A stretch of 64,000 bases of DNA from Chelativorans sp. Marseille-P2723 (GTDB taxonomy: Bacteria; Pseudomonadota; Alphaproteobacteria; Rhizobiales; Rhizobiaceae). Numbering within the stretch: the first letter of the stretch is position 1; each line of letters starts with the position of its first letter. The notes under the pieces are model-generated. The model saw only the letters and a program-made list of their open reading frames with translations. It was not told the origin of the DNA and did no database searches. Made by a program: the position numbers and the translations under genes. This document shows, piece after piece, positions 1 through 64,000 of the stretch. The DNA lies in NCBI RefSeq assembly GCF_902809845.1, contig NZ_CADDWI010000008.1, forward strand, positions 806,001 through 870,000, read 5' to 3'.

Positions 1-495
1 CATGCCGCTTTCGCTGAAAGCGAACCGGGGAAGGGGACAAACTGGGCAACCTTCTGGACATTGCTGGCAGCGCAGGGTGCGCGTGGCGAACGAGGCCCCC
101 AGGGTGAAGTGGGGCCGGCCGGTGAGCGAGGTCCGCAAGGTGAGAAGGGTCATACGGGCGACGCCTATGAAAGCTACGGCGTCTCCATCTTCAGGAGCGA
201 GGGCATCGTGCCCGGGGGGTACTACGCTGATCGCCGTGCCAATGCGGCAAGTGTGCAGGCTTATCTCTATGCCGAGATAATCGACGGCGATCCCGGCAGC
301 GCTGTCGATCTTTACCTAGAGGTGGGAGGCTCGATGGTTTTAGGGCCTATCATGGTAACGCAAGGCAATCCCCAAGCAATTTCCAGTCTCGACGTGTCGG
401 TTGCCGAAGGGGATACGGTCAGCTTCGTTGTCGTTTCCATCACCGGAGGCGTCGTTCGCGACCTATTCGTCAAGAGTTACGGAGCCATGACCTAG
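1..495 (+). CDS. Collagen-like phage-tail-type protein (5' end outside window)
   Basis: The frame is open from the first base, so the true start lies upstream; a TTG at 61 is possible but unnecessary. Ten consecutive Gly-X-Y triplets (GAR GER GPQ through GDA) are encoded at about 76-165. A roughly 105-residue, beta-rich C-terminal part follows with no recognised enzymatic motif. Short collagen-like stretches of this kind are common in phage tail fibres and bacterial surface proteins, where they make trimeric rods. The sequence just before the triplets (GTNWATFWT) is also tail-fibre-like. There is no signal peptide in the visible part. The next gene runs toward it on the other strand. The host-recognition role is inferred. 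Confidence 0.7.
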   Translation, partial: HAAFAESEPGKGTNWATFWTLLAAQGARGERGPQGEVGPAGERGPQGEKGHTGDAYESYGVSIFRSEGIVPGGYYADRRANAASVQAYLYAEIIDGDPGSAVDLYLEVGGSMVLGPIMVTQGNPQAISSLDVSVAEGDTVSFVVVSITGGVVRDLFVKSYGAMT

Positions 496-522
496 AGGAA
501 CTCCAGGAAGCGTCCATATGGC

Positions 523-544
523 TTTCCCGCGGAATTCCGGGAAA
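523..544. other. Inverted repeat after the collagen-like gene
   Basis: TTTCCCG (523-529) and CGGGAAA (538-544) form a 7-bp stem with an 8-base loop. It lies between two convergent genes and could end transcription on either strand. On the plus strand it is followed by an A-rich run, not T, so it is not a textbook terminator. Confidence 0.3.
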
Positions 545-673
545 AGAAAAAACTGAGATCCGACGTTCCGGAAACACTGAAACTTGCGGAGCTGCACCGG
601 GAGAAGCCGGACACGCTTCTCCCGGTCGTTCATTGCGGCGAGGTTCACCAGGGGCTGCCTGCCACCCGCTGGC

Positions 674-2347
674 TTAGTTATGATGGGGCACGTCCAGACG
701 CGATGCGCGGAGCAGGCCTTCCTGCTCGAGAACGGGATAGGCGCTCGAAGCAAGCAGTGAGTTGATTTGCTTCAAATCCCTGATCGTGTCGAGGTGCAAC
801 GAACTGCTTTCCACGCTGACATTCTTACGTTTGCGAAGACGTTCGAAATGCCGGCGGTTGGTCGACTTCTCCAGATCCCGCAGGCGGTCTTTCTCCTGCA
901 CGAGTTGGCGCGCAGTCTGCTTGTCGCGTGTCACCAGTACATTGAAGGCAAGGCGCGCATTTGCCAGCACTGCCGCATGGAAGGAGCTTACCTCCTCCCA
1001 ACCCTCAGGCGCGAAGGTGAGATTGCGCTCGTGCTTCTTGCGGACATGGACGAGCATGTTGCGCACGATGACGTCGCCAGCCTGTTCCAGCCTTATCGAC
1101 CCGTTGAGAAGCTCCTGCACGCGGCGCGATTCGGCTTCGCTGAGTTCTCGCCGGGCGATTTCCGCGAGATAAAGCTTCACCGCGGCGTGCCGGCGATCGA
1201 TGCGGTCATCCAGGGCGGCAAGAGCTGCTGCAGCTTCTGGGCTGTAATCCTCGTAAAGTCCGATGATGCGCACGAGCATCACTTCGAGAGTTTCGCAAAT
1301 GCGTACAACTTCGCGCGTGGCGTTGGCGATTGCCTCGGCCGGCCTGTCCAGTGCGTCTGGATCGAGGGCGCTTACCTCGAACGGGTCTTCGGTCGGGCCA
1401 TGCGCGGGCGCACCTGTCCTAAGCAGGATCATCTCGGCGGCCCTATAGACGAAAGTGGCAAGCGGCAGGCCAAGGATCACGACGATAAGGTTGAAGCCGA
1501 TATGGGCGTGGATCACTTGTGCTGATGGCTCGCCACCCAGGAATGTGGGCGAGGGATCGAGCAGGACGAAGCCCGTCACGATGAGGATAGAGAAGAGGCC
1601 GCGCAAGGCCAGATTGGCAACGGGTACGGCACGAGCCGAGGCCGGCATCGTTCGTGATAGCGCCGTCGCAATGAGGCCGGCTCCGAGATTTGCGCCAAGC
1701 ACGAGCACGATTCCAAGTTCCGGCGAGATGATACCTCTGGCCGCGAGCGCCACCAGAAGCAGGATTGTGGCGATACTTGAATGAAAGAGCCACGTGATTA
1801 TTGCCGCCAGCAGGAAGGCAATGCCTGGATCGTCTTCCAGATAGGCTGTGATGACCGGCAGCACGGTGCTTTGGCGAAGCGGCTCGGAGGCCCGTCCGAT
1901 CATCTGCAGGGATAAAAGAAGAAGGCCGATGCCGACGAGGATACGTCCGACCTGCCGCCAGTTCCGGCTCTCCGTGGCAAGAAAGATGCTGGTGCCTGCA
2001 AAAAGGCTGATCGGAATGAGAAGGCTAAGGTCGAAGCTCAGGATCCTGACCACGAGCGCCGAACCCAGATCGGCCCCCAATACGGCGAACAAGCCCGCAG
2101 TACCGCCTACAATGCCCGATCCAACGAATGAGCCGACTAGAAGCACAACGGCGGTTGAACTCTGCAAGGCGATAGCAAGGCTTGTGCCTGCGAGCACCGC
2201 CATCAAGGGGTTGCGCAGCGCGGCTCTCAGCCTCTGGCGGAGCACGTCGCCATAGGCGCGTGTGACACCCGTGCGTACCATGCGCGTGGCCCAAAGCAGG
2301 AGAGCTACCGCGCCGGCCAGATGTATGATCACCAGCGTCCCGCTCAT
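674..2347 (-). CDS. Na/Pi cotransporter family protein with PhoU-like tail
   Basis: This 557-residue membrane protein has an N-terminal hydrophobic half of about eight to ten segments. It carries the QSST motif of type II Na/Pi cotransporters at residues 62-65 and a second, divergent repeat (HSSIATI) near residue 190. The C-terminal third (about 340-540) is helical and charged, like the PhoU domain that follows the transport domain in bacterial NptA/YjbB proteins. It probably moves phosphate across the inner membrane coupled to sodium; some relatives export phosphate. The ATG at 2347 has an AAGGGA ribosome site. It stands alone and no Pho box was seen upstream. Confidence 0.88.
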   Translation of the reverse strand: MSGTLVIIHLAGAVALLLWATRMVRTGVTRAYGDVLRQRLRAALRNPLMAVLAGTSLAIALQSSTAVVLLVGSFVGSGIVGGTAGLFAVLGADLGSALVVRILSFDLSLLIPISLFAGTSIFLATESRNWRQVGRILVGIGLLLLSLQMIGRASEPLRQSTVLPVITAYLEDDPGIAFLLAAIITWLFHSSIATILLLVALAARGIISPELGIVLVLGANLGAGLIATALSRTMPASARAVPVANLALRGLFSILIVTGFVLLDPSPTFLGGEPSAQVIHAHIGFNLIVVILGLPLATFVYRAAEMILLRTGAPAHGPTEDPFEVSALDPDALDRPAEAIANATREVVRICETLEVMLVRIIGLYEDYSPEAAAALAALDDRIDRRHAAVKLYLAEIARRELSEAESRRVQELLNGSIRLEQAGDVIVRNMLVHVRKKHERNLTFAPEGWEEVSSFHAAVLANARLAFNVLVTRDKQTARQLVQEKDRLRDLEKSTNRRHFERLRKRKNVSVESSSLHLDTIRDLKQINSLLASSAYPVLEQEGLLRASRLDVPHHN

Positions 2348-2538
2348 TGTTGCATCCCTTTATGATGCCGAAAGAACTTGCAGTAATATAAGGAGGGTGT
2401 TGCGGGCATTTGCGTTGATCAATCAGCCTTTCTGAAGAAAACGGAATTCAAGTCTGCTGGTAAATCTAGGGCGAAAGCTCCTGTGGCGCAGGGCTGCCGC
2501 ACGCATCATGCCGAGCAGTGCGGAGAAAGACGGTTCAG

Positions 2539-3171
2539 CTAAGCCGGCAGCCGCAGTGTCGACCGTCCGGGATGAAGCAACGAGCCGACCGCCGGAGCAT
2601 CGGGCATAATCCAGTTCGGTTCCCGATCCACCATGCGGTGGAGGAAGGGTATTGCTAATGAAGGCATTTCCTTCGCATTTTCCTTGAACGACCACCAGAA
2701 ACGAAGGTCCTCCGCGAACTTGCCCGGTTCGACGGGCCTGTCGCCGTCTTGCTGACTGACGGCGGATACACCGAAAATGCAGAAGCTTGTGTACAGAAAG
2801 CCTTCCGGCCAGAAACGGGCGATGTCGGCCATTCCCGAAGCTTTCTCATCTGTCTGCTTTGCAGGAGATAGCTGCCCTGGCGCTGAATGGTCATCTACCG
2901 GGGCGCCGCGCAGCAATTCGCGCAGAAGCACGCCGGCGGCCAGCACGATCAGATCCGATCTGTCCATAGGCAAATGCGCGCGCAATTCGTCCAAACTCTC
3001 GAGCCAGTCGAAGAAGACCCGTGCCAAGCTGACGTCATCGATCTCATAGCCGATGCCGAAAGCGTCGCGCACCTCGCTGGCATGCCTGCGAAAGGCCATG
3101 CGGAACCAGCGCCATTGCCGCAGCCTATGACGTGGATCGGGAAGTGAGGCAAGAGTGTTCTGAAACATCAT
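2539..3171 (-). CDS. Unknown protein divergent from the polyol PTS operon
   Basis: A 210-residue soluble protein that I do not recognise. I chose the ATG at 3171 (MMFQNTL) because GAAGGA precedes it; the longer frame to 3258 lacks a ribosome site. It is rich in Arg, Trp and acidic residues, with an RHRLRQWRWFRMAFRR basic patch near the N terminus and no membrane segments. It diverges from gutM across about 150 bp, so the two may share control. No function is assigned. Confidence 0.6.
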   Translation of the reverse strand: MMFQNTLASLPDPRHRLRQWRWFRMAFRRHASEVRDAFGIGYEIDDVSLARVFFDWLESLDELRAHLPMDRSDLIVLAAGVLLRELLRGAPVDDHSAPGQLSPAKQTDEKASGMADIARFWPEGFLYTSFCIFGVSAVSQQDGDRPVEPGKFAEDLRFWWSFKENAKEMPSLAIPFLHRMVDREPNWIMPDAPAVGSLLHPGRSTLRLPA

Positions 3172-3251
3172 GCTTGATCCTTCCTTCGAAGGTGCTGCAG
3201 AAAATGGATACAGAAAAAAATCCAGGATCAATTTGGCCTCTTTTATACATA

Positions 3252-3277
3252 TTGACAACTGTAAAGACAGATGTTCT
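3252..3277 (+). promoter_or_regulatory. Possible promoter/operator of the polyol PTS operon
   Basis: TTGAC at 3252-3256 is followed by ACAGATGTTCT at 3267-3277, about 48 bp before gutM. A similar TTGAC plus ACANATGWTC pair occurs at 10772-10793 and 16342-16362, upstream of the next two operons. This could be a -35 element with an operator for the SorC regulator at 8973. No convincing -10 box stands out. Confidence 0.35.
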
Positions 3278-3324
3278 CCTTCAAGTGGAGGAGCGCCGCT
3301 TCAACGCGGCGCAGGGAGGCTTCG

Positions 3325-3765
3325 ATGGCTATTTGGCAATGGGCTATCCTGGCGCTAGCTGTTGTCTGGGGCTTGCAGTCTTTCGGCACCTGGCTGCAAA
3401 TGCGCCATTATACCGATGTCATGAAGGGCATCTCCAACCGTTACAAGCAAGGCTATGTGGGTGCGGGAAATGCCAAGGGCCGACTCGGCAAGGGTGTTAT
3501 CGTGCTCGTCGTGGTCGATGAAGCGCTGAGGATCGAACGCTTCCTCCAGATGAGCGGTCGGTCGGTCTTGGCCAAATTTGTGCGGATGCCGCATTACGAG
3601 GGGCAGAGCCTCGATGACCTGCGCGGCGAATCACAAATACTGAAGGAAGCAGAGCCGGGGGTCGCTCTTGCCGTCGCCAGGGCGGTGGAGCAGATCGACA
3701 AGGCGCGCGGGCAGAAGAGCGGCGAGGCCCCGATCCCGCTCAATGCGGTGGAAACCGGGGCTTAG
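3325..3765 (+). CDS. gutM: Glucitol operon activator GutM family protein
   Basis: A 146-residue protein with one N-terminal membrane segment (MAIWQWAILALAVVWGLQSF) and a cytoplasmic remainder. In enterobacteria GutM is an accessory activator of the glucitol (srl) operon. The start at 3325 has a GGGAGG ribosome site; an earlier ATG at 3271 does not. It opens the PTS operon, 111 bp before srlA, whereas E. coli has gutM after the PTS genes. How a membrane-anchored GutM acts is not clear for the family. Confidence 0.85.
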   Translation: MAIWQWAILALAVVWGLQSFGTWLQMRHYTDVMKGISNRYKQGYVGAGNAKGRLGKGVIVLVVVDEALRIERFLQMSGRSVLAKFVRMPHYEGQSLDDLRGESQILKEAEPGVALAVARAVEQIDKARGQKSGEAPIPLNAVETGA

Positions 3766-3876
3766 ATCCGGCCAACGGCACGGATCCATATCCGGGCAGC
3801 AATTGATCGCCAAGTGGGGGCGAAACGGGATCTGGAGGAGCTTTCGGCCTGCGGGCCGATTTTAACGGGAGGCGAC

Positions 3877-4635
3877 ATGTCATTTGTATCCATATTGGCT
3901 CAACACGCCGATCTGGCGGCGTTGAGCCTCAATCACGCAGGCGCGCTGGTGCAGGACGCTGTCCTCCACAGCGGTCATACGATCCAAGACGGAGCCGACA
4001 AACTTATCATTCTCGCCCAGGCCGAGAACGGCATTACGGTGGAGGAATTCCGGGAGCGGCTTGAGGGCGTCGAGCAGGAAGAGCAGGTTGGGTGGCTTTC
4101 GGCAGCGGGACGCTACTTCATCGGCATCTTTCAACAGGGTGGTGAAGTGTTCGCCGGTTTCGTAACCGGGATCATTCCAACCCTCGTGGTGCTGATGACG
4201 GCGTTCTATGCGCTGACAGAGCTTATCGGCGAACAGCGCGTGCACGGTGCTGCCCAATGGGCGGGACGGATCGCCTTGACCCGCTATACGATCCTTCCCG
4301 TGCTTGCCGTCTTCTTCCTTACGAATCCGATGGCCTACACCTTCGGAACCTTTCTTGAGGAAAAGCACAAGCCCGCTTTCTACGATGCGGCAGTTTCCTA
4401 TGTTCATCCGCCGCTCGGCCTCTTTCCGCATGTAAATCCCGGCGAATATTTCGTCTGGGGCGGGATTCTGGTGGCACTTCTGGAACTGGAGCGTAACGGC
4501 TCGGTCCCGACCGGCTATCACATCAACGTTGCGGTCTGGTACGCCATCGTGGGCCTCATCGTCATCCTGCTAAAAGGCATGCTGACGGAGCGCATCACGA
4601 TGATCATGGCGCGCCGGCAGGGCGTCGAGCTCTGA
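3877..4635 (+). CDS. srlA: PTS glucitol/sorbitol-type EIIC (IIC2-type) membrane component
   Basis: A 252-residue integral membrane protein of the Gut family of PTS permeases. Visible marks are the long hydrophobic segment around GIIPTLVVLMTAFYALTELI, the stretch FLTNPMAYTFGTFLEEKHKP and the motif HVNPGEYFVWGG. It forms the translocation channel together with the C-terminal part of SrlE. The start at 3877 has AACGGGAGGC just upstream; a longer frame from 3814 has no ribosome site. It lies 14 bp from srlE. Family members import sorbitol or related hexitols as the 6-phosphate; the substrate here is not proven. Confidence 0.93.
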   Translation: MSFVSILAQHADLAALSLNHAGALVQDAVLHSGHTIQDGADKLIILAQAENGITVEEFRERLEGVEQEEQVGWLSAAGRYFIGIFQQGGEVFAGFVTGIIPTLVVLMTAFYALTELIGEQRVHGAAQWAGRIALTRYTILPVLAVFFLTNPMAYTFGTFLEEKHKPAFYDAAVSYVHPPLGLFPHVNPGEYFVWGGILVALLELERNGSVPTGYHINVAVWYAIVGLIVILLKGMLTERITMIMARRQGVEL

Positions 4636-4649
4636 GGGAGGGCACAACA

Positions 4650-5669
4650 ATGTCCATCGTCAAGGAATTCACTGCCGTCAAGGTCACGAAGGGTGCCGGC
4701 GGCTGGGGCGGCCCCCTCGTCATCAAACCGACCATCGAGCGCAGCAAGATCGTCTCCATCACCGGGGGCGAAATCCATCCCGTTGCCCGCCGGCTTGCGG
4801 AGCTGACCGGGGGGGAGGTTGTCGACGGCTTCCGCACACCGCCGGTAGAAGGTGAGATTGCAGCGGTGGTGGTGGATTGCGGCGGCACTGCACGCTGCGG
4901 CGTCTATCCGCGCAAGCGCATCCCCACGATCAACGTCATGCCCGTCGGACAGGTGGGGCCGCTGGCGCAGTTCATCACCGAGGACATCTATGTCTCCGGC
5001 GTCACTCCCGCCGACATGGCGCTCGCCGAAGCCGGCGAGGCGGTGACGACAGGCGCAATCGGTGGCGCGGCAAAATCGCCGGCGGATTTCTCCACACCCT
5101 CGGCGGCACCATTGCAACCCGCCGAAGAAGGTGGCGGCATTGTTGGCCTGATCAGTTCAATCGGCCGCGTAATGGGCCGCGTCGTCGGTGTCTTCTTCAA
5201 TGCTGGGCGGCGGACGATCGACCAGGTGGTGCGTAACGTGCTGCCCTTCATGGCTTTCGTCACCATGCTGATCGGCCTCATTCTGTATACGGGTATCGGG
5301 GATCTGCTTGCCCAGCCCATGGGTCCGCTCGCTAACAACATCGTTGGTCTGCTCGTCATCTCGGCCATTTGCGGGCTGCCATTCCTTTCGCCGGTTCTCG
5401 GGCCTGGTGCGGTCATCGCACAGGTGATCGGCGTTGCCATCATAGGCCCGCAGATTGCCAACGGTACGATTTCGCCTGCTATGGCACTGCCGGCGCTGTT
5501 TGCATACAACACTCAGGTCGGCTGTGACTTCGTGCCGGTGGGCCTTGCGCTCGGCGAGGCAAAGCCGAAGACGGTGGAGATCGGCGTGCCTGCGGTGCTC
5601 ATCAGCCGTCAGATAATGGGGCCGGTCTCCGTGTTAATCGCCTGGGTGTTCAGCCTGTTCGTGCTTTAG
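4650..5669 (+). CDS. srlE: PTS glucitol/sorbitol-type EIIB-C' component
   Basis: A 339-residue protein with a soluble N-terminal EIIB domain (about 1-160) and a membrane EIIC' domain (about 180-339). The conserved EIIB signature spans residues 75-96 (DCGGTARCGVYPRKRIPTIN). It contains Cys77 and Cys83, one of which should be the phosphocysteine that passes phosphate to the incoming polyol. The C-terminal half has several hydrophobic helices and the motif NTQVGCDFVPVGLALGEAKP. The length matches E. coli SrlE. GGAGGG precedes the ATG. Confidence 0.94.
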   Translation: MSIVKEFTAVKVTKGAGGWGGPLVIKPTIERSKIVSITGGEIHPVARRLAELTGGEVVDGFRTPPVEGEIAAVVVDCGGTARCGVYPRKRIPTINVMPVGQVGPLAQFITEDIYVSGVTPADMALAEAGEAVTTGAIGGAAKSPADFSTPSAAPLQPAEEGGGIVGLISSIGRVMGRVVGVFFNAGRRTIDQVVRNVLPFMAFVTMLIGLILYTGIGDLLAQPMGPLANNIVGLLVISAICGLPFLSPVLGPGAVIAQVIGVAIIGPQIANGTISPAMALPALFAYNTQVGCDFVPVGLALGEAKPKTVEIGVPAVLISRQIMGPVSVLIAWVFSLFVL

Positions 5670-5690
5670 GAAAGGTGGAATGAGGTCCTC

Positions 5691-6074
5691 ATGACGATCC
5701 ATTACAAGACCCGGTTTACGGGCATCGGGCCGGAAGTGGCGGACCTCGCCGAGAGCGGCGTCGTCATCCTGTTTGCTGACGGCGCCCCTCCGGAACTTGC
5801 AGAAGTCTCCGTGCTGCATGCGGCCGAGGGCCCGGCCGGCTTGCCGCCCGCGGTTGGCGCAACGGTGCGCATTGGCAAGCTCACTGCCACGATTACCGCC
5901 ATGGGCGAGACGGCATGGGCCAAGGTGGCTGACATGGGTCATGTCGTCTTGAGCTTTAACGGTGCTTCCGAGGCTGAGCGCCCCGGAGAGATTTGCGCCG
6001 AGCCTGTGGACGGGAAAGCGCTCGTGGCTGAATTGCGGCCGGGCGTGCAACTTGTAATCGAAACGGATGGCTGA
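5691..6074 (+). CDS. srlB: PTS glucitol/sorbitol-type EIIA component
   Basis: A 127-residue soluble EIIA of the glucitol family. It receives phosphate from HPr, here the HPr domain of the next gene, and gives it to SrlE. His43 in VSVLHAAEG is the likely phosphorylated histidine. The central AVGATVRIGKLTATITAMGE and the G-Q-hydrophobic C terminus are typical. It is 21 bp from srlE and 35 bp from the HPr-EI gene, so the phosphorelay is encoded in order from permease to general components. Confidence 0.92.
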   Translation: MTIHYKTRFTGIGPEVADLAESGVVILFADGAPPELAEVSVLHAAEGPAGLPPAVGATVRIGKLTATITAMGETAWAKVADMGHVVLSFNGASEAERPGEICAEPVDGKALVAELRPGVQLVIETDG

Positions 6075-6109
6075 CACTTCTGCCTTGCCAACACGAAGAA
6101 CGGACAGAC

Positions 6110-8077
6110 ATGGAACGCTCGACCATTGTCAGAGTGAGGGAGGGCCTGCACGCCCGGCCCGCCGCACGTTTTGTAAAGCTTGCCAAGACCTTCAAGTCAG
6201 ACATTGAACTTGCTAAGGGCGGCAAGTCTGCCAGCGCGAAAAGCTCCGTCAAGTTAATGCTGCTCACCGTCAAGGAGGGAGACGAGGTGACCCTCAAGGT
6301 TTCCGGCCCTGACGAGGACGAGGCAATGGGCATGCTCCTGGCCTATCTGGAAAATCCCGATGCGGGCCTTGACGGGGAAGCATCCTCCGCACCCGCAAGA
6401 AACAATGAGCGGCAGGAGACATTCTCGCAGGACAACACGCCTGGCCAACTGCCGGCTCATGGTTATAAGGGAGCGGCCGCCAGTGCTGGCGTGGCGCTTG
6501 GACCTGTCTTTGCTTATTTCCCTCCCGAGCTTGCTCCACCGCATCAGGAGATTCCGCCCGCCGGAAGGGAAGCGGAAAAGAAGCGCCTTCGGGCCGCCAT
6601 CGCGAAAGTGACGGCGCAGATGGAGAGCTCGGCCGCAGCCGAGGCGAGCGCCACCGATGCCGGCATCCTGCGCGCGCTGATTGAGCTTGCGAACGACGCC
6701 GACATCATTGCCAGTGCCGAGGAAACTATCGGAAGCGGGCTGGACGCGGTTTCCTCGATGATGGCCGCGGGGGCTGCCGTCGCGGCAAAATTCGAAGCGC
6801 TGGATGATGCTTATATGAAGGCCCGCGCGGAAGATCTTAATGCGGTCACCCGCCAGATCTGCCTGGCGCTTCTGGAACGGGAGGATGCCGATCTTGCCGA
6901 CATGCCTGACGGCGCGATTCTGGCCGCCAACGATATCGGCGCCTTCGATCTGGCGCGTGCGCCGCTGGACCGCATTGCCGGTATTGTTTGTGGCCATGGC
7001 GGTGCGACTTCCCATGTCGCCATCATCGCCCGTGGACGCGGCATCCCGGCGGTGCTCGGCCTCGGCAAGGATATCGAGGCGTTCCGCTCCGCCCAGCGCG
7101 CGGCCGTGGATGGCGGGTCAGGCCTTACATTTGCTGATCCCGATGCGGCAACCGAAAGCTATTTCAACGAGCGCATTGCGCATCAGGAGGAAGCAAGAAA
7201 GGCACTGAGCGCCTTTGCATCGGAAAGGCCGGTCCTTGCCAACCAGCAGGCGGTTGTCATTGCGGCCAATCTTGGTTCTCTGAAGGATATCCCCGACGCG
7301 CTTGCCGTGGGAGCAATGGGCGTGGGCCTTTTCCGTACGGAAATCATGTTCATGGCGCACCCTGCGCTGCCCTCGGAAGAAGAGCAATATGAGACCTATG
7401 CAGGACTGGCGGCAGCCTTCGCGCCGGACGAGGTCATCGTACGTACGCTTGATGTTGGGGGTGACAAGCCGATTACCGGCATTGATTTTCCCGATGAAGA
7501 CAATCCCTTTCTTGGGTGGCGCGGCATACGCATGTGCCTTGACCGGCCGGCAATCTTCAAGCCGCAGCTACGGGCGCTCCTTAGGGCTAATCAGCAGGGC
7601 AATCTGAAGGTCATGCTTCCCATGGTCTCGACCCTGGAGGAGCTTCGTCGCACAAGGGTTCTGGTGGAAGAGTGCGAAGCAGAACTTGAGCGCGAAGGCA
7701 GGCCCTTCCGTCGCTTTGCGCTCGGCGTAATGATCGAGACGCCAGCGGCCGTCATGATCGCGCCTGAACTTGCTGCCGAAGCGGCTTTCTTTTCCATCGG
7801 TACAAATGATCTGACGCAATATGTGATGGCGGCTGACAGGCTCAACAACTCTGTTGCCGCCCTTAATGACGTAAGAAACCCGGCCGTAATGCGGGCCATA
7901 GACGCTGCAGCGAAGGCAGGGCGCGAAGCGAGCATTCCCATTGGCATTTGCGGGGAGGCTGCCGCCGACACGCGGCTGGTCCCCAGCTTCCTCGAAATGG
8001 GCATCTACGAGTTTAGCATGAGCCCGTCATTCATTCTTGCCGCCAAGAAGGCGGTGATCGACCATATCGGCAAATGA
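6110..8077 (+). CDS. Fused HPr-Enzyme I phosphoenolpyruvate-protein phosphotransferase
   Basis: A 655-residue fusion of both general PTS proteins. The HPr domain (about 1-88) has the active His14 in GLHARPAA and the regulatory-type region KSASAKSSVKLM. After a linker, the Enzyme I part starts near residue 120 (YKGAAASAGVALGP). It has the phosphohistidine motif GGATSHVAIIARGRGIP with His302, and the PEP-binding C-terminal barrel (FRTEIMFM, GDKPI, FSIGTNDLTQY, CGEAAAD). It passes phosphate from PEP to SrlB. Many alphaproteobacteria keep only a nitrogen-type PTS without sugar permeases, so a dedicated fused phosphorelay beside a permease is notable. The length suits a two-domain fusion lacking the EIIA domain seen in FruB-type proteins. 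Confidence 0.94.
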   Translation: MERSTIVRVREGLHARPAARFVKLAKTFKSDIELAKGGKSASAKSSVKLMLLTVKEGDEVTLKVSGPDEDEAMGMLLAYLENPDAGLDGEASSAPARNNERQETFSQDNTPGQLPAHGYKGAAASAGVALGPVFAYFPPELAPPHQEIPPAGREAEKKRLRAAIAKVTAQMESSAAAEASATDAGILRALIELANDADIIASAEETIGSGLDAVSSMMAAGAAVAAKFEALDDAYMKARAEDLNAVTRQICLALLEREDADLADMPDGAILAANDIGAFDLARAPLDRIAGIVCGHGGATSHVAIIARGRGIPAVLGLGKDIEAFRSAQRAAVDGGSGLTFADPDAATESYFNERIAHQEEARKALSAFASERPVLANQQAVVIAANLGSLKDIPDALAVGAMGVGLFRTEIMFMAHPALPSEEEQYETYAGLAAAFAPDEVIVRTLDVGGDKPITGIDFPDEDNPFLGWRGIRMCLDRPAIFKPQLRALLRANQQGNLKVMLPMVSTLEELRRTRVLVEECEAELEREGRPFRRFALGVMIETPAAVMIAPELAAEAAFFSIGTNDLTQYVMAADRLNNSVAALNDVRNPAVMRAIDAAAKAGREASIPIGICGEAAADTRLVPSFLEMGIYEFSMSPSFILAAKKAVIDHIGK

Positions 8078-8079
8078 GA

Positions 8080-8904
8080 TCAGGGCAGATGCGGAGCCAT
8101 CTTGCTGTAGAGCTGGGCGAGCTGAAGTTCGGCATCGGTTCCGGACGAGGCAGCCAACAGCGCCTCTCGCCGGGCCAGTGCCGCCGTTACGACGCCTTCG
8201 ATAAGGCCCTCGCAATCCTTCTTGGTCCCCGCTACAGCATAGGCAAGGCCAATGAGGGCATAGCACAGCTCAGCGAGCTCCGCTTCCTTCTGCCGGCTCT
8301 CGTTACGGCCTGCGAGAGCGGAAAGCAGAATGATCGGTTCACGTCTGGCAAGTTCCAGTGCAAGGCGCGCCGACAATCGCCAGAATGCGCCGCTCTGCCC
8401 GCCAAGAGCGTCGGCCAGCAGTGCCGGGTCGCCGCGTCGGAGCGCCTGGTGAACATCCCCGAGGCGGGTTTCGTGCACGAGCGGATCGGGAAAGCCGAGC
8501 CGCTCCAGGATGTTGCGGATGAGGCGGTAGATATCCGCTCTGAATCGGAGCGAGCCCTCCATGCCGTGCAGAAAATGGAGGCGCGGCTCAAACGATCCGC
8601 TGTGGGTCCCGTAGGGACGCATCGGTGCAGGAGCAAATGTCACGACAATGGATTCTGCCTGGGTGATAGCCGAATCCGAGAGCCGCGCAATATCACGCAG
8701 GAAATCCAGCGGACTGCCGATGCCCCTGCTCTCAGCCGCCATGTTGGAGTTGGCGGCAAGTCTGCGCATCACATGGCGAGCATCGCGCACACGATCGCGC
8801 GCCATTGTCAAAAGACTATCGGCAAGACTGCCGAAGGGCGGACGGAATTCACCAGGGTTCTCAATCATGGCACTTGTTGGTATCCATCGGCACGTACACG
8901 CCAT
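8080..8904 (-). CDS. Unknown helical protein in the polyol locus
   Basis: A 274-residue, Ala/Leu/Arg-rich, probably all-helical soluble protein that I do not recognise. The frame ends 2 bp after the convergent HPr-EI gene and diverges from the SorC regulator across 68 bp. The start is uncertain: the ATG at 8904 has a weak GGAAT site, and an ATG at 8868 (MIENPGEF) is an alternative. A middle stretch (APMRPYGTHSGSFEPRLHFL) is the least repetitive part and may hold functional residues. There are no membrane segments. Its place between PTS and regulator suggests a role in the same pathway, but nothing identifies a reaction. Confidence 0.65.
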   Translation of the reverse strand: MACTCRWIPTSAMIENPGEFRPPFGSLADSLLTMARDRVRDARHVMRRLAANSNMAAESRGIGSPLDFLRDIARLSDSAITQAESIVVTFAPAPMRPYGTHSGSFEPRLHFLHGMEGSLRFRADIYRLIRNILERLGFPDPLVHETRLGDVHQALRRGDPALLADALGGQSGAFWRLSARLALELARREPIILLSALAGRNESRQKEAELAELCYALIGLAYAVAGTKKDCEGLIEGVVTAALARREALLAASSGTDAELQLAQLYSKMAPHLP

Positions 8905-8972
8905 AACGATTCCATTTTAGTCTAGAGGCAAGCATCGCCGATGCGAAGCAAATTGCGGCGCAGGGCCGCGCG

Positions 8973-10010
8973 TTGAGGAAAACTTCCTTGAAAAAACCGG
9001 TCAGCAGGAGAAGCGAGAAAGGAAGGAAGTCTGCAAACGGGGAACTGACGGGCGACAGGCTCGCAGCCCTATCCCGTGCCGATCATACCCGGCTGCGTGC
9101 GGCGTGGATGTACTACATTGAAAACATGACCCAGAGTGACATTGCCGACGTTCTGGGCATCGGGCGAGTAACGGTCGTGCGCATGCTGGCGGAGGCTCGG
9201 CAACGCAATGAAGTGCGCATAACCATCGAGGGAGAGCTTGTTGAGACGGTCAAGCTGGAGCGGGAGCTTGAAAAACGCTTCGGGCTGGAACGTGCCATCG
9301 TCGCGCCAGTCTCGGATGCCAGTGTAAATGTCATTCCTGCCATCGGAGCGGCAACAGGCCGCTATCTGTCGGAAATGGTCGAGTCCGACCTGCGGGTTGG
9401 CGTCGGCTGGGGACGCACGCTACTGAGCTGCCTGCCCTATATCACGCCCCGCCCGCTTGAAAACCTTCAGGTAATTTCACTGCTTGGCGGCATTATCCAT
9501 GCCCGACGCTTCAACCCGGCTGAATTCGCCTGGCAATTTGCGCAGGCGTTCCGCGGCAACGCCTATCTCATTCCCGCCCCTGCGCTTGTCGACAGTGCGG
9601 AGACCCGGCAGGCACTGATCGAACGGTGTGGACTGAAGGACATCTTCGACAAGGCGGCGGAGCTCGACATTGTCGTACTGAGCGTTGGCGGGCTTGCCCC
9701 CGCCACTACAACGACGCATCAGGTCGGCTTCATCACGGAAGCGCAGCTCATGTCGCTTCAGGAGAGCGGGGCAGTTGGCGACATCCTCTTCCATTTCATC
9801 GACCAAAAGGGGCGGATCGTTGATCATCCCATCAACGAACTGGTCATGTCCGTGGGTCTGGACCGGCTTCGCCTCGGCAAATGGCGCATCCTCACCTCGG
9901 GGGGAGCAGACAAGACAGGAGCGCTGCTTGGCGCGATCGCGGTGATCGAGCCGCATGTGCTGATTACAGACGAGTTCTCTGCCCGCAGGCTTCTCGACGC
10001 GGCGGACTGA
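8973..10010 (+). CDS. SorC/DeoR-family sugar-binding transcriptional regulator
   Basis: A 345-residue regulator. An N-terminal helix-turn-helix (about 45-85, YIENMTQSDIADVLGIGRVTVVRMLAEA) is followed by the SorC-type effector domain of the sugar-phosphate isomerase-like fold (GVGWGRTL, ISLLGG, VLSVGGLAP, GDILFHFID, ILTSGGADKTGALLGAI). Family members bind phosphorylated sugars or polyols and regulate the matching catabolic operon. No ATG fits, so the start is TTG at 8973 or 8988. It probably controls the PTS operon upstream and the oxidoreductase operon downstream; possible operators are at 3267, 10783 and 16352. Confidence 0.9.
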   Translation: MRKTSLKKPVSRRSEKGRKSANGELTGDRLAALSRADHTRLRAAWMYYIENMTQSDIADVLGIGRVTVVRMLAEARQRNEVRITIEGELVETVKLERELEKRFGLERAIVAPVSDASVNVIPAIGAATGRYLSEMVESDLRVGVGWGRTLLSCLPYITPRPLENLQVISLLGGIIHARRFNPAEFAWQFAQAFRGNAYLIPAPALVDSAETRQALIERCGLKDIFDKAAELDIVVLSVGGLAPATTTTHQVGFITEAQLMSLQESGAVGDILFHFIDQKGRIVDHPINELVMSVGLDRLRLGKWRILTSGGADKTGALLGAIAVIEPHVLITDEFSARRLLDAAD

Positions 10011-10060
10011 CCCTCTTTGTACGTAATTCTTGTATGGCACGCGGAACGAGGTGATGCGGC

Positions 10061-10717
10061 ATGCGGATCGAACTTGTGATCTTTGATTGCGATGGGGTTC
10101 TGGTGGATAGCGAGCCGCTAGCCGCAGAGGCTATGGCTCTCGTTTATTCCCGCCATGGCATGGCCGTGAAACCCGAGAACATTGCCGCCGGTGTCGGCAT
10201 GAAGCAGACCGATATACTCTCGCTCATTGGAAGGAACACGGGCCATTATCTGCCCGAGAAGGCACTGCCCGAGTTATGGCCCGAGACACGGCGGCTTTTC
10301 GGCGAAAGGCTGAAGCCCACTTGCGGCCTCAGTGATTTCCTTTCGCGGCTGGACCGAAAGTCTTGCGTCGCCTCATCCTCAAGCATGGAGCGCATTGCCT
10401 ACAGCCTGTCCGTTACCGGCCTCGACCGCTTCTTTGGCGATGCGTTCTTCAGCTCCAGCATGGTGGCCAGGGGAAAGCCTGCGCCGGACCTCTTCCTCCA
10501 TGCCGCGGAACGCATGAGTGTCGACCCCTCCCGCTGCCTTGTTATCGAGGATTCGCCCTACGGCGTTAAGGGTGCCAAAGCGGCCGGCATGCGAGTGTTC
10601 GGCTTTACGGGCGGCACCCACGCCGACGAAGCTATGATCGAAAGGCTTGCTGCCGCCGGCCCGGCTGCCATCTACCAGAGCTGGCGAGAGGTGGAGGACG
10701 CTCTAGCCCAGCTTTGA
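10061..10717 (+). CDS. HAD-family phosphatase/phosphoglucomutase-like hydrolase
   Basis: A 218-residue HAD hydrolase of the beta-phosphoglucomutase-like subgroup. Motif I is FDCDGVLVDSEP (nucleophile Asp9, acid Asp11), motif II is the ASSSS region, the motif III lysine lies in RGKPAPDLFL, and motif IV is IEDSPYGVKGAKAAGM. Such enzymes remove phosphate from small sugar or polyol phosphates or isomerise them. It sits 50 bp after the SorC regulator, so it may act on the phosphorylated product of the PTS. The substrate is unknown. Confidence 0.9.
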   Translation: MRIELVIFDCDGVLVDSEPLAAEAMALVYSRHGMAVKPENIAAGVGMKQTDILSLIGRNTGHYLPEKALPELWPETRRLFGERLKPTCGLSDFLSRLDRKSCVASSSSMERIAYSLSVTGLDRFFGDAFFSSSMVARGKPAPDLFLHAAERMSVDPSRCLVIEDSPYGVKGAKAAGMRVFGFTGGTHADEAMIERLAAAGPAAIYQSWREVEDALAQL

Positions 10718-10729
10718 GCGTTACACGTC

Positions 10730-10793
10730 TTGACAACTCGCCTTTGTGAGTTATGTCACTGGACAATCGTATTGACTTTAAAACATATGTTCA
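10730..10793 (+). promoter_or_regulatory. Candidate promoter/operator before the oxidoreductase operon
   Basis: TTGACA at 10730-10735 is followed after 16 bases by TATGTC, a fair sigma-70-type pair. A second TTGAC (10772-10776) precedes the palindromic core ACATATGT inside ACATATGTTCA (10783-10793), about 35 bp before the ATG. The latter resembles sequences at 3267 and 16352 and may be the site of the SorC regulator. Confidence 0.4.
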
Positions 10794-10827
10794 TTACTCA
10801 AGAAGCAGCAGCCGGGGAGGACGAAGA

Positions 10828-12156
10828 ATGACTACCAATGTCGCCCTGACGGGCCTTGCACGAGACCTTGCCGAGCGGGAAGCTTCGGGTAAGCCTGTTC
10901 GTATTGGGCTGATCGGCTCCGGCGAAATGGGCACGGACATCGTCTCGCGTGTCGCTCAAATGCGCGGCATCGAAGTAGGCGCGATCGCAGAACTGAACCT
11001 GCCCGCCGCGCAGAAAGCGGTTGAAATCGCTTATCGCGAAGAAGGCCATACGCGCGAAGTCTCCAATGCTTCCGCCATGACCGAGACCATGGAAGCCGGC
11101 AAGATCGCCATTACCGGCGATGCGGATCTCGTCATCGGCAGCGATCTGATAGATGTGGTGGTGGATGCGACCGGTGTTCCCGCCGTCGGTGCCGAGATCG
11201 GCTTGCGCGCCATGGAGCATGGCAAGCATCTCGTCATGATGAATGTCGAGGCGGACGTCACCATCGGCGCCTATCTGAAGAGCGAGGCCGACCGGCTTGG
11301 CGTCGTCTATTCACTGGGCGCGGGAGATGAGCCGTCTTCCTGCATGGAACTGATAGAGTTCGTTTCCGCAATGGGGCATACGATCGTCGCTGCGGGAAAA
11401 GGCAAGAACAACCCGCTTAATATCGATGCCGTTCCTGACGACTATGCCGAGGAAGCCGCGCGGCGGAACATGAACGTGCGCATGCTGGTTGAGTTCGTTG
11501 ATGGATCCAAGACCATGGTGGAAATGGCAGCCATCGCCAATGCCACCGGACTTGTGCCTGACCGGCCGGGAATGCACGGGCCATCGGCCACCCTTGCGGA
11601 GCTCAACAAGACGCTGATCCCGCAGAAGGACGGGGGCGTGCTCTCCAGGGTCGGCGTGGTGGATTATTCTATTGGTAAGGGCGTTGCGCCGGGAGTCTTT
11701 GTCATTGCCGACATGTCGCATCCGCGCATCCGCGAACGCATGGAAGATCTGAAGATGGGCGAGGGACCTTACTTCACCTTCCACCGCCCCTACCATCTCA
11801 CATCACTTGAAGTGCCGCTTACCTGCGCGCGCGTCGTCCTTCACAACAAGCCGGACATGGTGCCGCTGGCAAAGCCCGTGGCCGAAGTGTGCGCGGTTGC
11901 CAAGAAGGACTTGAAGCCTGGAGACAGGCTCGATGCCATCGGCGAATATACCTACCGCGCCTGGATCATGCAGGCGCAAGAGGCGCGCGGGGCAAGGGCG
12001 ATACCTTGCGGCCTGCTCCAGGGTGGGCAGGTGCTCAAGCCTATCACCAAGGGTCAATTGATTACCTACGACAATGCCGCACCGCCTGCCGGATCGCGGA
12101 TCGCCGAGTTGCGTGCGCGGCAGGACCGGCTGGTATATGGAGAAGCGGGAGCCTAG
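10828..12156 (+). CDS. Homoserine dehydrogenase-like oxidoreductase with C-terminal SAF domain
   Basis: A 442-residue protein. Its N-terminal Rossmann fold has [12 protein letters not shown] near residue 27, followed by a homoserine-dehydrogenase-like catalytic region and a C-terminal SAF-type domain (about 345-430, [20 protein letters not shown]). This matches the family called predicted homoserine dehydrogenase with SAF domain (COG4091 type), often mislabelled FlgA-like. The substrate is not established for most members. GGGGAGGACGAAGA precedes the ATG at 10828. It is followed at once by E1alpha, so it probably oxidises or rearranges an intermediate that the dehydrogenase complex then cleaves. 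No sorbitol-6-phosphate dehydrogenase gene is present to do the usual first step. Confidence 0.85.
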
Positions 12157-12157
12157 C

Positions 12158-13195
12158 ATGGCCAAGGCACAAGCAAGCAGTCCACGTGCACCTGGGGCGG
12201 GCGCGAACCTGCCCTTTCTGTATCGCCACTACGACAAGGCGGCGCTGAGGGAGGCGCTACGGAAGATGCATCTTATCCGCCGCTTCGAGGAGGGGGCGGA
12301 AGACTCCTACATGCGCGGCCTCATTCACGGCACAATGCACCTTTCCATCGGGCAGGAGGCCAGCGCGGTCGGCATCTGCATGCCGCTCACGGAGGAGGAC
12401 CAGATAACCTCCACCCACCGCGGCCACGGACACTCCATCGCCAAGGGCGCAGATGTGAAGCGGATGTTTGCCGAGTTCTTCGGCAAGAGCACTGGCTATT
12501 GCCGTGGTCTTGGCGGCTCGATGCATATTGCCGATGTTTCCAAGGGAAATCTGGGCGCCAATGGAATTGTCGGCGGCGGACTGCCTATTGCGGTGGGTGC
12601 TGCGCTTTCGGCCAAGAAGCAGAAGAACGGCAAGGTAGTGGTCTGCTTTTTCGGCGACGGCGCCAATAATGAAGGAGCATTCCACGAAGCGCTCAATATG
12701 GCTTCGATCTGGAAGCTTCCGGTGATTTTCGCCTGCGAAAACAATCAATATGGCATGTCGACCTCGATAGCTCGTTCGACTGCCGTGCCGAATGTGGCCG
12801 ATCGCGCTGCCGCCTATTCGATGCCCGGCGTGATCGTCGATGGAAACAACCTTTCGGAGGTTACGGAAGCGTCTCACACCGCGATCGAGCGCGCGCGCGC
12901 TGGCGAGGGACCAACTCTTATAGAGGCCAAGACCTACCGTTATCGTGGTCACTCCAAGAGTGACCGGAACAGGTATCGAACCAAGGAAGAGATCGAGGAC
13001 TGGATGTCGAAACGCGACCCGATCGCTCTCTTCGAGGCGGAACTCAAGGGGTTCAACATCCTTGACGCCGCAGAGATCGATGCAGTCCGCTCGGAGGTTG
13101 AGCGGGAAATCGCAGAGGGCATCGAGTTTGCCAAGAAAAGTCCTATGCCTGATCTCGCCAGCCTGGAGCGTTACGTCTATACGGAGCTTGCCTGA
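12158..13195 (+). CDS. Thiamine-diphosphate dehydrogenase E1 component, alpha subunit
   Basis: A 345-residue E1alpha of the pyruvate/acetoin dehydrogenase family. The thiamine-diphosphate motif runs from GDGANNEG to [29 protein letters not shown] and [15 protein letters not shown] are also conserved. With E1beta it decarboxylates or cleaves a 2-oxo or hydroxyketo substrate and transfers the acyl group to lipoyl-E2. The ATG at 12158 follows the previous stop by 1 base and has GGGAG; an upstream ATG at 12137 would overlap. Its company (polyol PTS, SAF oxidoreductase) argues against housekeeping pyruvate dehydrogenase and for an acetoin-type or pathway-specific enzyme. Confidence 0.92.
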
Positions 13196-14193
13196 TGGAC
13201 GCTGAACTTCGTGAGTTGAGCTATGCGCAGGCCATTCAGGAGGCCATGGCCATTGCCATGGAAGCGGACGAACGTGTCTTCCTGATGGGCGAAGACATCG
13301 GTGTTTATGGCGGGGCTTTCCAGGTGACGGGCGATCTTGTTCACCGTTTCGGCGAGGAACGGGTGATGGATACGCCCATTTCCGAACTCGGCGGTGCTGG
13401 CGTGGCCGTTGGCGCGGCAGTCACCGGTATGCGGCCGATCTTCGAGTTCCAGTTCTCCGATTTCGCCACGCTTGCCATGGAGCAGATCGTCAACCAGGCT
13501 GCCAAGATACGCTTTATGCTGGGCGGGGCTGTCTCTGTTCCGGTTGTCATGCGCTTTCCGGCAGGTTCGGGAACGGGAGCAGCGGCCCAGCACAGCCAGA
13601 GCCTCGAAGCCTGGTTCGGCCATGTGCCGGGGCTGAAGGTTGTCCAGCCGGCAACACCCTATGATGCCAAGGGCCTTCTCCTCGCCGCGGTTGCGGACCC
13701 TGACCCGGTGATGATCTTCGAGCACAAGCTCCTTTACAAGATGAAGGGCCCTGTTCCGGAGGGGCATTATAGCGTGCCAATTGGCAAGGCGGAGATACGC
13801 CGTGAAGGCAGGGATCTCACCATCGTCGCCAGCGCCATCATGGTGCATCGTGCGCTGGAAGCGGCGGCCGAACTGGAGGGCGAGGGGATCGATGTAGAGG
13901 TTGTCGACTTGCGTTCGATCCGCCCAATGGACCGAGAGACGGTCATTGAGAGCGTGAAGAAGACAACGCGGCTCCTTTGCGTTTATGAAGGCGTGAAATC
14001 GCTTGGCGTCGGCGCGGAAGTGAGCGCCATGATCGCTGAAAGCGATGCCTTCGATTATCTCGACGCTCCCATCGTGAGGCTTGGTGGCAGGGAGACGCCG
14101 ATTCCCTATAATCCCGAGTTGGAGAAGGCGGCGGTACCGCAAACCCCTGACATCGTGAAAGCGGCCAGAGATCTGGTGAAGGGAGCGCGCTGA
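13195..14193 (+). CDS. Thiamine-diphosphate dehydrogenase E1 component, beta subunit
   Basis: A 332-residue E1beta partner. Conserved features are the N-terminal [12 protein letters not shown]-like helix, [20 protein letters not shown], the DTPISELG loop, [20 protein letters not shown], and the transketolase C-terminal domain ([13 protein letters not shown]). The ATG shares one base with the E1alpha stop, giving translational coupling. E1beta in this family lacks its own lipoyl domain, as here. It is 3 bp from E2. Confidence 0.93.
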
Positions 14194-14196
14194 GCC

Positions 14197-14793
14197 ATGC
14201 CGGTAGAAGTCATTCTGCCCAAGGTCGACATGGACATGGCAACCGGCCGGATTACCCGCTGGCATGTGAAGGAAGGAGCGGAGGTCAAGAAGGGCGACGT
14301 GCTCTTTGAGATCGAGACCGACAAGGCTGCCATGGAAATCGACGCGCCGGCAAGCGGCGTCATTCGCGATATCTCTGGCAAGGAGGGAGTGGATATCCCC
14401 GTCGGGCAGGCGGTGGCATGGATTTATTCGGAAGGCGAAGCTCCCGCCACCATACCTGCAAAGGAGACTTCAGAGGCGGCTCCTGAGATTGGCGAATCTG
14501 CGCCCGGCGCCGAAAGTGCGGCTTCCGAAGAAAGCGTTCCCGCATCCTTGTCGCCGGTTCTGGACACCAAGACGCCGGCCGATGCAAAAATGACGCCGTC
14601 CGGGGTCCGCGCGACGCCATTGGCTCGCCGCCTGGCGCGGGAAGCCGGCCTTGATCTTTCGGCCATTGTCGGTTCCGGCCCGCATGGGCGGGTTGTGAAG
14701 GCGGATGTGGAGAAGGCGCTTGAGGCCGGCACGGCCGCACCGGCGCCCGCCATTGAGGCGGCGGAGGCGAAAGCGCAGCCTGCGCCGCTGTGA
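14197..14793 (+). CDS. Dihydrolipoyl acyltransferase E2, N-terminal fragment (lipoyl and E3-binding domains)
   Basis: A 198-residue fragment with an intact lipoyl domain (1-77; lysine in EIETDKAAMEID), a Pro/Ala/Glu-rich linker and a complete peripheral subunit-binding domain (about 130-170, RATPLARRLAREAGLDLSAI then GSGPHGRVVKADVEKAL). It stops at TGA 14791-14793 because a 95-bp segment is repeated out of frame. Deleting one copy would join it cleanly to the catalytic half that follows. As it stands, the product could still be lipoylated and bind E3 but has no acyltransferase core. Codon third positions here are less GC-rich than in the catalytic half. Confidence 0.85.
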   Translation: MPVEVILPKVDMDMATGRITRWHVKEGAEVKKGDVLFEIETDKAAMEIDAPASGVIRDISGKEGVDIPVGQAVAWIYSEGEAPATIPAKETSEAAPEIGESAPGAESAASEESVPASLSPVLDTKTPADAKMTPSGVRATPLARRLAREAGLDLSAIVGSGPHGRVVKADVEKALEAGTAAPAPAIEAAEAKAQPAPL

Positions 14794-14883
14794 AGGCGGA
14801 TGTGGAGAAGGCGCTTGAGGCCGGCACGGCCGCACCGGCGCCCGCCATTGAGGCGGCGGAGGCGAAAGCGCAGCCTGCGCCGC
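14694..14883 (+). repeat. Perfect 95-bp tandem duplication inside the E2 gene
   Basis: Bases 14694-14788 and 14789-14883 are identical over 95 bp. The unit encodes the end of the E3-binding domain and the Ala/Pro-rich linker. Since 95 is not a multiple of three, the duplication shifts the frame and splits E2. At the junction the bases GTGA place a GTG start (14790) over the TGA stop (14791). It is either a recent slippage or recombination event, a reversible switch, or an assembly error. Confidence 0.95.
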
Positions 14884-15638
14884 AGGCCCTGGCAGATGAG
14901 GAGGTACTGCAGCTCTTCGAGGAGGGCACCTACGAGATCGTGCCGCACGATGCCATGCGCCGCACCATCGCCCGCCGCATGAGCCAGTCCAAGGCCACCG
15001 TGCCGCATTTTTACCTCACCGTTGATTGCCGCATCGACGCGCTGCTTGGCCTGCGCAAGCAGCTCAACGAGGCGGCGCCGCTGACGCAGGGCGAAGCGGG
15101 CGAGGAGCCTGCCTACAGGCTGTCCGTCAACGACATGATCATCAAGGCGATGGCGCTTGCACTGAAGGCCGTTCCCGACGCCAATGTCTCATGGAGCGAG
15201 GCCGGGATGGTCAAGCACCGCCATGCCGATGTGGGCGTGGCCGTTGCCATTCCCGGCGGGCTGATCACGCCCATCGTGCGGCGGGCGGAGGAGAAGACCC
15301 TGTCGGTCATCTCCAACGAGATGAAGGACATGGCCGCGCGGGCCCGTAACAGGCGGCTGAAGCCGGAAGAGTACCAGGGCGGCACGACGGCGGTGTCCAA
15401 TCTGGGCATGTATGGCATCAGGGACTTTGCCGCCATCATCAACCCGCCGCATGCGACGATCCTTGCCGTCGGGGCGGGCGAGCCAAGGCCGGTGGTCGAG
15501 GATGGCCATGTCAAGGTGGCGACGGTGATGACGGTGACGCTGTCCACGGACCACCGGGCGGTGGACGGTGCACTCGGCGCCGAACTGCTCTCCGCCTTCA
15601 GGCACCTCATCGAAAACCCCATGGCTATGCTGGTGTAG
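14790..15638 (+). CDS. Dihydrolipoyl acyltransferase E2, C-terminal catalytic fragment
   Basis: A 282-residue frame opening at GTG 14790, with linker then the complete acyltransferase core (about 55-282). It includes PHDAMRRTIARRMSQSKATV, SVNDMIIKAMALALKAVPDAN, AIPGGLITPIVRRAEEK, and the catalytic signature DHRAVDGALGAE with active histidine and aspartate. Expression as a separate protein would need reinitiation at the GTGA overlap; no strong ribosome site precedes it. Otherwise it is the broken 3' half of one E2 gene. Codon use is more GC-rich than in the N-terminal half, as if taken from a paralogue. Confidence 0.85.
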   Translation: MKADVEKALEAGTAAPAPAIEAAEAKAQPAPQALADEEVLQLFEEGTYEIVPHDAMRRTIARRMSQSKATVPHFYLTVDCRIDALLGLRKQLNEAAPLTQGEAGEEPAYRLSVNDMIIKAMALALKAVPDANVSWSEAGMVKHRHADVGVAVAIPGGLITPIVRRAEEKTLSVISNEMKDMAARARNRRLKPEEYQGGTTAVSNLGMYGIRDFAAIINPPHATILAVGAGEPRPVVEDGHVKVATVMTVTLSTDHRAVDGALGAELLSAFRHLIENPMAMLV

Positions 15639-15800
15639 GGTTCTGATGGTCTTATGGACGAACGATACTAGGCGAATCGCTGCCGTGACTGAATGCCTGC
15701 TTCTGGCCCTTTCCCGGCGCGCCGTTAAGGTAATTCCGGTTGCGAACCGGCTCGACTTGGTGTCCGATCACTCCATGACCATTCACAAGGAGGGTTAGCC

Positions 15801-16154
15801 ATGCAAGCCATGCCCACGCTGGTGAAGAGCCTGATCGATACTACGCCCGGCGATATGAGGATGCTGCTGCAGCGGTTCCGCGATCATGCCCTGGAGGAGC
15901 GGATGTCGCCTGTGGACACTGAATTGCTGATGGCCGATCTGGGCTATGACAGCATCCAGGCATTCTGCGCGGACGCCGACTTGCCCGAGCATGTCGCCGA
16001 ACGTTGGAGCCGCTTTGGAATCTCCTTTGAGATGCGCCAGGTGCTGACCTTCATGCTTCGCCAGCGCCAGCGTATACGCAAAGCCGTAACCGATTTCGAA
16101 AGCGTCACCCATGCAGGTCTAGACGATTTCATGCAGGAGAAAGGCGTGATCTGA
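15801..16154 (+). CDS. Small protein of unknown function after the dehydrogenase genes
   Basis: A 117-residue soluble, helical protein, not recognised. A very good AAGGAGG precedes the ATG, which supports it as a real gene. It has two parts: an acidic N-terminal half (SPVDTELLMADLGYDSIQAFCADADLPEHVAERW) and a basic C-terminal helix (FMLRQRQRIRKAVTDFE). It lies 162 bp after E2 and could be co-transcribed. It carries no cysteine pairs or known motif. Confidence 0.7.
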   Translation: MQAMPTLVKSLIDTTPGDMRMLLQRFRDHALEERMSPVDTELLMADLGYDSIQAFCADADLPEHVAERWSRFGISFEMRQVLTFMLRQRQRIRKAVTDFESVTHAGLDDFMQEKGVI

Positions 16155-16468
16155 CAGTCGGCGCTATTCGGCCTTTCCGGGCGGAAGAGGCCATTCGCGC
16201 CGTGATGTGGAAATATGCGGTTTTCTGGAATGTGCGATATGTGGGGGGTAGTCTGTCGTCATACTGTCATTCATGAATGTTTTGTGAGCGCTGCGGGCGG
16301 GTTTTCCTCCCGCTCGCAAGCCACTCGCCGTTCTTTTGTTGTTGACAGAGAACAAATGATCATTTCCTTTGGTGACGTGCACGCCAGTCAAAAAGGGCAT
16401 GCCGCTGCAGAGGAGGGTGAACGTCATGCCAAGGCAGCGTTCGCCGCAAACAGGGTAGGAGTAGCCTT
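16155..16468. other. Regulatory intergenic region before the ABC importer operon
   Basis: This 314-bp gap contains a Pho box (16253-16270), the palindrome CATTCATGAATG just after it, TTGACA at 16342, and the 12-bp palindrome AAATGATCATTT (16354-16365). No convincing gene lies here; the 85-codon open frame has no ribosome site or family resemblance. The layout suggests dual control by phosphate and possibly by the SorC regulator. Confidence 0.6.
16253..16270 (+). promoter_or_regulatory. Pho box (PhoB-binding site)
   Basis: CTGTCGT (16253-16259), spacer CATA, CTGTCAT (16264-16270): two 7-base direct repeats 11 bp apart, with one mismatch to the rhizobial consensus CTGTCAT-N4-CTGTCAT. PhoB bound here would activate transcription toward the ABC importer genes during phosphate shortage. 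It is about 200 bp before the first ATG, longer than usual, so a long leader is implied. Confidence 0.72.
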
Positions 16469-17443
16469 ATGAAGACAATCATTGGCAAGGTCGCACTCGG
16501 TCTCGCCGCGGCCACCTTCATCACCACATCCGCGCATGCGCTGTTGCTTTACACCTCTCAGCCGGAGGCTGATGCGACGCAGACGGTGGAAGCGTTCAAG
16601 CAGGCAAATCCCGGCGTCGAGGTCGAGATCTTCCGATCCGGTACGAGCGATCTGCTGAGCAAGCTCGCTGCGGAGATTGCAGCCGGCAATCCGCAGCCGG
16701 ACGTGCTGCTCATTGCCGATGCCGTCAGCATGGAACTGCTGAAGGCCGACGGGCATCTGATGCCTTATCCGGAAGCTGACGTCTCAGGCCTGGAGGAGAC
16801 TGCCTACGATGCCGACCGCACCTATTTCGGCAGCAAGCTGATCACCACCGGCATAGCCTACAACACCGCAGCTCCCGAGAAGCCTGAGAGCTGGAAGGAT
16901 TTGACGGGCGAAGCCTACAAGAATCTTATCGTCATGCCGAGCCCGCTCTATTCCGGTGCTGCGGCCTATCTTCTTGCCGGCTTCACCAACCGCGACGATC
17001 TCGGCTGGGATTACTTCGAGAGCCTGAAGGAGAACGGGCTGGTCACCGTCCAGGGCAATGGCGCGGTCCTGCGTTCTGTTGCCACGGGTGAGAAGGCCTA
17101 CGGCATTCTGGTCGACTTCATGGCGATGAACGCCAAGAATGAAGGATCCCCAATCGGGTTCGTCTTCCCGGAGGAAGGGGTACCGGCAGTGACCGAGCCG
17201 GTCGCTATCATGTCCTCCGCCAAGAACGTCGAGGAGGCGAAGAAGTTCGTTGACTTCATCCTTTCGGACGAAGGCCAAAAACTGGCGCTGGAGCAAGGCT
17301 ACCTGCCTGCCAATCCGTCGGTTGGTCAGCCGGAGTGGCTTCCTGAAGGCACGCAGGTCAATGTGATGCAGATTGATATCGACGCGGTGGTCAAGACGAT
17401 CGACGCGGACAAGGAACGTTTCTCGCAGATCTTCGGCGGCTGA
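16469..17443 (+). CDS. ABC importer periplasmic substrate-binding protein (AfuA/Fbp-like)
   Basis: A 324-residue binding protein with a cleavable signal peptide (about 1-24, cut after TTSAHA). It belongs to the iron(III)/sugar-phosphate/phosphonate-type cluster: LLLYTSQPEADATQTVEAF near the mature N terminus, then GNPQPDVLLIADAVSMELL and YPEEGVPA-like FPEEGVPAVTEPVAI. The tyrosine pair used by ferric-binding relatives to hold iron is not evident. With the Pho box upstream and phosphoesterase-like genes downstream, an organophosphate ligand is more likely than iron. The ligand is an inference. Confidence 0.88.
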   Translation: MKTIIGKVALGLAAATFITTSAHALLLYTSQPEADATQTVEAFKQANPGVEVEIFRSGTSDLLSKLAAEIAAGNPQPDVLLIADAVSMELLKADGHLMPYPEADVSGLEETAYDADRTYFGSKLITTGIAYNTAAPEKPESWKDLTGEAYKNLIVMPSPLYSGAAAYLLAGFTNRDDLGWDYFESLKENGLVTVQGNGAVLRSVATGEKAYGILVDFMAMNAKNEGSPIGFVFPEEGVPAVTEPVAIMSSAKNVEEAKKFVDFILSDEGQKLALEQGYLPANPSVGQPEWLPEGTQVNVMQIDIDAVVKTIDADKERFSQIFGG

Positions 17444-17465
17444 TAGTTCCAGAGTATCCGACAAC

Positions 17466-19169
17466 ATGCTGCAAAGCCTGAAAATGCGTCAGGGCCAGGA
17501 AATGGCCCTGACGACGGTGATTGCCGCTGTCGCGGTCGTCCTTTCCGTCCTGCCGATGTCTCGGCTTCTGCTGGAGGTCGTCTTTCCGGGCGGGGAGCTT
17601 TCCGTGGCGGCCATAGAGGCCGGACTTGCCAATCCTGCAACCTGGCGGGCCACCCGCAATACGCTTGTCGTAGGCATAGGCGGGACTGTTCTTGCCACGC
17701 TGGCTGGCACCGCGGTTGCGCTTCTGGTGGCGCTTACCAATGTGCGCGGGCGCCGCTTGTTCGTTCTGTGTTTTGTCTTGCCGCTGATGATCGCCCCTCA
17801 AATCACTGCGCTGGCCTGGCTGCAGCTATTTGGGCCGGCAAGCCCGTTCCTGAAGCTCTTCGGCATCGCTCCTCCGATAGGCACTCCCAACCCGCTCTAT
17901 TCGCCGGCCGGCATCGTCCTGCTTCTGGCGGTCCAGTACGCACCTCTCGTCTTTCTCATGGTGAGGGCGGGCCTCCGCCGCCTTCCGCGCGAACTGGTTG
18001 AGGCTGCCCAGAGCGGCGGCGCAGGTCCGTTCACCGTGTTATGGACGGTAATTCTGCCGTTGATGACACCTTCCATCGTCGCAGCCGCGGCGCTGACCTT
18101 CGTTTCCTGCGTCGGCAATTTCGGCATCCCGGCCTTCCTTGGCATCCCTGCCAACTACCTGGTCTTGCCAACCCTGATCTATCAGCGCCTCGCAGGTGCC
18201 GGCCCTTCCGTTCTGCCGGAAGTGGCTTTCCTTTCGGTGCTGATCGGCGTCATCGCCATGGCTGGTATCGTGGCGCAGGACATTATCGCTCGCAGGCGCG
18301 ATTTCCGCATCGGCTCCACCTCGCTGCCGCCGCAGCCTTACAATCTCGGTCGCTGGCGCGTTGTGGCCGAAACCGTGATGTGGCTCGTCATCGTCGCCAT
18401 TCTGGTGCTGCCACTTTTTGGTTTGGTGCTTACCTCGCTCATCAGCGCCTTTGGCGTGCCGGTGACCTGGGAGACGGTAAGCATTCGTAATTACACTTTC
18501 GTTCTCTTCGAGCATGCCGCCGTTACCCGTTCATTCAGGAACAGCATCTTTCTGTCTCTTGCGGCGGCAGGTTTTGCGGTCCTTGTGGCGGTGCCGCTTG
18601 GCTATATGGTTGCCTGGGGCAGGAGCCGCTGGACAAAGGCGCTTAATCTGGCCGTAGAGCTGCCCTACGCTCTCCCCGGCGTCGTTATGGCAATCGCCGC
18701 CCTGTTAATCTTCCTGCGCCCGATACCGCTTACCGGGATCCATATCTACAATACGGTTTGGATCATCCTTTACGCTTATCTCGCGCGCTTTCTGGTGCTG
18801 GCGCTGAGGCCGACGGTAAGCGGCTATCATCAAATCGACAGGGCTCTGGAGGAGGCAGCGCAGATCACCGGTGCTGGGCTGCTGATGCGGCTCCGTACCA
18901 TTATCTTCCCGCTTGTGGCTCCGGCTGCTTTGGCGGGCGCGCTTCTCATCTTCATGACGGCCCTGAGTGAGCTTACCGTTTCAGCGCTCATCTGGTCCTC
19001 TGGCGCCGAGACGGTTGGCGTCATGATCTTCTCATTCGAGCAGGGCGGTAGATCGAGCGAGGCGGCTGCCATTTCAGTGATCGCCGTTGCGGTGACGGCA
19101 GCGTTGATGCTCCTGGCCGACCTGTTTGCAAAAAAACTTCCAAGCGGGGTTCTCCCATGGCGGGATTGA
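17466..19169 (+). CDS. ABC importer fused permease (two transmembrane domains)
   Basis: A 567-residue FbpB-type permease with two complete inner-membrane domains in one chain, each with the EAA-type loop that meets the ATPase (EAAQSGGAGPFTVLWTVILP in the first half; EEAAQITGAGLLMRLRTIIFP in the second). About twelve hydrophobic segments are visible. I chose the ATG at 17466, 22 bp after the binding protein; the earlier frame from 17373 overlaps it without a ribosome site. It forms the channel for the AfuA-like ligand. Confidence 0.92.
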   Translation: MLQSLKMRQGQEMALTTVIAAVAVVLSVLPMSRLLLEVVFPGGELSVAAIEAGLANPATWRATRNTLVVGIGGTVLATLAGTAVALLVALTNVRGRRLFVLCFVLPLMIAPQITALAWLQLFGPASPFLKLFGIAPPIGTPNPLYSPAGIVLLLAVQYAPLVFLMVRAGLRRLPRELVEAAQSGGAGPFTVLWTVILPLMTPSIVAAAALTFVSCVGNFGIPAFLGIPANYLVLPTLIYQRLAGAGPSVLPEVAFLSVLIGVIAMAGIVAQDIIARRRDFRIGSTSLPPQPYNLGRWRVVAETVMWLVIVAILVLPLFGLVLTSLISAFGVPVTWETVSIRNYTFVLFEHAAVTRSFRNSIFLSLAAAGFAVLVAVPLGYMVAWGRSRWTKALNLAVELPYALPGVVMAIAALLIFLRPIPLTGIHIYNTVWIILYAYLARFLVLALRPTVSGYHQIDRALEEAAQITGAGLLMRLRTIIFPLVAPAALAGALLIFMTALSELTVSALIWSSGAETVGVMIFSFEQGGRSSEAAAISVIAVAVTAALMLLADLFAKKLPSGVLPWRD

Positions 19170-20236
19170 CGATCGACAATGTAACCAAAAGCTTCGGCGA
19201 TCTTGACGCGGTCAGGAAAGTTTCGATCGATGTCCAGAACGGCGAGTTCCTTGCCGTTCTCGGGCCTTCCGGCTGCGGCAAGACGACGATGCTGCGTCTG
19301 ATTGCAGGTTTTGAGCAGGTGACGGACGGGCGTATTCTCATCGGGGATAAGGTTGTTTCCGACAGGAATATGCATGTGCCGCCGGAGCGCAGGCGGGTGG
19401 GCATCGTCTTTCAGAATTATGCGCTTTGGCCCCATATGACGGTAGCGGAAAATATCGCCTATCCGCTGAAGGTCGCAAAGGTTGGAAAGGCGGAGCGGGA
19501 AAAGCGCGTCGAGGATGCGCTGGCGCTTGTTAACATGCAGGGCTACGGCGACCGCAGGCCGGCAAATCTTTCCGGCGGGCAGCGTCAGCGGGTGGCGCTC
19601 GCGCGTTGTCTCGTTGCCGCACCGTCTCTGGTGCTCTTCGACGAGCCGCTTGCCAATCTCGACGTACATCTGCGCGCCTCAATGGAGGATGAGTTCGCCG
19701 CCTTTCATAAGCGCACTGGAACAACGATCGTCTATATTACCCACGATCAGACGGAAGCCATGGCGCTTGCAGACCGCATCGCGGTTATGGACCAGGGACG
19801 TCTTATCCAGCTTGCCACGCCACGCGAACTGTTCCGCGAGCCTGCCAATGCAATGGTGGCATCATTCATCGCCAACGGCATCGTGTTGCCGGCGGATGTG
19901 CTGACGGCGGAGGAGAGCGGCCATTGCCGCGTGCGGGTGCTGGGGACGGAGTTCGTCGTGCGTTGCCAGCCCGGGGAGAAGCCGCGGCAGAAGGCGCTCA
20001 TCTGCTGCCGCTCCGCCGATATAGAGCCGGCTGCTCCCGGCGAACCCGGCTTTGAGGGCACGGTCACCCGCAGCGTCTATCGCGGCGGGGTAGGGCGCAT
20101 TGAGGTGGCACCGACCGACGCGCCGGACTGCTCGTTGCATTTCGACCAGAAGGAACCCGTAACGCTTGAGCCGGGCATGACAGCCCGGCTCAGGATCGGT
20201 TCCGGCTGGCTTATTCCCGAGGAGAACGCTGGCTGA
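19157..20236 (+). CDS. ABC importer ATP-binding protein
   Basis: A 359-residue ATPase of the FbpC/PotA class. Walker A is GPSGCGKTT (about 36-44), the signature is LSGGQRQRVALARCL, Walker B is LVLFDEPLANLD, and the switch histidine is in YITHDQTEAM. The C-terminal 110 residues form a TOBE-type domain. It overlaps the permease by 13 bases and the next gene by one, so the five genes from 16469 are one transcription unit. Confidence 0.94.
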   Translation: MAGLTIDNVTKSFGDLDAVRKVSIDVQNGEFLAVLGPSGCGKTTMLRLIAGFEQVTDGRILIGDKVVSDRNMHVPPERRRVGIVFQNYALWPHMTVAENIAYPLKVAKVGKAEREKRVEDALALVNMQGYGDRRPANLSGGQRQRVALARCLVAAPSLVLFDEPLANLDVHLRASMEDEFAAFHKRTGTTIVYITHDQTEAMALADRIAVMDQGRLIQLATPRELFREPANAMVASFIANGIVLPADVLTAEESGHCRVRVLGTEFVVRCQPGEKPRQKALICCRSADIEPAAPGEPGFEGTVTRSVYRGGVGRIEVAPTDAPDCSLHFDQKEPVTLEPGMTARLRIGSGWLIPEENAG

Positions 20237-21396
20237 TGCAGATTGGACTGCTGGGCGGCTTCGCAGAGAAGGGGCGGACAAGCGTTGGCATTTGCACCGG
20301 CGGCTGCTCCATCATGCTCGACGCTGGCATCAAGGTTGGCGCGGCGGGAGCGGAATATTATCCTGCGCTCGATCGCTCCCCGGGCGAAATCGATGCGCTC
20401 TTTATCACGCACGCTCATGAGGATCATGTCGGGGCGCTGGGCTGGCTTCTTGCAGGCGGCTTTCGCGGCCCCGTTTTCATGACGAAGGAAACGGCGCAGG
20501 AGGCGCCCGCCACGCTTACTCAATATGCGCTTGAGGAGCACGCAGACCTTTTCACCACCGCACAGGTTGAGATCTTTCAGCCGGGTGACAGGCTCGAATT
20601 TGGCGACATTACCGCGGATACTGGTCTTTCCGGCCATGTGGCGGGCGGCGTGTGGTTTTGTGTGCGGCACGAGGATGGGGTCGTCTCCTATTGCGGTGAT
20701 GTCGTGCCCGACAGTGCAGTCTTCCGGATGGACGAGGTGCCTGCCTGCGATTTGCTGCTGCTCGACGCCTCCTATGGTGCCGATAGGATAACGGGAAGAG
20801 ACCGCGCCCGATCCATTGCCGCCTGGATCAAGGAGCACCCCAGGGGCTGCCTGTTGCCCACCCCGCTTTCCGGCCGCTCTCTCGAACTTATCGCCAGCAT
20901 TCCTGGACCGTTCGCAATACATCACGAGATGCGACAGGGTCTTGAACTTCAACTTACCTCCGAAGACGCCTTCAGGCCCGGCATGCGCGATATGGTGGCG
21001 ACAAAGCTTTCAAGTGCCATGGACTGGCGGGAGGATGAAGAACTGCCTGCCATGCCGCTCATCTGCCACGACGGAATGGGGGCAAGCGGGCCTTCGTCCC
21101 GTCTCCTGCCCCGGGCTGATTCTGCCGGTTATCCCATACTCCTTACAGGTCATCTGCCTGCAGGCTCCCCTGGCGCCAGACTGCAGGAGCACGGGCGGGC
21201 AGGCTGGATTCGCATGCCGACACACCCCACGCTGACGGGCAACAAGGCTATCTGGGAAGCGGCCGGGTGCCCGGCCGCCATCGGTCATTCCTGTCCAGTT
21301 AATGGACTGGAGGAACTTTCTCGCGAAATTCCTGCCCTGCGCCCGCAGTGCGCAACTGGAGGGACGCTGCATCTGGAAAAAGGAGCACTGCGGTGA
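20236..21396 (+). CDS. Metallo-beta-lactamase-fold hydrolase, beta-CASP-like
   Basis: A 386-residue cytoplasmic protein. The zinc motif HxHxDH is His59-x-His61-x-Asp63-His64 (THAHEDHVGALG), and GHVAGGVWF and YCGDVVPD supply later metal ligands. The remaining part (TPLSGRSLELI, LLTGHLPAGSPGARL, HSCPVNG) resembles the beta-CASP insert and tail of RNase J or CPSF-like nucleases, so it may be a phosphodiesterase or nuclease. It overlaps the ATPase gene by one base and SurE by four. In a Pho-regulated importer operon it could hydrolyse an imported phosphodiester. The substrate is unknown. Confidence 0.8.
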   Translation: MQIGLLGGFAEKGRTSVGICTGGCSIMLDAGIKVGAAGAEYYPALDRSPGEIDALFITHAHEDHVGALGWLLAGGFRGPVFMTKETAQEAPATLTQYALEEHADLFTTAQVEIFQPGDRLEFGDITADTGLSGHVAGGVWFCVRHEDGVVSYCGDVVPDSAVFRMDEVPACDLLLLDASYGADRITGRDRARSIAAWIKEHPRGCLLPTPLSGRSLELIASIPGPFAIHHEMRQGLELQLTSEDAFRPGMRDMVATKLSSAMDWREDEELPAMPLICHDGMGASGPSSRLLPRADSAGYPILLTGHLPAGSPGARLQEHGRAGWIRMPTHPTLTGNKAIWEAAGCPAAIGHSCPVNGLEELSREIPALRPQCATGGTLHLEKGALR

Positions 21397-22142
21397 GAAT
21401 CCTCGTTTGCAATGACGATGGCTTCGACGCGCCTGGCCTTGCAAGGCTGACAGAGGTTGCGCGCAGCCTCAGCGATGATGTCTTTGTTGTGGCACCCGAC
21501 GGCAAGCGTACCGCTGGCGGCACCTCGATCACGATTGCAAGGCCGCTTACGATGCTGCGCAGGGGCGAAAGGCGCTATTCCTGTTCCGGCACGCCGGCCG
21601 ACTGTGTAGTTACAGCGATGACATGGCTGTTTGCGGAGGACAGGAAGCCTGACCTGGTGCTTTCCGGCATCAATGACGGGCGGAATGTTGCCGAGGATGT
21701 GGCTTATTCTGGCACGAACGGCATTGCGCGCGAGGCAACGTTCTGGGGGGTGCCGGCGATTGCCTTTTCCCGCGTGAAGAACGCGGCCGAAATGCCCACA
21801 GACATTGAATGGCTTCGCGCCTTCATCGTGTTACTGTGGCAAAATCGGGCGGAATGGGCCCATGAAGGTCATTGGCTGAATGTCAACCTGCCCCATTCGC
21901 TTCCCGCCTCGATCCGCCAGCCGCGCATCGGTCGCGACAAGATCGGCCGGAGTTGCGAGGTGCTTGAAGAGGAAGGGGAGAAAACGGTTCTGGTGATCCC
22001 GCGCGGGCGCGAGCACGCAACGTCCCCGGGTGACGAGAATGCTCTGATCGATGCCGGTCATGTTTGTGTGAACCGGCTCAACTGGTTTGGCGAGACGCCT
22101 CTTGCCGAACCCTTTCTCGCGGGGCTTGCAGCCTTGTCATAG
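21393..22142 (+). CDS. surE: 5'-nucleotidase SurE
   Basis: A 249-residue SurE phosphatase. The metal site is NDDG at residues 7-10, followed by VVAPDGKRTAGGTSIT, SGTPADCV, LSGINDGRNVAEDVAYSGTNGIAREA and a C-terminal basic stretch. SurE releases phosphate from nucleoside monophosphates and short polyphosphates. The GTG at 21393 overlaps the previous stop and has AAAAGGAG. SurE usually sits with pcm and nlpD; here it closes a Pho-box operon, so it may be a second copy specialised for phosphate scavenging. Confidence 0.9.
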   Translation: MRILVCNDDGFDAPGLARLTEVARSLSDDVFVVAPDGKRTAGGTSITIARPLTMLRRGERRYSCSGTPADCVVTAMTWLFAEDRKPDLVLSGINDGRNVAEDVAYSGTNGIAREATFWGVPAIAFSRVKNAAEMPTDIEWLRAFIVLLWQNRAEWAHEGHWLNVNLPHSLPASIRQPRIGRDKIGRSCEVLEEEGEKTVLVIPRGREHATSPGDENALIDAGHVCVNRLNWFGETPLAEPFLAGLAALS

Positions 22143-22222
22143 AGCCGACCCAGCATCGCGAGATTTGTGAAAGCCGTGCGTACATCACTGCATTGGCGCC
22201 CGGGCAGGAGGACTGCCGTGCT

Positions 22223-23716
22223 TCAGGTGATGGAAAGCGTCCGCCGGACGGCATTGCGCCATCCGGCAAGCTTCGCGTTACGGATCCTCGCCTCCATTTG
22301 CGGCTCGAAGCGTCGCTCCAAAGCCCAACTTTCTACGAACTTCTCCTTTCCGGGCCACAGGCCGGCTCGTGAGGCCGCAAGCCACGCCACACCTAGTGCT
22401 GTAGTTTCAAGGATGGTCGGCCGATCCACCGGCGCGTCAAGAATGTCGGCGAGCCGTTGCATGGTCCAGTCCGAGGCGACCATTCCTCCATCGACCCGCA
22501 ACACCGTCTCCCGGAACAAGCCCCTGCAATCCTTTCGCATGGCCAGAAGCAGATCATGCGTCTGGTAGGCCACGGACTCGAGCGCTGCGCGGGTAAACTC
22601 TGCCGGCCCGGAGTTGCGCGTGAGGCCATAAATGGCGCCGCGCGCCTCGGCATCCCAATAGGGTGCGCCGAGTCCGACGAAGGCCGGTACGAGGTAGACA
22701 TTCTGGCTCTCATCCGCTCGGGCGGCGAGCTCGTCGCTTTCGGCTGCCCTACTGATCACGCCCAGACCATCGCGCAGCCACTGCACGGCAGCCCCGGCAA
22801 TGAAGATCGAGCCTTCCAGCGCATACGTTGTCTTGCCATCGAGGCGATAGGCTATGGTCGAAAGCAGCCGGTTTTTTGAGCGCACAAGCCGCTCGCCTGT
22901 GTTTAGCACGGCGAAGCATCCGGTACCGTAGGTGGATTTCAGCATCCCCGGCTTGAAGCAAGCCTGCCCGATGGTGGCTGCCTGCTGGTCGCCGGCAACG
23001 CCAAGGATTGGAATTTCGGCGCCGAGAAGCTTCTTCGCGGTCACCCCAAAATCGGCCGCGCAGTCCAGCACCTCCGGCAGAATTGCCGCCGGTACGCCGA
23101 GAATGCCGAGAAGCTCATCGTCCCAAATGTTTCTCTCGATATTGTAGAGCAGTGTGCGCGAGGCATTCGTCGCGTCGGTGACGTGCCGCGCACCACCCGT
23201 CAGCCGCCAGATAAGGAAGGAGTCGACGGTGCCGGCAAGAAGCTCGCCATTCTCTGCACGGCGCCGCGCACCCTTCACCCCGTCCAAAATCCACGCGAAC
23301 TTCGTTCCGGAGAAATAGGGATCCAGAAGCAGCCCCGTTTTCCTCGTGAATTTTGCCTCCAAACCCTGCTTGCGGAACCTTGCACAGAGCGGCTCCGTGC
23401 GGCGATCCTGCCATACGATGGCGCGGTGAATGGGACGGCCCGTCTGCTTCTCCCAGATGATTGCCGTCTCCCGCTGGTTGGTGATGCCGATTGCCGCGAT
23501 GTCGCCGGCCGAAAGCGCAGCTTTTTCGAGCGCAGCCCTGATGGTCGTCAGGACGCTCTTCCAGATATCTTCCGGATCGTGCTCCACCCAACCGGAGGCG
23601 GGATAATGCTGGGGAAATTCCTTCTGCCCGAGGGCGATGATCTGCGCTCTTTCGTCAAAGATGATGGCGCGGCTTGATGTGGTCCCCTGGTCGATCGCGA
23701 GGACGTATCGACGCAT
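22223..23716 (-). CDS. glpK: Glycerol kinase
   Basis: A 497-residue FGGY kinase that makes sn-glycerol 3-phosphate from glycerol and ATP. It has the phosphate-binding loop DQGTTSSR (9-16), [36 protein letters not shown], and the second ATPase signature [11 protein letters not shown]. The start at 23716 has AAGGAGGGAGC; the longer frame lies within glpD. It follows glpD by 29 bp on the same strand. No facilitator or glp repressor gene is adjacent. Confidence 0.96.
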
Positions 23717-23745
23717 GCTCCCTCCTTCCCTGGAATTCCCCGAAC

Positions 23746-25290
23746 CTATAGCGCCTCGCCCCGTGGCTCCCACCCTCCATGCGACGGGATGGCGGCTTGC
23801 ATAAAGGCTTCCAGTGCTTCTGCCTCGTTCTGCGCAAGCTGTAGTCCGCTCTTGGTGCGACGCCACAGCACATCCTCCGCTGTGTACGCCCATTCTTGTT
23901 CGATCAGGTAGCGGACTTCTGCCTCATAAAGATCGGCACCGAAATGGCGGCCGAGATCTTCGGCCGATTGCGCCTCACCAAGCGTCTCCGAAGCGCGCGT
24001 ACCGTAACGGCGCACCAGACGGCGGGCATGGGCGGCACTCAAAAACGGGTAGCTGGCGGAAAGGCGGGATACCTCCTCCTCATAAGCATTGACGGGGAAC
24101 CCGCCCGGCAAGGGGGCGTCGGCTGTCCAGGAGGCGCCTTTCCGGCCGATCAGGCTTCCCACTTTTTCGAGCGCGGCTTCCGCGAGTCGCCGATAGGTGG
24201 TGATTTTGCCGCCGAAGACGTTGAGAAGCGGTGCTTCACCACCTCCGCCCTCCGCCTCCAGAACATAGTCGCGGGTAGCCTCCTGGGCCTTGCTCGCCCC
24301 ATCGTCAAGCAGCGGGCGGACGGCAGCGTAAGTCCAGACGATGTTAGCGCGATGCACCGCACCGGCGAAATACTCATTCGCCGAGCGGCAGAGATAATCG
24401 ATTTCCGCATCGCTGATCGCAGCGTCCGCGGGATCGCCCTCATAGTCCTGGTCGGTGGTGCCGATGAGGGTAAAATCGTCCTCATAGGGAATGGCGAATA
24501 CTATGCGGCCGTCACTATTCTGGAAGATATAAGCCAGAGGGCCCTCATATATTTTCCGGACGACGATATGGCTGCCCTTTACCAGCCGCACATTATGGGC
24601 GTTGCCACGTCCCAAGACGGTGCCAAGCACATTGTCGATCCAAGGGCCAGCCGCATTGACGAGAAGCCTTGCCCTTACCTCTTGCTCGGTACCCCTGGCC
24701 TGATCGCGCAGTTTAACGCGCCATCCATCGCCGTCGCGTTGTGCGCTGACAACTTCTGTGCGCGAGGCGATCACGGCACCGCGATCAGCGGCATCCCGCG
24801 CGTTGAGCACGACCAGGCGGGCATCATCCACTCCGCAGTCCGAATACTCGAAGGCGCGCAAGTAGAACGGCTTTAAGGGGCGGCCAGCAGGATCGCGCCG
24901 CAGGTCGACCGTACGTGTCTTCGGCAGAAGCTTGCGTCCGCCGATATGATCGTAGAGAAAGAGCCCGAGCCGCAGAAGCCATGTAGGGCGAAGGCCGCGA
25001 TGATGCGGCAGCACGAATCGCATAGGCCAGATGACGTGCGGTGCATTGCGCCATAGCACTTCCCTTTCCATCAGCGACTCTCGCACGAGGCGGAACTCGT
25101 AGAATTCCAGATAGCGCAGACCGCCATGGACAAGCTTGGTGGAGCCGGAAGAGGTCCCACCGGCCAGATCGCCTTTTTCGGCTAGGAAAACACGATACCC
25201 GCGACCTGCCGCATCGCGTGCAATGCCGCAGCCATTGATCCCGCCTCCTATGATGAGGATGTCGTAGACGGGATCTTCACTCAAGGCCAT
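23746..25290 (-). CDS. glpD: Aerobic glycerol-3-phosphate dehydrogenase
   Basis: A 514-residue FAD enzyme that oxidises glycerol 3-phosphate to dihydroxyacetone phosphate and feeds electrons to ubiquinone at the inner membrane. The FAD-binding motif [19 protein letters not shown] is at residues 13-31, followed by [42 protein letters not shown] and [11 protein letters not shown]. The C-terminal domain is complete. It is first in the glpDK unit. Confidence 0.96.
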
Positions 25291-25610
25291 CTCCTCATGG
25301 CATCGACCGGCCCAAGGCTATAACGAACCGGAACGAAAATAAAAGCGGCCGGCTCTTGCAAAAACCATGCATGAGGACCTTGCCGGGTAGGATTGAAGCA
25401 CAGCCCTATATGTAGCGCGTGATCTCCTTATCGGGATGGGTCTTCACGTTCCAACAGGTTAGCCGGGAGGCGCTCCTTCCGGGGAGAGATTGTGGTGGAC
25501 GATAACTCGCACGGCCCGCACAGGAAGGCGTGCGCGCCTTCCTTCCTGCGAATCTGTCCCCGTAAAGCCTGGCGCAACTAGCATCGTGCCAGAACTTTGG
25601 AGGCACGTCC
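25291..25610. other. Intergenic region between glpD and the tail-like gene
   Basis: A 320-bp divergent region. It holds a 9-bp hairpin, AGGAAGGCG (25522-25530), loop TGCG, CGCCTTCCT (25535-25543), about 70 bp before the start of the tail-like gene. No clear sigma-70 promoter or gene is visible. Confidence 0.5.
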
Positions 25611-26939
25611 GTGACCATCATTCCTTATATCGACCGTACAGCGCCCTTTCCCCTGGACCCGGCCATCAGGCTGCTAGGCAAGGGGAGCGAGGGTCTGGCA
25701 CTCGATTTCGTCCATATGCGCGCCTACATGCGCGACCGATCAAAACCCGAAGACGCTTTCCTTGGCGACCCCAATGATCTTCTCATTCGAGCCGGAGCGC
25801 CTGTGAAGTATCTTGCCGGCAAGGAGGGCCTCTTCTCAACGGATACGCGGCTGCGTACAGACCATGGGGCGGATGGATCCACGCTAGGCCTCCTGATCGA
25901 GGAGGAGCGGACGAACCTCCTGCTCCATACGATGGATTTCACTCATTCCCTCTGGCGCAAGGAGGGGGTGAGCTTTTCCGCAACCGCTGTTCCTGCGCCT
26001 GATGGTTCGCTGGCTTTCAAGATGAATGAGCGCGCCGGCTATGGCTCTTCCCGGGTCGATCAGGGTGGAACAGTTACCGCAGGCACCACTTATACGCTCT
26101 CTGTTTTCGCGCGGGCCGGCGAGCGCAGCAAGCTGGAAATGAGGACGGGCACCTGGGGTTGGCCGGGCCGCATTCTGGTTGATCTTGAGAACGGAACCCT
26201 GACGCCGATCAGCGCGCCGGACCACTGCACGATCTCGGGTCCCTTCGCAGGCTGGTACAGACTTTCGCTCACCGTGACGTCTTCCACCACTGGTAACGTC
26301 ACACAGTTTTTCGTTCTTCATATCACCGATGAGAATGGCGGGATCAGCTACCAGGGTGACGGCGCTTCGGGGCTTTATCTTTGGGGGCCTCAGGTGGAGG
26401 TTGGCACGAACCCCAGCTCCCATATTCCTTCCCAGGAGGTGCAGGGAGTGCGCGCAGCCGATCTCCTGACCATTGGCGCAACCGCCTTTCCTTTGCTGGA
26501 AGGCGGCGCAACCATTGTGGCTGAATTTGCATCGATGAGACCGGGCATAGCCACGCAGCAACAGCCGGCGGGCATTTGGGGATTCAGCGGAGCGGGTATG
26601 AATGCCACGGACTTGCGCTACGAAAATTCGTTGAAACTTGTGGGCAGGCAGGACAGCGCCGCGCCGATCCAGCATGATCTTGGTGTCCTGCCGCCTGAAG
26701 GCATTTTCGAGACCGTTGCCATAGCGCTGGACGGACAGCAGTCCCGGGCGAGCCGGAATGGAGAGGCCGTTTCAGTCGGGTCGGTCCCGTGCGACCTTTC
26801 AGCCACGACATTGCTCAACATCGGCAGCACTGCGGTGCATCCTGCAGAAAGTGGCGTTCTGAACGGGCACCTGCGCAGCCTGGTGCTTATTCCCCGGCTG
26901 TTATCGGATGCTGAATTGAGGGCGAGGACGTCGGGATGA
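25611..26939 (+). CDS. Phage tail/head-spike-like protein with jelly-roll domain
   Basis: A 442-residue protein without signal peptide. The N-terminal 100 residues include LLIEEERTNLLLHT, a phrase typical of phage structural proteins that precede a carbohydrate-binding beta-sandwich. The middle (about 105-265) is that sandwich (TVTAGTTYTLSVFARAGERS, GWYRLSLTVTSSTTGNVTQF, SGLYLWGPQVEVGTNPSSHI). The C-terminal part (280-440) is a LamG-like fold. No other phage genes flank it. It may be a cargo gene or a relic of a tail module. GGAGGCACGTCC before 25611 gives a usable start. Confidence 0.75.
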   Translation: MTIIPYIDRTAPFPLDPAIRLLGKGSEGLALDFVHMRAYMRDRSKPEDAFLGDPNDLLIRAGAPVKYLAGKEGLFSTDTRLRTDHGADGSTLGLLIEEERTNLLLHTMDFTHSLWRKEGVSFSATAVPAPDGSLAFKMNERAGYGSSRVDQGGTVTAGTTYTLSVFARAGERSKLEMRTGTWGWPGRILVDLENGTLTPISAPDHCTISGPFAGWYRLSLTVTSSTTGNVTQFFVLHITDENGGISYQGDGASGLYLWGPQVEVGTNPSSHIPSQEVQGVRAADLLTIGATAFPLLEGGATIVAEFASMRPGIATQQQPAGIWGFSGAGMNATDLRYENSLKLVGRQDSAAPIQHDLGVLPPEGIFETVAIALDGQQSRASRNGEAVSVGSVPCDLSATTLLNIGSTAVHPAESGVLNGHLRSLVLIPRLLSDAELRARTSG

Positions 26940-27030
26940 CGCGTTGTGGAGGCTTGATGTGTTTCCTTGTCCGGCCCGGAACATTGTCCTAACAGGAGGG
27001 CAGCTAGGTAAATAGGCGGAGGAGTGAAGC

Positions 27031-28023
27031 GTGGCCAACGTGACGGAGCAGGATGCCGCAAGCGCAATCGAGAAAGCGTCGCAACAGATAGTCGATCTTT
27101 GCTGCGAGGCTCTTGAAGCGGAGGCTGCGGCTGTCGCAGCTTATGCTGTGCGGCGTGATCCGGGTTTGGAAAGGGCTGTCCGCCTGCTTCGCGATGCAAA
27201 GGGTACGACGATCGTTTCAGGCGTCGGCAAGTCCGGCCATATTGCTCGAAAGATTGCCTCCACACTCCGTTCCATAGGCAAGCCGGCCATCTTCCTGCAC
27301 GCCACGGAGGCAAGCCACGGTGATCTTGGAGTGGTGGGAGAGGGAAGCGCTGCCATCATTATTTCGAATTCCGGCGAAACACCGGAGCTGTCCGATCTGC
27401 TCCACTATTGCCGGCACCACTCCGTTCCCATCATTGCCATTACGTCCAGCCCAGAAAGTACGCTCGGCCGCCACGCCCACGTGGCACTTGCCTACGGCTC
27501 GGTCAGCGAGGTCTGCCCCAACGGGCTGGCCCCCACCACCAGCACCACGCTCGCGCTTGCCATTGGAGATGCGCTTGCCGTTGGGTTGGCGACGCTTCTT
27601 GGCTCGACTGCGGAAACCTTCCGGCGCTTCCATCCCGGCGGCAAGCTGGGCGCGCGGCTGCTGCGCGTGGCGGATGTCATGCGGACCGGTGATGCGCTGC
27701 CCATTGTTTCGGCTGAAACTCCCATGCACGAGACGGTGATCACCATGTCTGCGAAAGGCTTCGGCGTGGCTATCGTATCCGCTGGGGACCGGGCGGTAGG
27801 CCTCATCACCGATGGCGATATGCGACGCAATGTCGAGCGCCTGTGGAACTGCAAAGCGGGAGACATCATCCAGGGCAAGCCGCTTGCCACGGAGCCGGAC
27901 CTTCTTGTCACCGAGGCATTGGAGCGCATGAGGCTGCACAGCATCACCTCTCTTATCGTCGAGGATGCCAGCGGAAGACTGGTGGGCCTCCTGCACATCC
28001 ATGACTGCTTGAGAGCGATCTAG
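27031..28023 (+). CDS. Arabinose-5-phosphate isomerase, KpsF/GutQ family
   Basis: A 330-residue SIS-CBS protein that interconverts ribulose 5-phosphate and arabinose 5-phosphate, the first step to Kdo. The SIS domain (about 40-175) has VSGVGKSGHIARKIASTLRSIG, HGDLGVVGEGSAAIIISNSGETPEL and the TSTTLALAIGDALAVGL helix. Two CBS motifs fill residues 210-330. The start is GTG 27031 with GGCGGAGGAG; an ATG is absent. In E. coli the paralogue gutQ belongs to the glucitol operon, while here it lies 20 kb from the PTS genes, so a Kdo role is equally possible. Confidence 0.92.
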   Translation: MANVTEQDAASAIEKASQQIVDLCCEALEAEAAAVAAYAVRRDPGLERAVRLLRDAKGTTIVSGVGKSGHIARKIASTLRSIGKPAIFLHATEASHGDLGVVGEGSAAIIISNSGETPELSDLLHYCRHHSVPIIAITSSPESTLGRHAHVALAYGSVSEVCPNGLAPTTSTTLALAIGDALAVGLATLLGSTAETFRRFHPGGKLGARLLRVADVMRTGDALPIVSAETPMHETVITMSAKGFGVAIVSAGDRAVGLITDGDMRRNVERLWNCKAGDIIQGKPLATEPDLLVTEALERMRLHSITSLIVEDASGRLVGLLHIHDCLRAI

Positions 28024-28166
28024 GCCACCTCCAGTTCGGTTATGGACTCCGCTGGCGGGTGACGAGGGCGGCGCGTTTGTGCTAGCGCATGGCGTTGATG
28101 GCGGTCTCCACCGCCTTGGGCGCAAAGATACCAGCCCTATGATCTGCCAAGAGCGTTGGATTGGCC

Positions 28167-29111
28167 ATGTCGAGTCCCGAGATTATTGCGATGGGGGAAC
28201 CCATGGTCGAGTTCAACCAGGCTCTCGACAAGGGGCATTACCTCTTCGGTCACGGGGGAGATACGTCCAATTGTGCCATCGCAGCGGCGAGAGCCGGAGC
28301 CTCAGCCGGCTATTTCACCGCGCTCGGCGACGATGCGTTCGGCGACAGCTTCATGCAGCTTTGGGAAGAAAACGGTGTCGACGCTTCCCATGTCCTGCGC
28401 AATCCTGAAGCCCACACCGGCGTCTACTTTGTCACGCACGGCCCTGAGGGGCATGATTTCACCTATCTGCGTGCAGGTTCTGCGGCAAGCAGGATCACGC
28501 CGAAGGACGTTCCCGCCGCCTATCTTAGAAAGGCGCGGGTTTTGCATGTTTCCGGTATCAGCATGGCCATAAGCGAGAGCGCGTGTGACGCAGTCTTCGA
28601 AGCAATCCGGATGGCACGGGAAGCTGGCGTGCTCGTCTCGTTCGACACGAACCTGCGGCTGCGGCTCTGGCCGCTCCCGCGGGCGCGGGCAGTCATTGAA
28701 GCGGCGGCCGAGCTTTGTGACATCGCCTTGCCGGGAATGGACGATGCCCGCCAACTGACTAGCTTGGAGGACCCCGATGCAATTGTCGATCACTATCTTT
28801 CGCTCGGCGCCAAAGTGGTTGCGCTGACGCTGGGCAGAGGGGGCTGTCTTGTCGCTACTGGCAAAGAGCGGCGCCGGATATCTGGTATTCAGGTGCAAGC
28901 TGTTGACGCAACTGGTGCGGGCGACGCGTTCGACGGCAATTTTCTTGCTGAATATCTCCGTACTGCCGACGCTATTTCTTCAGCGCATTTTGCCAATGTC
29001 GCGGCGGCGCTTTCAACCCTGCGCTATGGCGCAGTAACCCCCATGCCCTACCGGGAGGATGTCCTCGCCTTCATGGAGAGCCTGCAAGGCGATGCCAGTG
29101 GGCTGGAGTGA
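28167..29111 (+). CDS. PfkB-family sugar kinase, 2-keto-3-deoxygluconate kinase-like
   Basis: A 314-residue ribokinase-fold enzyme. It has the N-terminal GGDTSNCAIAAARAG motif and the C-terminal PfkB signature VDATGAGDAFDGNFL with catalytic Asp in GAGD. The first motif with MGEPMVEFNQ is closest to KdgK, which phosphorylates 2-keto-3-deoxygluconate for the Entner-Doudoroff route. The ATG at 28167 follows a TTG at 28161 in the same frame; the ribosome site is weak for both. The gene stands between kpsF and a DUF454 gene, without uronate genes nearby. Confidence 0.85.
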   Translation: MSSPEIIAMGEPMVEFNQALDKGHYLFGHGGDTSNCAIAAARAGASAGYFTALGDDAFGDSFMQLWEENGVDASHVLRNPEAHTGVYFVTHGPEGHDFTYLRAGSAASRITPKDVPAAYLRKARVLHVSGISMAISESACDAVFEAIRMAREAGVLVSFDTNLRLRLWPLPRARAVIEAAAELCDIALPGMDDARQLTSLEDPDAIVDHYLSLGAKVVALTLGRGGCLVATGKERRRISGIQVQAVDATGAGDAFDGNFLAEYLRTADAISSAHFANVAAALSTLRYGAVTPMPYREDVLAFMESLQGDASGLE

Positions 29112-29120
29112 TAAAGCGGC

Positions 29121-29504
29121 ATGCGCGCCGTCTGGTTGATATTGGGGTTGACCTTCACGCTCTTCGGGGTTGCCGGAGTGGCGCTGCCGCTGGTGCCGAC
29201 GACGCCCTTCCTGCTGCTTGCCGCCTACGCCTTTACGCGCAGTTCGCCCCGGCTTCATGCTTGGCTGATCGGGCATCCCCGTTTCGGGCCACTCATCACA
29301 AACTGGCAGCATCACGGCAGCATTGACAAGCAGAGCAAGATCATGGCCGTCGTATTTATGGCCGCAACCCTTCTTTTGTCGTGGTTGCTCGGTGTGAAGG
29401 CTCTCGTTCTTGTCATACAAGCTGCCGTGCTTGGATGTGTGGCAATTTTCATCCTGTCGCGGCCAAGCGGTCCCCGCTTGAGGAAAGGCGGCGGCGAACG
29501 GTAG
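29121..29504 (+). CDS. YbaN/DUF454 family inner-membrane protein
   Basis: A 127-residue membrane protein of the DUF454 family. The signature is LGLTFTLFGVAGVALPLVPTTPFLLLAAYAF followed by FTRSSPRLHAWLIGHPRFG, with two more hydrophobic stretches near the C terminus and a basic tail. Function is unknown across the family. It begins 9 bp after the kinase stop and is probably co-transcribed. Confidence 0.88.
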   Translation: MRAVWLILGLTFTLFGVAGVALPLVPTTPFLLLAAYAFTRSSPRLHAWLIGHPRFGPLITNWQHHGSIDKQSKIMAVVFMAATLLLSWLLGVKALVLVIQAAVLGCVAIFILSRPSGPRLRKGGGER

Positions 29505-29508
29505 CTGC

Positions 29509-30294
29509 TCAGATGCTTTGAAGCAGCCCTCCATCGACACGCACGATGCTGCCGGTGATGTAGGACGCTCGTGCGCTGGCGAGGAACGCGACGACATTGG
29601 CATATTCCTCCGGCGTCCCGGTCCGCCCGCTGGGAATGGCTGCTGTGGCTGCAGCTTCCACCTCCTTCACGCTTCGCCCCTCACGCTTTGCCTGCTGCTC
29701 GTTCAGGAAGCTGAGGCGGGCGGTCGCAATGCGCCCGGGCACGACGATATTGGCCGTGACGCCATCCTTGGCGATCTCGCGCGATATGGTCTTCGACCAC
29801 CCGACAAGCGTCGATCGCAGCGCATTGGAAAGGCCGAGATTGGGAATTGGGGAGATGACGCCGGACGAGGTCGAGGTGATGACGCGACCCCATTTGCGTT
29901 CCCGCATGCCGGGAAGCACCGCATCCGTCAAAGCTATCACCGAGAGCACCATTGCCTCGAATTGCTGGCGCCAAAGGTCCGGCTCCTGGCCGGAACCCGT
30001 CGTTGGCGGCGGGCCTCCCGTATTGTTGATCAGAATGTCCACAGGGGCGAAGGTGCCTTCCACTTGCGTCAGCACCCATGGAATTACCTCAATATCGGCC
30101 AGGTCCCACGTCACGGCCATTGCCTTGCCGCCAGCGGCGCGGATGGCTTCCGCCGTAGCTTCCGTCTTCGCCTCGTTGCGTCCGGCACACGCAACCTGCA
30201 CACCCTCCGCGGCCAAGGCATGAGCAATGGCGCCGCCAAGGCCGCCGCTGGCACCCAAAACTAGAGCCGTCCTGCCTTCTAAGCCCAGATCCAT
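29509..30294 (-). CDS. Short-chain dehydrogenase/reductase lacking the YxxxK motif
   Basis: A 261-residue SDR. The nucleotide-binding motif is GASGGLGGAIA (about 14-24) and LINNTGGPPP is the NNAG-type segment. The usual catalytic Tyr-x3-Lys is not seen: the aligned stretch reads LSNALRSTLVGW, with Ser and Arg in place of Tyr and Lys. The C-terminal YITGSIVRVDGG is normal. I set the start at 30294 because GAGGAGGAG lies upstream; 30327 lacks a site. It may be a divergent reductase or a non-redox member. The substrate is unknown. Confidence 0.88.
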   Translation of the reverse strand: MDLGLEGRTALVLGASGGLGGAIAHALAAEGVQVACAGRNEAKTEATAEAIRAAGGKAMAVTWDLADIEVIPWVLTQVEGTFAPVDILINNTGGPPPTTGSGQEPDLWRQQFEAMVLSVIALTDAVLPGMRERKWGRVITSTSSGVISPIPNLGLSNALRSTLVGWSKTISREIAKDGVTANIVVPGRIATARLSFLNEQQAKREGRSVKEVEAAATAAIPSGRTGTPEEYANVVAFLASARASYITGSIVRVDGGLLQSI

Positions 30295-30519
30295 GCTGAT
30301 CTCCTCCTCACTCCAATGCATCGCCACGCTGCCGGATGCCGCGCGCCTGGAACTCTATTCCGGCGGATGCAGGAGATAAACAACCATCTGCGGGATTGGC
30401 AGCGGCGTCTGTAATTCTTCCGGCAGAATGTTCTTCCTCCAGGCGCAGGAAAAACTTTAAGCTCAAAATATGTTGACGCGATCGCGCTATCACAACTAAC
30501 GTTCCCTCAACACGACGGG

Positions 30520-31719
30520 ATGGCGGATAGGGAGCCGCGGTTCCACATGCCGAAATTCGCGCGACGGATCACCCATACCTCTAAAAAGAGCTACGGCATG
30601 TTCGCCAAGGCGGCGGGGCTTGCAAAAGAGGGCCGCGACCTTATCCATCTGGAACTTGGACAGCCGGTCCACGACACGCCCGAACACATCAAACAGGCCA
30701 CGATGGACGCATTGCGGGCCGGTCATGTGCATTACAGCGATCTTCAAGGAATCCCTCAGCTCCGCGAGGCGCTGTCCGCCAAGGTGCGGGACTATAACGG
30801 TGTTAATGTCTCCGCGTCCGAGATCCTGGTGACGAACGGCCTTACCCAGGCATCATTCGCCGCGTTCATGGCACTCCTGGATGAGGGCGATGAAGCGATC
30901 CTGCTCGAACCCTATTATCCGCAGCATGTGGGGAAGGTGGAGATGGCCGGCGCGACGCCTGTCATGGCTCCGCTCGGCAAGGCGGCGGGCTTCGCCATCC
31001 GCAGGGAACTGATCGAGCCATTGATTACGCCGCGCACACGCGTGATCGTGCTCGTAAATCCGTGCAACCCGACGGGCCGCGTGTATTCTCGCGAAGAGCT
31101 TCAGGTGCTCGCCGATCTCGCCATCGAGCATGATCTGGCGGTTGTATCCGACGAGGTCTACGAGCAGATCGTCTTCGATAATGCCCGCCATGTAAGCATC
31201 GCTTCACTGCCCGGCATGAGAGAGCGCACCGTCACCATGTTCGCTTTCACCAAGGCTTATGCGATGGATGGCTGGCGGCTCGGTTATCTGGCCGCGGACA
31301 AGTCCATGATCCCCGCGCTCATGAAAATCACAACGACCGAGGTCACCCACGTCAACACCTTCATCCAGTATGGCGCGCTCGCGGCTGTAACTGGACCGGC
31401 CTCCATATTGGAAGAGATGGTGGAGGATGATCGCCGCAAGCGCGATCTCGTGGTAAGGCGACTAAATCAGATGCCGGGCGTCGTATGCCCCAGGCCCGAA
31501 GGTACCATCTACGCCTTTCCGGATATTAGCGGCACCGGCCTGACGTCGCAGGCCGCAGCGGATGCCATTCTGGAGGATGTCGATGAAGTAGTGGAGGCGG
31601 GTAGCTTCTACGGTGCGCGCGGGGAGAACCATCTTCGCATCTGCTTTGGCTCGCAGAGCTACGAGCGCTTGGAGGAGGCGATGGAGAGGCTCGGCAGGTT
31701 CTTCAATTCGCTGGGATGA
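30520..31719 (+). CDS. Class I/II pyridoxal-phosphate aminotransferase
   Basis: A 399-residue fold-type I aminotransferase of the aspartate/aromatic group. It contains VTNGLTQASFAAF, the NPCNPTGRVYSREEL motif, SDEVYEQIVFD and the PLP lysine in FAFTKAYAMDGWRLGY. The C-terminal Arg that binds the substrate carboxylate is in HLRICFG. Alternative starts are 30520 and 30547; neither has an ideal ribosome site. It runs toward the kynureninase-like gene. It may supply the 2-oxo acid for the IorAB enzyme at 36.5 kb, but that is inference. Confidence 0.9.
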   Translation: MADREPRFHMPKFARRITHTSKKSYGMFAKAAGLAKEGRDLIHLELGQPVHDTPEHIKQATMDALRAGHVHYSDLQGIPQLREALSAKVRDYNGVNVSASEILVTNGLTQASFAAFMALLDEGDEAILLEPYYPQHVGKVEMAGATPVMAPLGKAAGFAIRRELIEPLITPRTRVIVLVNPCNPTGRVYSREELQVLADLAIEHDLAVVSDEVYEQIVFDNARHVSIASLPGMRERTVTMFAFTKAYAMDGWRLGYLAADKSMIPALMKITTTEVTHVNTFIQYGALAAVTGPASILEEMVEDDRRKRDLVVRRLNQMPGVVCPRPEGTIYAFPDISGTGLTSQAAADAILEDVDEVVEAGSFYGARGENHLRICFGSQSYERLEEAMERLGRFFNSLG

Positions 31720-31810
31720 AGCGGCCTGTCGTCCGCGCGGCGGTGTCCTCCCTCGGCCGCGCCGGTTGGTGAACAGGTTTGATGCGGCCGGCGGGCTTCC
31801 GATACCAGGA

Positions 31811-32962
31811 TCATGACCCGGTCAGCAGTTCACGTAGCCCTGAAAAAAGCCGTTCCACACCCGCTTCCGTGGTGATCGTGCCCGCAGACAGGCGCAGGAT
31901 ACGATTGCGGCAGTCGGCAAAAACACCGCGCTTGCGCAAGCCATCCACGATCTGCTCCGGCTCCACACTCTCCGGCAGGCGCAGCATCACGCTGCCGCCG
32001 CGTCGCTCAGTCTTCCTCGGGCTTGCAAGCGAAAGGCCCATCCTGCCCGCTTCCTCGATGATCATGGCACTAAGCCTTCTGTTATGCGCAAGCATTGCGT
32101 CCAGCTCTTGCGAAGCGTGCCATTTCAAGGCTGGCACCGAACCAACACAGGCGAGCACGGATGGCGTGCCATGGTCGAAACGCCGTGCGTCCCTTGCGTA
32201 GCTGAATGCGTCCAGATCCCAGGAAAAGATATTCTCCTGGCTGAACCAGCCGCGCAGTTCCGGACGGCATCTGTCAAGTAATGGCTCCGCCACATGGACG
32301 ACGCCTGCTCCGGGCGTGCCGCATAGCCACTTGAGCGTCGTTGATACGGCAAAATCCACTGGCGGATCATCGACGCGGAAAGGCAGGAGCCCGGCCCCTT
32401 GGGTGATATCCACGCCAATGAGGCTCCCCATGCGCCGGCCGTGCTCCACCAACGCGGCGAGGTCCGGCCGGTGCGAACTGGTGGAGGTGACGAAGGTCAC
32501 AAGCGCAACGCCCACGCTTTCGTCCCACCGGGCGATTAAATCTTCGTCGAGCACCCAGTCCTCCCCCCCGCGCTTCGGCACCGTGTCGAGCGTGAAGCCC
32601 AAGCGCGGCGCAAGGCCTGAAAGCAGGAAGTGGAGGCTCGGGAAGCAGTCTGCGGCCACCAGCAACCGCTTGCCGTTCAGATGTTCCGCAGGCAGTGCAC
32701 CGATGATGCTGTAAAGTGCGGTGGTGACGTTCTCCGCCGTGGTCAGCGTACCGGCTGGCGCTGCAATAAGCCGGCTCCAAAGACGGATAAATTCCTGGCG
32801 CTTGGCAAGAGCACGTGTCCACTGGCCATCGTCAAATGCGCCCCAGCCATGGGAAAAATCGGACAAGGCGGCCGCCATGGCTTCGGCTTTTCCGGGATAC
32901 ATGCCGATGGAGTGATAGAGGAAGTAGGCGGAACCGTCAGCGGGGATTGTATTTCCACTCAT
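31811..32962 (-). CDS. Class V aminotransferase/kynureninase-like PLP enzyme
   Basis: A 383-residue fold-type I PLP enzyme similar in layout to kynureninase: HSIGMYPGKAEAM, SHGWGAFDDGQW, TTAENVTTALYSII, VTSTSSHRPDLAAL, GVDITQGAGLLPF, and the PLP lysine in STTLKWLCGTPG. Kynureninases cleave kynurenine or related beta-oxo amino acids to anthranilate or analogues plus alanine. It is last in a minus-strand unit with an amino-acid permease and binding protein (37 bp between its start and the permease stop). The nearby cyclase belongs to the kynurenine formamidase superfamily, so a kynurenine-like substrate is plausible but unproven. Confidence 0.82.
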   Translation of the reverse strand: MSGNTIPADGSAYFLYHSIGMYPGKAEAMAAALSDFSHGWGAFDDGQWTRALAKRQEFIRLWSRLIAAPAGTLTTAENVTTALYSIIGALPAEHLNGKRLLVAADCFPSLHFLLSGLAPRLGFTLDTVPKRGGEDWVLDEDLIARWDESVGVALVTFVTSTSSHRPDLAALVEHGRRMGSLIGVDITQGAGLLPFRVDDPPVDFAVSTTLKWLCGTPGAGVVHVAEPLLDRCRPELRGWFSQENIFSWDLDAFSYARDARRFDHGTPSVLACVGSVPALKWHASQELDAMLAHNRRLSAMIIEEAGRMGLSLASPRKTERRGGSVMLRLPESVEPEQIVDGLRKRGVFADCRNRILRLSAGTITTEAGVERLFSGLRELLTGS

Positions 32963-32999
32963 GGCGTTATTCTCCCTCGGCCAGGCAGGATAGCCTCGC

Positions 33000-33677
33000 T
33001 CATCGTGCTGTCATCTGTGTCTTGCCCCGCTCTTCCAGGTGGCTCACCAGGCGCACCAGTGGCAGCAGAAAGGCCAGATAGATGAGCGCAGCGCCAATCA
33101 GCGGGGTGGGGTTTGCCATAAGGGCCTGCGCGTCGGTCGCCTGTTTTAGAAGGTCGGGCATGGCAACCACCGAGGCAAGCGCCGTATCCTTGTAGATGGA
33201 CACGCAATTGCTGGTGAGCGGTGGAATGACGACGCGCAGTGCCTGCGGAAGAATCACCTTGCGCATGGTGGTCCAGAAATTGAGGCCGAGCGCCGCCGCC
33301 GCTTCGAACTGCCCGCGAGGGATGCTCTCGATACCTGCGCGGCAGACCTCGGCGGTAAAGGCGGATAGCACCATCGATAGGGCGAGCGTCGCGGAGGTGA
33401 ATGATGAGAAACGCAAGCCAATGAAGGGCAGCGCGTAATAGATCAGAATGAGCAGCACGAGGATCGGCATCGCTCGCAATACATCGATATAGCCGATGGC
33501 GAAGAGCCGGATGGGTGTGGGTCCGTAAAGCCGCATGAGGCAGACAAGGAGCCCTGCAATGCCGCCGAAGACGATACTCGCGCAGCCAAGAAGAAGCGTG
33601 TTGCCTATCCCGCGCATCAGCATCGGGAAGGAGCGAACGAGTATCTCCCAGTTGAAGAAAGTGCTGATCAGGTCCAT
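33000..33677 (-). CDS. Polar amino-acid ABC transporter permease
   Basis: A 225-residue His/Glu/Gln/Arg/opine-type permease. It has about five membrane segments and the EAA loop IPRGQFEAAAALGLNFWTTM. The start at 33677 (MDLISTFFNW) begins at the first membrane helix; the frame upstream to 33797 is not protein-like. A second permease and an ATPase are not encoded nearby, so it either homodimerises and borrows an ATPase or the operon is incomplete. Confidence 0.9.
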   Translation of the reverse strand: MDLISTFFNWEILVRSFPMLMRGIGNTLLLGCASIVFGGIAGLLVCLMRLYGPTPIRLFAIGYIDVLRAMPILVLLILIYYALPFIGLRFSSFTSATLALSMVLSAFTAEVCRAGIESIPRGQFEAAAALGLNFWTTMRKVILPQALRVVIPPLTSNCVSIYKDTALASVVAMPDLLKQATDAQALMANPTPLIGAALIYLAFLLPLVRLVSHLEERGKTQMTAR

Positions 33678-33808
33678 CGCGGTACAAAATAGGACTGGAG
33701 GGATTGCTTTCCGCCTTCCGCCAGCGAGGCCTGTGGCCGCAATGCTGACGCTGCGGCTGCACCGGCCGCTTCCTGGCCGGTGCACCGCGTCACGCAAGAC
33801 GCGTAGGA

Positions 33809-34603
33809 CTATTCTGGCTGCGGCACGGGCATGGGTGTCACCGTGCTGGTACCCGGATCAGGGTCAACGCCGAACCACTTCCGGTGAATTTCGGCGAGCG
33901 TGCCATCCTCCTTCATCTCGGAAATGGCGTCATTGACCTTTTCAAGCAGAGGGTGATCCTTGCGCGTCATCATCGCAAAGCGCTCGCCTGTCGGAATGCG
34001 AACGAGGATTTTCAGGCCCGGCATCTGCGTCATGGCATACTGGAAGCCGGCGATTTCGCCCGCCCCGCCTTCTATGCGCCCGTTCTGAACTTCCAGAAGC
34101 AGGTCCTGCTGGGCGTTGTAGCTGCGTACTTCGGCAATGCCGAGCTCCTCCTTGTTCTCGTTCGCCCAGCGATCCCCGGTCGTGCCGGCAACGACACCGA
34201 TCACCTTGCCCTTCAGATCCTCCAGCGAACTGACATCGGAGTCCTCGCGGCCTACCACCGTTCCGTCGCTATCGTAATAGGGCTGGGTGAACGATTGATT
34301 TTGTAGCCTTTCGTTCGTGACCGAAATCGAAGAGATGGCAAAATCTATGCGCCCGGAGCTGGTTGCGGCAAACAGGGCCTGAAAGCCCATATCCTGAAAT
34401 TCCACTTCCATGCCGAGGCGCTCAGCGACGCCCTCTGCCACCTCAATCTCGAAGCCCTGGAAATTGCCGCTCTCGGTCTTGAACTCCCAAGGCGGGTTCG
34501 ATGGATATGCACCTACGATAATCTTGTCCTGGGCGATGGCGGATGCAGTAGCCGCCAGGGCGAAAGCCGCCGCAATCAATGCCCTCAAGTAGCCAAATCT
34601 CAT
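33809..34603 (-). CDS. Polar amino-acid ABC transporter substrate-binding protein
   Basis: A 264-residue binding protein of the SBP_bac_3 family. The signal peptide is about residues 1-24 (cut after TASAIA). The mature part shows IIVGAYPSNPPWEFKTESG, GFEIEVAEGVAERLG, SGRIDFAISSISVTNERL, a GTTGDRWA loop and KDHPLLEKVNDAI near the C terminus. Members bind amino acids or small carboxylates in the periplasm. It is first in the minus-strand unit that ends with the kynureninase-like gene. Confidence 0.92.
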   Translation of the reverse strand: MRFGYLRALIAAAFALAATASAIAQDKIIVGAYPSNPPWEFKTESGNFQGFEIEVAEGVAERLGMEVEFQDMGFQALFAATSSGRIDFAISSISVTNERLQNQSFTQPYYDSDGTVVGREDSDVSSLEDLKGKVIGVVAGTTGDRWANENKEELGIAEVRSYNAQQDLLLEVQNGRIEGGAGEIAGFQYAMTQMPGLKILVRIPTGERFAMMTRKDHPLLEKVNDAISEMKEDGTLAEIHRKWFGVDPDPGTSTVTPMPVPQPE

Positions 34604-34908
34604 GCCAGTCCTCCTCCTTCTGTTGCCCCTGGCGAGCAGAATTTACTCCCCGCGCAAGTCTCCCACGCTGCCGGCGGTCTTCCCTTACCAACGACGAATG
34701 TTTGTCAGAGGCGGGATGGTTCGCCGCGCTTCAAATGATCACGAGTCCGGGTAACGATCAATGAAAATCCTTCAAGCATGAAATTTCCGGTTCCGCGTGG
34801 GAAACGGAACTGAGACGAGCATCGCTCTTCCTCCCGGCGTCACCTTCGAACACCATGCCCGCTTCGATGCGGCAGCACAATCGCGGAATGGCTGGAACGG
34901 GCAAGTAT

Positions 34909-34920
34909 TTGCAAATGCAT
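34909..34920. promoter_or_regulatory. Operator-like site 1 (TTGCAAATGCAT)
   Basis: An imperfect inverted repeat TTGCA-AA-TGCAT in the middle of the divergent region. It matches the second site at 35029 in ten of twelve bases. It is a candidate target for the MarR regulator at 36003. Confidence 0.45.
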
Positions 34921-35028
34921 GTTTTGTCGATGTGTCTGCGCCGCCAGTCGTCCGAGTGGGCTGCCATAACTTGTGCTGTTCACACTGCCGCCGCCCTTCT
35001 TAAATCCTCGGTCAAACGGGAAATATAC

Positions 35029-35040
35029 TTGCAGATGCAA
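35029..35040. promoter_or_regulatory. Operator-like site 2 (TTGCAGATGCAA)
   Basis: A perfect inverted repeat TTGCA-GA-TGCAA directly after a possible -10 box (TATACT), about 92 bp before the cyclase ATG. A protein bound here would overlap the start of transcription, as expected for a MarR repressor. Confidence 0.5.
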
Positions 35041-35131
35041 ATAGACCCGCGTAGTCTTGCTTGCGGGAGCGATGTCCGGCTGGCACGGTTGAAGGGCAAC
35101 CGCCTGCCGGAATGCGTAGGGAGGAACAAGC

Positions 35132-35923
35132 ATGTCCGCAGCAGACACATTGGGCAAGTTAGCCGAGCTTCTTCTGAGCGGCGATATCGAGGTGGTTGAT
35201 CTTTCAGCACGGCTCGGGCCCGACACCCCACTGTTGAAACTGCCGCCGGAATTGGCGGTCGACACGCCGAAGATCGAAATTCACACGATCTCCGAGTATG
35301 ACGACAAGGGGCCGTTCTGGGCGTGGAAGTGGCTCAAGCTGGGCGAGCACTCGGGGACACATTTCGACGCGCCACACCATTGGATCACCGGCAGGGACTA
35401 TCCTGATGGCTACACTGACACGGTCCCCGTGAAAAATTTCGTGGCACCGGTTAACGTGATCGACTGCTCGAAAGAAGTCGCGGAGAATGCGGATTTTCTC
35501 TTGACCGCCGATGGTGTGCGCGCCTGGGAGGCCAAGCACGGCCCCATCGGCAAGGGCGAATGGGTGCTGATGCGCTCGGACTGGGACAGGCGCAACCGTT
35601 CGGAAGCGGAGTTCCTGAATGCCGACGAGAACGGCCCGCATTCCCCCGGCCCGACGGTGGATTGCATCGAATACATTCTTGAGCAAGGCGCAATCGGCTG
35701 GGGCACGCAGTGCATCGGCACGGATGCGGGCGCTGCGGGCGGAATGGAGCCGCCGTTCCCGGCGCACAACCTTCTGCACAAGGCCAACAGATACGGGCTT
35801 GCAAGCCTCTGCAACCTAGACAAGTTGCCGCCCAAGGGCGCCATCCTGATCGCCGCTCCTCTTAAGATTGCGGAGGGCACGGGCAGCCCCGTGCGCGCTC
35901 TGGCGCTCGTACCAAGGGCCTGA
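35132..35923 (+). CDS. Cyclase-family metal-dependent hydrolase (kynurenine formamidase superfamily)
   Basis: A 263-residue enzyme. Its metal signature HSGTHFDAPHH is at residues 73-83, and conserved IGTDAGAAGG and PFPAHNLLHKANRYG follow. Relatives include kynurenine formamidase, isatin hydrolase and cyclic-amide hydrolases. It begins with AGGGAGGAACAAGC before ATG 35132. It is followed by MarR and iorAB on the same strand, and the kynureninase-like gene is on the diverging unit. An isatin- or kynurenine-like substrate from indole breakdown is a reasonable guess, not shown. Confidence 0.85.
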   Translation: MSAADTLGKLAELLLSGDIEVVDLSARLGPDTPLLKLPPELAVDTPKIEIHTISEYDDKGPFWAWKWLKLGEHSGTHFDAPHHWITGRDYPDGYTDTVPVKNFVAPVNVIDCSKEVAENADFLLTADGVRAWEAKHGPIGKGEWVLMRSDWDRRNRSEAEFLNADENGPHSPGPTVDCIEYILEQGAIGWGTQCIGTDAGAAGGMEPPFPAHNLLHKANRYGLASLCNLDKLPPKGAILIAAPLKIAEGTGSPVRALALVPRA

Positions 35924-36002
35924 AGGCCCGGATTGCAGGCTGATCGCCTAGCTCTGGCAGCGTTTTAGGCAGATGGGCCTGCAGGATTGAAAAGGATCTT
36001 GA

Positions 36003-36491
36003 ATGAACGATCTCGCGCTCATCAGCGATGCTCCAGAGGGGAACCGGACGCTTGGCGAGATCGGCCTGCACCAATTTGCGCCCTATCTCATGAACCGAAT
36101 TATGGGGCGCTACAATCACTCGCTCAGGAAGGAACTCGCCAGCGCAGGCTTGACGACGCCCAAAATGCGCACTCTGGCGGTTCTTTCGGTGATCGACAAC
36201 CTCGTTATCAGCCGCCTTGCGGTCTATACGGTCGTGGAGCAGTCCACTTTGAGCCGTGCACTCGATTCCTTAGAATCCGAAGGGCTCGTGCGCCGTGTTC
36301 GCGATCCCGATGACAGCCGTTCCACCCGTGTCAGCATTACACCCGAAGGGCGGCTTGTTTTCGAGAAGCTGTGGCCCACGATGCGAGCGAATTACCAGCA
36401 TATGCTTGCGGGCATCGACGCGGCAGAGCAGGCCGCTTTCGTGGCGACCTTGCAGAAAATACTTGTCAACGTCCGCAGGCACGACTTCTGA
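36003..36491 (+). CDS. MarR-family transcriptional regulator
   Basis: A 162-residue winged-helix regulator. Helix-turn-helix and wing are at about 60-115 (LAVYTVVEQSTLSRALDSLESEGLVRRVRDPDDSRSTRVSITPEG). Such proteins usually repress neighbouring catabolic or efflux genes and release DNA on binding aromatic acids. It lies 79 bp after the cyclase and 11 bp before iorA, so it should respond to a substrate of the cluster. The paired TTGCA-TGCAA sites upstream of the cyclase are candidate targets. Confidence 0.92.
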   Translation: MNDLALISDAPEGNRTLGEIGLHQFAPYLMNRIMGRYNHSLRKELASAGLTTPKMRTLAVLSVIDNLVISRLAVYTVVEQSTLSRALDSLESEGLVRRVRDPDDSRSTRVSITPEGRLVFEKLWPTMRANYQHMLAGIDAAEQAAFVATLQKILVNVRRHDF

Positions 36492-36502
36492 GGAAAAAGG
36501 CA

Positions 36503-38656
36503 ATGGCCGAGCGATCATTCGTCAGGGAGGTCCAAAAACTCCGGCTCGGTGAAGGAGAAGAGTTTTCGGGCGAAGGCATCCTCGCCATCACCAAGGCGCT
36601 GCTTCAATGCGGGGTCGGTTACGTTGGCGGATATCAAGGCGCGCCGATCAGCCATCTCATGGACGTTCTGGCCGATGCCCAGGAGATTCTCGGCGAGCTG
36701 GGGGTCCATTTTGAGGCGAGCGCATCAGAGGCGACCGCCACGGCCATGCTCGCAGCGTCGGTGCACTACCCCATTCGCGGGGCCGCTACATTCAAGTCTA
36801 CCGTCGGCACTAACGTCGCCTCCGATGCGCTGGCTAATCTGGCTTCGGGCGGTGTGACAGGCGGTGCGCTTATCATCGTTGGCGAGGATTATGGTGAAGG
36901 TTCATCCATAATGCAGGAGCGTAGTCACGCCTTTGCCATGAAGAGCCAGGTCTGGCTCCTCGATCCCCGGCCAAACCTGCCTTCCATCGTCTCTGCGGTC
37001 GAGCATGGTTTCGAACTGTCGGAAGCCTCCAACACGCCGGTAATGCTGCAGGTGCGCATCCGTAGCTGCCATGTGCACGGTACGTTCATTGCGAAGAACA
37101 ATCGCCGTCCGTCCATGACGGTGGCCGAGGCACTGGAGAACCCGCGCCGCGATACCGGACGCATCGTGCTGCCGCCTGCCTCCTTCATGCATGAAAGGGA
37201 GAAGGTGGAGAAGCGCCTGCCGGCCGCTATCGAATACATCAGAAAGAACAGGCTCAACGAGGTTTTTGGCGGGCAGGGCCCAGTCGGCATCATCATGCAG
37301 GGCGGCATGTATAACGGCATTGTCCGTGCTTTGCAGCGCCTGGGCCTTGCCGATGTTTATGGAAGAACCGAGGTGCCGCTTTACGTCCTGAATGTCACCT
37401 ATCCCCTGGTCGAGGACGAACTTCTGGAGTTCTGCGCCGGCAAGGAGGCGGTTCTTGTCGTGGAGGAAGGCCAGCCCCATTATATCGAGCAGGCGCTAGG
37501 ATCCATGCTCTACAAGGCCGGAGCATCGGTGCGGCTTGAAGGCAAGGGCATCCTTCCCATGGCCGGCGAATATACCGGCGACGTCATGCTTTCGGGGGTT
37601 GGCAACTTCCTGCGCCAATATGCGGACGAAATGTTGCCGCCCGAAATCCGTGCGCCGAACATGCCTGCCCGGCCGGTTGACCAGGATCTTGCGAAGACGG
37701 TGCCCATGCGCCCCCCGGGTTTTTGCGTGGGCTGCCCAGAAAGGCCGATCTTTGCTGCCACTAAGCTGGTGGAACAGGAACTGGGAAAGCATCACATCGC
37801 CTCTGATATTGGCTGCCATCTTTTCTCCATCATGCCGCCTTTCGAACTTGGCGCCACCACCATGGGCTATGGTCTCGGCCCCGCCTCGGCGTCAGCCTTC
37901 AACTCGCCGGACGCAAAAAGGCGCTCCATCTCCTTCGTTGGGGATGGCGGGTTCTGGCATAACGGCCTCACCTCTTCGATCGGCAATGCCGTGTTCAACA
38001 AGAACGACGGTGTTATCGTGGTGGTGGATAACTATTATGCGGCGGCGACGGGCGGGCAAGATATCCTTTCTTCCCGGGCGGAAAACCCGACCAAGGCTAC
38101 GAAGCATCCTATTACCGAGGCTCTTAAGGGCATGGGCGTGAAATGGGTACGTCATCTTGAACGCACCTATGATGTCGGAAAGATGCGCGACACGCTGAAG
38201 GAGGCGCTGACAACGAACGAGACCGGACCGAAGGTCATCGTTGCTTCCTCCGAATGCATGCTCAACCGGCAGCGGCGTGAGCGGCCTCTTCTGCGCAAGG
38301 CGGTTGCCGAAGGCAAGCGCGTTGTCAGGACGAAGTTCGGCGTTGATGAGGATGTTTGCACGGGCGATCACGCCTGCATGCGGCTTTCCGGCTGCCCCTC
38401 GCTCACGGTCAAGCATCTGGACGATCCGCTGCGCGATGACCCTGTGGCGTTCATCGATCAGAACTGCGTTGGCTGCGGCAATTGCGGGGAGGTGGCGGAT
38501 GCGGCGGTGCTGTGCCCGTCCTTCTACCAGGCTGATGTGGTCAACAACCCGACCCGCTGGGAGCGCTTCCGCGCCAATGTCAGCCGGCGCGTGATTGGTT
38601 GGCTTCAGGCCCGGCGTGAGAGCCGGCGCCTCATCTTTGCAGAGGCTGCGCCGTGA
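36503..38656 (+). CDS. iorA: Indolepyruvate ferredoxin oxidoreductase, alpha subunit
   Basis: A 717-residue IorA. N-terminal pyrimidine-binding and middle domains are followed by the thiamine-diphosphate domain (GFCVGCPERP, SDIGCHLFSIMPPFELGATTMGYG, FVGDGGFWHNG to DNYYAAATGGQ) and a C-terminal two-cluster [4Fe-4S] domain (cysteines in VCTGDHACMRLSGCPS and NCVGCGNCGEVADAAVLCP). It oxidatively decarboxylates indole- or other arylpyruvates to the acyl-CoA, reducing ferredoxin. GAGGAAAAAGG before 36503 fixes the start. It overlaps iorB by four bases. Confidence 0.94.
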   Translation: MAERSFVREVQKLRLGEGEEFSGEGILAITKALLQCGVGYVGGYQGAPISHLMDVLADAQEILGELGVHFEASASEATATAMLAASVHYPIRGAATFKSTVGTNVASDALANLASGGVTGGALIIVGEDYGEGSSIMQERSHAFAMKSQVWLLDPRPNLPSIVSAVEHGFELSEASNTPVMLQVRIRSCHVHGTFIAKNNRRPSMTVAEALENPRRDTGRIVLPPASFMHEREKVEKRLPAAIEYIRKNRLNEVFGGQGPVGIIMQGGMYNGIVRALQRLGLADVYGRTEVPLYVLNVTYPLVEDELLEFCAGKEAVLVVEEGQPHYIEQALGSMLYKAGASVRLEGKGILPMAGEYTGDVMLSGVGNFLRQYADEMLPPEIRAPNMPARPVDQDLAKTVPMRPPGFCVGCPERPIFAATKLVEQELGKHHIASDIGCHLFSIMPPFELGATTMGYGLGPASASAFNSPDAKRRSISFVGDGGFWHNGLTSSIGNAVFNKNDGVIVVVDNYYAAATGGQDILSSRAENPTKATKHPITEALKGMGVKWVRHLERTYDVGKMRDTLKEALTTNETGPKVIVASSECMLNRQRRERPLLRKAVAEGKRVVRTKFGVDEDVCTGDHACMRLSGCPSLTVKHLDDPLRDDPVAFIDQNCVGCGNCGEVADAAVLCPSFYQADVVNNPTRWERFRANVSRRVIGWLQARRESRRLIFAEAAP

Positions 38657-40242
38657 AATCCGGATCGCCAGAACGTCCGGAGCTGGTAGCAGGCATCATC
38701 AAGCTCGCAATCCTTGCCGTCGGGGGGCAGGGGGGAGGCGTGCTGACAACGTGGATTACCGACCTTGCTCAACGGTCCGGTTGGCACGTTCAGTCCACCT
38801 CCGTCGCAGGCGTAGCGCAACGCACCGGCGCCACGATCTATTATGTGGAGATGATGCCGAAGGACGAGAGCCAGCCCGAAGCTCGTCCCGTCTTTGCGCT
38901 CAGCCCAGCGCCGGGCGACGTCGATATCGTCATCGCGGCCGAGCTTGCCGAGGCGGGCAGGGCCGTTCTGCGCGGCTTCGTTTCGCCCGAGCGCACCGCC
39001 CTCATCGCCTCCAGTCACCGCATGCTGGCAGTTTCGGAAAAGATCGTGCCGGGTGATGGGCAGGCGGATGAAAGCATATTGCTGCAGAGAGCGGCCGATG
39101 CTTCGCGGCGCTTCATCCATTTTGACATGGAGCAGATCGCGCAGGAAGCAGACACTGTTATTTCGTCGAGCCTTTTTGGAGCACTCGCCGGCTCCGGCGA
39201 ACTGCCGTTCCCGCGCGCTGCCTTCGAGGAGACGGTTCGTTCCGGCGGGCGTGGTGCGGAGGCAAGCCTTGCAGCCTTTGCACGCGCATTCGATCGGGCA
39301 GCCGGCGCGCCTCCCGCTGCAGGCGATGCGAAGGAGAAGACCTCGTTCCGCAAGGCAGCCGCCGTGCGTGGTCCGCAGTGGCTTCAAAAGGAGTGGGAAA
39401 ACCTCCTCGGCCGCACCGAGCCGCTTCCGCAACCGGTTCGCGCGATGGCTGTTCCAGGACTAAAGAAGGTCGTGGATTTTCTGGATTGCGCCTATGGCGC
39501 CGAATATATGGCGGCGCTTGAGGAGGTGGTTGCAAGCGATCGGCAGGACAAGGGCTACGCCTTCTCCAGGGAGGCTGCGAAATACCTCGCCAACGCCATG
39601 GTCTACGACGATATCATCCGTGTCGCCGACCTCAAGACTCGCTCCTCGCGCGCCGAGCGTGTTCGCCAGGACGTGCAGCTTCATGGCGATCAGATGCTTT
39701 TGACCACGGAGTATTTCCATCCGCGCATGCAGGAGATCATCGGTCTGTTACCGGCGGGGCTTGGAGCGGGTATCGAGGCGCGGCCGAAATTGATGGACCG
39801 GCTCGACAACTTCGTGGACCGTGGCCGCCGTATCCGAACCGACAGCATCTATGGTTTCGGCATGCTCTGGATCATCGCTGGCTTACGCCGTTTTCGGCGC
39901 AGCCTGCTGCGGCACAAGGTGGAGGCGGAACATCGTAAGCGCTGGCTTGATCTGGCACGCAGCAAATGCGCCGACGATTATGAACTCGGCGTTGAAGTGC
40001 TGAAATGCAGGCGGCTCATCAAGGGCTATTCCGATACACATGCGCGCGGGAATTCCAAGTTCGACCGGGTACTGGGTTGCCTGCCTCTTCTCGAAGGGCG
40101 CAATGATGCAGCGGACTGGATAAGGCGGTTGCGTGAGGCCGCGCTGGCTGATGCCGACGGCGTGGCCCTGGATGGCGCGATCCGAACGGTGCAGTCCTTC
40201 ACTGAGGCAGCGGAATCAACCGCTAACTTTTCTGGGGTGTGA
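38653..40242 (+). CDS. iorB: Indolepyruvate oxidoreductase beta subunit, extended form
   Basis: A 529-residue protein. Residues 14-200 are the gamma-type IorB domain (ILAVGGQGGGVLTTWITDLA, VAGVAQRTGATIYYVEM). About 330 further residues correspond to the extra C-terminal domain found in long proteobacterial IorB proteins (DUF6537 type), with DRQDKGYAFSREAAKYLANAM and HPRMQEIIGLLPAGLG. The role of the extension is not known. The GTG start overlaps the iorA stop (GTGA). Confidence 0.9.
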   Translation: MKSGSPERPELVAGIIKLAILAVGGQGGGVLTTWITDLAQRSGWHVQSTSVAGVAQRTGATIYYVEMMPKDESQPEARPVFALSPAPGDVDIVIAAELAEAGRAVLRGFVSPERTALIASSHRMLAVSEKIVPGDGQADESILLQRAADASRRFIHFDMEQIAQEADTVISSSLFGALAGSGELPFPRAAFEETVRSGGRGAEASLAAFARAFDRAAGAPPAAGDAKEKTSFRKAAAVRGPQWLQKEWENLLGRTEPLPQPVRAMAVPGLKKVVDFLDCAYGAEYMAALEEVVASDRQDKGYAFSREAAKYLANAMVYDDIIRVADLKTRSSRAERVRQDVQLHGDQMLLTTEYFHPRMQEIIGLLPAGLGAGIEARPKLMDRLDNFVDRGRRIRTDSIYGFGMLWIIAGLRRFRRSLLRHKVEAEHRKRWLDLARSKCADDYELGVEVLKCRRLIKGYSDTHARGNSKFDRVLGCLPLLEGRNDAADWIRRLREAALADADGVALDGAIRTVQSFTEAAESTANFSGV

Positions 40243-40934
40243 TCCGAATGGCGATGCCGGCGGAAGCCTTTCCCAGCTTGTAGCTTTTCCGGACGCCCTT
40301 CTTCTTCCGATATCGCGCTGCAGTGATGTTTTTCATCCTTCTGCAGCACGAAGCTCGAACGAAGTGGCGCCCCGGCCGCGGAAAAAGGCCGCTTCACGCA
40401 AAGCCCAAAGGTAATGTCCTCCCGGACGCTCTTTCGAATCCTGTAGGCGGAAGCAGACTTACAGAGCATTCCGCTTCTTGTGTTTACGTGAGCTTCTTAT
40501 TACAAGCACGGAACAACCTTCCATTCGACTTCACCCGGGATGTGTACAAGGCAAAACACTCCAGCGTTGGCCGGAAGCGGCTGCACGCGGGAGGGAGGAT
40601 GCAAATCCGTTCGCGTCCTTGCGCAGAAAAATGACGCATGGAGTTGCCATAAGATCGTGATGGTTCGGTGAGCCTGCCGCTATTCGCTGCCACGATCCTG
40701 TCGAATGTGCATCGGTTCACGGATCGGACCGCGAAGATAAATTCGATCACGCGGAAACCTGCCGGGCTCTGCGCGATCGGGAAGGTTGCAGTGGATAACG
40801 GACCAGATCCCGGGAACAGGCCCAACCTGTCTTGGCGAAGGTTGAAACAGCACGTATGACTTCCTGCAGAATATGTTTCTAGCTCTTGAGTCCATCTTTA
40901 TGGCGACCTCCCAGAACCCCGGAAAGAAGCTGGC
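40243..40934. other. Gene-free interval after iorB
   Basis: A 692-bp region. The open frames here lack ribosome sites and protein-like composition, and I recognise no transposase remnant, RNA or promoter. An inverted pair GCGGAA/TTCCGC near 40447-40475 is weak. Confidence 0.5.
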
Positions 40935-42596
40935 ATGAGGCTTGGTATCCGGCGCCTGAAGGAGTTTAAATCGGTCGACCAGGGTTCCCCATTCCAGCCG
41001 TTGGCTAACCCTACCTTCCGCAATCTGTGGCTCTGGGTGACCGTCTCCAATCTTGGAACGACGATCCAGAGCATCGGCGCAGCCTGGCTGATGACCACCA
41101 TATCCAGCCAGGCTGAAATGGTGGCGCTGGTTCAGACGGCGACTACGCTGCCGATTATGCTTTTTTCCCTGGCGGCTGGAGCGATCTCGGACAATTTCGA
41201 CCGGCGCACTGTGATGCTGACGGCCCAATGTTTCATGTTCGTGGTCTCTGTCATCCTGGCCATACTCGGCTATCTGGGTGGCGTGAGCCCGTGGCTCCTG
41301 TTGCTCTTCACCTTCCTGATCGGCAGTGGAACAGCGCTCTACAATCCTGCCTGGCAGTCCTCGCTGGGAGACTTCATGCCGCGCGAGCAATTGCCTGCCG
41401 CAGTCTCGCTGAATTCAATCGCCTTCAATCTCATGCGCAGCATCGGGCCGGCCATCGGCGGCTCGATCGTTGCGGTTGCGGGTGCAGCGGCGGCTTTCGC
41501 TGCCAACGCGGCAAGCTATGTCGGCCTGATCGTTCAGCTGTTCAGGCTGAAGCCGGCACAGGCGGCGGCAACACTGCCGCCGGAGCATCTGGGGCCGGCT
41601 ATGTCGGCCGGATTGCGCTATGTTTTCATGTCGCCCAATGTGGGAGCAATCCTGCTTAGAAGCCTTATTCTGGGCTTCTCCACGGTGTCCATTCAAGCCT
41701 TGCTGCCGCTCGTCGCGCGTGACCTGATAGGAGGCGGCCCGGTGCATTATGGCACTTTGCTCGGCTCCTTCGGCGCCGGAGCGATTGTAGCCGGGCTCTT
41801 TGGGCACAGATTGCGCCGTCGTATCAGCAGCGAAAGTTATATGCGTCTCACCCATATGGGTGCGGCCTTTGCTGTTGGCACTCTTCCTTTCGCCGGCTCG
41901 CTCTGGCTGGCGATGCCCATTATGATGGTTGGTGGCGCGGCGTGGCTTTTGGCCTTCTCCTTCTGCAATATGTCGGTGCAGCTTTCGACGCCGCGCTGGG
42001 TTGTCGGGCGTGCGCTGGCCGCCTACCAGACCGCTGCCTTCGGGGGTATGGCCGTTGGAAGCTGGTTCTGGGGATTTCTTGCGGAGCGCTACGGCGTCGA
42101 GGTGAGCCTGCAGATTGCGGCAGTATTGATACTGGTGGGCACCCTGGTCGGCTTCTGGCTGCGAATGCCCGAGCTAAGCGGGCTCAATCTCAATCCGGCG
42201 GCCAGCCGGCCAGCTCCGAAGCCGTCGTTCGACCTGAAGGCACGCAGCGGCCCTGTCGTGGTCATGATTGAATATGCGATCAATGAAGAGGATGTGCCTG
42301 CGTTTCTTGCCGTGATGCGCGAGCGCCGCCGTATCCGCCGCCGCAACGGAGCACATGCTTGGACTCTCAAGCGTGACGTAGAAGTTGGACGCTTCTGGAT
42401 CGAAACCTATCACCTGCCCAACTGGATCGAATATCTACGGCACAACCAGCGGACGACGCAGGCTGACGCAGACGTGACCCGACGGCTGCGCGAACTGCAC
42501 AGCCTGAGCGAGCCGCCACGCATCCGTCGGCTGGTGGTGCGGCCGGTCAGCGCGCACCGCCCAAAGCGTGTCGCCGGGCTCTCCGAGATGCCTTGA
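40935..42596 (+). CDS. MFS transporter (EntS/MFS_3 type) with C-terminal soluble domain
   Basis: A 553-residue exporter. About twelve membrane segments fill residues 25-420, with the loop motif GAISDNFDRRTVMLTAQ. The remaining 130 residues are soluble (VVVMIEYAINEEDVPAFLAVM, FWIETYHLPNWIEYLRHN) and resemble an antibiotic-monooxygenase-type ferredoxin-like fold, a combination seen in this subfamily. It probably exports a siderophore-like or toxic small molecule. The start at 40935 has GGAAAGAAG. It overlaps the next small gene by four bases. Confidence 0.9.
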   Translation: MRLGIRRLKEFKSVDQGSPFQPLANPTFRNLWLWVTVSNLGTTIQSIGAAWLMTTISSQAEMVALVQTATTLPIMLFSLAAGAISDNFDRRTVMLTAQCFMFVVSVILAILGYLGGVSPWLLLLFTFLIGSGTALYNPAWQSSLGDFMPREQLPAAVSLNSIAFNLMRSIGPAIGGSIVAVAGAAAAFAANAASYVGLIVQLFRLKPAQAAATLPPEHLGPAMSAGLRYVFMSPNVGAILLRSLILGFSTVSIQALLPLVARDLIGGGPVHYGTLLGSFGAGAIVAGLFGHRLRRRISSESYMRLTHMGAAFAVGTLPFAGSLWLAMPIMMVGGAAWLLAFSFCNMSVQLSTPRWVVGRALAAYQTAAFGGMAVGSWFWGFLAERYGVEVSLQIAAVLILVGTLVGFWLRMPELSGLNLNPAASRPAPKPSFDLKARSGPVVVMIEYAINEEDVPAFLAVMRERRRIRRRNGAHAWTLKRDVEVGRFWIETYHLPNWIEYLRHNQRTTQADADVTRRLRELHSLSEPPRIRRLVVRPVSAHRPKRVAGLSEMP

Positions 42597-42964
42597 GGGA
42601 CCTGGATCGCGCGGAGGGGGAGCTCACGGGTGCCCGCCGCCTTGCGGCGTGGATCGATCCAGCGCTGGTCGGTGGGCTGGTTGAGCCGAAGGTGCAGGGC
42701 GCCCCCAATCCGAGCCTTTCCCGGATCGGGCTGGACATCGCACGCGCGACCAAGGGGCGTCTCGACCGCGATGAATGGGCAAAGTTGAGGGCTTTTCTCC
42801 GAGCAAATTTCTCCTCCGACAAGGGCGAGAAGGCGACAGTGTTGCCGCCTTCGATCCGGAATCTGATCGCTGCGTACTATGCTGCTGAAAATGACAAGCT
42901 TCTGGAGAGCCTTGGTAGCATGAATCTGTCGGAGGCTTTCAACAGATACGCAGGGCGCGGCTGA
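42593..42964 (+). CDS. Small unknown protein coupled to the MFS transporter
   Basis: A 123-residue soluble protein beginning with TTG that overlaps the MFS stop (TTGA). It has an Ala/Leu/Arg-rich helical pattern and a positively charged middle (KGRLDRDEWAKLRAFLRANF). No family is recognised. The tight overlap and good codon use support translation, but a TTG start without a clear ribosome site keeps confidence moderate. Confidence 0.55.
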   Translation: MRDLDRAEGELTGARRLAAWIDPALVGGLVEPKVQGAPNPSLSRIGLDIARATKGRLDRDEWAKLRAFLRANFSSDKGEKATVLPPSIRNLIAAYYAAENDKLLESLGSMNLSEAFNRYAGRG

Positions 42965-43002
42965 GGGGCGTGGGACTACCGGCCTTTCACCGAGCTTGGG
43001 AC

Positions 43003-43250
43003 TGGTTGGATGACGGTGGCGTCCGCCGGGCTTCAGGCTCCTCGCTTTTCGAAGCCTTTGTGATCGGAGCGGTGAAGGCCACCCCGAATATTACCATGCT
43101 GGAACTGACGCCCGGCTGGCAGTGAAGCCTGATATGCGGGCTGATCCGGCTAAGTTGGCCTGGTTCCTGTGTCGCCGGCCGGCTATATATAAGAAAAAGC
43201 CCTGATGGCGCCGGAAGGGAACGCGCGGCGGTTCGGCTGAACGGCGGGCG
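43003..43250 (+). pseudogene. IS630-family transposase remnant
   Basis: One frame reads SSLFEAFVIGAVKATPNITM then stops at 43123. The adjacent frame continues RADPAKLAWFLCRRPAIYKKKP and stops again. These fit the N-terminal DNA-binding half of IS630-type transposases, where ADPAKLAWFLCRRGYTYKK is typical. The gene is frameshifted, lacks the DDE domain, and no terminal repeats were found. It occupies most of the 380-bp gap between the small gene and the deaminase. Confidence 0.55.
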
Positions 43251-43344
43251 TGGATCACCCCGCCAAAAGGCTAGCTCATTCTAATTTGCAAACCAGTGGG
43301 AATCCCCAGGATCGTTAAATTATCGCTATAGCAGGTCGTCCCAT

Positions 43345-43821
43345 TTAGCGCGCGTGAAATTTTGCGTGGAGCTGACGCACTTCCTCAGCAAACTCTTTGA
43401 CCGGCCCGTGAACATCGGCATTCCTGATGACATCGCCAATGGGTAGTGGGCGTACTCGCGACGAGGGAACACCAAGCTCGGAAAGCCATCTGACCAGTTG
43501 TTCCGACGATGTGGCATAAACGATCCGGCCAAGCCCCACCCAGCCATGTGCTGCCGCGCACATCGGGCAGTGCTCACCCGAAGTGTAAACGGTAGCCCTT
43601 GCTCTTTCTTCGGGAGTCATATTGTTTGCCGCCCACCGTGCGATAGCAAATTCCGGATGCTGTGTATGATCTCCGCCGGCAACGTGATTGTGATCCTCGA
43701 ACAAGACCCTCCCCGCCGATGACACGAGGATGGATCCGAAAGGTTCGTCGCCATTCTCAAGCGCTTCCCGCGCAAGCTCGACACAGCGTCGGAGATGCTT
43801 ACGGTCAATATTATCGATCAT
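43345..43821 (-). CDS. Nucleoside/cytosine deaminase-like zinc enzyme
   Basis: A 158-residue member of the cytidine deaminase-like fold. The zinc site is HPEFAIARW (His and catalytic Glu, with Pro in place of the usual Ala) and GEHCPMCAAA (CxxC). The N-terminal LAREALENGDEPFGSILV is typical of guanine deaminase and TadA-like proteins. The start at 43821 has AAGGAGGGTGCC; the frame to 44007 is not protein-like upstream of it. It sits alone between IS remnant and intergenic DNA, and its base substrate is unknown. Confidence 0.86.
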   Translation of the reverse strand: MIDNIDRKHLRRCVELAREALENGDEPFGSILVSSAGRVLFEDHNHVAGGDHTQHPEFAIARWAANNMTPEERARATVYTSGEHCPMCAAAHGWVGLGRIVYATSSEQLVRWLSELGVPSSRVRPLPIGDVIRNADVHGPVKEFAEEVRQLHAKFHAR

Positions 43822-44580
43822 GGCACCCTCCTTTACGTCCCGGTGCATTGTGCATGGACGGAGTGTTGATGCAAATGGCAGGCTCGCCTGTTCTGTCCAA
43901 AGTCGCAAGGTCTCCGCACCGCCATGTGTGCAATCCGAGACTTGCGACTGTTTTCCAGGAAGCAGGATGGTAGCGGTCAAACAACACCATCGCTCAAATT
44001 GCGCCAATGACGATTAGGATCAGCCCGTCTATCAGCATGGGAAGCCGAGGGCTGCCGTTGGCGTTCATTGTGGAAGACAGCAAAGGGGATGATATTGCGG
44101 TCTTCAGGATCGTCTGTCATGCAGCTTCCTTGTGCGAAGCAGACCATCTTATGTTGCAGGGTTGATGTTTGATCGTCGAATAATTGAGAGCCGTATCGGT
44201 CGGTTGTTGCCGCCACATGTGCTCCTTCCGCTTCGCCACCATGCTTATTCACGGACATTGGCGGTAAGTCTTTAGCTGCAGTCGGCAAGCGCGCCTGCAG
44301 AGTTGCAGGCAAGCGGCGCCACAGCATCGGGCGGGGTGGGTCGTTTTCGCAAAGGAGGCTGTGCCAGTCACAGGTCGGCTTATTCCTGTTTGCGCCACCA
44401 CGCATCGTGACAGCGTGGGCGTTGCAGTGCAGCATTAATCTGATAAAAGCCTTGTCAGTGATCAGGACCCGGTGCAATCCCGGGTGGCTCTTCCGGCCGC
44501 CGATCCGCCGGACAACCCGCAAAGCAATAATCTTTCCACCTGCTTAGGCAAAGTGCTTTGCCATGCCCCTCTGGAGTATA
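43822..44580. other. Gene-poor interval before sulP
   Basis: A 759-bp region. A 181-codon antisense-direction frame (43977-44522) has no ribosome site and no family resemblance, so it is not called. Just before sulP the inverted repeat GGCAAAG-TG-CTTTGCC (44547-44562) may be an operator or leader hairpin. No mobile-element ends or RNA genes are recognised. Confidence 0.5.
44547..44562. promoter_or_regulatory. Perfect inverted repeat at the sulP start
   Basis: GGCAAAG (44547-44553), TG, CTTTGCC (44556-44562) sits 18 bp before the preferred sulP ATG. It could be an operator, or an RNA hairpin that leaves the CTGGAG ribosome site free. Confidence 0.4.
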
Positions 44581-46065
44581 ATGTTCTCGCTTTCATCCTT
44601 TCGTCACGAATGGCTTTCGAACATCCGTGGCGATGTTCTGGCTGGTATTGTCGTAGCGCTCGCGCTGATTCCCGAGGCAATCGGCTTTTCGATAATCGCC
44701 GGCGTTGATCCCAAAGTTGGGCTTTACGCCTCATTTTCAATCGCAGTCATCATTTCCATAACTGGCGGCCGTCCAGGGATGGTTTCGGCAGCTACAGCCG
44801 CTACTGCCGTCCTCATGGTCTCTCTGGTGAGGGATCATGGCCTGCAATATCTTTTGGCAGCGACAATTCTTGCTGGCCTAATTCAGGTTCTCGCCGGGTT
44901 TGCCAAGCTTGGTTATGTCATGCGCTTCGTGTCGCGCTCGGTGCTGACCGGCTTCGTCAATGCGTTGGCAATCCTGATCTTCATGGCGCAGATACCTGAA
45001 CTGGTGGGCGTCTCCGGCGAAACCTATGTCATGATTGCGGTAGGGCTTGCCATCATCTACCTGTTTCCCCGGTTGACGAAAGCAGTGCCTGCGCCCTTGG
45101 TGTGTATTGCGGTGCTAACAAGCGTAACACTCGTCCTAGGCATAGACGTGCGCACGGTTGGCGATCTGGGCGAGTTGCCGTCGAGCTTGCCGGTTTTTCT
45201 CGTTCCGGACGTTCCTTTCACCCTGGAAACGCTGTGGATCATCCTGCCATATTCGGTTGGCGTGGCCGCAGTGGGCCTTCTTGAGAGCCTGTTGACCGCC
45301 TCGATCGTCGACCAAATGACCGACACAAGGAGCGACAAGAATAGGGAATGCGTAGGACAGGGCATCGCGAACTTCTTTACCGGTTTCCTGGGGGGTATGG
45401 CCGGCTGTGCGATGATCGGCCAGTCTGTCATTAACGTGAAGTCGGGCGGGCGCGGGCGCCTCTCCACCTTTGTTGCAGGGGCCTTCCTCCTGGCACTCCT
45501 TCTGCTCTTTAATGATTGGGTTCGCATCATTCCCATGCCGGCGCTGGTCGCTATCATGATCATGGTATCGATCGGCACGTTTTCATGGTCATCTCTGAAC
45601 GATCTTCGCAAACATCCTCGCCGCTCCAGCATTGTAATGCTTGCAACGGTGATAACCGTTGTGGGAACGCACAATCTCGCCCTAGGAGTCGGGGTGGGCG
45701 TGTTGCTTTCGGGCATCTTCTTTGCGTGGAAGGTTGCGCAGATTTTCCGCGTCAGGTCGGAACTCTCTGCAGACGGACAAACGCGTACCTACTTCGTAAC
45801 CGGGCAGATATTCTTTGCCACGGCAGAAAAATTCTTGGAGGCTATCGATTTCACCGAGAATATTCGCCGCGTATGCATTGATGTGTCGCACGCCCATATC
45901 TGGGACCTGACCGGCGTCGGGGCAATTGATCGTGCTGTCCTGAAGCTTCGCAAGGAACATATCGAGGTGAAGCTGATCGGTATGAACGAGGCTAGCGCCA
46001 CAATTATGGATAAGCTTGCCGTCCACGATGATCCGGCTGCGCTAGAGCGCGTCTTCGGCCATTAG
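44581..46065 (+). CDS. SulP-family inorganic anion transporter with STAS domain
   Basis: A 494-residue transporter. About 12-14 membrane segments ([25 protein letters not shown], the SulP opening signature) are followed by a C-terminal STAS domain (about 400-494, [24 protein letters not shown]). SulP proteins move sulfate, bicarbonate or other anions. I prefer ATG 44581 because CTGGAG lies 5 bases before it; ATG 44563 is an in-frame alternative. The substrate cannot be told; no cysteine-synthesis or carbonic-anhydrase gene is adjacent. Confidence 0.92.
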
Positions 46066-46102
46066 CAACTCGGCCCCGCCGCGCTCATGGCGGGGCAGTT
46101 GC
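46065..46102 (+). terminator. Strong hairpin after sulP
   Basis: GCAACT (46065-46070), CG, GCCCCGCC (46073-46080), loop, GGCGGGGC (46089-46096), AGTTGC (46097-46102) make a 14-bp stem with a two-base bulge. It touches the sulP stop codon. No T-run follows, so it may stabilise or end the transcript less efficiently than an intrinsic terminator. Confidence 0.5.
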
Positions 46103-46195
46103 CGACGATGCCTTAATTTGTTCACGCATGAATTATGGGCTTGACCGCAGCGATTGTTATCACGCATTGCATATGTATTCGAATAAGAGGTAAAA

Positions 46196-46651
46196 ATGTC
46201 GAATACCGAAGAAGCACTCGATCAGGATAGGCTGATTATTCCGTTTCTATCCCGTGTATATTCTGGCCTTCACAGCTTTGCAGAAACGTTGCTTCGGGTC
46301 GTTGCCGGCCTCTCCCTGACCGTGCACGGCGCGGGAAAGATCACAAATCCTTTTGGCGCAGCAGGGATGGTGGAGGGGCTCGGTTTCTATCCCGGTGAGT
46401 TCTGGTCGCTTTTGCTGTCGTGCACCGAGTTCTTCGGCGGCATATTGATTGCTGTAGGTCTTTTGACGCGGCCCGCAGCTTTCGCCGGCATGATCGTACT
46501 TCTGGTAACGGTCTGGTTTCACTGGATTGTGCTGGCAGAAGGCTTTGCCGGGGCGGAGAAGTCGATCCTCTGGTCAGCAATCCTGTTCTACTTTGTCATC
46601 CGCGGCGGCAACAGCCAGTCGGTCGACTCGCGGATCGGCCGTCAATTCTGA
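46196..46651 (+). CDS. DoxX family membrane protein
   Basis: A 151-residue protein with four membrane helices. It has RVVAGLSLTVHGAGKITNPFGAAGM, the DoxX opening motif, and FFGGILIAVGLLTRPAAFAGM. DoxX proteins are inner-membrane subunits linked to thiol or quinone redox partners, of unclear exact role. AGAGG lies before the ATG. It stands alone after sulP. Confidence 0.9.
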   Translation: MSNTEEALDQDRLIIPFLSRVYSGLHSFAETLLRVVAGLSLTVHGAGKITNPFGAAGMVEGLGFYPGEFWSLLLSCTEFFGGILIAVGLLTRPAAFAGMIVLLVTVWFHWIVLAEGFAGAEKSILWSAILFYFVIRGGNSQSVDSRIGRQF

Positions 46652-46696
46652 ACTTGGTCCTGGAAGCGCTTCGTCGAGAGAGGTTAATGCAGGTAT

Positions 46697-46726
46697 GAGC
46701 GGCCTTGGGCTGGCACCCGGCCGCTC
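46697..46726. other. Inverted repeat after doxX
   Basis: GAGCGGCC (46697-46704) and GGCCGCTC (46719-46726) form an 8-bp perfect stem, with inner GGG/CCC pairing. It lies 45 bp after doxX and may act as a weak terminator; no T-run follows. Confidence 0.4.
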
Positions 46727-46841
46727 ACGGTATGCAGCTCCGAATCTGCTTCTTCATGAAGGATGCCAGCGCACGCGTTGACGCTCACACGTCGTTAACC
46801 AGAAGGCCGCTAGCTTCTCTCCAGATTCGGAGAGAAAGTTC

Positions 46842-47087
46842 ATGAGTTCAACTGTTGTCACGTTTCCGCTTCATCGCCGTCAGCGGCTTTTGAACGGCAT
46901 CGCTCAGGTTCTTCGAACGAAACAGGGTGATGAGGCGAATCAGTTCTGGCGTGAAACCGCGAAGGGTTTGTTGCAGCAACTGACAGCGAATGGTGTGGAC
47001 GTTCGGTCCGCCGAAGAAGAAGTACGGTATCTTCTTCATGCCGTTCTTTCACAAATTGAAGCTGACGCAGCCAAGGCGGAGGGTTAA
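46842..47087 (+). CDS. DUF6074-like small protein
   Basis: An 81-residue protein: TVVTFPLHRRQRLLNGIAQVLRT, then DEANQFWRETAKGLLQQL and a C-terminal AEEEVRYLLHAVLSQIEAD. This matches the DUF6074 pattern found in Hyphomicrobiales, often on plasmids, islands and prophages. Function is unknown; it may bind nucleic acid or a partner protein. It marks the left part of the accessory stretch that ends at tRNA-Met. Confidence 0.75.
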   Translation: MSSTVVTFPLHRRQRLLNGIAQVLRTKQGDEANQFWRETAKGLLQQLTANGVDVRSAEEEVRYLLHAVLSQIEADAAKAEG

Positions 47088-47680
47088 ACCTTATAATCGC
47101 CGGACAAGTAGCGGTTTCCGGCTGAATATTGTTTAACAGGCAGATGTTGGCCAGGTCGTCCACGACGGATATGACCGCGGTACCTAGCTTGAAAGCCGGG
47201 ATGGCTTCCGGCTTTCAATATGCTGGATTTGCGGAACGCCTTTCCGCTTTATTGATCCGTACGACGAAAAGCCCAGCAGGGGCGGCAAAAGTCGTGGCCG
47301 CGGAGGATGCGGTGCGGGGGATATTTCCTGCACGCGGCCATCCTCCTGGCGAGCCCAGGACCTCCGTGCGCACATCAATCTTTTCAAGATCTTCTCTCTC
47401 TATTGATGCTTGTCTGTAATGCTCCTCCGATGAGGCAAGTTTACGCATGCAGCAGCGTTTTCGCTTTTCGGGCTTAGGCAGCCGTCTCATTGCCCGAAGA
47501 TCGGCTATATCTCCTCGCCGACATGGCGGCGGCTTTTGCCAAGCGCGGCGACAGAGAAGCCGGTCAGCCGCTTCGTTCTTCGAGATTTGTTTCGTGGCAA
47601 AAAAGAAAAGTGCATGCCACCCTCCCCGGGAGTTCAAAACCTAGGTTGGGGATGAGCGGCCTGAAAGATAGGTGATGTTG
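47088..47680. other. Degenerate interval between the DUF6074 gene and the IS481 remnant
   Basis: A 593-bp stretch without supported genes. It holds the perfect 11-bp inverted repeat TTGAAAGCCGG (47189-47199) / CCGGCTTTCAA (47208-47218). Open frames on both strands look random. Confidence 0.5.
47189..47218. repeat. Perfect 11-bp inverted repeat
   Basis: TTGAAAGCCGG and CCGGCTTTCAA are separated by 8 bases. It could be a terminator stem for the DUF6074 gene or part of a mobile-element end. No T-run follows. Confidence 0.45.
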
Positions 47681-48304
47681 TGTGCCGGACACATGGGTAG
47701 CACTTTTCGCTTTGCGGGAGGTGTTGATGCCGTGGAAGGAGTGTTCGGTGATGGACGAGCGGGTTCGTTTTGTCGGACGTCTTCTGGACGGCGAGAGCAT
47801 GAGCGATGTGTGCCGGCGTTCGCTTCGCCAACCAGTTGCCCGAGCAGATCGAGCGTCTGATCGTCGAGAGCAAGAAGGATAAGCCACACTCGGGCGCCCG
47901 CAAGATCCGGGAGTTGCTGGTCAGAAAGCTGGCGAATTCAATGGGGAACGGCCGCACCAGGCGCTCAATATGGCTTGCCCTCCCGAGCGCTACAACCCAT
48001 CGCCGCGACCCTATCGCGGATTACCGGAGCTCGACTATCCCTTCCATGACAGGGACATTCTCGTCACCGCATGCGGCCGCATCTGCATGGCAAGAAAGAA
48101 GATCAACGTCTCGACCGTGCTGGCGGTCCAGACTCGGAATCAAGGAGGTCGAGGACGGCATATGGCTCGTCAGCTTCATGGACTACGATCTGGGATAGAT
48201 CGGCCTGGAACAGAGGACCTTACAGACAATCGACAACCCGTACGGCACGAGGTTGTCACCCATGTCTTAGGTACAGCCTGTTACCTATGTCTCAGGGCCG
48301 TACA
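47681..48304 (+). mobile_element. Remnant IS481-family insertion sequence
   Basis: The left end TGTGCCGGACACATGGGTAGCA (47681 onward) and the reverse complement of the right end (TGTACGGCCCTGAGACATAG, ending 48304) share the GAcACATrGGTArCA core of this IS group. Only about 620 bp remain of an element normally near 1.2 kb. The right end stops 10 bp from the CCA end of tRNA-Met. Confidence 0.7.
47727..48270 (+). pseudogene. IS481-family transposase pseudogene
   Basis: Recognisable pieces in order are MPWKECSVMDERVRFVGRLL (47727, N terminus), NQLPEQIERLIVESKKD, ERPHQALNMACPPERYNPSP with LDYPFHDRDILVTACGRIC, then IKEVEDGIWLVSFMDYDLG and LEQRTLQTIDNPYGTRLSPM ending at TAG 48268. Two internal deletions remove the helix-turn-helix and most of the DDE core. 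There are frame changes, and a TAG interrupts the C terminus where Tyr is expected. It cannot encode an active transposase. Confidence 0.8.
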
Positions 48305-48314
48305 ATGGACAGGC

Positions 48315-48391
48315 TGGTAGCGGAGGAGGGACTCGAACCCCCGACACAAGGATTATGATTCCTCTGCTCTAACCGACTGAGCTACTCCGCC
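48315..48391 (-). tRNA. tRNA-Met (elongator, anticodon CAT), CCA encoded
   Basis: On the minus strand a full cloverleaf is seen. The acceptor GGCGGAG pairs with CTCCGCT, the D-arm is GCTC/GAGC, the anticodon stem GAGGA/TCCTT encloses the loop ATCATAA with anticodon CAT, and the T-arm is CGGGGGTTCGAGTCCCTCC-like. It is followed by A and encoded CCA. The body matches alphaproteobacterial elongator tRNA-Met and not initiator or tRNA-Ile2. Confidence 0.93.
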
Positions 48392-48593
48392 GCAAGCGTC
48401 AAGCCGCACCATAATGGTGCTTCGTGACCTAGGGACGGGCGGATATAAGGTGGCAGGCCGGATGGTGTCAAGCTGCTCCGTAATCGTTTCTTCCCGGGCG
48501 TGACATCCTCGCGCATCCCTGTCTTTGTGACGCATGCGGGGTTGAGTTGCTGGACTGGCATCGGTATGTGTCCGCCAGAAATTCACGTGAAAA

Positions 48594-49550
48594 ATGATGA
48601 AGCTGCGTATCGCCGTTCTGGGATGTGGTTATTGGGGCTCGAACCACATCCGTACATTGAAATCGCTGGGCGTCCTCAGCGCCGTGTCCGATGCAAATCA
48701 GGCGCGGGCCGAAGGTTTCGCCAGTGAGCAGGAGTGCCGCGCGATCAAACCGCAAGATCTGTTCACTGACGATTCGATCGACGCCATCGTCATGGCGCTG
48801 CCGCCGCAGTTTCATGCGGAGTATGCTATCAAGGCGGTTTCCTCCGGTAAGCACGTACTTGTCGAAAAGCCAATCGCGCTGACCGTGAAGGATGCCGAAC
48901 GGGCCGTAAAGGCAGCGCAAGCAGCCGGCCGGGTCTTCATGGTTGGCCATGTGCTGCGCTTTCACCCTGCATTTGAGAAGCTGAAGGAACTGATCGATGA
49001 GGGCGAACTAGGCAAGGTGGGGTACATCCACTCCCACCGGCTGGGCCTGGGCAAGTTTCATACCGAGAACGACGCTCTTTGGGATCTTGCTCCGCACGAT
49101 CTTTCGATGATTCTGGCGATCACCGGCGCTCCCCCCATGGAAGTGCGCGGGGAGGGTGCCGCGCTCCTCGACCGTTTGAGCGACTTCGCCCACCTGCATA
49201 TGCGCTTTGCGAGCGGCCTTCGAAGCCATCTCTTTGCCTCGCGTCTCAATCCTTATCGTGAAAGGCGTCTGACGGTGGTAGGCGACAAGGCGATGGCGGT
49301 GTTTGACGATGTCGAGCCCTGGGGGCGCAAGCTTGCGGTCTACCGCCACGCGGTCTGGCAGGATAGCGGACAATGGGCTTTCACCACCAACGAACCATCT
49401 TATGTGGAGGTGGAAGAGGGGATGCCGCTCACACGAGAACTAGAGCATTTCCTCCATTGCATCGAAAATGGCACCCAGCCGCGTACTTCCGGCGAGGAAG
49501 GAATCGAGGTCCTGCGCATCCTTACTGCGGGAACCATCTCGCACGCTTAA
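48594..49550 (+). CDS. Gfo/Idh/MocA-family NAD(P)-dependent oxidoreductase
   Basis: A 318-residue oxidoreductase with the Rossmann motif VLGCGYWGSNHIRTL (about 8-22), the EKPIALT motif (catalytic Lys) near residue 97, and the MVGHVLRFHPAFEKLKELI helix. Proteins of this shape include sugar dehydrogenases such as WlbA, which oxidise nucleotide sugars for surface polysaccharides. Two ATG codons in tandem open the frame; neither has a strong ribosome site. No polysaccharide genes are adjacent, so the substrate stays open. Confidence 0.9.
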   Translation: MMKLRIAVLGCGYWGSNHIRTLKSLGVLSAVSDANQARAEGFASEQECRAIKPQDLFTDDSIDAIVMALPPQFHAEYAIKAVSSGKHVLVEKPIALTVKDAERAVKAAQAAGRVFMVGHVLRFHPAFEKLKELIDEGELGKVGYIHSHRLGLGKFHTENDALWDLAPHDLSMILAITGAPPMEVRGEGAALLDRLSDFAHLHMRFASGLRSHLFASRLNPYRERRLTVVGDKAMAVFDDVEPWGRKLAVYRHAVWQDSGQWAFTTNEPSYVEVEEGMPLTRELEHFLHCIENGTQPRTSGEEGIEVLRILTAGTISHA

Positions 49551-49601
49551 GCCTAAATGGACACCACTTCATGCGGTAGCGGTGGCGACGCATAGAGCAG
49601 C

Positions 49602-50780
49602 TTAAGCCGAAAGGCGCTCCTCAAGCCGCTGGAGCAGCGCCTCTGCTTCTGCATGGCGCTCTGCGCGTTCGATGAAGCCGCCACCATAGACGCGGGCACC
49701 GCCTCCATCGTCCGAGTAGAGAACGCAGGCCTGGCCCGGCGCAACACCAGCCTCGCCGTCATGCAGATCCACAAAGGCGGCGCCATTCTGGAAATGAAGC
49801 GTTGCCGGCGCAGGCGGACGGGTGGAACGCACCTTGGCGAAGACCTCCATCCCCTCCCGTGGCAGCGCTTCCAACGGACCGTCGCCAAGCCAGTTCATCT
49901 GCCGGAGGAGAACGCGACGCGTCTCCAGTGCTTCGCGTGGCCCCACCACGACAAGTGAGCGGGCCGCATCAAGGTGAACCACATAAAGCGGCTCGCCCGC
50001 CGCGATCTTCAGCCCACGGCGCTGGCCAACCGTATACCGCAGAATGCCCTCGTGCCGGCCGAGCACGCGTCCGTCGATATGCACGATATGTCCGGGACTG
50101 GCCGCTTGGGGCTTCAGCTTGGCAATGACATCGGAATAGTTCCCACGCGGCACGAAGCAGATGTCCTGGCTATCCTGCTTGGAAGCGACCGAAAGGCCCA
50201 TAGCCTCGGCGATCCTGCGAACTTCCGGCTTCGGAAGGTCACCGAGAGGAAAGCGCAGATAATCGATTTGCTCCTGCGTTGTGGCGAAAAGGAAATAGCT
50301 TTGGTCGCGTTCCGCATCTACAGGGCGGTAGAGAGCCCGATGGGCCCCGTTCGGCCGTGAGCGAATATAATGACCGGTAGCGAGTGCGTCTGCGCCGAGC
50401 TCGCGCGCTGTTGCCAGCAGATCGGAAAACTTGACGGTCTGGTTGCAGGCGACGCAGGGGATCGGTGTCTCGCCGGTCAGATAGCTGTTGGCGAACGGGT
50501 CAATTACGGCCTTGCGGAAGCGTTCCTCATAGTCGAGCACATAATGGGCAATACCCAGCGTCTCGGCCACCCGCCGCGCATCATCGATATCCTGACCGGC
50601 GCAGCATGATCCCGGCCGGTGCGTGGCTTCGCCATGATCGTAAAGCTGCAGGGTGACGCCGACCACCTCATATCCCTCACGCGCCAGCAAACCGGCGACG
50701 ACGGAAGAATCCACGCCGCCCGACATGGCTACCACGACGCGGGTCTTCTCTGGGGGGTGGGGCAAATCCAGGCTGTTCAT
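49602..50780 (-). CDS. mnmA: tRNA-specific 2-thiouridylase MnmA
   Basis: A 392-residue enzyme that thiolates uridine 34 of tRNA-Lys, Glu and Gln. It has the PP-loop [19 protein letters not shown] (about 18-36), the first catalytic cysteine in [14 protein letters not shown], and the second in [15 protein letters not shown]. The C-terminal beta-barrel is complete. Its 3' end faces the oxidoreductase and its 5' end faces sciP. Confidence 0.96.
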
Positions 50781-50936
50781 CGGTTCGTCTTTCGCTTCTG
50801 CCTGCGGTACATGGCAATCGGACGGCGGCAGGTCAAGCCGCTCTGCGTCGGCAGGATGGTCGCAGGCATTTTATTCAAGATGAACGGTAATTCCTAACGC
50901 CGGATTCATCTGTGTTACCCTAGCCTTACCAAGCGT

Positions 50937-50951
50937 TTAGGCAAATCTTAA
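50937..50951 (+). promoter_or_regulatory. CtrA-like box before sciP
   Basis: TTAG-N7-TTAA (50937-50951) matches seven of eight fixed positions of the CtrA consensus TTAA-N7-TTAA and lies 55 bp before the sciP ATG. A GANTC site is at 50903-50907. Together they fit cell-cycle control of sciP, which Caulobacter CtrA activates. Confidence 0.5.
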
Positions 50952-51006
50952 AAGCTACGACTTTATGGTCGGGCTGATTGGGTCTTGGTTCAGTATAGAG
51001 AGTACG

Positions 51007-51282
51007 ATGACCGATCTGGTGCGCCCTCGCGTAAAATATGTCATCGGCCCCGATGGCAGTCCGCTGACGATTGCCGACTTGCCGCCGAGCAATACGCGTC
51101 GTTGGGTAATTCGGCGCAAGGCGGAAGTAGTGGCCGCCGTGCGCGGGGGGCTGTTAAGCCTAGAGGAGGCGTGTCAGCGCTATCGCCTGACCGTGGAGGA
51201 ATTCCTGTCCTGGCAGGCGTCGATCGACGAATATGGACTGCAAGGCTTGCGAACGACGCGCATCCAGCAATACCGTCATTGA
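51007..51282 (+). CDS. sciP: CtrA inhibitor SciP (DUF1153)
   Basis: A 91-residue DUF1153 protein. It starts with VRPRVKYVIGPDGSPLTIADLPPSN and has a helix-turn-helix (RRWVIRRKAEVVAAVRGGLLSLEEACQRYRLTVEEFLSW). In Caulobacter SciP binds CtrA and blocks its activation of target promoters in G1. The start at 51007 gives the normal family length. It is 0.9 kb from ctrA and convergent with the fliJ-like gene. Confidence 0.92.
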   Translation: MTDLVRPRVKYVIGPDGSPLTIADLPPSNTRRWVIRRKAEVVAAVRGGLLSLEEACQRYRLTVEEFLSWQASIDEYGLQGLRTTRIQQYRH

Positions 51283-51622
51283 CGGTGGTCTTGAATAGCT
51301 TCTACGGCATCATCCGCCACGCATCATAGCGGCGCCGCGTGCCGATCCGTCTTCGTCCGGGACGCGGGAATCCAGCTCGTTCGTAAAATCCTGGGCGTCG
51401 ATGGCGGCCTGTTTTGCTGCGTCAGTAATTTGACGCGTACATGACCTCGTTCATGTTTCCGCGTCACTGGCTGCCGGCAGGCGGCAGCTCCTGGCTTTAA
51501 AATGGCGGCTGCGATCGTCTCTTATGATGCAGCCTCGCCTTTGCCTGATGCTTCTTTTCCGGCAGATGAAAGCGCCCTTTTGAAGAGGTGCGACCGCGAT
51601 CTACGGTCGCTGAAGAAATTGG
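51283..51622. other. Interval between sciP and the fliJ-like gene
   Basis: A 340-bp region between convergent genes. The 84-codon plus-strand frame at 51502 overlaps the fliJ-like gene and has low-complexity Ala/Pro/Arg composition, so it is not called. No clear terminator or RNA is visible. Confidence 0.5.
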
Positions 51623-51997
51623 TCAGGATCCGGTCATCGCGCGCGCTTCGCCACCGCAGCGCTGCCTTGCATCGCGCGTCTCGAGCGCTTCGGCTTTCGC
51701 CAGTTCGGCCTCCGCTTCGGCCAGCTCCGCCTTCTCCTGCTCCCTCTGATGTATGAGCTCGGCTTGCGATGTGCGCAGATTATCACGGCGCAGGCGCGCC
51801 GCCTTGGCGAAAGTGGGGTAGGCAAAATGGTTCTGATCAGTTATCCCGGCCTTGCTTTCTTCTGCTGCGATTTGCGCTTCCAGTTCCGTCGCCATGCGGT
51901 CGAAGTCGGCGATCATCGCATCAAGCTGGGCCATCCGCCGACGTCCTTCATTCACCCGAAACTGCTTCAGCCGAACAAGATTTTCACGTGATTTCAT
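51623..51997 (-). CDS. FliJ-like coiled-coil flagellar protein
   Basis: A 124-residue, almost wholly helical protein (FRVNEGRRRMAQLDAMIADFDRMATELEAQIAAEESKAG, then LIHQREQEKAELAEAEAELAKAEALE). This is the pattern of FliJ, the coiled-coil stalk that links export ATPase FliI to the flagellar export gate. GGGAGTTAGGAT lies before the ATG. Position beside ctrA, divergent across 428 bp, is typical of Hyphomicrobiales. Other flagellar genes are not in the window. Confidence 0.82.
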   Translation of the reverse strand: MKSRENLVRLKQFRVNEGRRRMAQLDAMIADFDRMATELEAQIAAEESKAGITDQNHFAYPTFAKAARLRRDNLRTSQAELIHQREQEKAELAEAEAELAKAEALETRDARQRCGGEARAMTGS

Positions 51998-52425
51998 ATC
52001 CTAACTCCCACAAAACGCGGACGCATGTTACACTTTGCGTGCCCACCCGCTGCGGGCGCCCCCGCGCCTTCAGCCACCGGTTTGGAAAACAAAATCCTAA
52101 GCTTCGGCTCCGGCGGTAACCATTCGTTTACGGGCATTGTTAATCATAAGAGCTATCGCTTAAGGCGCGGTAAAAATTCCGGCGATTGCAGGGCGTCGTC
52201 ACTGCTACTGCCGATTGTAACGAACAGGGCCGTGTCGGCCTCGGAGTAGAGAAGTGATTCAATATTGGAATCAATATCGTGCTTGCGAGAGCTGAAACAT
52301 GCTCTTAGCGCTTGCAAGAACGAATCAGAGTTTGTTAACCATTAACTGGCAGCTTCCGACTCAGATAACCACTGCTCAGTACGGGATGCCTGCCACACCC
52401 GGCTTGGCGGCGGAAAGGGGATAAG
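51998..52425. promoter_or_regulatory. ctrA promoter region with four GANTC sites and CtrA half-sites
   Basis: A 428-bp divergent leader. GANTC methylation sites for CcrM occur at 52256-52260, 52268-52272, 52322-52326 and 52358-52362, four in 107 bp. TTAACCATTAAC at 52335-52346 contains the CtrA half-site TTAACCAT. The first two GANTC sites flank AATATTG as an inverted pair. This layout fits control by CcrM methylation, GcrA and CtrA itself. Confidence 0.7.
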
Positions 52426-53121
52426 ATGCGTGTTCTGCTCATAGAAGACGATAGTGCGACCGCACAGAGCATCGAACTGATGCTGAAATCGGAAAGCTTC
52501 AATGTCTATACGACGGATCTCGGGGAGGAGGGCGTCGATCTAGGAAAGCTTTACGACTACGATATCATCCTCCTCGATCTCAACCTTCCTGACATGTCAG
52601 GTTACGAGGTCCTGAGGACGCTGCGTCTGTCCAAGGTCAAGACGCCAATTCTGATCCTGTCTGGCATGGCCGGCATCGAAGACAAGGTAAGGGGGCTCGG
52701 CTTCGGGGCTGATGACTACATGACCAAGCCCTTCCATAAAGACGAGCTTATCGCCCGCATTCACGCCATCGTCCGCCGCTCCAAGGGTCATGCCCAATCT
52801 ATCATCACCACGGGTGATCTTGTCGTCAATCTCGATGCCAAGACGGTCGAGGTCGCAGGCCAGCGGGTGCATCTGACCGGCAAGGAATACCAGATGCTGG
52901 AGCTCCTTTCGCTCAGAAAGGGCACTACTCTTACCAAGGAGATGTTCCTGAACCATCTTTATGGCGGGATGGACGAGCCGGAACTGAAGATCATCGACGT
53001 CTTCATCTGCAAGCTGCGAAAGAAGCTTGATGCTGCCTCCGGCGGACAAAGCTTTATCGAGACCGTCTGGGGACGCGGCTACGTTCTGCGTGAGCCGGAA
53101 GAAGTCCGGGAAAGCGCCTGA
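52426..53121 (+). CDS. ctrA: Cell-cycle master response regulator CtrA
   Basis: A 231-residue OmpR-type regulator. The receiver domain (1-118) has the phosphoacceptor Asp51 ([19 protein letters not shown]) and [19 protein letters not shown]. The winged-helix domain (125-228) has [20 protein letters not shown]. CtrA controls division, flagella and DNA replication in alphaproteobacteria; phosphate reaches it through ChpT, encoded 0.6 kb away. The sequence is nearly that of other Hyphomicrobiales CtrA proteins. A terminator follows. Confidence 0.97.
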
Positions 53122-53144
53122 ACGACAGCCATTCTCTAAACAAG

Positions 53145-53167
53145 CCCGGCCTAAGTGCCGGGTTTTT
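53145..53167 (+). terminator. Intrinsic terminator of ctrA
   Basis: CCCGGC (53145-53150), loop CTAAGT, GCCGGG (53157-53162), then TTTTT. It lies 24 bp after the ctrA stop, a textbook rho-independent terminator. Confidence 0.9.
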
Positions 53168-53225
53168 GTTGCTGTTCGGAGGGATAAAGCCGGCGCCAAT
53201 CAAGCGGCGGGCGGGTTCTCACCGG

Positions 53226-53615
53226 TCATGCCGTTGCTGGCATTAATTCACGAAAGCTCTCCAGAAGCTGCAAACGAGTGAAGGGCTTCAGGATATAACT
53301 GGAGGCTCCGGCTCTTTTGGCTTTCATGATCGCTCCAAGATCAAGCTCGCTTGTGCACAGGAGGATATACGGATTGGCCTCCGGATCGAGCGCCAGAAGG
53401 CGCGTTATGAGCTCTATGGAATCCATATCCGGCAGGCGAATATCGATGACGGCGATATCCGGCATTTCGTGCCTACAGATATCGATAGCCTCAAGGCCGG
53501 TGGAGGCTTCTGCCACCAGCATGTCGACACTCGTCAGGATGCGTTTCGCGACCTTGCGGATCGCACTGGAGTCGTCGACGAACAAACAGCGCTTCAATTC
53601 TCTTGTGTTCTGCAA
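53226..53615 (-). CDS. Single-domain response regulator
   Basis: A 129-residue CheY-like receiver without output domain. It has the acidic pair DD at 14-15, phosphoacceptor Asp58 (MPDIAVIDIRLPDMDSIEL), and the switch lysine in SSYILKPFTRLQLLESF. It lies 56 bp after chpT on the same strand, as in other Hyphomicrobiales. It may exchange phosphate with ChpT or divert it from CtrA. It is not DivK or CpdR by sequence memory alone. Confidence 0.88.
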   Translation of the reverse strand: MQNTRELKRCLFVDDSSAIRKVAKRILTSVDMLVAEASTGLEAIDICRHEMPDIAVIDIRLPDMDSIELITRLLALDPEANPYILLCTSELDLGAIMKAKRAGASSYILKPFTRLQLLESFRELMPATA

Positions 53616-53671
53616 AGCACACCCGCCCCAACTAACCGTAAAGCGGCTAGCAAGCGCGGGTTAAGCCTTCG

Positions 53672-54301
53672 CTAAGCCGCGGACAGGACGATCTCTTCGA
53701 CGGAGCCTTTGATGGAGATCGTCATGTTCGTCTCCCGCGCCAGCAGCAGCGTGTAGTAGTACTGGACGCTGTGGGCGTCGACGGGCTCTTCTGTACCCTG
53801 GCCGGAGTGCAGTTCCAGAAAGCGGGGCGGCACGCGCACCATCGGACCATGGGCGAAGACCGTAAACTTCGGTTCCGTCTCCAGGTCCTCAAGCCGCACT
53901 GTCAATTTTCCGCCCCTGGGGATGGCAGCGTTGGCAACAAGAATGAGGTTGAGCAGCAGCTTCACCTTGTTCTTGGGCAGCAGAGCGCGTCCGCCCACCC
54001 ATTCCAGTTCCGGCTTTTCGTTGCGGATGAACGCGGTCGCCACGGCTTCGGCATCGCCCGTATCGATCTGCATGCCTGCGGAGCCTGCCGCGCCAAAAGC
54101 GAGGCGGGCGAACTGCAGCTTTGCTGAGGCGTTGGCGGCGCTGGCGCGGATGAGCTGCATCGCCTCCTCGTCGGCTCCTCCTTCGTCAAGAAGTTCCAGG
54201 CCGTTATTGATTGCGCCCACGGGCGAGATGATGTCATGGCAGACGCGACTGCACATCAGCGCCGTAAGATCCGGCGCGCTTAGCATAAGAGTTTCTGTCA
54301 T
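53672..54301 (-). CDS. chpT: Histidine phosphotransferase ChpT
   Basis: A 209-residue dimeric phosphotransferase. Phospho-His22 lies in SRVCHDIISPVGAINNGLELL, the helix 1 motif of ChpT, and a degenerate ATPase-like C-terminal domain follows without the N, G1 and G2 boxes. It relays phosphate from hybrid kinase CckA to CtrA and CpdR. It diverges from eipA across 280 bp with five GANTC sites. Confidence 0.93.
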   Translation of the reverse strand: MTETLMLSAPDLTALMCSRVCHDIISPVGAINNGLELLDEGGADEEAMQLIRASAANASAKLQFARLAFGAAGSAGMQIDTGDAEAVATAFIRNEKPELEWVGGRALLPKNKVKLLLNLILVANAAIPRGGKLTVRLEDLETEPKFTVFAHGPMVRVPPRFLELHSGQGTEEPVDAHSVQYYYTLLLARETNMTISIKGSVEEIVLSAA

Positions 54302-54581
54302 GTTCCTTAACCTGTCCCCTAGGTCATTTTTGGAATCGGCGAAGTGCCGTCCTTCTCACGCCGCGAATCGCTAATGCGACCAACCGGTTCTGGTTACACA
54401 CGGCAGAAGGCTGCGGCAACAAAGCGAGTGGTCGCAGGCTTTTGCCAAGCAGCGCGTAACCGCTGGGGATTCTCCAAAGCGCTTAATGGTTGAAAAAGGA
54501 TTACGCAGTACTCTCCAATTGTCCGAATCATGTTTTGGAATTCCGATTGCGGATTCCCTTGCTTTCACAAGGAGATGATCG
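54302..54581. promoter_or_regulatory. chpT-eipA divergent promoter region with five GANTC sites
   Basis: GANTC occurs at 54333, 54365, 54468, 54525 and 54552 within 280 bp. CTTAATGGTTGA near 54482-54493 resembles a reversed CtrA half-site with one mismatch. Methylation-dependent cell-cycle control of both genes is likely. Confidence 0.55.
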
Positions 54582-55178
54582 ATGCCAACCAGCTCCCTTC
54601 GCCGTGCGGTTCAACGGCTTGCCTTTCTGGTGCTGGCGCTGGTGATGCTGGGCGCGGCCAGTCTGTGGCCCGTCCCCTCCGCCCGTGCCCAGGATGGCAC
54701 CTACACAATGGAAGAGATCGTCGATGCGGGAAGCAACTTTTTTGGTGCGACGACCGGCGGTCTTGCCACACTAGTGGAGAAAGTCTTTTCTACCTATGGC
54801 CTGCCCAATGGCTATGTCCTCGGCCAAGAGGGTTCGGGCGCCGTTATCGGCGGCCTTACCTACGGAGAGGGTACGCTCTACACAAAGAATGTCGGCGATC
54901 ATCCCGTATTTTGGCAAGGGCCGTCCGTCGGTTGGGACTTCGGAGCGCAGGGCTCGCGGGTCATGGTGCTCGTCTATAATCTCGATGCCGTGAGCAGCCT
55001 TTACCGGCGCTATGCGGGCGTTGCGGGCTCAGCCTATGTCGTGGCGGGGCTCGGCTTTAATGTGCTGAAGAACGGAGCCGTTCTCATCGTTCCCATTCGC
55101 ACGGGAGTAGGGGCTCGGCTCGGGGTTAATCTCGGTTATTTGAAGGTAACGCCAAGCCCGACTTGGAATCCGTTCTGA
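54582..55178 (+). CDS. eipA: Envelope integrity protein EipA (DUF1134)
   Basis: A 198-residue periplasmic protein. The signal peptide is about 1-36, cut after PSARAQ, and the DUF1134 domain fills 38-198 (GTYTMEEIVDAGSNFFGATT, GYVLGQEGSGAVIGGLTYGEG, FWQGPSVGWDFGAQGSRVM). EipA supports envelope integrity in Brucella and is under CtrA control there, which fits the cell-cycle neighbours here. CACAAGGAGATGATCG before the ATG gives a strong start. Confidence 0.92.
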   Translation: MPTSSLRRAVQRLAFLVLALVMLGAASLWPVPSARAQDGTYTMEEIVDAGSNFFGATTGGLATLVEKVFSTYGLPNGYVLGQEGSGAVIGGLTYGEGTLYTKNVGDHPVFWQGPSVGWDFGAQGSRVMVLVYNLDAVSSLYRRYAGVAGSAYVVAGLGFNVLKNGAVLIVPIRTGVGARLGVNLGYLKVTPSPTWNPF

Positions 55179-55252
55179 GCATTCTATTTCTTTCTGAGGT
55201 GGGCGCGTGGTAAGTCAGAACGAGCGCCACGTTTCGATGGACCCTAAGGCAT

Positions 55253-56461
55253 TTGATTCAAGCCGTCTTATTCCTCACCCTCGGTTTCTTGGCGGCCATG
55301 GCGCTTGCACTGGCGATGGCGCCGGTTCTCTGGCGCCGTGCCGCCGCGCTTGCGCGAAAGCGCATGGAAGAGATTATGCCGATCACCCAGGAGGAGCGGC
55401 AGGCGGAAATTGACGCCATCCATGCGGAGCATGCGATGGCGATGCGGCGGCTTGAGATGAAGATCGAAGCTGCAAAGGAAAGATCCACGCAGGACATGGT
55501 CGAGTCCACCCGCCTGCGCGAAGAGATACGGTTGCTGAAGGATCAGTGCGCCGAGCGTGACAGGAACATTGCTGCCCTGCAAGAAGAGCACGAAAATCTC
55601 ACCAATCTCCTCTCCGAGGGAGAGGCGGAACGTGCGGCCATTTCCAAAACGCTGGCCCAGACTGAGCGCACTTTGAAGGAAACGCAGGCGGAAGTGGAGA
55701 AGCTTTCGCGCCTTTATGAAGTGGCAAGCCTTACAGGCAGCGCTTTGCAGGTTCAGTTGGCCGCTCGTGAGGCAGACATCGAACGGCTCAATGATACGAT
55801 CAAGCTGACACGGCATCAGCGCAAGGAGGCCGAGCGCGCCATGCGCGAGGCCATGTCGGACCGTACGCGCGCCGAGGAGGCTTTGCGCATGGAGCGTGAG
55901 CGCATACCGGAGCTGGAGCGTAGGATTGAAACGCTGATGACTAGCCTTTCAACGCGCGAGGAAGTCCTGGAGCGCCAAGCAAAAGAGATCGCTCGCCTGA
56001 AACAGAGGATCAACCCGAATGCCGCCTCCGGTGCAGAGGAGATGGACGAGGCTAAAGCGCGGCTGGAGATGAAGGTCGCTGACCTTTCGATGCAGGTTTC
56101 CGCTTTTCTGGAGGGTGGCGAAACACCGGCCAAAGGGCGCAAGCAGGGCCGCAAATCCGAAAATGAGCGGCTGCGTTTGCGGCTTGCCGCTTTGACGCGG
56201 GAAAACAAGAAACTGCGAGCGGAGCTTGCAGCAGGCGGCAGGCTGACGACCTCTAATCATGACGCCGATACGCTGCGCGACCGCATCTCCGATCTGGCAG
56301 CCGAAGTGGTAAATGCCGTTGCGCTTGCCGAAGGGCTGGATTCACCGATCGAGAAGGCGCTGGCGCAGGCCACTGCGAAGACTTGCAATGGCAGAAACGC
56401 CCCGCTCAGCCTCGCTGAACGCGTAAAAGCCCTGCGGGAAGGTCCGGCAGCAGCCGAATAG
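55253..56461 (+). CDS. Membrane-anchored coiled-coil protein, unknown function
   Basis: A 402-residue protein. One N-terminal membrane helix (about 2-28, FLTLGFLAAMALALAMAPVLW) is followed by a long coiled coil from about 40 to 340 rich in Glu, Arg, Leu and Ala, and a C-terminal domain (ADTLRDRISDLAAEVVNAVALAEG). The TTG at 55253 is the only in-frame start near AAGG. Its place after eipA suggests an envelope or division role. I do not recognise a named family. Confidence 0.8.
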   Translation: MIQAVLFLTLGFLAAMALALAMAPVLWRRAAALARKRMEEIMPITQEERQAEIDAIHAEHAMAMRRLEMKIEAAKERSTQDMVESTRLREEIRLLKDQCAERDRNIAALQEEHENLTNLLSEGEAERAAISKTLAQTERTLKETQAEVEKLSRLYEVASLTGSALQVQLAAREADIERLNDTIKLTRHQRKEAERAMREAMSDRTRAEEALRMERERIPELERRIETLMTSLSTREEVLERQAKEIARLKQRINPNAASGAEEMDEAKARLEMKVADLSMQVSAFLEGGETPAKGRKQGRKSENERLRLRLAALTRENKKLRAELAAGGRLTTSNHDADTLRDRISDLAAEVVNAVALAEGLDSPIEKALAQATAKTCNGRNAPLSLAERVKALREGPAAAE

Positions 56462-56526
56462 CGCGATTGGGCGAGAAGTGGATACTCGTTCCCTGAGTTG
56501 CGCTAAACAAAGCCTAGCCAGTCTGG

Positions 56527-57327
56527 TCACCGCCATAGTTCGTGCAGGGCGATGGCTGTCGCTGCGGCAACATTGAGGCTATCAAAATCCGACCGTATCG
56601 GAATGCGGACTGAAGGCAGCCGTTTAATCAATCGTTGCGGCAATCCCGGGCCCTCCGCTCCCAGAAGGAGGGCGGTTCTCGGCGCTCTTTTCACCGACTT
56701 GATGTCATCCTTGCCCGACGGGCTGAGCGCCAGCACCCTGAATCCCTTCTCCTGCAGGATGTCGACGAGCGCATCCGCGCTTCCTTCCCGGACAAAAGGC
56801 ACCTCCAACGCACCGCCAACCGAGACGCGGATCGCCTTGCGGTAAAGAGGATCGCAAGAGCTGGCATCCATTAGCACGGCATCAGCCCCAAACGCAGCAG
56901 CATTGCGAAAAATCGCGCCCATATTGTCGTGATCGGAAATGCCGCAAAGAGCGACCACGAGCGCTTCTTCTGGCATTCGTGCAAGCAGCGCTTCCAGGCG
57001 CTCCTCCGGGCCGCGCAGCCCGATCGCCAGCACGCCGCGATGCATCGGAAAACCGGCAATCGTGTCCATTACAGCGCCTTCCGCAACATAGACGGGCACG
57101 TTGTCTGGAAGGCGTGCGAGCAGAGGCGCCATTCCGGCCACCCGGTTTTCCCGTAGCAGTACGGATTCTGCTTGAAAGCGGCCGGAGCTTAGAAGCACAT
57201 CGAGCACCACCTTGCCCTCGGCCACGAAACGCTGCTCCCTGCCGACCAGATCGCGCTCCTTGATGTTGCGGTAGGTGTAGATCCGCGGATCTTCAGGATC
57301 GGATATCCGTATGAGCCTGCTGTCCAA
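56527..57327 (-). CDS. TrmH/SpoU-family RNA methyltransferase
   Basis: A 266-residue SPOUT methyltransferase. An N-terminal RNA-binding part (1-95) is followed by the knotted domain with ISDHDNMGAIFRNAAAFGAD, ALLLGAEGPGLPQRLIK and VRIPIRSDFDSLNVAAATAIAL, the three TrmH motifs. It 2'-O-methylates ribose in tRNA or rRNA; the target is not defined. It follows the HugZ-type gene by 3 bp. Confidence 0.93.
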   Translation of the reverse strand: MDSRLIRISDPEDPRIYTYRNIKERDLVGREQRFVAEGKVVLDVLLSSGRFQAESVLLRENRVAGMAPLLARLPDNVPVYVAEGAVMDTIAGFPMHRGVLAIGLRGPEERLEALLARMPEEALVVALCGISDHDNMGAIFRNAAAFGADAVLMDASSCDPLYRKAIRVSVGGALEVPFVREGSADALVDILQEKGFRVLALSPSGKDDIKSVKRAPRTALLLGAEGPGLPQRLIKRLPSVRIPIRSDFDSLNVAAATAIALHELWR

Positions 57328-57330
57328 CGC

Positions 57331-58080
57331 TTAGCTCTCTCGCGCTCTTTTCGCCAGACCGACCAGTGCAGGGCGCAGCTTCGAAGCATCCGTCAGCGGC
57401 TGGTCGAAGAAGATGCGTTGCACATCATCACCTTTTGAAAGGTCGATGCCTTCAGGATCAATGCCGGTCAGCTTCCATTTTCCCGGCTTGGCGCCCGCAA
57501 AATGAATGGCATAGTTCTCGACTGCATCCGCGTGGTCGGCATTCATATGTTCGATCGCGCTCTGCTCAACTTCCAGATAGGGCTCCAACGGCCCGGGAAG
57601 CACCAGTTCTTCCTGGCTCAGCCGGTAGGCACGCGCGAAGCCGCCATTGAGGAGGCCGGTGTCCGGTAACAGGTGGAAGAAGGCAAAATCGGCAAAATCC
57701 GCATAAAGCTGCGCCTTCGGATGCCGGTTGAGATAGCGCCGCCTCGCATGGTCATGGAGCGGCGTCCCCCTCATCAGCCTTTCCGCCCTTGCCTTTATCG
57801 TCAGGCGCGGATGTGCAAGGGGATCGCCCTTGCCGGGTTCTCCCACAAGCAACGAGCATCGCGGATCTGCCTCAATCGCCTGACGATGCGCTGAAAGTGA
57901 CGAAATCAGGATCAACGGTGTTCCATCCATATGGGTTGCCACTGCCACCCGCGTGGCAACGGGCGCGCCATCGGCAGGATCGAGCGTGGCAAGGGCACCG
58001 AAGCGGGCGGTCCGCAGCACCGACCTCGCCAGGCGAATAGCCTCAGCGTCCGTGGGAAGATAGGGATCCTTCTCAACCAT
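57331..58080 (-). CDS. HugZ-type PNPOx-fold protein with DUF2470
   Basis: A 249-residue split-barrel protein. The flavin-type N-terminal domain (RTARFGALATLDPADGAPVATRVAVATHMDGTPL) is followed by the DUF2470 domain (QSAIEHMNADHADAVENYAIHFAG). HugZ relatives bind and degrade heme. The cysteine of heme-oxygenase HugZ is not evident, so the activity is uncertain. It is co-transcribed with the methyltransferase. Confidence 0.88.
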   Translation of the reverse strand: MVEKDPYLPTDAEAIRLARSVLRTARFGALATLDPADGAPVATRVAVATHMDGTPLILISSLSAHRQAIEADPRCSLLVGEPGKGDPLAHPRLTIKARAERLMRGTPLHDHARRRYLNRHPKAQLYADFADFAFFHLLPDTGLLNGGFARAYRLSQEELVLPGPLEPYLEVEQSAIEHMNADHADAVENYAIHFAGAKPGKWKLTGIDPEGIDLSKGDDVQRIFFDQPLTDASKLRPALVGLAKRARES

Positions 58081-58168
58081 GTTCGTCTCTTGCGTCAGAG
58101 GCCTTCAGTTATGCTCGGCTCAGCGTTCCCTTGGCCCGGTTCCGCTCAAGACAGAAAGTCCTTTGCGG

Positions 58169-59371
58169 TCAATCCTTCTTGCCACCGGTTCTGATCACAG
58201 CCTTGAGCACGTCGCGTACCCCGATGGAGCCGACGAAGCGGGACGCCTCGTCGAAAAGGGCCACCGGTGCCGTCTGCGACTTGTGCATGGCCTGCATCAC
58301 GGTCTTTAGCGGTGTTTCCGCGCGTGCCCAGAAGACCTTGGCTCGGTCGTCAGGGAGCGCTTCGATATGGTCGCAGGAAACCCAGATGGCGGGGCGGCCA
58401 TTGCGCTCCGCGTCGATCACAAGCATATTTTCATCGAACTTGAAGCGGGTGGTGCGGCGCCGGTCGAGCCACAGCCAGTCCTCCCCCGCGGGCTCCAGAT
58501 CCCGCGCATCGCGCATCAGGTTCCATGCGGTCAAGACCGAAAGAGGATTCACATTGGCGATGAAGTCGCGCACATAGTCGTTCTCAGGTTTCAGAACGAT
58601 ATCCTCCGGCGAACCGGTCTGCACGATTCGGCCGCCCTCCATGATGGAGATGCGATTGCCTATCTTCAGCGCTTCTTCCAGATCGTGACTGACAAAAAGG
58701 ATGGTCTTTCTCAGCCGCGCCTGAAGCTCCAGAAGCTCATCCTGGAGCTTGGTGCGGATGAGCGGATCGAGCGCCGAGAATGGCTCGTCCATGAGAAGGA
58801 TCGGCGCTTCGGTCGCAAACGCCCGGGCAAGGCCCACGCGCTGCTGCATGCCGCCTGACAACTCATGGGCATATTTGTCTGCCCAATCCTCCAGACCGAC
58901 GAGCTTAAGTTGCTCCATTACCCTGTCATGGCGTTCATTGGCGGGTGTGCCGGCAAGCTCTAACCCAAGGCCCACATTCTCCTCGACTGTGCGCCAGGGC
59001 AGAAGCGCGAATTGCTGGAAGACCATGGCGACGCATTCGCGTCGGATCTTTCTCAGCTCCGCTTCCGAACAGGTTGCGACACTTACCTCCCAATCGCCGT
59101 CTCGCACGATCACGTCCCCCTGGGCCATGCGATTGAGCCGGTTGACCGCGCGCAACAAGGTCGACTTTCCCGAGCCGGAAAGCCCCATCAACACGGAGAT
59201 CTCACCCTTCTTCACCGTCAGGTTAGCGTCCGCGCAGCCGAGCACCGCGCCGGTGCGCTCTAGGATCTCGGCGCGGCTCGCGCCTGCTTCCAGCAGCGGC
59301 AGAGCCCTTTCCTTCTCCTTTTCGGTGCCGAAAATGATGGAGACGTTGCGGAATTCAACGGCCGGTTTCAT
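58169..59371 (-). CDS. choV: Choline ABC transporter ATP-binding protein
   Basis: A 400-residue ATPase of the ProV/ChoV type. It has the N-terminal extension EAGASRAEILERTGAVLGCADA, Walker A GLSGSGKSTLLRAVNRL, signature LSGGMQQRVGLARAFA, Walker B ILLMDEPFSALDPL, and C-terminal CBS motifs (from about 320). It powers choline uptake with ChoW and ChoX. The ATG at 59371 overlaps the choW stop (ATGA); the longer frame lies inside choW. Confidence 0.94.
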   Translation of the reverse strand: MKPAVEFRNVSIIFGTEKEKERALPLLEAGASRAEILERTGAVLGCADANLTVKKGEISVLMGLSGSGKSTLLRAVNRLNRMAQGDVIVRDGDWEVSVATCSEAELRKIRRECVAMVFQQFALLPWRTVEENVGLGLELAGTPANERHDRVMEQLKLVGLEDWADKYAHELSGGMQQRVGLARAFATEAPILLMDEPFSALDPLIRTKLQDELLELQARLRKTILFVSHDLEEALKIGNRISIMEGGRIVQTGSPEDIVLKPENDYVRDFIANVNPLSVLTAWNLMRDARDLEPAGEDWLWLDRRRTTRFKFDENMLVIDAERNGRPAIWVSCDHIEALPDDRAKVFWARAETPLKTVMQAMHKSQTAPVALFDEASRFVGSIGVRDVLKAVIRTGGKKD

Positions 59372-60222
59372 CGCTCGTGCTCCCGGCCGATGCGCGCCAT
59401 TCTGTCGAGAATGATTGCCAGAATCACTATTGCGAGTCCTGCCTCCAGGCCAAGTGGGATGTTCACCGTATTGAGGGCCCTTACTACAGGTTTGCCAAGG
59501 CCGTTCGCCCCGATGAGGGCGGCGATGACGACCATCGAAAGCGAAAGCATGATGCACTGGGTAAGTCCTGCCATGATCGAGGGCAGGGCAGCCGGCAGTT
59601 CAACCTTCCACAAAAGTTGTCTCTTGGTGGCGCCGAAAGCCTGCCCCGCTTCCAGAAGCGGCTGTGGCACCGATGTTATGCCAAGATAGGTAAGCCTGAT
59701 TGGCGCGGGCGACGCGAAAATCACGGTAACGATCAGGCCTGGCGCCGCGCCGAGGCCGAAAAGGATGAGAACCGGAATTAGATAGACGAAAGTCGGCAGC
59801 GTCTGCATGAGATCGAGGATCGGTCTTATGACCTTATAAACTCTCGCATTGTGTGCCGCCCAGATCCCTATGGGCACGCCGATGGCCATGGAAGCTGCGG
59901 CGGCGCACACCACTAGAACAAGTGTCTCCACGGTCTCGCGCCACAGACCCTGATTGATGATGAAGGCGAGCCCCAGAAGCACTGCAAGCGCCAGCCGCCA
60001 TGAGCGTTGCAGGATAAAGGCCAGTGCTGCCAGCAGCGCCGCCACAAGGCTTGGCGGAAGATAAAGCAACATCGCCGTCATTCCGTTCAGGAGGTAGGCA
60101 AGGCCATTGGCGAGAGTATCGAAGAAAAGTGCGAAATTGGTAGTCAGGAAATCGAAGAAGGTCCGCCCCCATCGCCCGATGGGTATCTTCCACGCTTCGA
60201 TCCATTGCGTAACAGGGTCCAT
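59368..60222 (-). CDS. choW: Choline ABC transporter permease
   Basis: A 284-residue ProW-type permease with about seven membrane segments. The EAA loop is EAGQAFGATKRQLLWKVELPAALPSIMAG, and WIEAWKIPIGRWG is the typical N terminus. It is separated from choX by 75 bp holding a GC-rich hairpin. Confidence 0.94.
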   Translation of the reverse strand: MDPVTQWIEAWKIPIGRWGRTFFDFLTTNFALFFDTLANGLAYLLNGMTAMLLYLPPSLVAALLAALAFILQRSWRLALAVLLGLAFIINQGLWRETVETLVLVVCAAAASMAIGVPIGIWAAHNARVYKVIRPILDLMQTLPTFVYLIPVLILFGLGAAPGLIVTVIFASPAPIRLTYLGITSVPQPLLEAGQAFGATKRQLLWKVELPAALPSIMAGLTQCIMLSLSMVVIAALIGANGLGKPVVRALNTVNIPLGLEAGLAIVILAIILDRMARIGREHER

Positions 60223-60261
60223 GAAGCTGGCGCGTTTCTGTTTCGGGGAAAAAGGTAAGGG

Positions 60262-60286
60262 CAGGCGCCGGGGGTCCCGGCGCCTG
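60262..60286 (-). other. Intercistronic hairpin between choX and choW
   Basis: A perfect stem CAGGCGCCGGG (60262-60272) with loop GGT and CCCGGCGCCTG (60276-60286). Such hairpins after a binding-protein gene often stabilise its mRNA or reduce readthrough, so binding protein is made in excess of permease. Confidence 0.75.
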
Positions 60287-60297
60287 GCAATCGCCGG

Positions 60298-61245
60298 TTA
60301 AAGGCCCAGATGTGCCTTCACAGCTTCAAGCCCATCTTCGCCCTGGAAAGTGGTTACCCCATCGAGCCAAGCATCGAGCACCTCCGGATTCTCCTTGATC
60401 CAGGCTGTCGCCGCTGCCTCCGGGGCCTGCCCATCATCGAGAATCGCACCCATGATCTCGTTCTCCATTTCAAGCGAGAAAACGAGATTGTGCAGCAATT
60501 GGCCGAGATTGGGACACTGCTCGGTGAAGCCTGTCCAAACATTCGTATGTACGGTCGCGCCGCCGAAGTCAGGCCCGAAAACCTCATCTCCGCCTTCCAG
60601 ATATTCCATGTCGATATTGGCATTCATGGGGTGCGGCTCCCACCCTAGGAAGACGATGTGGCTCTTGTTCTGGGTGGCGCGGCGCACCTGCGCCAGCATG
60701 CCGGCCTCAGAACTTTCAACCAGCTCGAAGCTTGAAAGTCCGAACATGTCATTCTCGATCATGTCTAGAATCAAGCGGTTGCCGTCATTCCCCGGCTCAA
60801 TGCCATAGATCTTGCCATCCAGCTCCTCGCGGAAATCCGCTATGTCCTCGAAGCTCGTCAGTCCTGCCTCATAGGTGTACTGCGGCACGGCGAGCGTGTA
60901 TTTCGCTCCTTCCAGATTGGTGACCAGCGTTTCGACCGAACCATCCTCGCGATAGGGAGCGATGTCTGCTTCCATCGTCGGCATCCAGTTGCCGAGGAAG
61001 ATATCGATGTCCTTGTTCTTGAGAGAGGCATAAGTCACCGGCACCGAGAGAACCTGCACCTCCGGCTGGTATCCAAGTCCTTCCAGAAGGACTGTGGCGG
61101 TGGCGGTGGTCGCGGTAATGTCCGTCCAGCCTACATCCGAAAATGTCACAGCACGGCAGGACGCTGGGTCTGCGGCAAGCGCGCTTCCCGGACCCATGAG
61201 CAAGGCGGCTCCGAAGCCGGCAATAATCGTTCGCTTGAAGGACAT
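60298..61245 (-). CDS. choX: Choline ABC transporter substrate-binding protein
   Basis: A 315-residue ProX-type binding protein. The signal peptide is about 1-24 (cut after GSALA), followed by VTFSDVGWTDITATTATATVLLEGLGY, NKDIDIFLGNWMPTME and WEPHPMNANIDMEYL, the aromatic choline-binding regions. It captures choline in the periplasm. GAGGGAGAAGGTT lies before the ATG. Betaine-synthesis genes (bet) are not adjacent. Confidence 0.95.
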   Translation of the reverse strand: MSFKRTIIAGFGAALLMGPGSALAADPASCRAVTFSDVGWTDITATTATATVLLEGLGYQPEVQVLSVPVTYASLKNKDIDIFLGNWMPTMEADIAPYREDGSVETLVTNLEGAKYTLAVPQYTYEAGLTSFEDIADFREELDGKIYGIEPGNDGNRLILDMIENDMFGLSSFELVESSEAGMLAQVRRATQNKSHIVFLGWEPHPMNANIDMEYLEGGDEVFGPDFGGATVHTNVWTGFTEQCPNLGQLLHNLVFSLEMENEIMGAILDDGQAPEAAATAWIKENPEVLDAWLDGVTTFQGEDGLEAVKAHLGL

Positions 61246-61508
61246 AACCTTCTCCCTCCTGTTAGACGCTACAATTTGTGTGAGGACCGATCCATAGTCG
61301 GCCTCGCTCTTTTTTTAAAGGCAATCACCATTTTTAACCCTCCGCAAGCGGAAAGGTCGCAGGTAAATCGCGAACCTAAACCTCAAGATGAAAGTTTCGC
61401 AGCTAAATAACTCCTGCCGAAAACCGATTGTGCGTGAGCGACTGAGCGCCTATCTCAAAGCTTGCGCCTATAAAGGCGCCCCATGATCCGGCCTGAAGGA
61501 GGCGCAGC

Positions 61509-62621
61509 GTGTTCGATTTCTTCTCGCGTGTCTTGGCAGCGGTTCGCCGCGTTATTGGCCGATTTTTCGCATTGCTTGTGCGTCCCTTCGCCGCCTCTGG
61601 CAGATGGGTAAGACGCCGCGGCTGGATCATCCGTGGCATCGTCGTTGTTTTTCTCCTCCTGTTCGTCGGCCTTTACGCCTATTTCTTCTGGCAGACCCAG
61701 GTGTGGACCGGTTTCGATCCTGACTATGTACAAGCTTATGATTTGCGAGCCGAAGCACAGGTTTCCGCCGGCGAGCAGGTGCCGGCCCGTAGCGGGGAGG
61801 GGAGCCGCACCTGCAGTAGCTCGGTCATCGCCGATGTGGCTGCCGATCTGACGGATATGAACGTCAACCAGAATGCATGGATTTCTTCCATGCTTCTTTA
61901 CAAGCTGGGCTTTTTCGGCCTTGCATGGGACGATACGCCCTTCTTTGACAACAAGGCGTCCTTCCAGCGGGGGGTAAATCAGACGGTCCGGCGCACCGCC
62001 GTAGAGCTTGTCGACGCGCTAGGCCGTGTGAGAGGCACCTCCCAGATCGACCGTGACTTGCAGAAGGCTCGGGAAAGCATTCAGTTCTCCGAAGATGCCT
62101 GGTATTTTGGTCTTTCGCCTTTTGGTCCCAAGACGCCAACGCCAAGCTTCTATCGGACGGCCATCGACTCGCTTCGCGCCTTCAATGACCGGCTGGAGAG
62201 CTGTGATGCGGTTTTCGATGCCCGCGCTGACAATCTCATCCAGTTTCTTGACCGCATTGCCAGTGATCTCGGCTCCACTTCCGCCATCCTTCGCGAGCGT
62301 TCGGAGAATTACAATGGCGGCTGGTTCGACACGCGCGCTGACGACCGCTTCTGGTTCGCCTATGGTCAGCTCTATGGCTACTATGGTCTGCTCCATGCAG
62401 CTCGGGGGGATTTTTCCGATGTGGTAAGCCAGCGTTCCCTGGAATCGCTATGGGATGCGACGGAAAGTCAATTCCGGGCGGCGCTCAACATCACGCCGCC
62501 CATCGTTTCGAACGGCCGTGAGGATGGCTGGATCATGCCGACGCACCTTGCAACAATGGGCTTTTACATCCTGCGCGCGCGCTCAAATCTGGTGGAGTTG
62601 CGGCAGGTTCTGGATCGCTGA
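61509..62621 (+). CDS. DUF2333 family membrane-anchored protein
   Basis: A 370-residue protein. A basic N terminus and one membrane helix (about 41-62, IIRGIVVVFLLLFVGLYAYFF) precede a periplasmic domain of about 300 residues (YVQAYDLRAEAQVSAGEQVP, MNVNQNAWISSMLLYKLGFFGLAWDDTP, YNGGWFDTRADDRFWFAYGQLYGYY). It matches DUF2333, of unknown function, found with envelope genes in proteobacteria. GGAGG precedes the GTG start. Confidence 0.88.
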   Translation: MFDFFSRVLAAVRRVIGRFFALLVRPFAASGRWVRRRGWIIRGIVVVFLLLFVGLYAYFFWQTQVWTGFDPDYVQAYDLRAEAQVSAGEQVPARSGEGSRTCSSSVIADVAADLTDMNVNQNAWISSMLLYKLGFFGLAWDDTPFFDNKASFQRGVNQTVRRTAVELVDALGRVRGTSQIDRDLQKARESIQFSEDAWYFGLSPFGPKTPTPSFYRTAIDSLRAFNDRLESCDAVFDARADNLIQFLDRIASDLGSTSAILRERSENYNGGWFDTRADDRFWFAYGQLYGYYGLLHAARGDFSDVVSQRSLESLWDATESQFRAALNITPPIVSNGREDGWIMPTHLATMGFYILRARSNLVELRQVLDR

Positions 62622-62883
62622 GATGCAAGGCGGCATTTGTCTGCGGCAAAATTAGCGGATGTGCAGACTGGTTGAAGTAGTAATGTGTTCAAAGGGCGCA
62701 GCGCACGGCGTCTTCGGCTATCATTTTTGACAAAAGAAGTAGAATGCAGGTCCTGTATTGCAGAGGCTCTGTCGCGAATGTTGCATTAGGTGGCAGTTTC
62801 GGGACAGCAGCGCGCTTTCAGCAATGCATCTTGTGCGCAGGGCATATTATGTGGTCAAAGCTGGCCAACGGCCGGAGGGACAG

Positions 62884-64000
62884 ATGGCAGAAATGAATAC
62901 GGATATCGAGATTGCGCGCGCGGCGAAGATGAAGCCGATTCAGGAGATCGGCGCCCAGCTCGGTATTCCGCCGGAGCATCTCATTCCGTATGGACATGAC
63001 AAGGCCAAGGTTTCCGCCGCCTTCATCGCTGAGGCGCGAAATAACCCGGATGGCCGGCTGATCCTCGTCACAGCCATCAATCCCACGCCGGCAGGTGAAG
63101 GCAAGACGACCACAACGGTTGGCCTCGTAGACGGCCTCAATCGCATCGGCAAGCGCGCCATGGTCTGCATACGTGAGGCGTCGCTTGGACCGTGCTTCGG
63201 CATGAAGGGCGGCGCTGCCGGAGGGGGTTATGCGCAGGTCGTGCCGATGGAGGATATTAACCTGCACTTCACGGGCGATTTTCATGCAATTACCTCTGCC
63301 CACAATCTCTTGGCGGCCCTCATCGACAACCACATCTACTGGGGCAATGAACAGGGCATTGACACCCGCCGCGTTACCTGGCGGCGCGTGTTGGACATGA
63401 ACGACCGTGCTTTGCGGGAGATTGTCTCCTCGCTCGGAGGTGTCGCCAATGGGTTCCCACGCGAAGCGGGCTTCGATATTACCGTCGCTTCTGAGGTGAT
63501 GGCCATCCTGTGTCTGGCGACGGATCTGGAGGATCTGGAAAAGCGGCTTGGTGACATCATCGTCGCTTACCGTCGCGATCGAAGCCCGGTTTTCGCCCGC
63601 GATCTGAAGGCAAACGGGGCAATGGCCGTGCTTCTGAAGGACGCGCTGCAGCCCAATCTGGTGCAGACGCTCGAAAACAACCCTGCCTTTGTCCATGGCG
63701 GCCCGTTCGCCAATATCGCGCATGGCTGCAACTCGGTCATGGCCACCAGCACCGCCCTGAAGCTATCCGATTACGTAATCACAGAAGCTGGATTTGGGGC
63801 TGATTTGGGAGCTGAAAAGTTCTTCGACATCAAGTGCCGCAAAGCGGGGCTGAAGCCGGCTGCTGCCGTCATTGTCGCCACCGTTCGGGCATTGAAGATG
63901 AATGGCGGGGTGAAAAAGGAAGACCTCGGCGCCGAGGATGTCGAGGCGGTCATCAAAGGTTGTGCCAATCTGGGCCGCCACATCGAGAATGTGAAGCAGT
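62884..64000 (+). CDS. fhs: Formate-tetrahydrofolate ligase (3' end outside window)
   Basis: The first 372 codons of a protein normally near 560 residues. It attaches formate to tetrahydrofolate with ATP, making 10-formyl-THF. The P-loop TPAGEGKT is at 68-75. [40 protein letters not shown] and [27 protein letters not shown] are family signatures. The ATG at 62884 has CGGAGGGACAG; the ATG at 62893 is a poorer choice. The frame runs off the window. Confidence 0.96.

Follow-up and report, generated by a model that had tools for sequence, protein, structure and literature searches.

Gene content and arrangement of the operon

In the window, the whole 64,000-nucleotide stretch of Chelativorans sp. 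Marseille-P2723 DNA that was analysed, we identified an operon of five genes, all on the + strand. The first three encode a periplasmic substrate-binding protein of the SBP_bac_6/8 families (positions 16469-17443, 324 aa), a fused ABC permease with two BPD_transp_1 stretches (17466-19169, 567 aa) and an ABC ATPase recognized by profile matches (19157-20236, 359 aa); they are followed by genes for a beta-CASP hydrolase of the metallo-beta-lactamase fold, a predicted phosphodiesterase (20236-21396, 386 aa), and a SurE-family nucleotidase, a predicted phosphomonoesterase with a GTG start (21393-22142, 249 aa). The permease and SurE starts are our choice, the list of open reading frames containing earlier ones. 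The first-pass annotation described five tightly overlapping genes: they do share a strand, and three of the four junctions overlap (by 13, 1 and 4 bases), but the first is a 22-base gap. Genes for glycerol kinase and glycerol-3-phosphate dehydrogenase adjoin the operon in the window. Upstream, pattern matching detected a predicted PhoB site (Pho box), CTGTCGT-N4-CTGTCAT (16253-16270, +). No sigma-70-type promoter was found between positions 16100 and 22400, and no Rfam family between 15600 and 22600.

The hydrolase and the nucleotidase

The beta-CASP family is defined by motifs 1-4 (D, HxHxDH, H and D), motif A (D or E), motif B (H) and motif C (H or V). Motifs 1-4 (D29; H59, H61, D63 and H64; H134; D155), motif A (D177) and motif B (H330) are retained in all 38 aligned members of the hydrolase family. 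The motif C histidine (H351; one column off in the hhalign alignment) is present in all 15 rows of clade I, whereas the 23 remaining rows have A, L, M or V at this position, so that the metal site or the chemistry may differ. Comparison with 16 RNase J-like proteins using hhalign points to a full-length beta-CASP relation (99.4%, E = 2.7 × 10−21, 362 columns), in which the region between motifs A and B is aligned as well. The predicted structure (pLDDT 63) is of good quality in some stretches of the N-terminal half and nowhere else; a fold search with it ranked TTHA0252 and CPSF73 first and, at a TM of about 0.45 and an rmsd above 10, supports the family but not the details. The original assignment to the beta-CASP hydrolases thus stands, with metal motifs, motifs A and B, profile and fold searches in agreement, and the protein is a predicted phosphodiesterase. 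No signal peptide was seen in it by eye. Viral contigs contained 7 distant hydrolase matches; among the 80 loci kept from a contig scan, only one (L018) was close (50% over 379 residues), the remainder being RNase J-like by length and motifs.

The SurE protein is a divergent second copy in which no signal peptide is visible by eye. It scores 161.1 bits against the Pfam SurE domain (cut-off 22.1), falls marginally short of the NCBIfam equivalog TIGR00087 (135.0 vs. 135.1 bits) and lies further below the other SurE equivalogs. The catalytic residues of SurE are DD, S and N, and the corresponding D8, D9, S45 and N94 are invariant in 13 of 13 sequences, so that domain score and intact catalytic site both bear out the earlier SurE assignment. 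SurE is a family of 5'/3'-nucleotidases that also accepts other phosphoesters.

The importer

The N-terminus of the binding protein resembles a signal peptide ending in AHA (by eye), and the protein shares 65-76% identity with 11 relatives from clade I; no relative was found in viral contigs. Its structure prediction, made from a two-row alignment, was of no use (pLDDT 35). The nearest solved relatives are AfuA and a pyridoxal-5-phosphate binder (P5PA), ferric-binding proteins being more distant. In AfuA, the sugar is held by His205, Asp206 and Glu229, which are essential according to a 2015 paper in PLoS Pathog. (PMC4546632). Pairwise alignment, with AfuA residues numbered by our own count, places V215, D216 and V241 at these positions, with an E two residues past V241; the phosphate-side contact Ser37 aligns with the invariant Thr59. 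The description of the importer as AfuA-like therefore holds for its nearest solved relative but not for the sugar-binding triad, of which only Asp206 (D216) persists; with one of three sugar-holding residues in register, orthology to AfuA was rejected. The best NCBIfam models are PhnS2 for the binding protein (148.9 of 392.75 bits) and PhnU2 for the permease (158 of 593.25), and PhnT2 reached 309.9 of 457.7; all three scores are far below the cut-offs, and orthology to the 2-aminoethylphosphonate importer was likewise rejected. UgpC is the second-best model for the ATPase, also below cut-off.

Conservation of the module and exchange of its phosphatase

We compared 50 loci encoding the hydrolase, of which 48 carry the importer binding protein and permease next to it, and 46 the family ATPase too. 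An adjacent phosphatase is present in 41 of the 50; none of four phosphatase types was found in the other 9. These counts are not independent, since several loci are close kin (L099/L106/L107/L163; L109/L164; L112/L113; L098/L166; L104/L162; L145/L146/L150). The gene set was met in Rhizobiales, Rhodobacterales, Azospirillum, Halomonas and Enterobacter plasmids. A search of E. coli genomes gave 315 records with a match to part of the Enterobacter locus, none of them covering more than 80% of it; the 20 matches listed are fbpC-type ATPases.

The partner phosphatase is SurE, a dual-specificity type, a histidine phosphatase or a HAD protein of the polynucleotide 3'-phosphatase family, and its type tracks the hydrolase tree (38 rows), with support of 100/100 for both the SurE group and the dual-specificity group. 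In each of the three HAD partners scanned, the polynucleotide kinase 3'-phosphatase domain is recognized (88-110 bits vs. a cut-off of 27.6), and one of seven dual-specificity partners scanned exceeds the cut-off of the RNA-repair family PTP-SAK. Histidine phosphatase partners say little about the substrate.

Among nine importer relatives without the hydrolase, L192 lies across a divergent operon from an SpdA-like 2',3'-cyclic nucleotide phosphodiesterase (below cut-off), L191 and L195 are accompanied by a same-strand, in-line metallophosphoesterase, and at five no phosphodiesterase was found by annotation. Na/Pi cotransporter genes occur near several clade I operons. No recurrent catabolic neighbour emerged from 104 flanking proteins, in which no Pfam family matched more than two (E up to 10−6); this set comprises 103 of 142 listed proteins from 26 loci (L110 wholly omitted) and one PhnE of L145, and leaves out, among others, the SorC and LacI regulators already identified and the Na/Pi genes.

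Predicted phosphate control

The site CTGTCGTCATACTGTCAT (16253-16270, +) differs by one mismatch from CTGTCAT-N4-CTGTCAT, and is the sole exact match to CTGTCRT-N4-CTGTCAT both in the window and in the entire 3.77 Mb genome. Shuffling the upstream region 300 times never yielded an equal match (0/300). At up to 3 mismatches, the window contains 5 matches vs. 6.6 expected, so that weak matches carry no meaning; genome-wide, 14 sites come within 2 mismatches of CTGTCAT-N4-CTGTCAT, compared to 3 for a reversed control pattern. Among these 14 is a site some 75 bases 5' of a PstS-like gene (146.9 bits, short of the 206.6 cut-off) and 5.6 kb from a PhoB gene scoring above its curated cut-off. The Pho box that had been noted upstream of the operon is thus confirmed as a near-perfect match, and, with PhoB encoded in the same genome, the operon is a candidate member of the Pho regulon.

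For the relatives, we searched 250-base regions upstream of approximate operon starts at 38 of the 50 loci. Sites with up to 2 mismatches were present in 9 of the 38 regions (0-1 for each of 23 control patterns), and with up to 3 mismatches in 16 (at most 4 for the controls). In an earlier version with 34 regions of 350 bases, before some starts were reset, near copies dropped and loci added, the corresponding fractions were 6/34 and 15/34; resetting the start at L141 changed its best site from 6 to 2 mismatches. In 15 other operons with a site of up to 3 mismatches, the distance from box to start was 45-95 bases in 13, and 15 and 165 bases in the others; the 198 bases between the box and the start codon of the binding protein exceed the distance in those 13. 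For S. meliloti SMc04316-SMc04317, a predicted iron transport system, the available text of PMC8829014 describes a Pho box and strong induction by phosphate stress.

Phosphate shortage probably induces the operon described here. Other signals may act as well, because a sugar-type regulator (SorC, LacI or DeoR/GlpR type) adjoins many of the related ones.

Predicted function and alternative explanations

Gene order, protein families, intact metal-site residues, Pho-box-like sites and phosphatase exchange are established at the level of sequence. Under the scheme that we favour, phosphate shortage would lead PhoB to occupy the box and turn the operon on; a small, organic phosphodiester would be picked up by the binding protein in the periplasm and moved by the importer to the cytoplasm, where the beta-CASP hydrolase would convert the diester to a phosphomonoester from which SurE would then free phosphate, other phosphatases taking the role of SurE in related modules. 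The first-pass annotation had proposed such import, internal cleavage and phosphate release, and the proposal is strengthened by the exchange of phosphatase partners and by the Pho-box-like sites upstream of relatives. Whatever the diester, we consider this general scheme moderately probable.

As to the diester itself, the nucleotidase family of SurE, the 3'-phosphatase matches of the HAD partners and the SpdA-like and metallophosphoesterase genes near importer relatives hint at a nucleotide: the SurE and HAD partners lean to a nucleotide-type substrate, such as a 2',3'-cyclic nucleotide or a very short oligonucleotide, which would yield nucleoside and phosphate. Against the favoured scheme stand the 9 loci in which no phosphatase was found, the variable motif C, the sugar-type regulators beside relatives and the lack of a recurrent catabolic neighbour; moreover, nucleic acids are, to our knowledge, the substrates of all beta-CASP enzymes described, and we know of no nucleotide carriers among binding proteins of this type. 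We tentatively regard a nucleotide-type diester as the likeliest class of substrate. With equal caution we suggest that a beta-CASP enzyme, of a family otherwise associated with RNA and DNA processing, may have been recruited to a PhoB-controlled module that imports RNA-derived nucleotides (2',3'-cyclic or short oligonucleotides) intact, takes them apart within the cell and draws its last phosphatase from four unrelated folds.

The same scheme could operate on a glycerol or sugar phosphodiester, for example a glycerophosphodiester or a sugar-phosphate diester, making the module a counterpart of Ugp plus UgpQ built from other protein families. The adjoining glycerol genes and the second-best rank of UgpC for the ATPase would fit, as would the regulators beside relatives, whose SorC, LacI and DeoR/GlpR types are usual for sugars (that of L160 best fits a DeoR/GlpR-family model, below cut-off). 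However, no glpK or glpD match was found in the other loci compared, except for a distant kinase match (25-26%) at L144, and the HAD and SurE partners point rather to nucleotides; we consider a glycerol or sugar diester somewhat unlikely.

Import of a phosphomonoester, for instance a sugar phosphate as in AfuABC, with the phosphatase acting on it directly and the hydrolase doing something else, appears unlikely: AfuA ranks first or second among solved relatives of the binding protein and its phosphate-side contact is matched by Thr59, but two of its three sugar-holding residues are replaced by valine, and the presence of motifs 1-4, A and B in every one of the 38 hydrolase rows is hard to explain unless the enzyme is a phosphodiesterase. 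A little less likely still is a role in phosphonate use, either as a phosphonate importer like that for 2-aminoethylphosphonate or as an accessory to C-P lyase. PhnS2 and PhnU2 are the top models, L145 has phnE and a gene for a phosphonate-operon protein close by, with phnN directly upstream, phnCDE lie near L099 and L163, and L159 contains PhnD-type, PhnC and PhnE genes; nevertheless, the model scores fall far short, the annotated operons name neither phnW nor phnX nor phnA, and nearness to phn genes may merely mirror shared phosphate control.

Uptake of short polyphosphate, with both enzymes as polyphosphatases, is highly improbable. SurE acts on short polyphosphate, and importer relatives lie near CHAD and PPK2 (Shinella), polyphosphate kinase, CHAD and Ppx/GppA (Thermus) or CYTH and NUDIX genes (Paracoccus); yet annotation shows no member of the hydrolase family at these three loci, identity of the binding protein is just 33-36% at two of them, and we know of no beta-CASP enzyme that cleaves phosphoanhydrides. 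A ferric iron importer with unrelated enzymes in its operon is scarcely credible: permeases of relatives are annotated 'iron ABC transporter permease' and ferric-binding proteins, which carry a tyrosine pair, are among the distant solved relatives, but the closer ones (AfuA, P5PA) bind phosphorylated small molecules, on which ground we judged iron unlikely, and the association with a phosphatase and a Pho box has no obvious meaning for iron.

Relation to known systems and implications

The statement that no named system has this gene set agrees with the literature searched here, which yielded none. Ugp with UgpQ carries out Pho-controlled phosphodiester import and intracellular cleavage, as predicted here, with no dedicated phosphatase in its operon; UgpQ is unrelated to the present hydrolase, and the operon described here does have a dedicated phosphatase. 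TTHA0252, CPSF73 and RNase J share the beta-CASP family and motifs with the hydrolase but serve RNA processing, whereas the hydrolase lies in an importer operon. PhnP, the cyclic phosphodiesterase of the C-P lyase pathway, is by description similar as a metallo-beta-lactamase phosphodiesterase in phosphorus scavenging, and different in lying outside beta-CASP.

AepXVW imports 2-aminoethylphosphonate, is accompanied by phnWX or phnWAY and depends on PhoBR in P. putida, according to a 2021 paper in Nat Commun (PMC8316502). It is of the same broad binding protein/permease/ATPase kind and likewise brings in an organic phosphorus compound that is broken down inside; unlike it, the present operon fails the PhnS2/T2/U2 cut-offs, and a beta-CASP hydrolase and a phosphatase replace the phosphonate-breakdown genes described there. 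AfuABC provides the nearest solved binding protein, with the phosphate-side contact kept as T59, but its sugar triad is not preserved here and a hydrolase partner is not mentioned in the available text of PMC4546632.

Phosphodiesters in solution probably make up a large pool of phosphorus, and bacterial routes described so far mostly involve cleavage outside the cell. If the favoured scheme is correct, an importer family that brings along its own diesterase and a monoesterase of variable type would constitute an intracellular phosphodiester route, a beta-CASP enzyme would have moved from nucleic-acid processing into nutrition, and a ligand would be at hand for importers whose permease is annotated by pipelines as iron transport.

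The operon and its genomic setting

A Pho box and same-strand genes for a binding protein, permease, ATPase, metallo-hydrolase and SurE, the combination claimed in the first-pass annotation, are all present in the window on the + strand. The box (16253-16270) lies ahead of five genes encoding the binding protein (16469-17443), a fused permease (17466-19169), an ATPase (19157-20236), a metallo-beta-lactamase fold hydrolase (20236-21396) and a SurE-family protein (21393-22142), with overlaps at three of the four junctions. The preceding + strand frame, a 117-aa ORF of unknown family (15801-16154), separates the Pho box from pyruvate dehydrogenase genes; on the other side, the glycerol kinase and glycerol-3-phosphate dehydrogenase genes glpK and glpD (22223-25290, - strand) face the operon. 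By eye, no SorC-like gene was apparent around it. In a literature search confined to open-licence PMC papers, no account of such a gene set was found in the material covered.

Phosphatase exchange in a recurring module

We compared 50 loci, comprising the window, L018, 34 other matches from genome searches (bacterial family, order, class and phylum) and 14 plasmid records picked from overlapping lists of 25 and 68. The binding protein and permease were identified in 48 of the 50 loci, the ATPase as well in 46, and a phosphatase in 41. In clade I of the hydrolase family (n = 19; the window, L018, L098-L100, L105-L113, L141, L142, L163, L164 and L166), SurE accompanies the hydrolase in all 19 loci and the importer in 18. 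The exception, L110 (1-9822), carries dipeptide/glutathione-type importer genes and an unscanned long ORF, followed by the hydrolase and SurE, and is a case of importer exchange. All 14 clade II loci (L102, L114, L116-L119, L143, L148, L149 and L151-L155) combine the importer with a dual-specificity-type phosphatase. Seven loci encode a histidine phosphatase (L101, L103, L115 and L158-L161), of which two (L160 and L161) also encode a HAD protein, and L165 encodes a HAD protein alone. Six loci (L104, L145-L147, L150 and L162) have the importer and none of the four phosphatase types; in L156 and L157 we found the binding protein and permease and did not find the family ATPase or a phosphatase, and in L144 the hydrolase has neither importer nor phosphatase. 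In a tree of 38 hydrolases, one branch (100/100) separates the SurE rows from all others and another (100/100) does so for the dual-specificity rows; the histidine-phosphatase rows require three changes, two of them forced by starred branches. The distribution of phosphatase types on this tree indicates that the second enzyme was swapped between unrelated folds, with importer and hydrolase mostly kept together.

L145, L146 and L150, where importer and hydrolase occur with no recognised phosphatase, share a PhnE-like gene upstream; in L145, phnE, a phosphonate-operon protein and phnN all exceed their cut-offs.

At E up to 1e-20, the hydrolase was found in 16 of 199 genomes of the bacterial family; in 10 of these it is a close match (51-100% identity), and in the other 6 a distant one (30-34%). 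A profile search (E up to 1e-25) identified it in 15 of 297 genomes of the order, 4 of 385 of the class and 7 of 398 of the phylum, counts that each include the own genome and share some genomes between draws. Together with two same-genus genomes, one with the hydrolase (G090) and one without (G167), these counts show that the module is patchily distributed. Among the carriers of the hydrolase are Aminobacter, Nitratireductor, Phyllobacterium, Pannonibacter, Frigidibacter, Salipiger, Paracoccus, Phaeobacter, Pacificitalea, Azospirillum, Halomonas and Enterobacter.

Pho boxes

Across its own genome, only the window box matches CTGTCRT-N4-CTGTCAT exactly. Allowing up to two mismatches to CTGTCAT-N4-CTGTCAT, we identified 14 genomic sites, compared to 3 for the reversed control. 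One precedes a PstS-like gene (score below the NCBIfam cut-off), with PhoB, above its curated cut-off, 5.6 kb from that site on the same contig; another precedes a UgpC-type ATPase gene, above its cut-off. Several of the remaining sites look like chance occurrences, lying by eye in or near unrelated genes, one of them for pyridoxamine-pyruvate transaminase. Within the window, a response regulator (52426-53088, +; converted coordinates) matches the PhoB model below the cut-off.

Taking the best match in each of 38 upstream regions of 250 bases, we found the Pho pattern with up to two mismatches in 9 regions, compared to at most 1 for any of 23 control patterns (reversed, complemented or shuffled half-sites; two identical), and with up to three mismatches in 16, compared to at most 4. 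For 13 of the 15 non-window sites, the distance from the end of the site to the start used is 45-95 bases; for the other two it is 15 and 165 bases, and for the window box 198. In the other 22 regions, even the best match differs at 4 to 6 positions, and much of the family thus shows no clear box. In many relatives, a SorC-type, LacI-type or DeoR/GlpR-type regulator adjoins the operon, and two SorC-type regulators that were scanned best matched Bacillus DeoR, below the cut-off. The histidine-phosphatase module L101, on an Enterobacter hormaechei plasmid typed as conjugative, is flanked on both sides by insertion-sequence genes; a Pho-box-like site with two mismatches precedes its start by 45 bases.

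Hydrolase, phosphatases and candidate substrates

The nearest solved relatives of the hydrolase by sequence are the beta-CASP nucleases CPSF73 and TTHA0252. D29, H59, H61, D63, H64, H134 and D155, assigned to the metal motifs, and D177 and H330, assigned to motifs A and B, are present in all 38 aligned members. H351, a candidate for motif C, is confined to clade I, where all 15 aligned members have it; the 23 others lack it. Alignment of 29 family members with 16 RNase J-like proteins (hhalign) gave 99.4% over 362 columns, extending through the beta-CASP part. At pLDDT 63 the predicted model is weak, but in its fold search beta-CASP nucleases rank first.

Among the phosphatases, the HAD partners in L160 (88 bits), L161 (99 bits) and L165 (110 bits) match the polynucleotide kinase 3'-phosphatase domain above its cut-off of 27.6; the L165 protein also matches polynucleotide kinases of solved structure. 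One of seven dual-specificity partners scanned (L143) exceeds the cut-offs for DSPc and the RNA-repair family PTP-SAK, the other six falling below both, and a solved-structure search weakly returned human dual-specificity phosphatases. The L101 histidine phosphatase is nearest to alpha-ribazole phosphatase, below the cut-off. The window SurE is divergent, reaching the Pfam cut-off and missing TIGR00087 by 0.1 bit; a second SurE in the genome passes the NCBIfam cut-offs. Judged by these sequence matches, the phosphatase partners lean towards nucleotide-type substrates, short of a proof.

The binding protein is nearest among solved proteins to AfuA, which binds sugar phosphates; 8x1a, named as iron-compound-binding, scores about the same, a pyridoxal-5-phosphate binder comes next, and ferric-binding proteins follow. 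The essential residues of AfuA correspond to V215, D216 and V241, with a glutamate two residues on, at 243, and its phosphate contacts Ser37 and Thr150 to T59 and A164. We further compared nine loci with relatives of the binding protein and, by annotation, no hydrolase (L189-L197). In L192, a divergent operon ends with a gene for a SpdA-like 2',3'-cyclic nucleotide phosphodiesterase, which scores 244 bits where 400 are required. Metallophosphoesterases occur in two further loci: in L191 a YmdB-type enzyme is encoded downstream of the ATPase on the same strand, with a single short gene in between, and in L195, which adjoins PPK2 and CHAD genes, the enzyme encoded directly upstream best matches an ApaH-type model (below the cut-off). 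No phosphodiesterase was annotated in L189, L193, L194, L196 or L197 (two L189 proteins and one L196 protein were scanned), though HAD and histidine phosphatase genes lie close by in L189, as does a gene for a non-specific nuclease in L197. A polyphosphate kinase gene lies near L190, which is cut by the record end; in L190, L195 and L197, the importer relatives occur near polyphosphate-type genes (polyphosphate kinase, PPK2, CHAD, CYTH). The binding proteins of L190, L191 and L195 show 33-37% identity, and their ligand may therefore differ.

The main rival to a nucleotide-type substrate is a glycerol- or sugar-type one. The glpK and glpD genes adjoining the window operon are, however, unmatched beside the relatives compared, and a nucleotide-type substrate remains our favourite. 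Taken together, the whole pattern is probably best fitted by a scheme in which the importer would bring in a phosphodiester, which would be cut to a monoester and then stripped of its phosphate, all under the control of PhoB.
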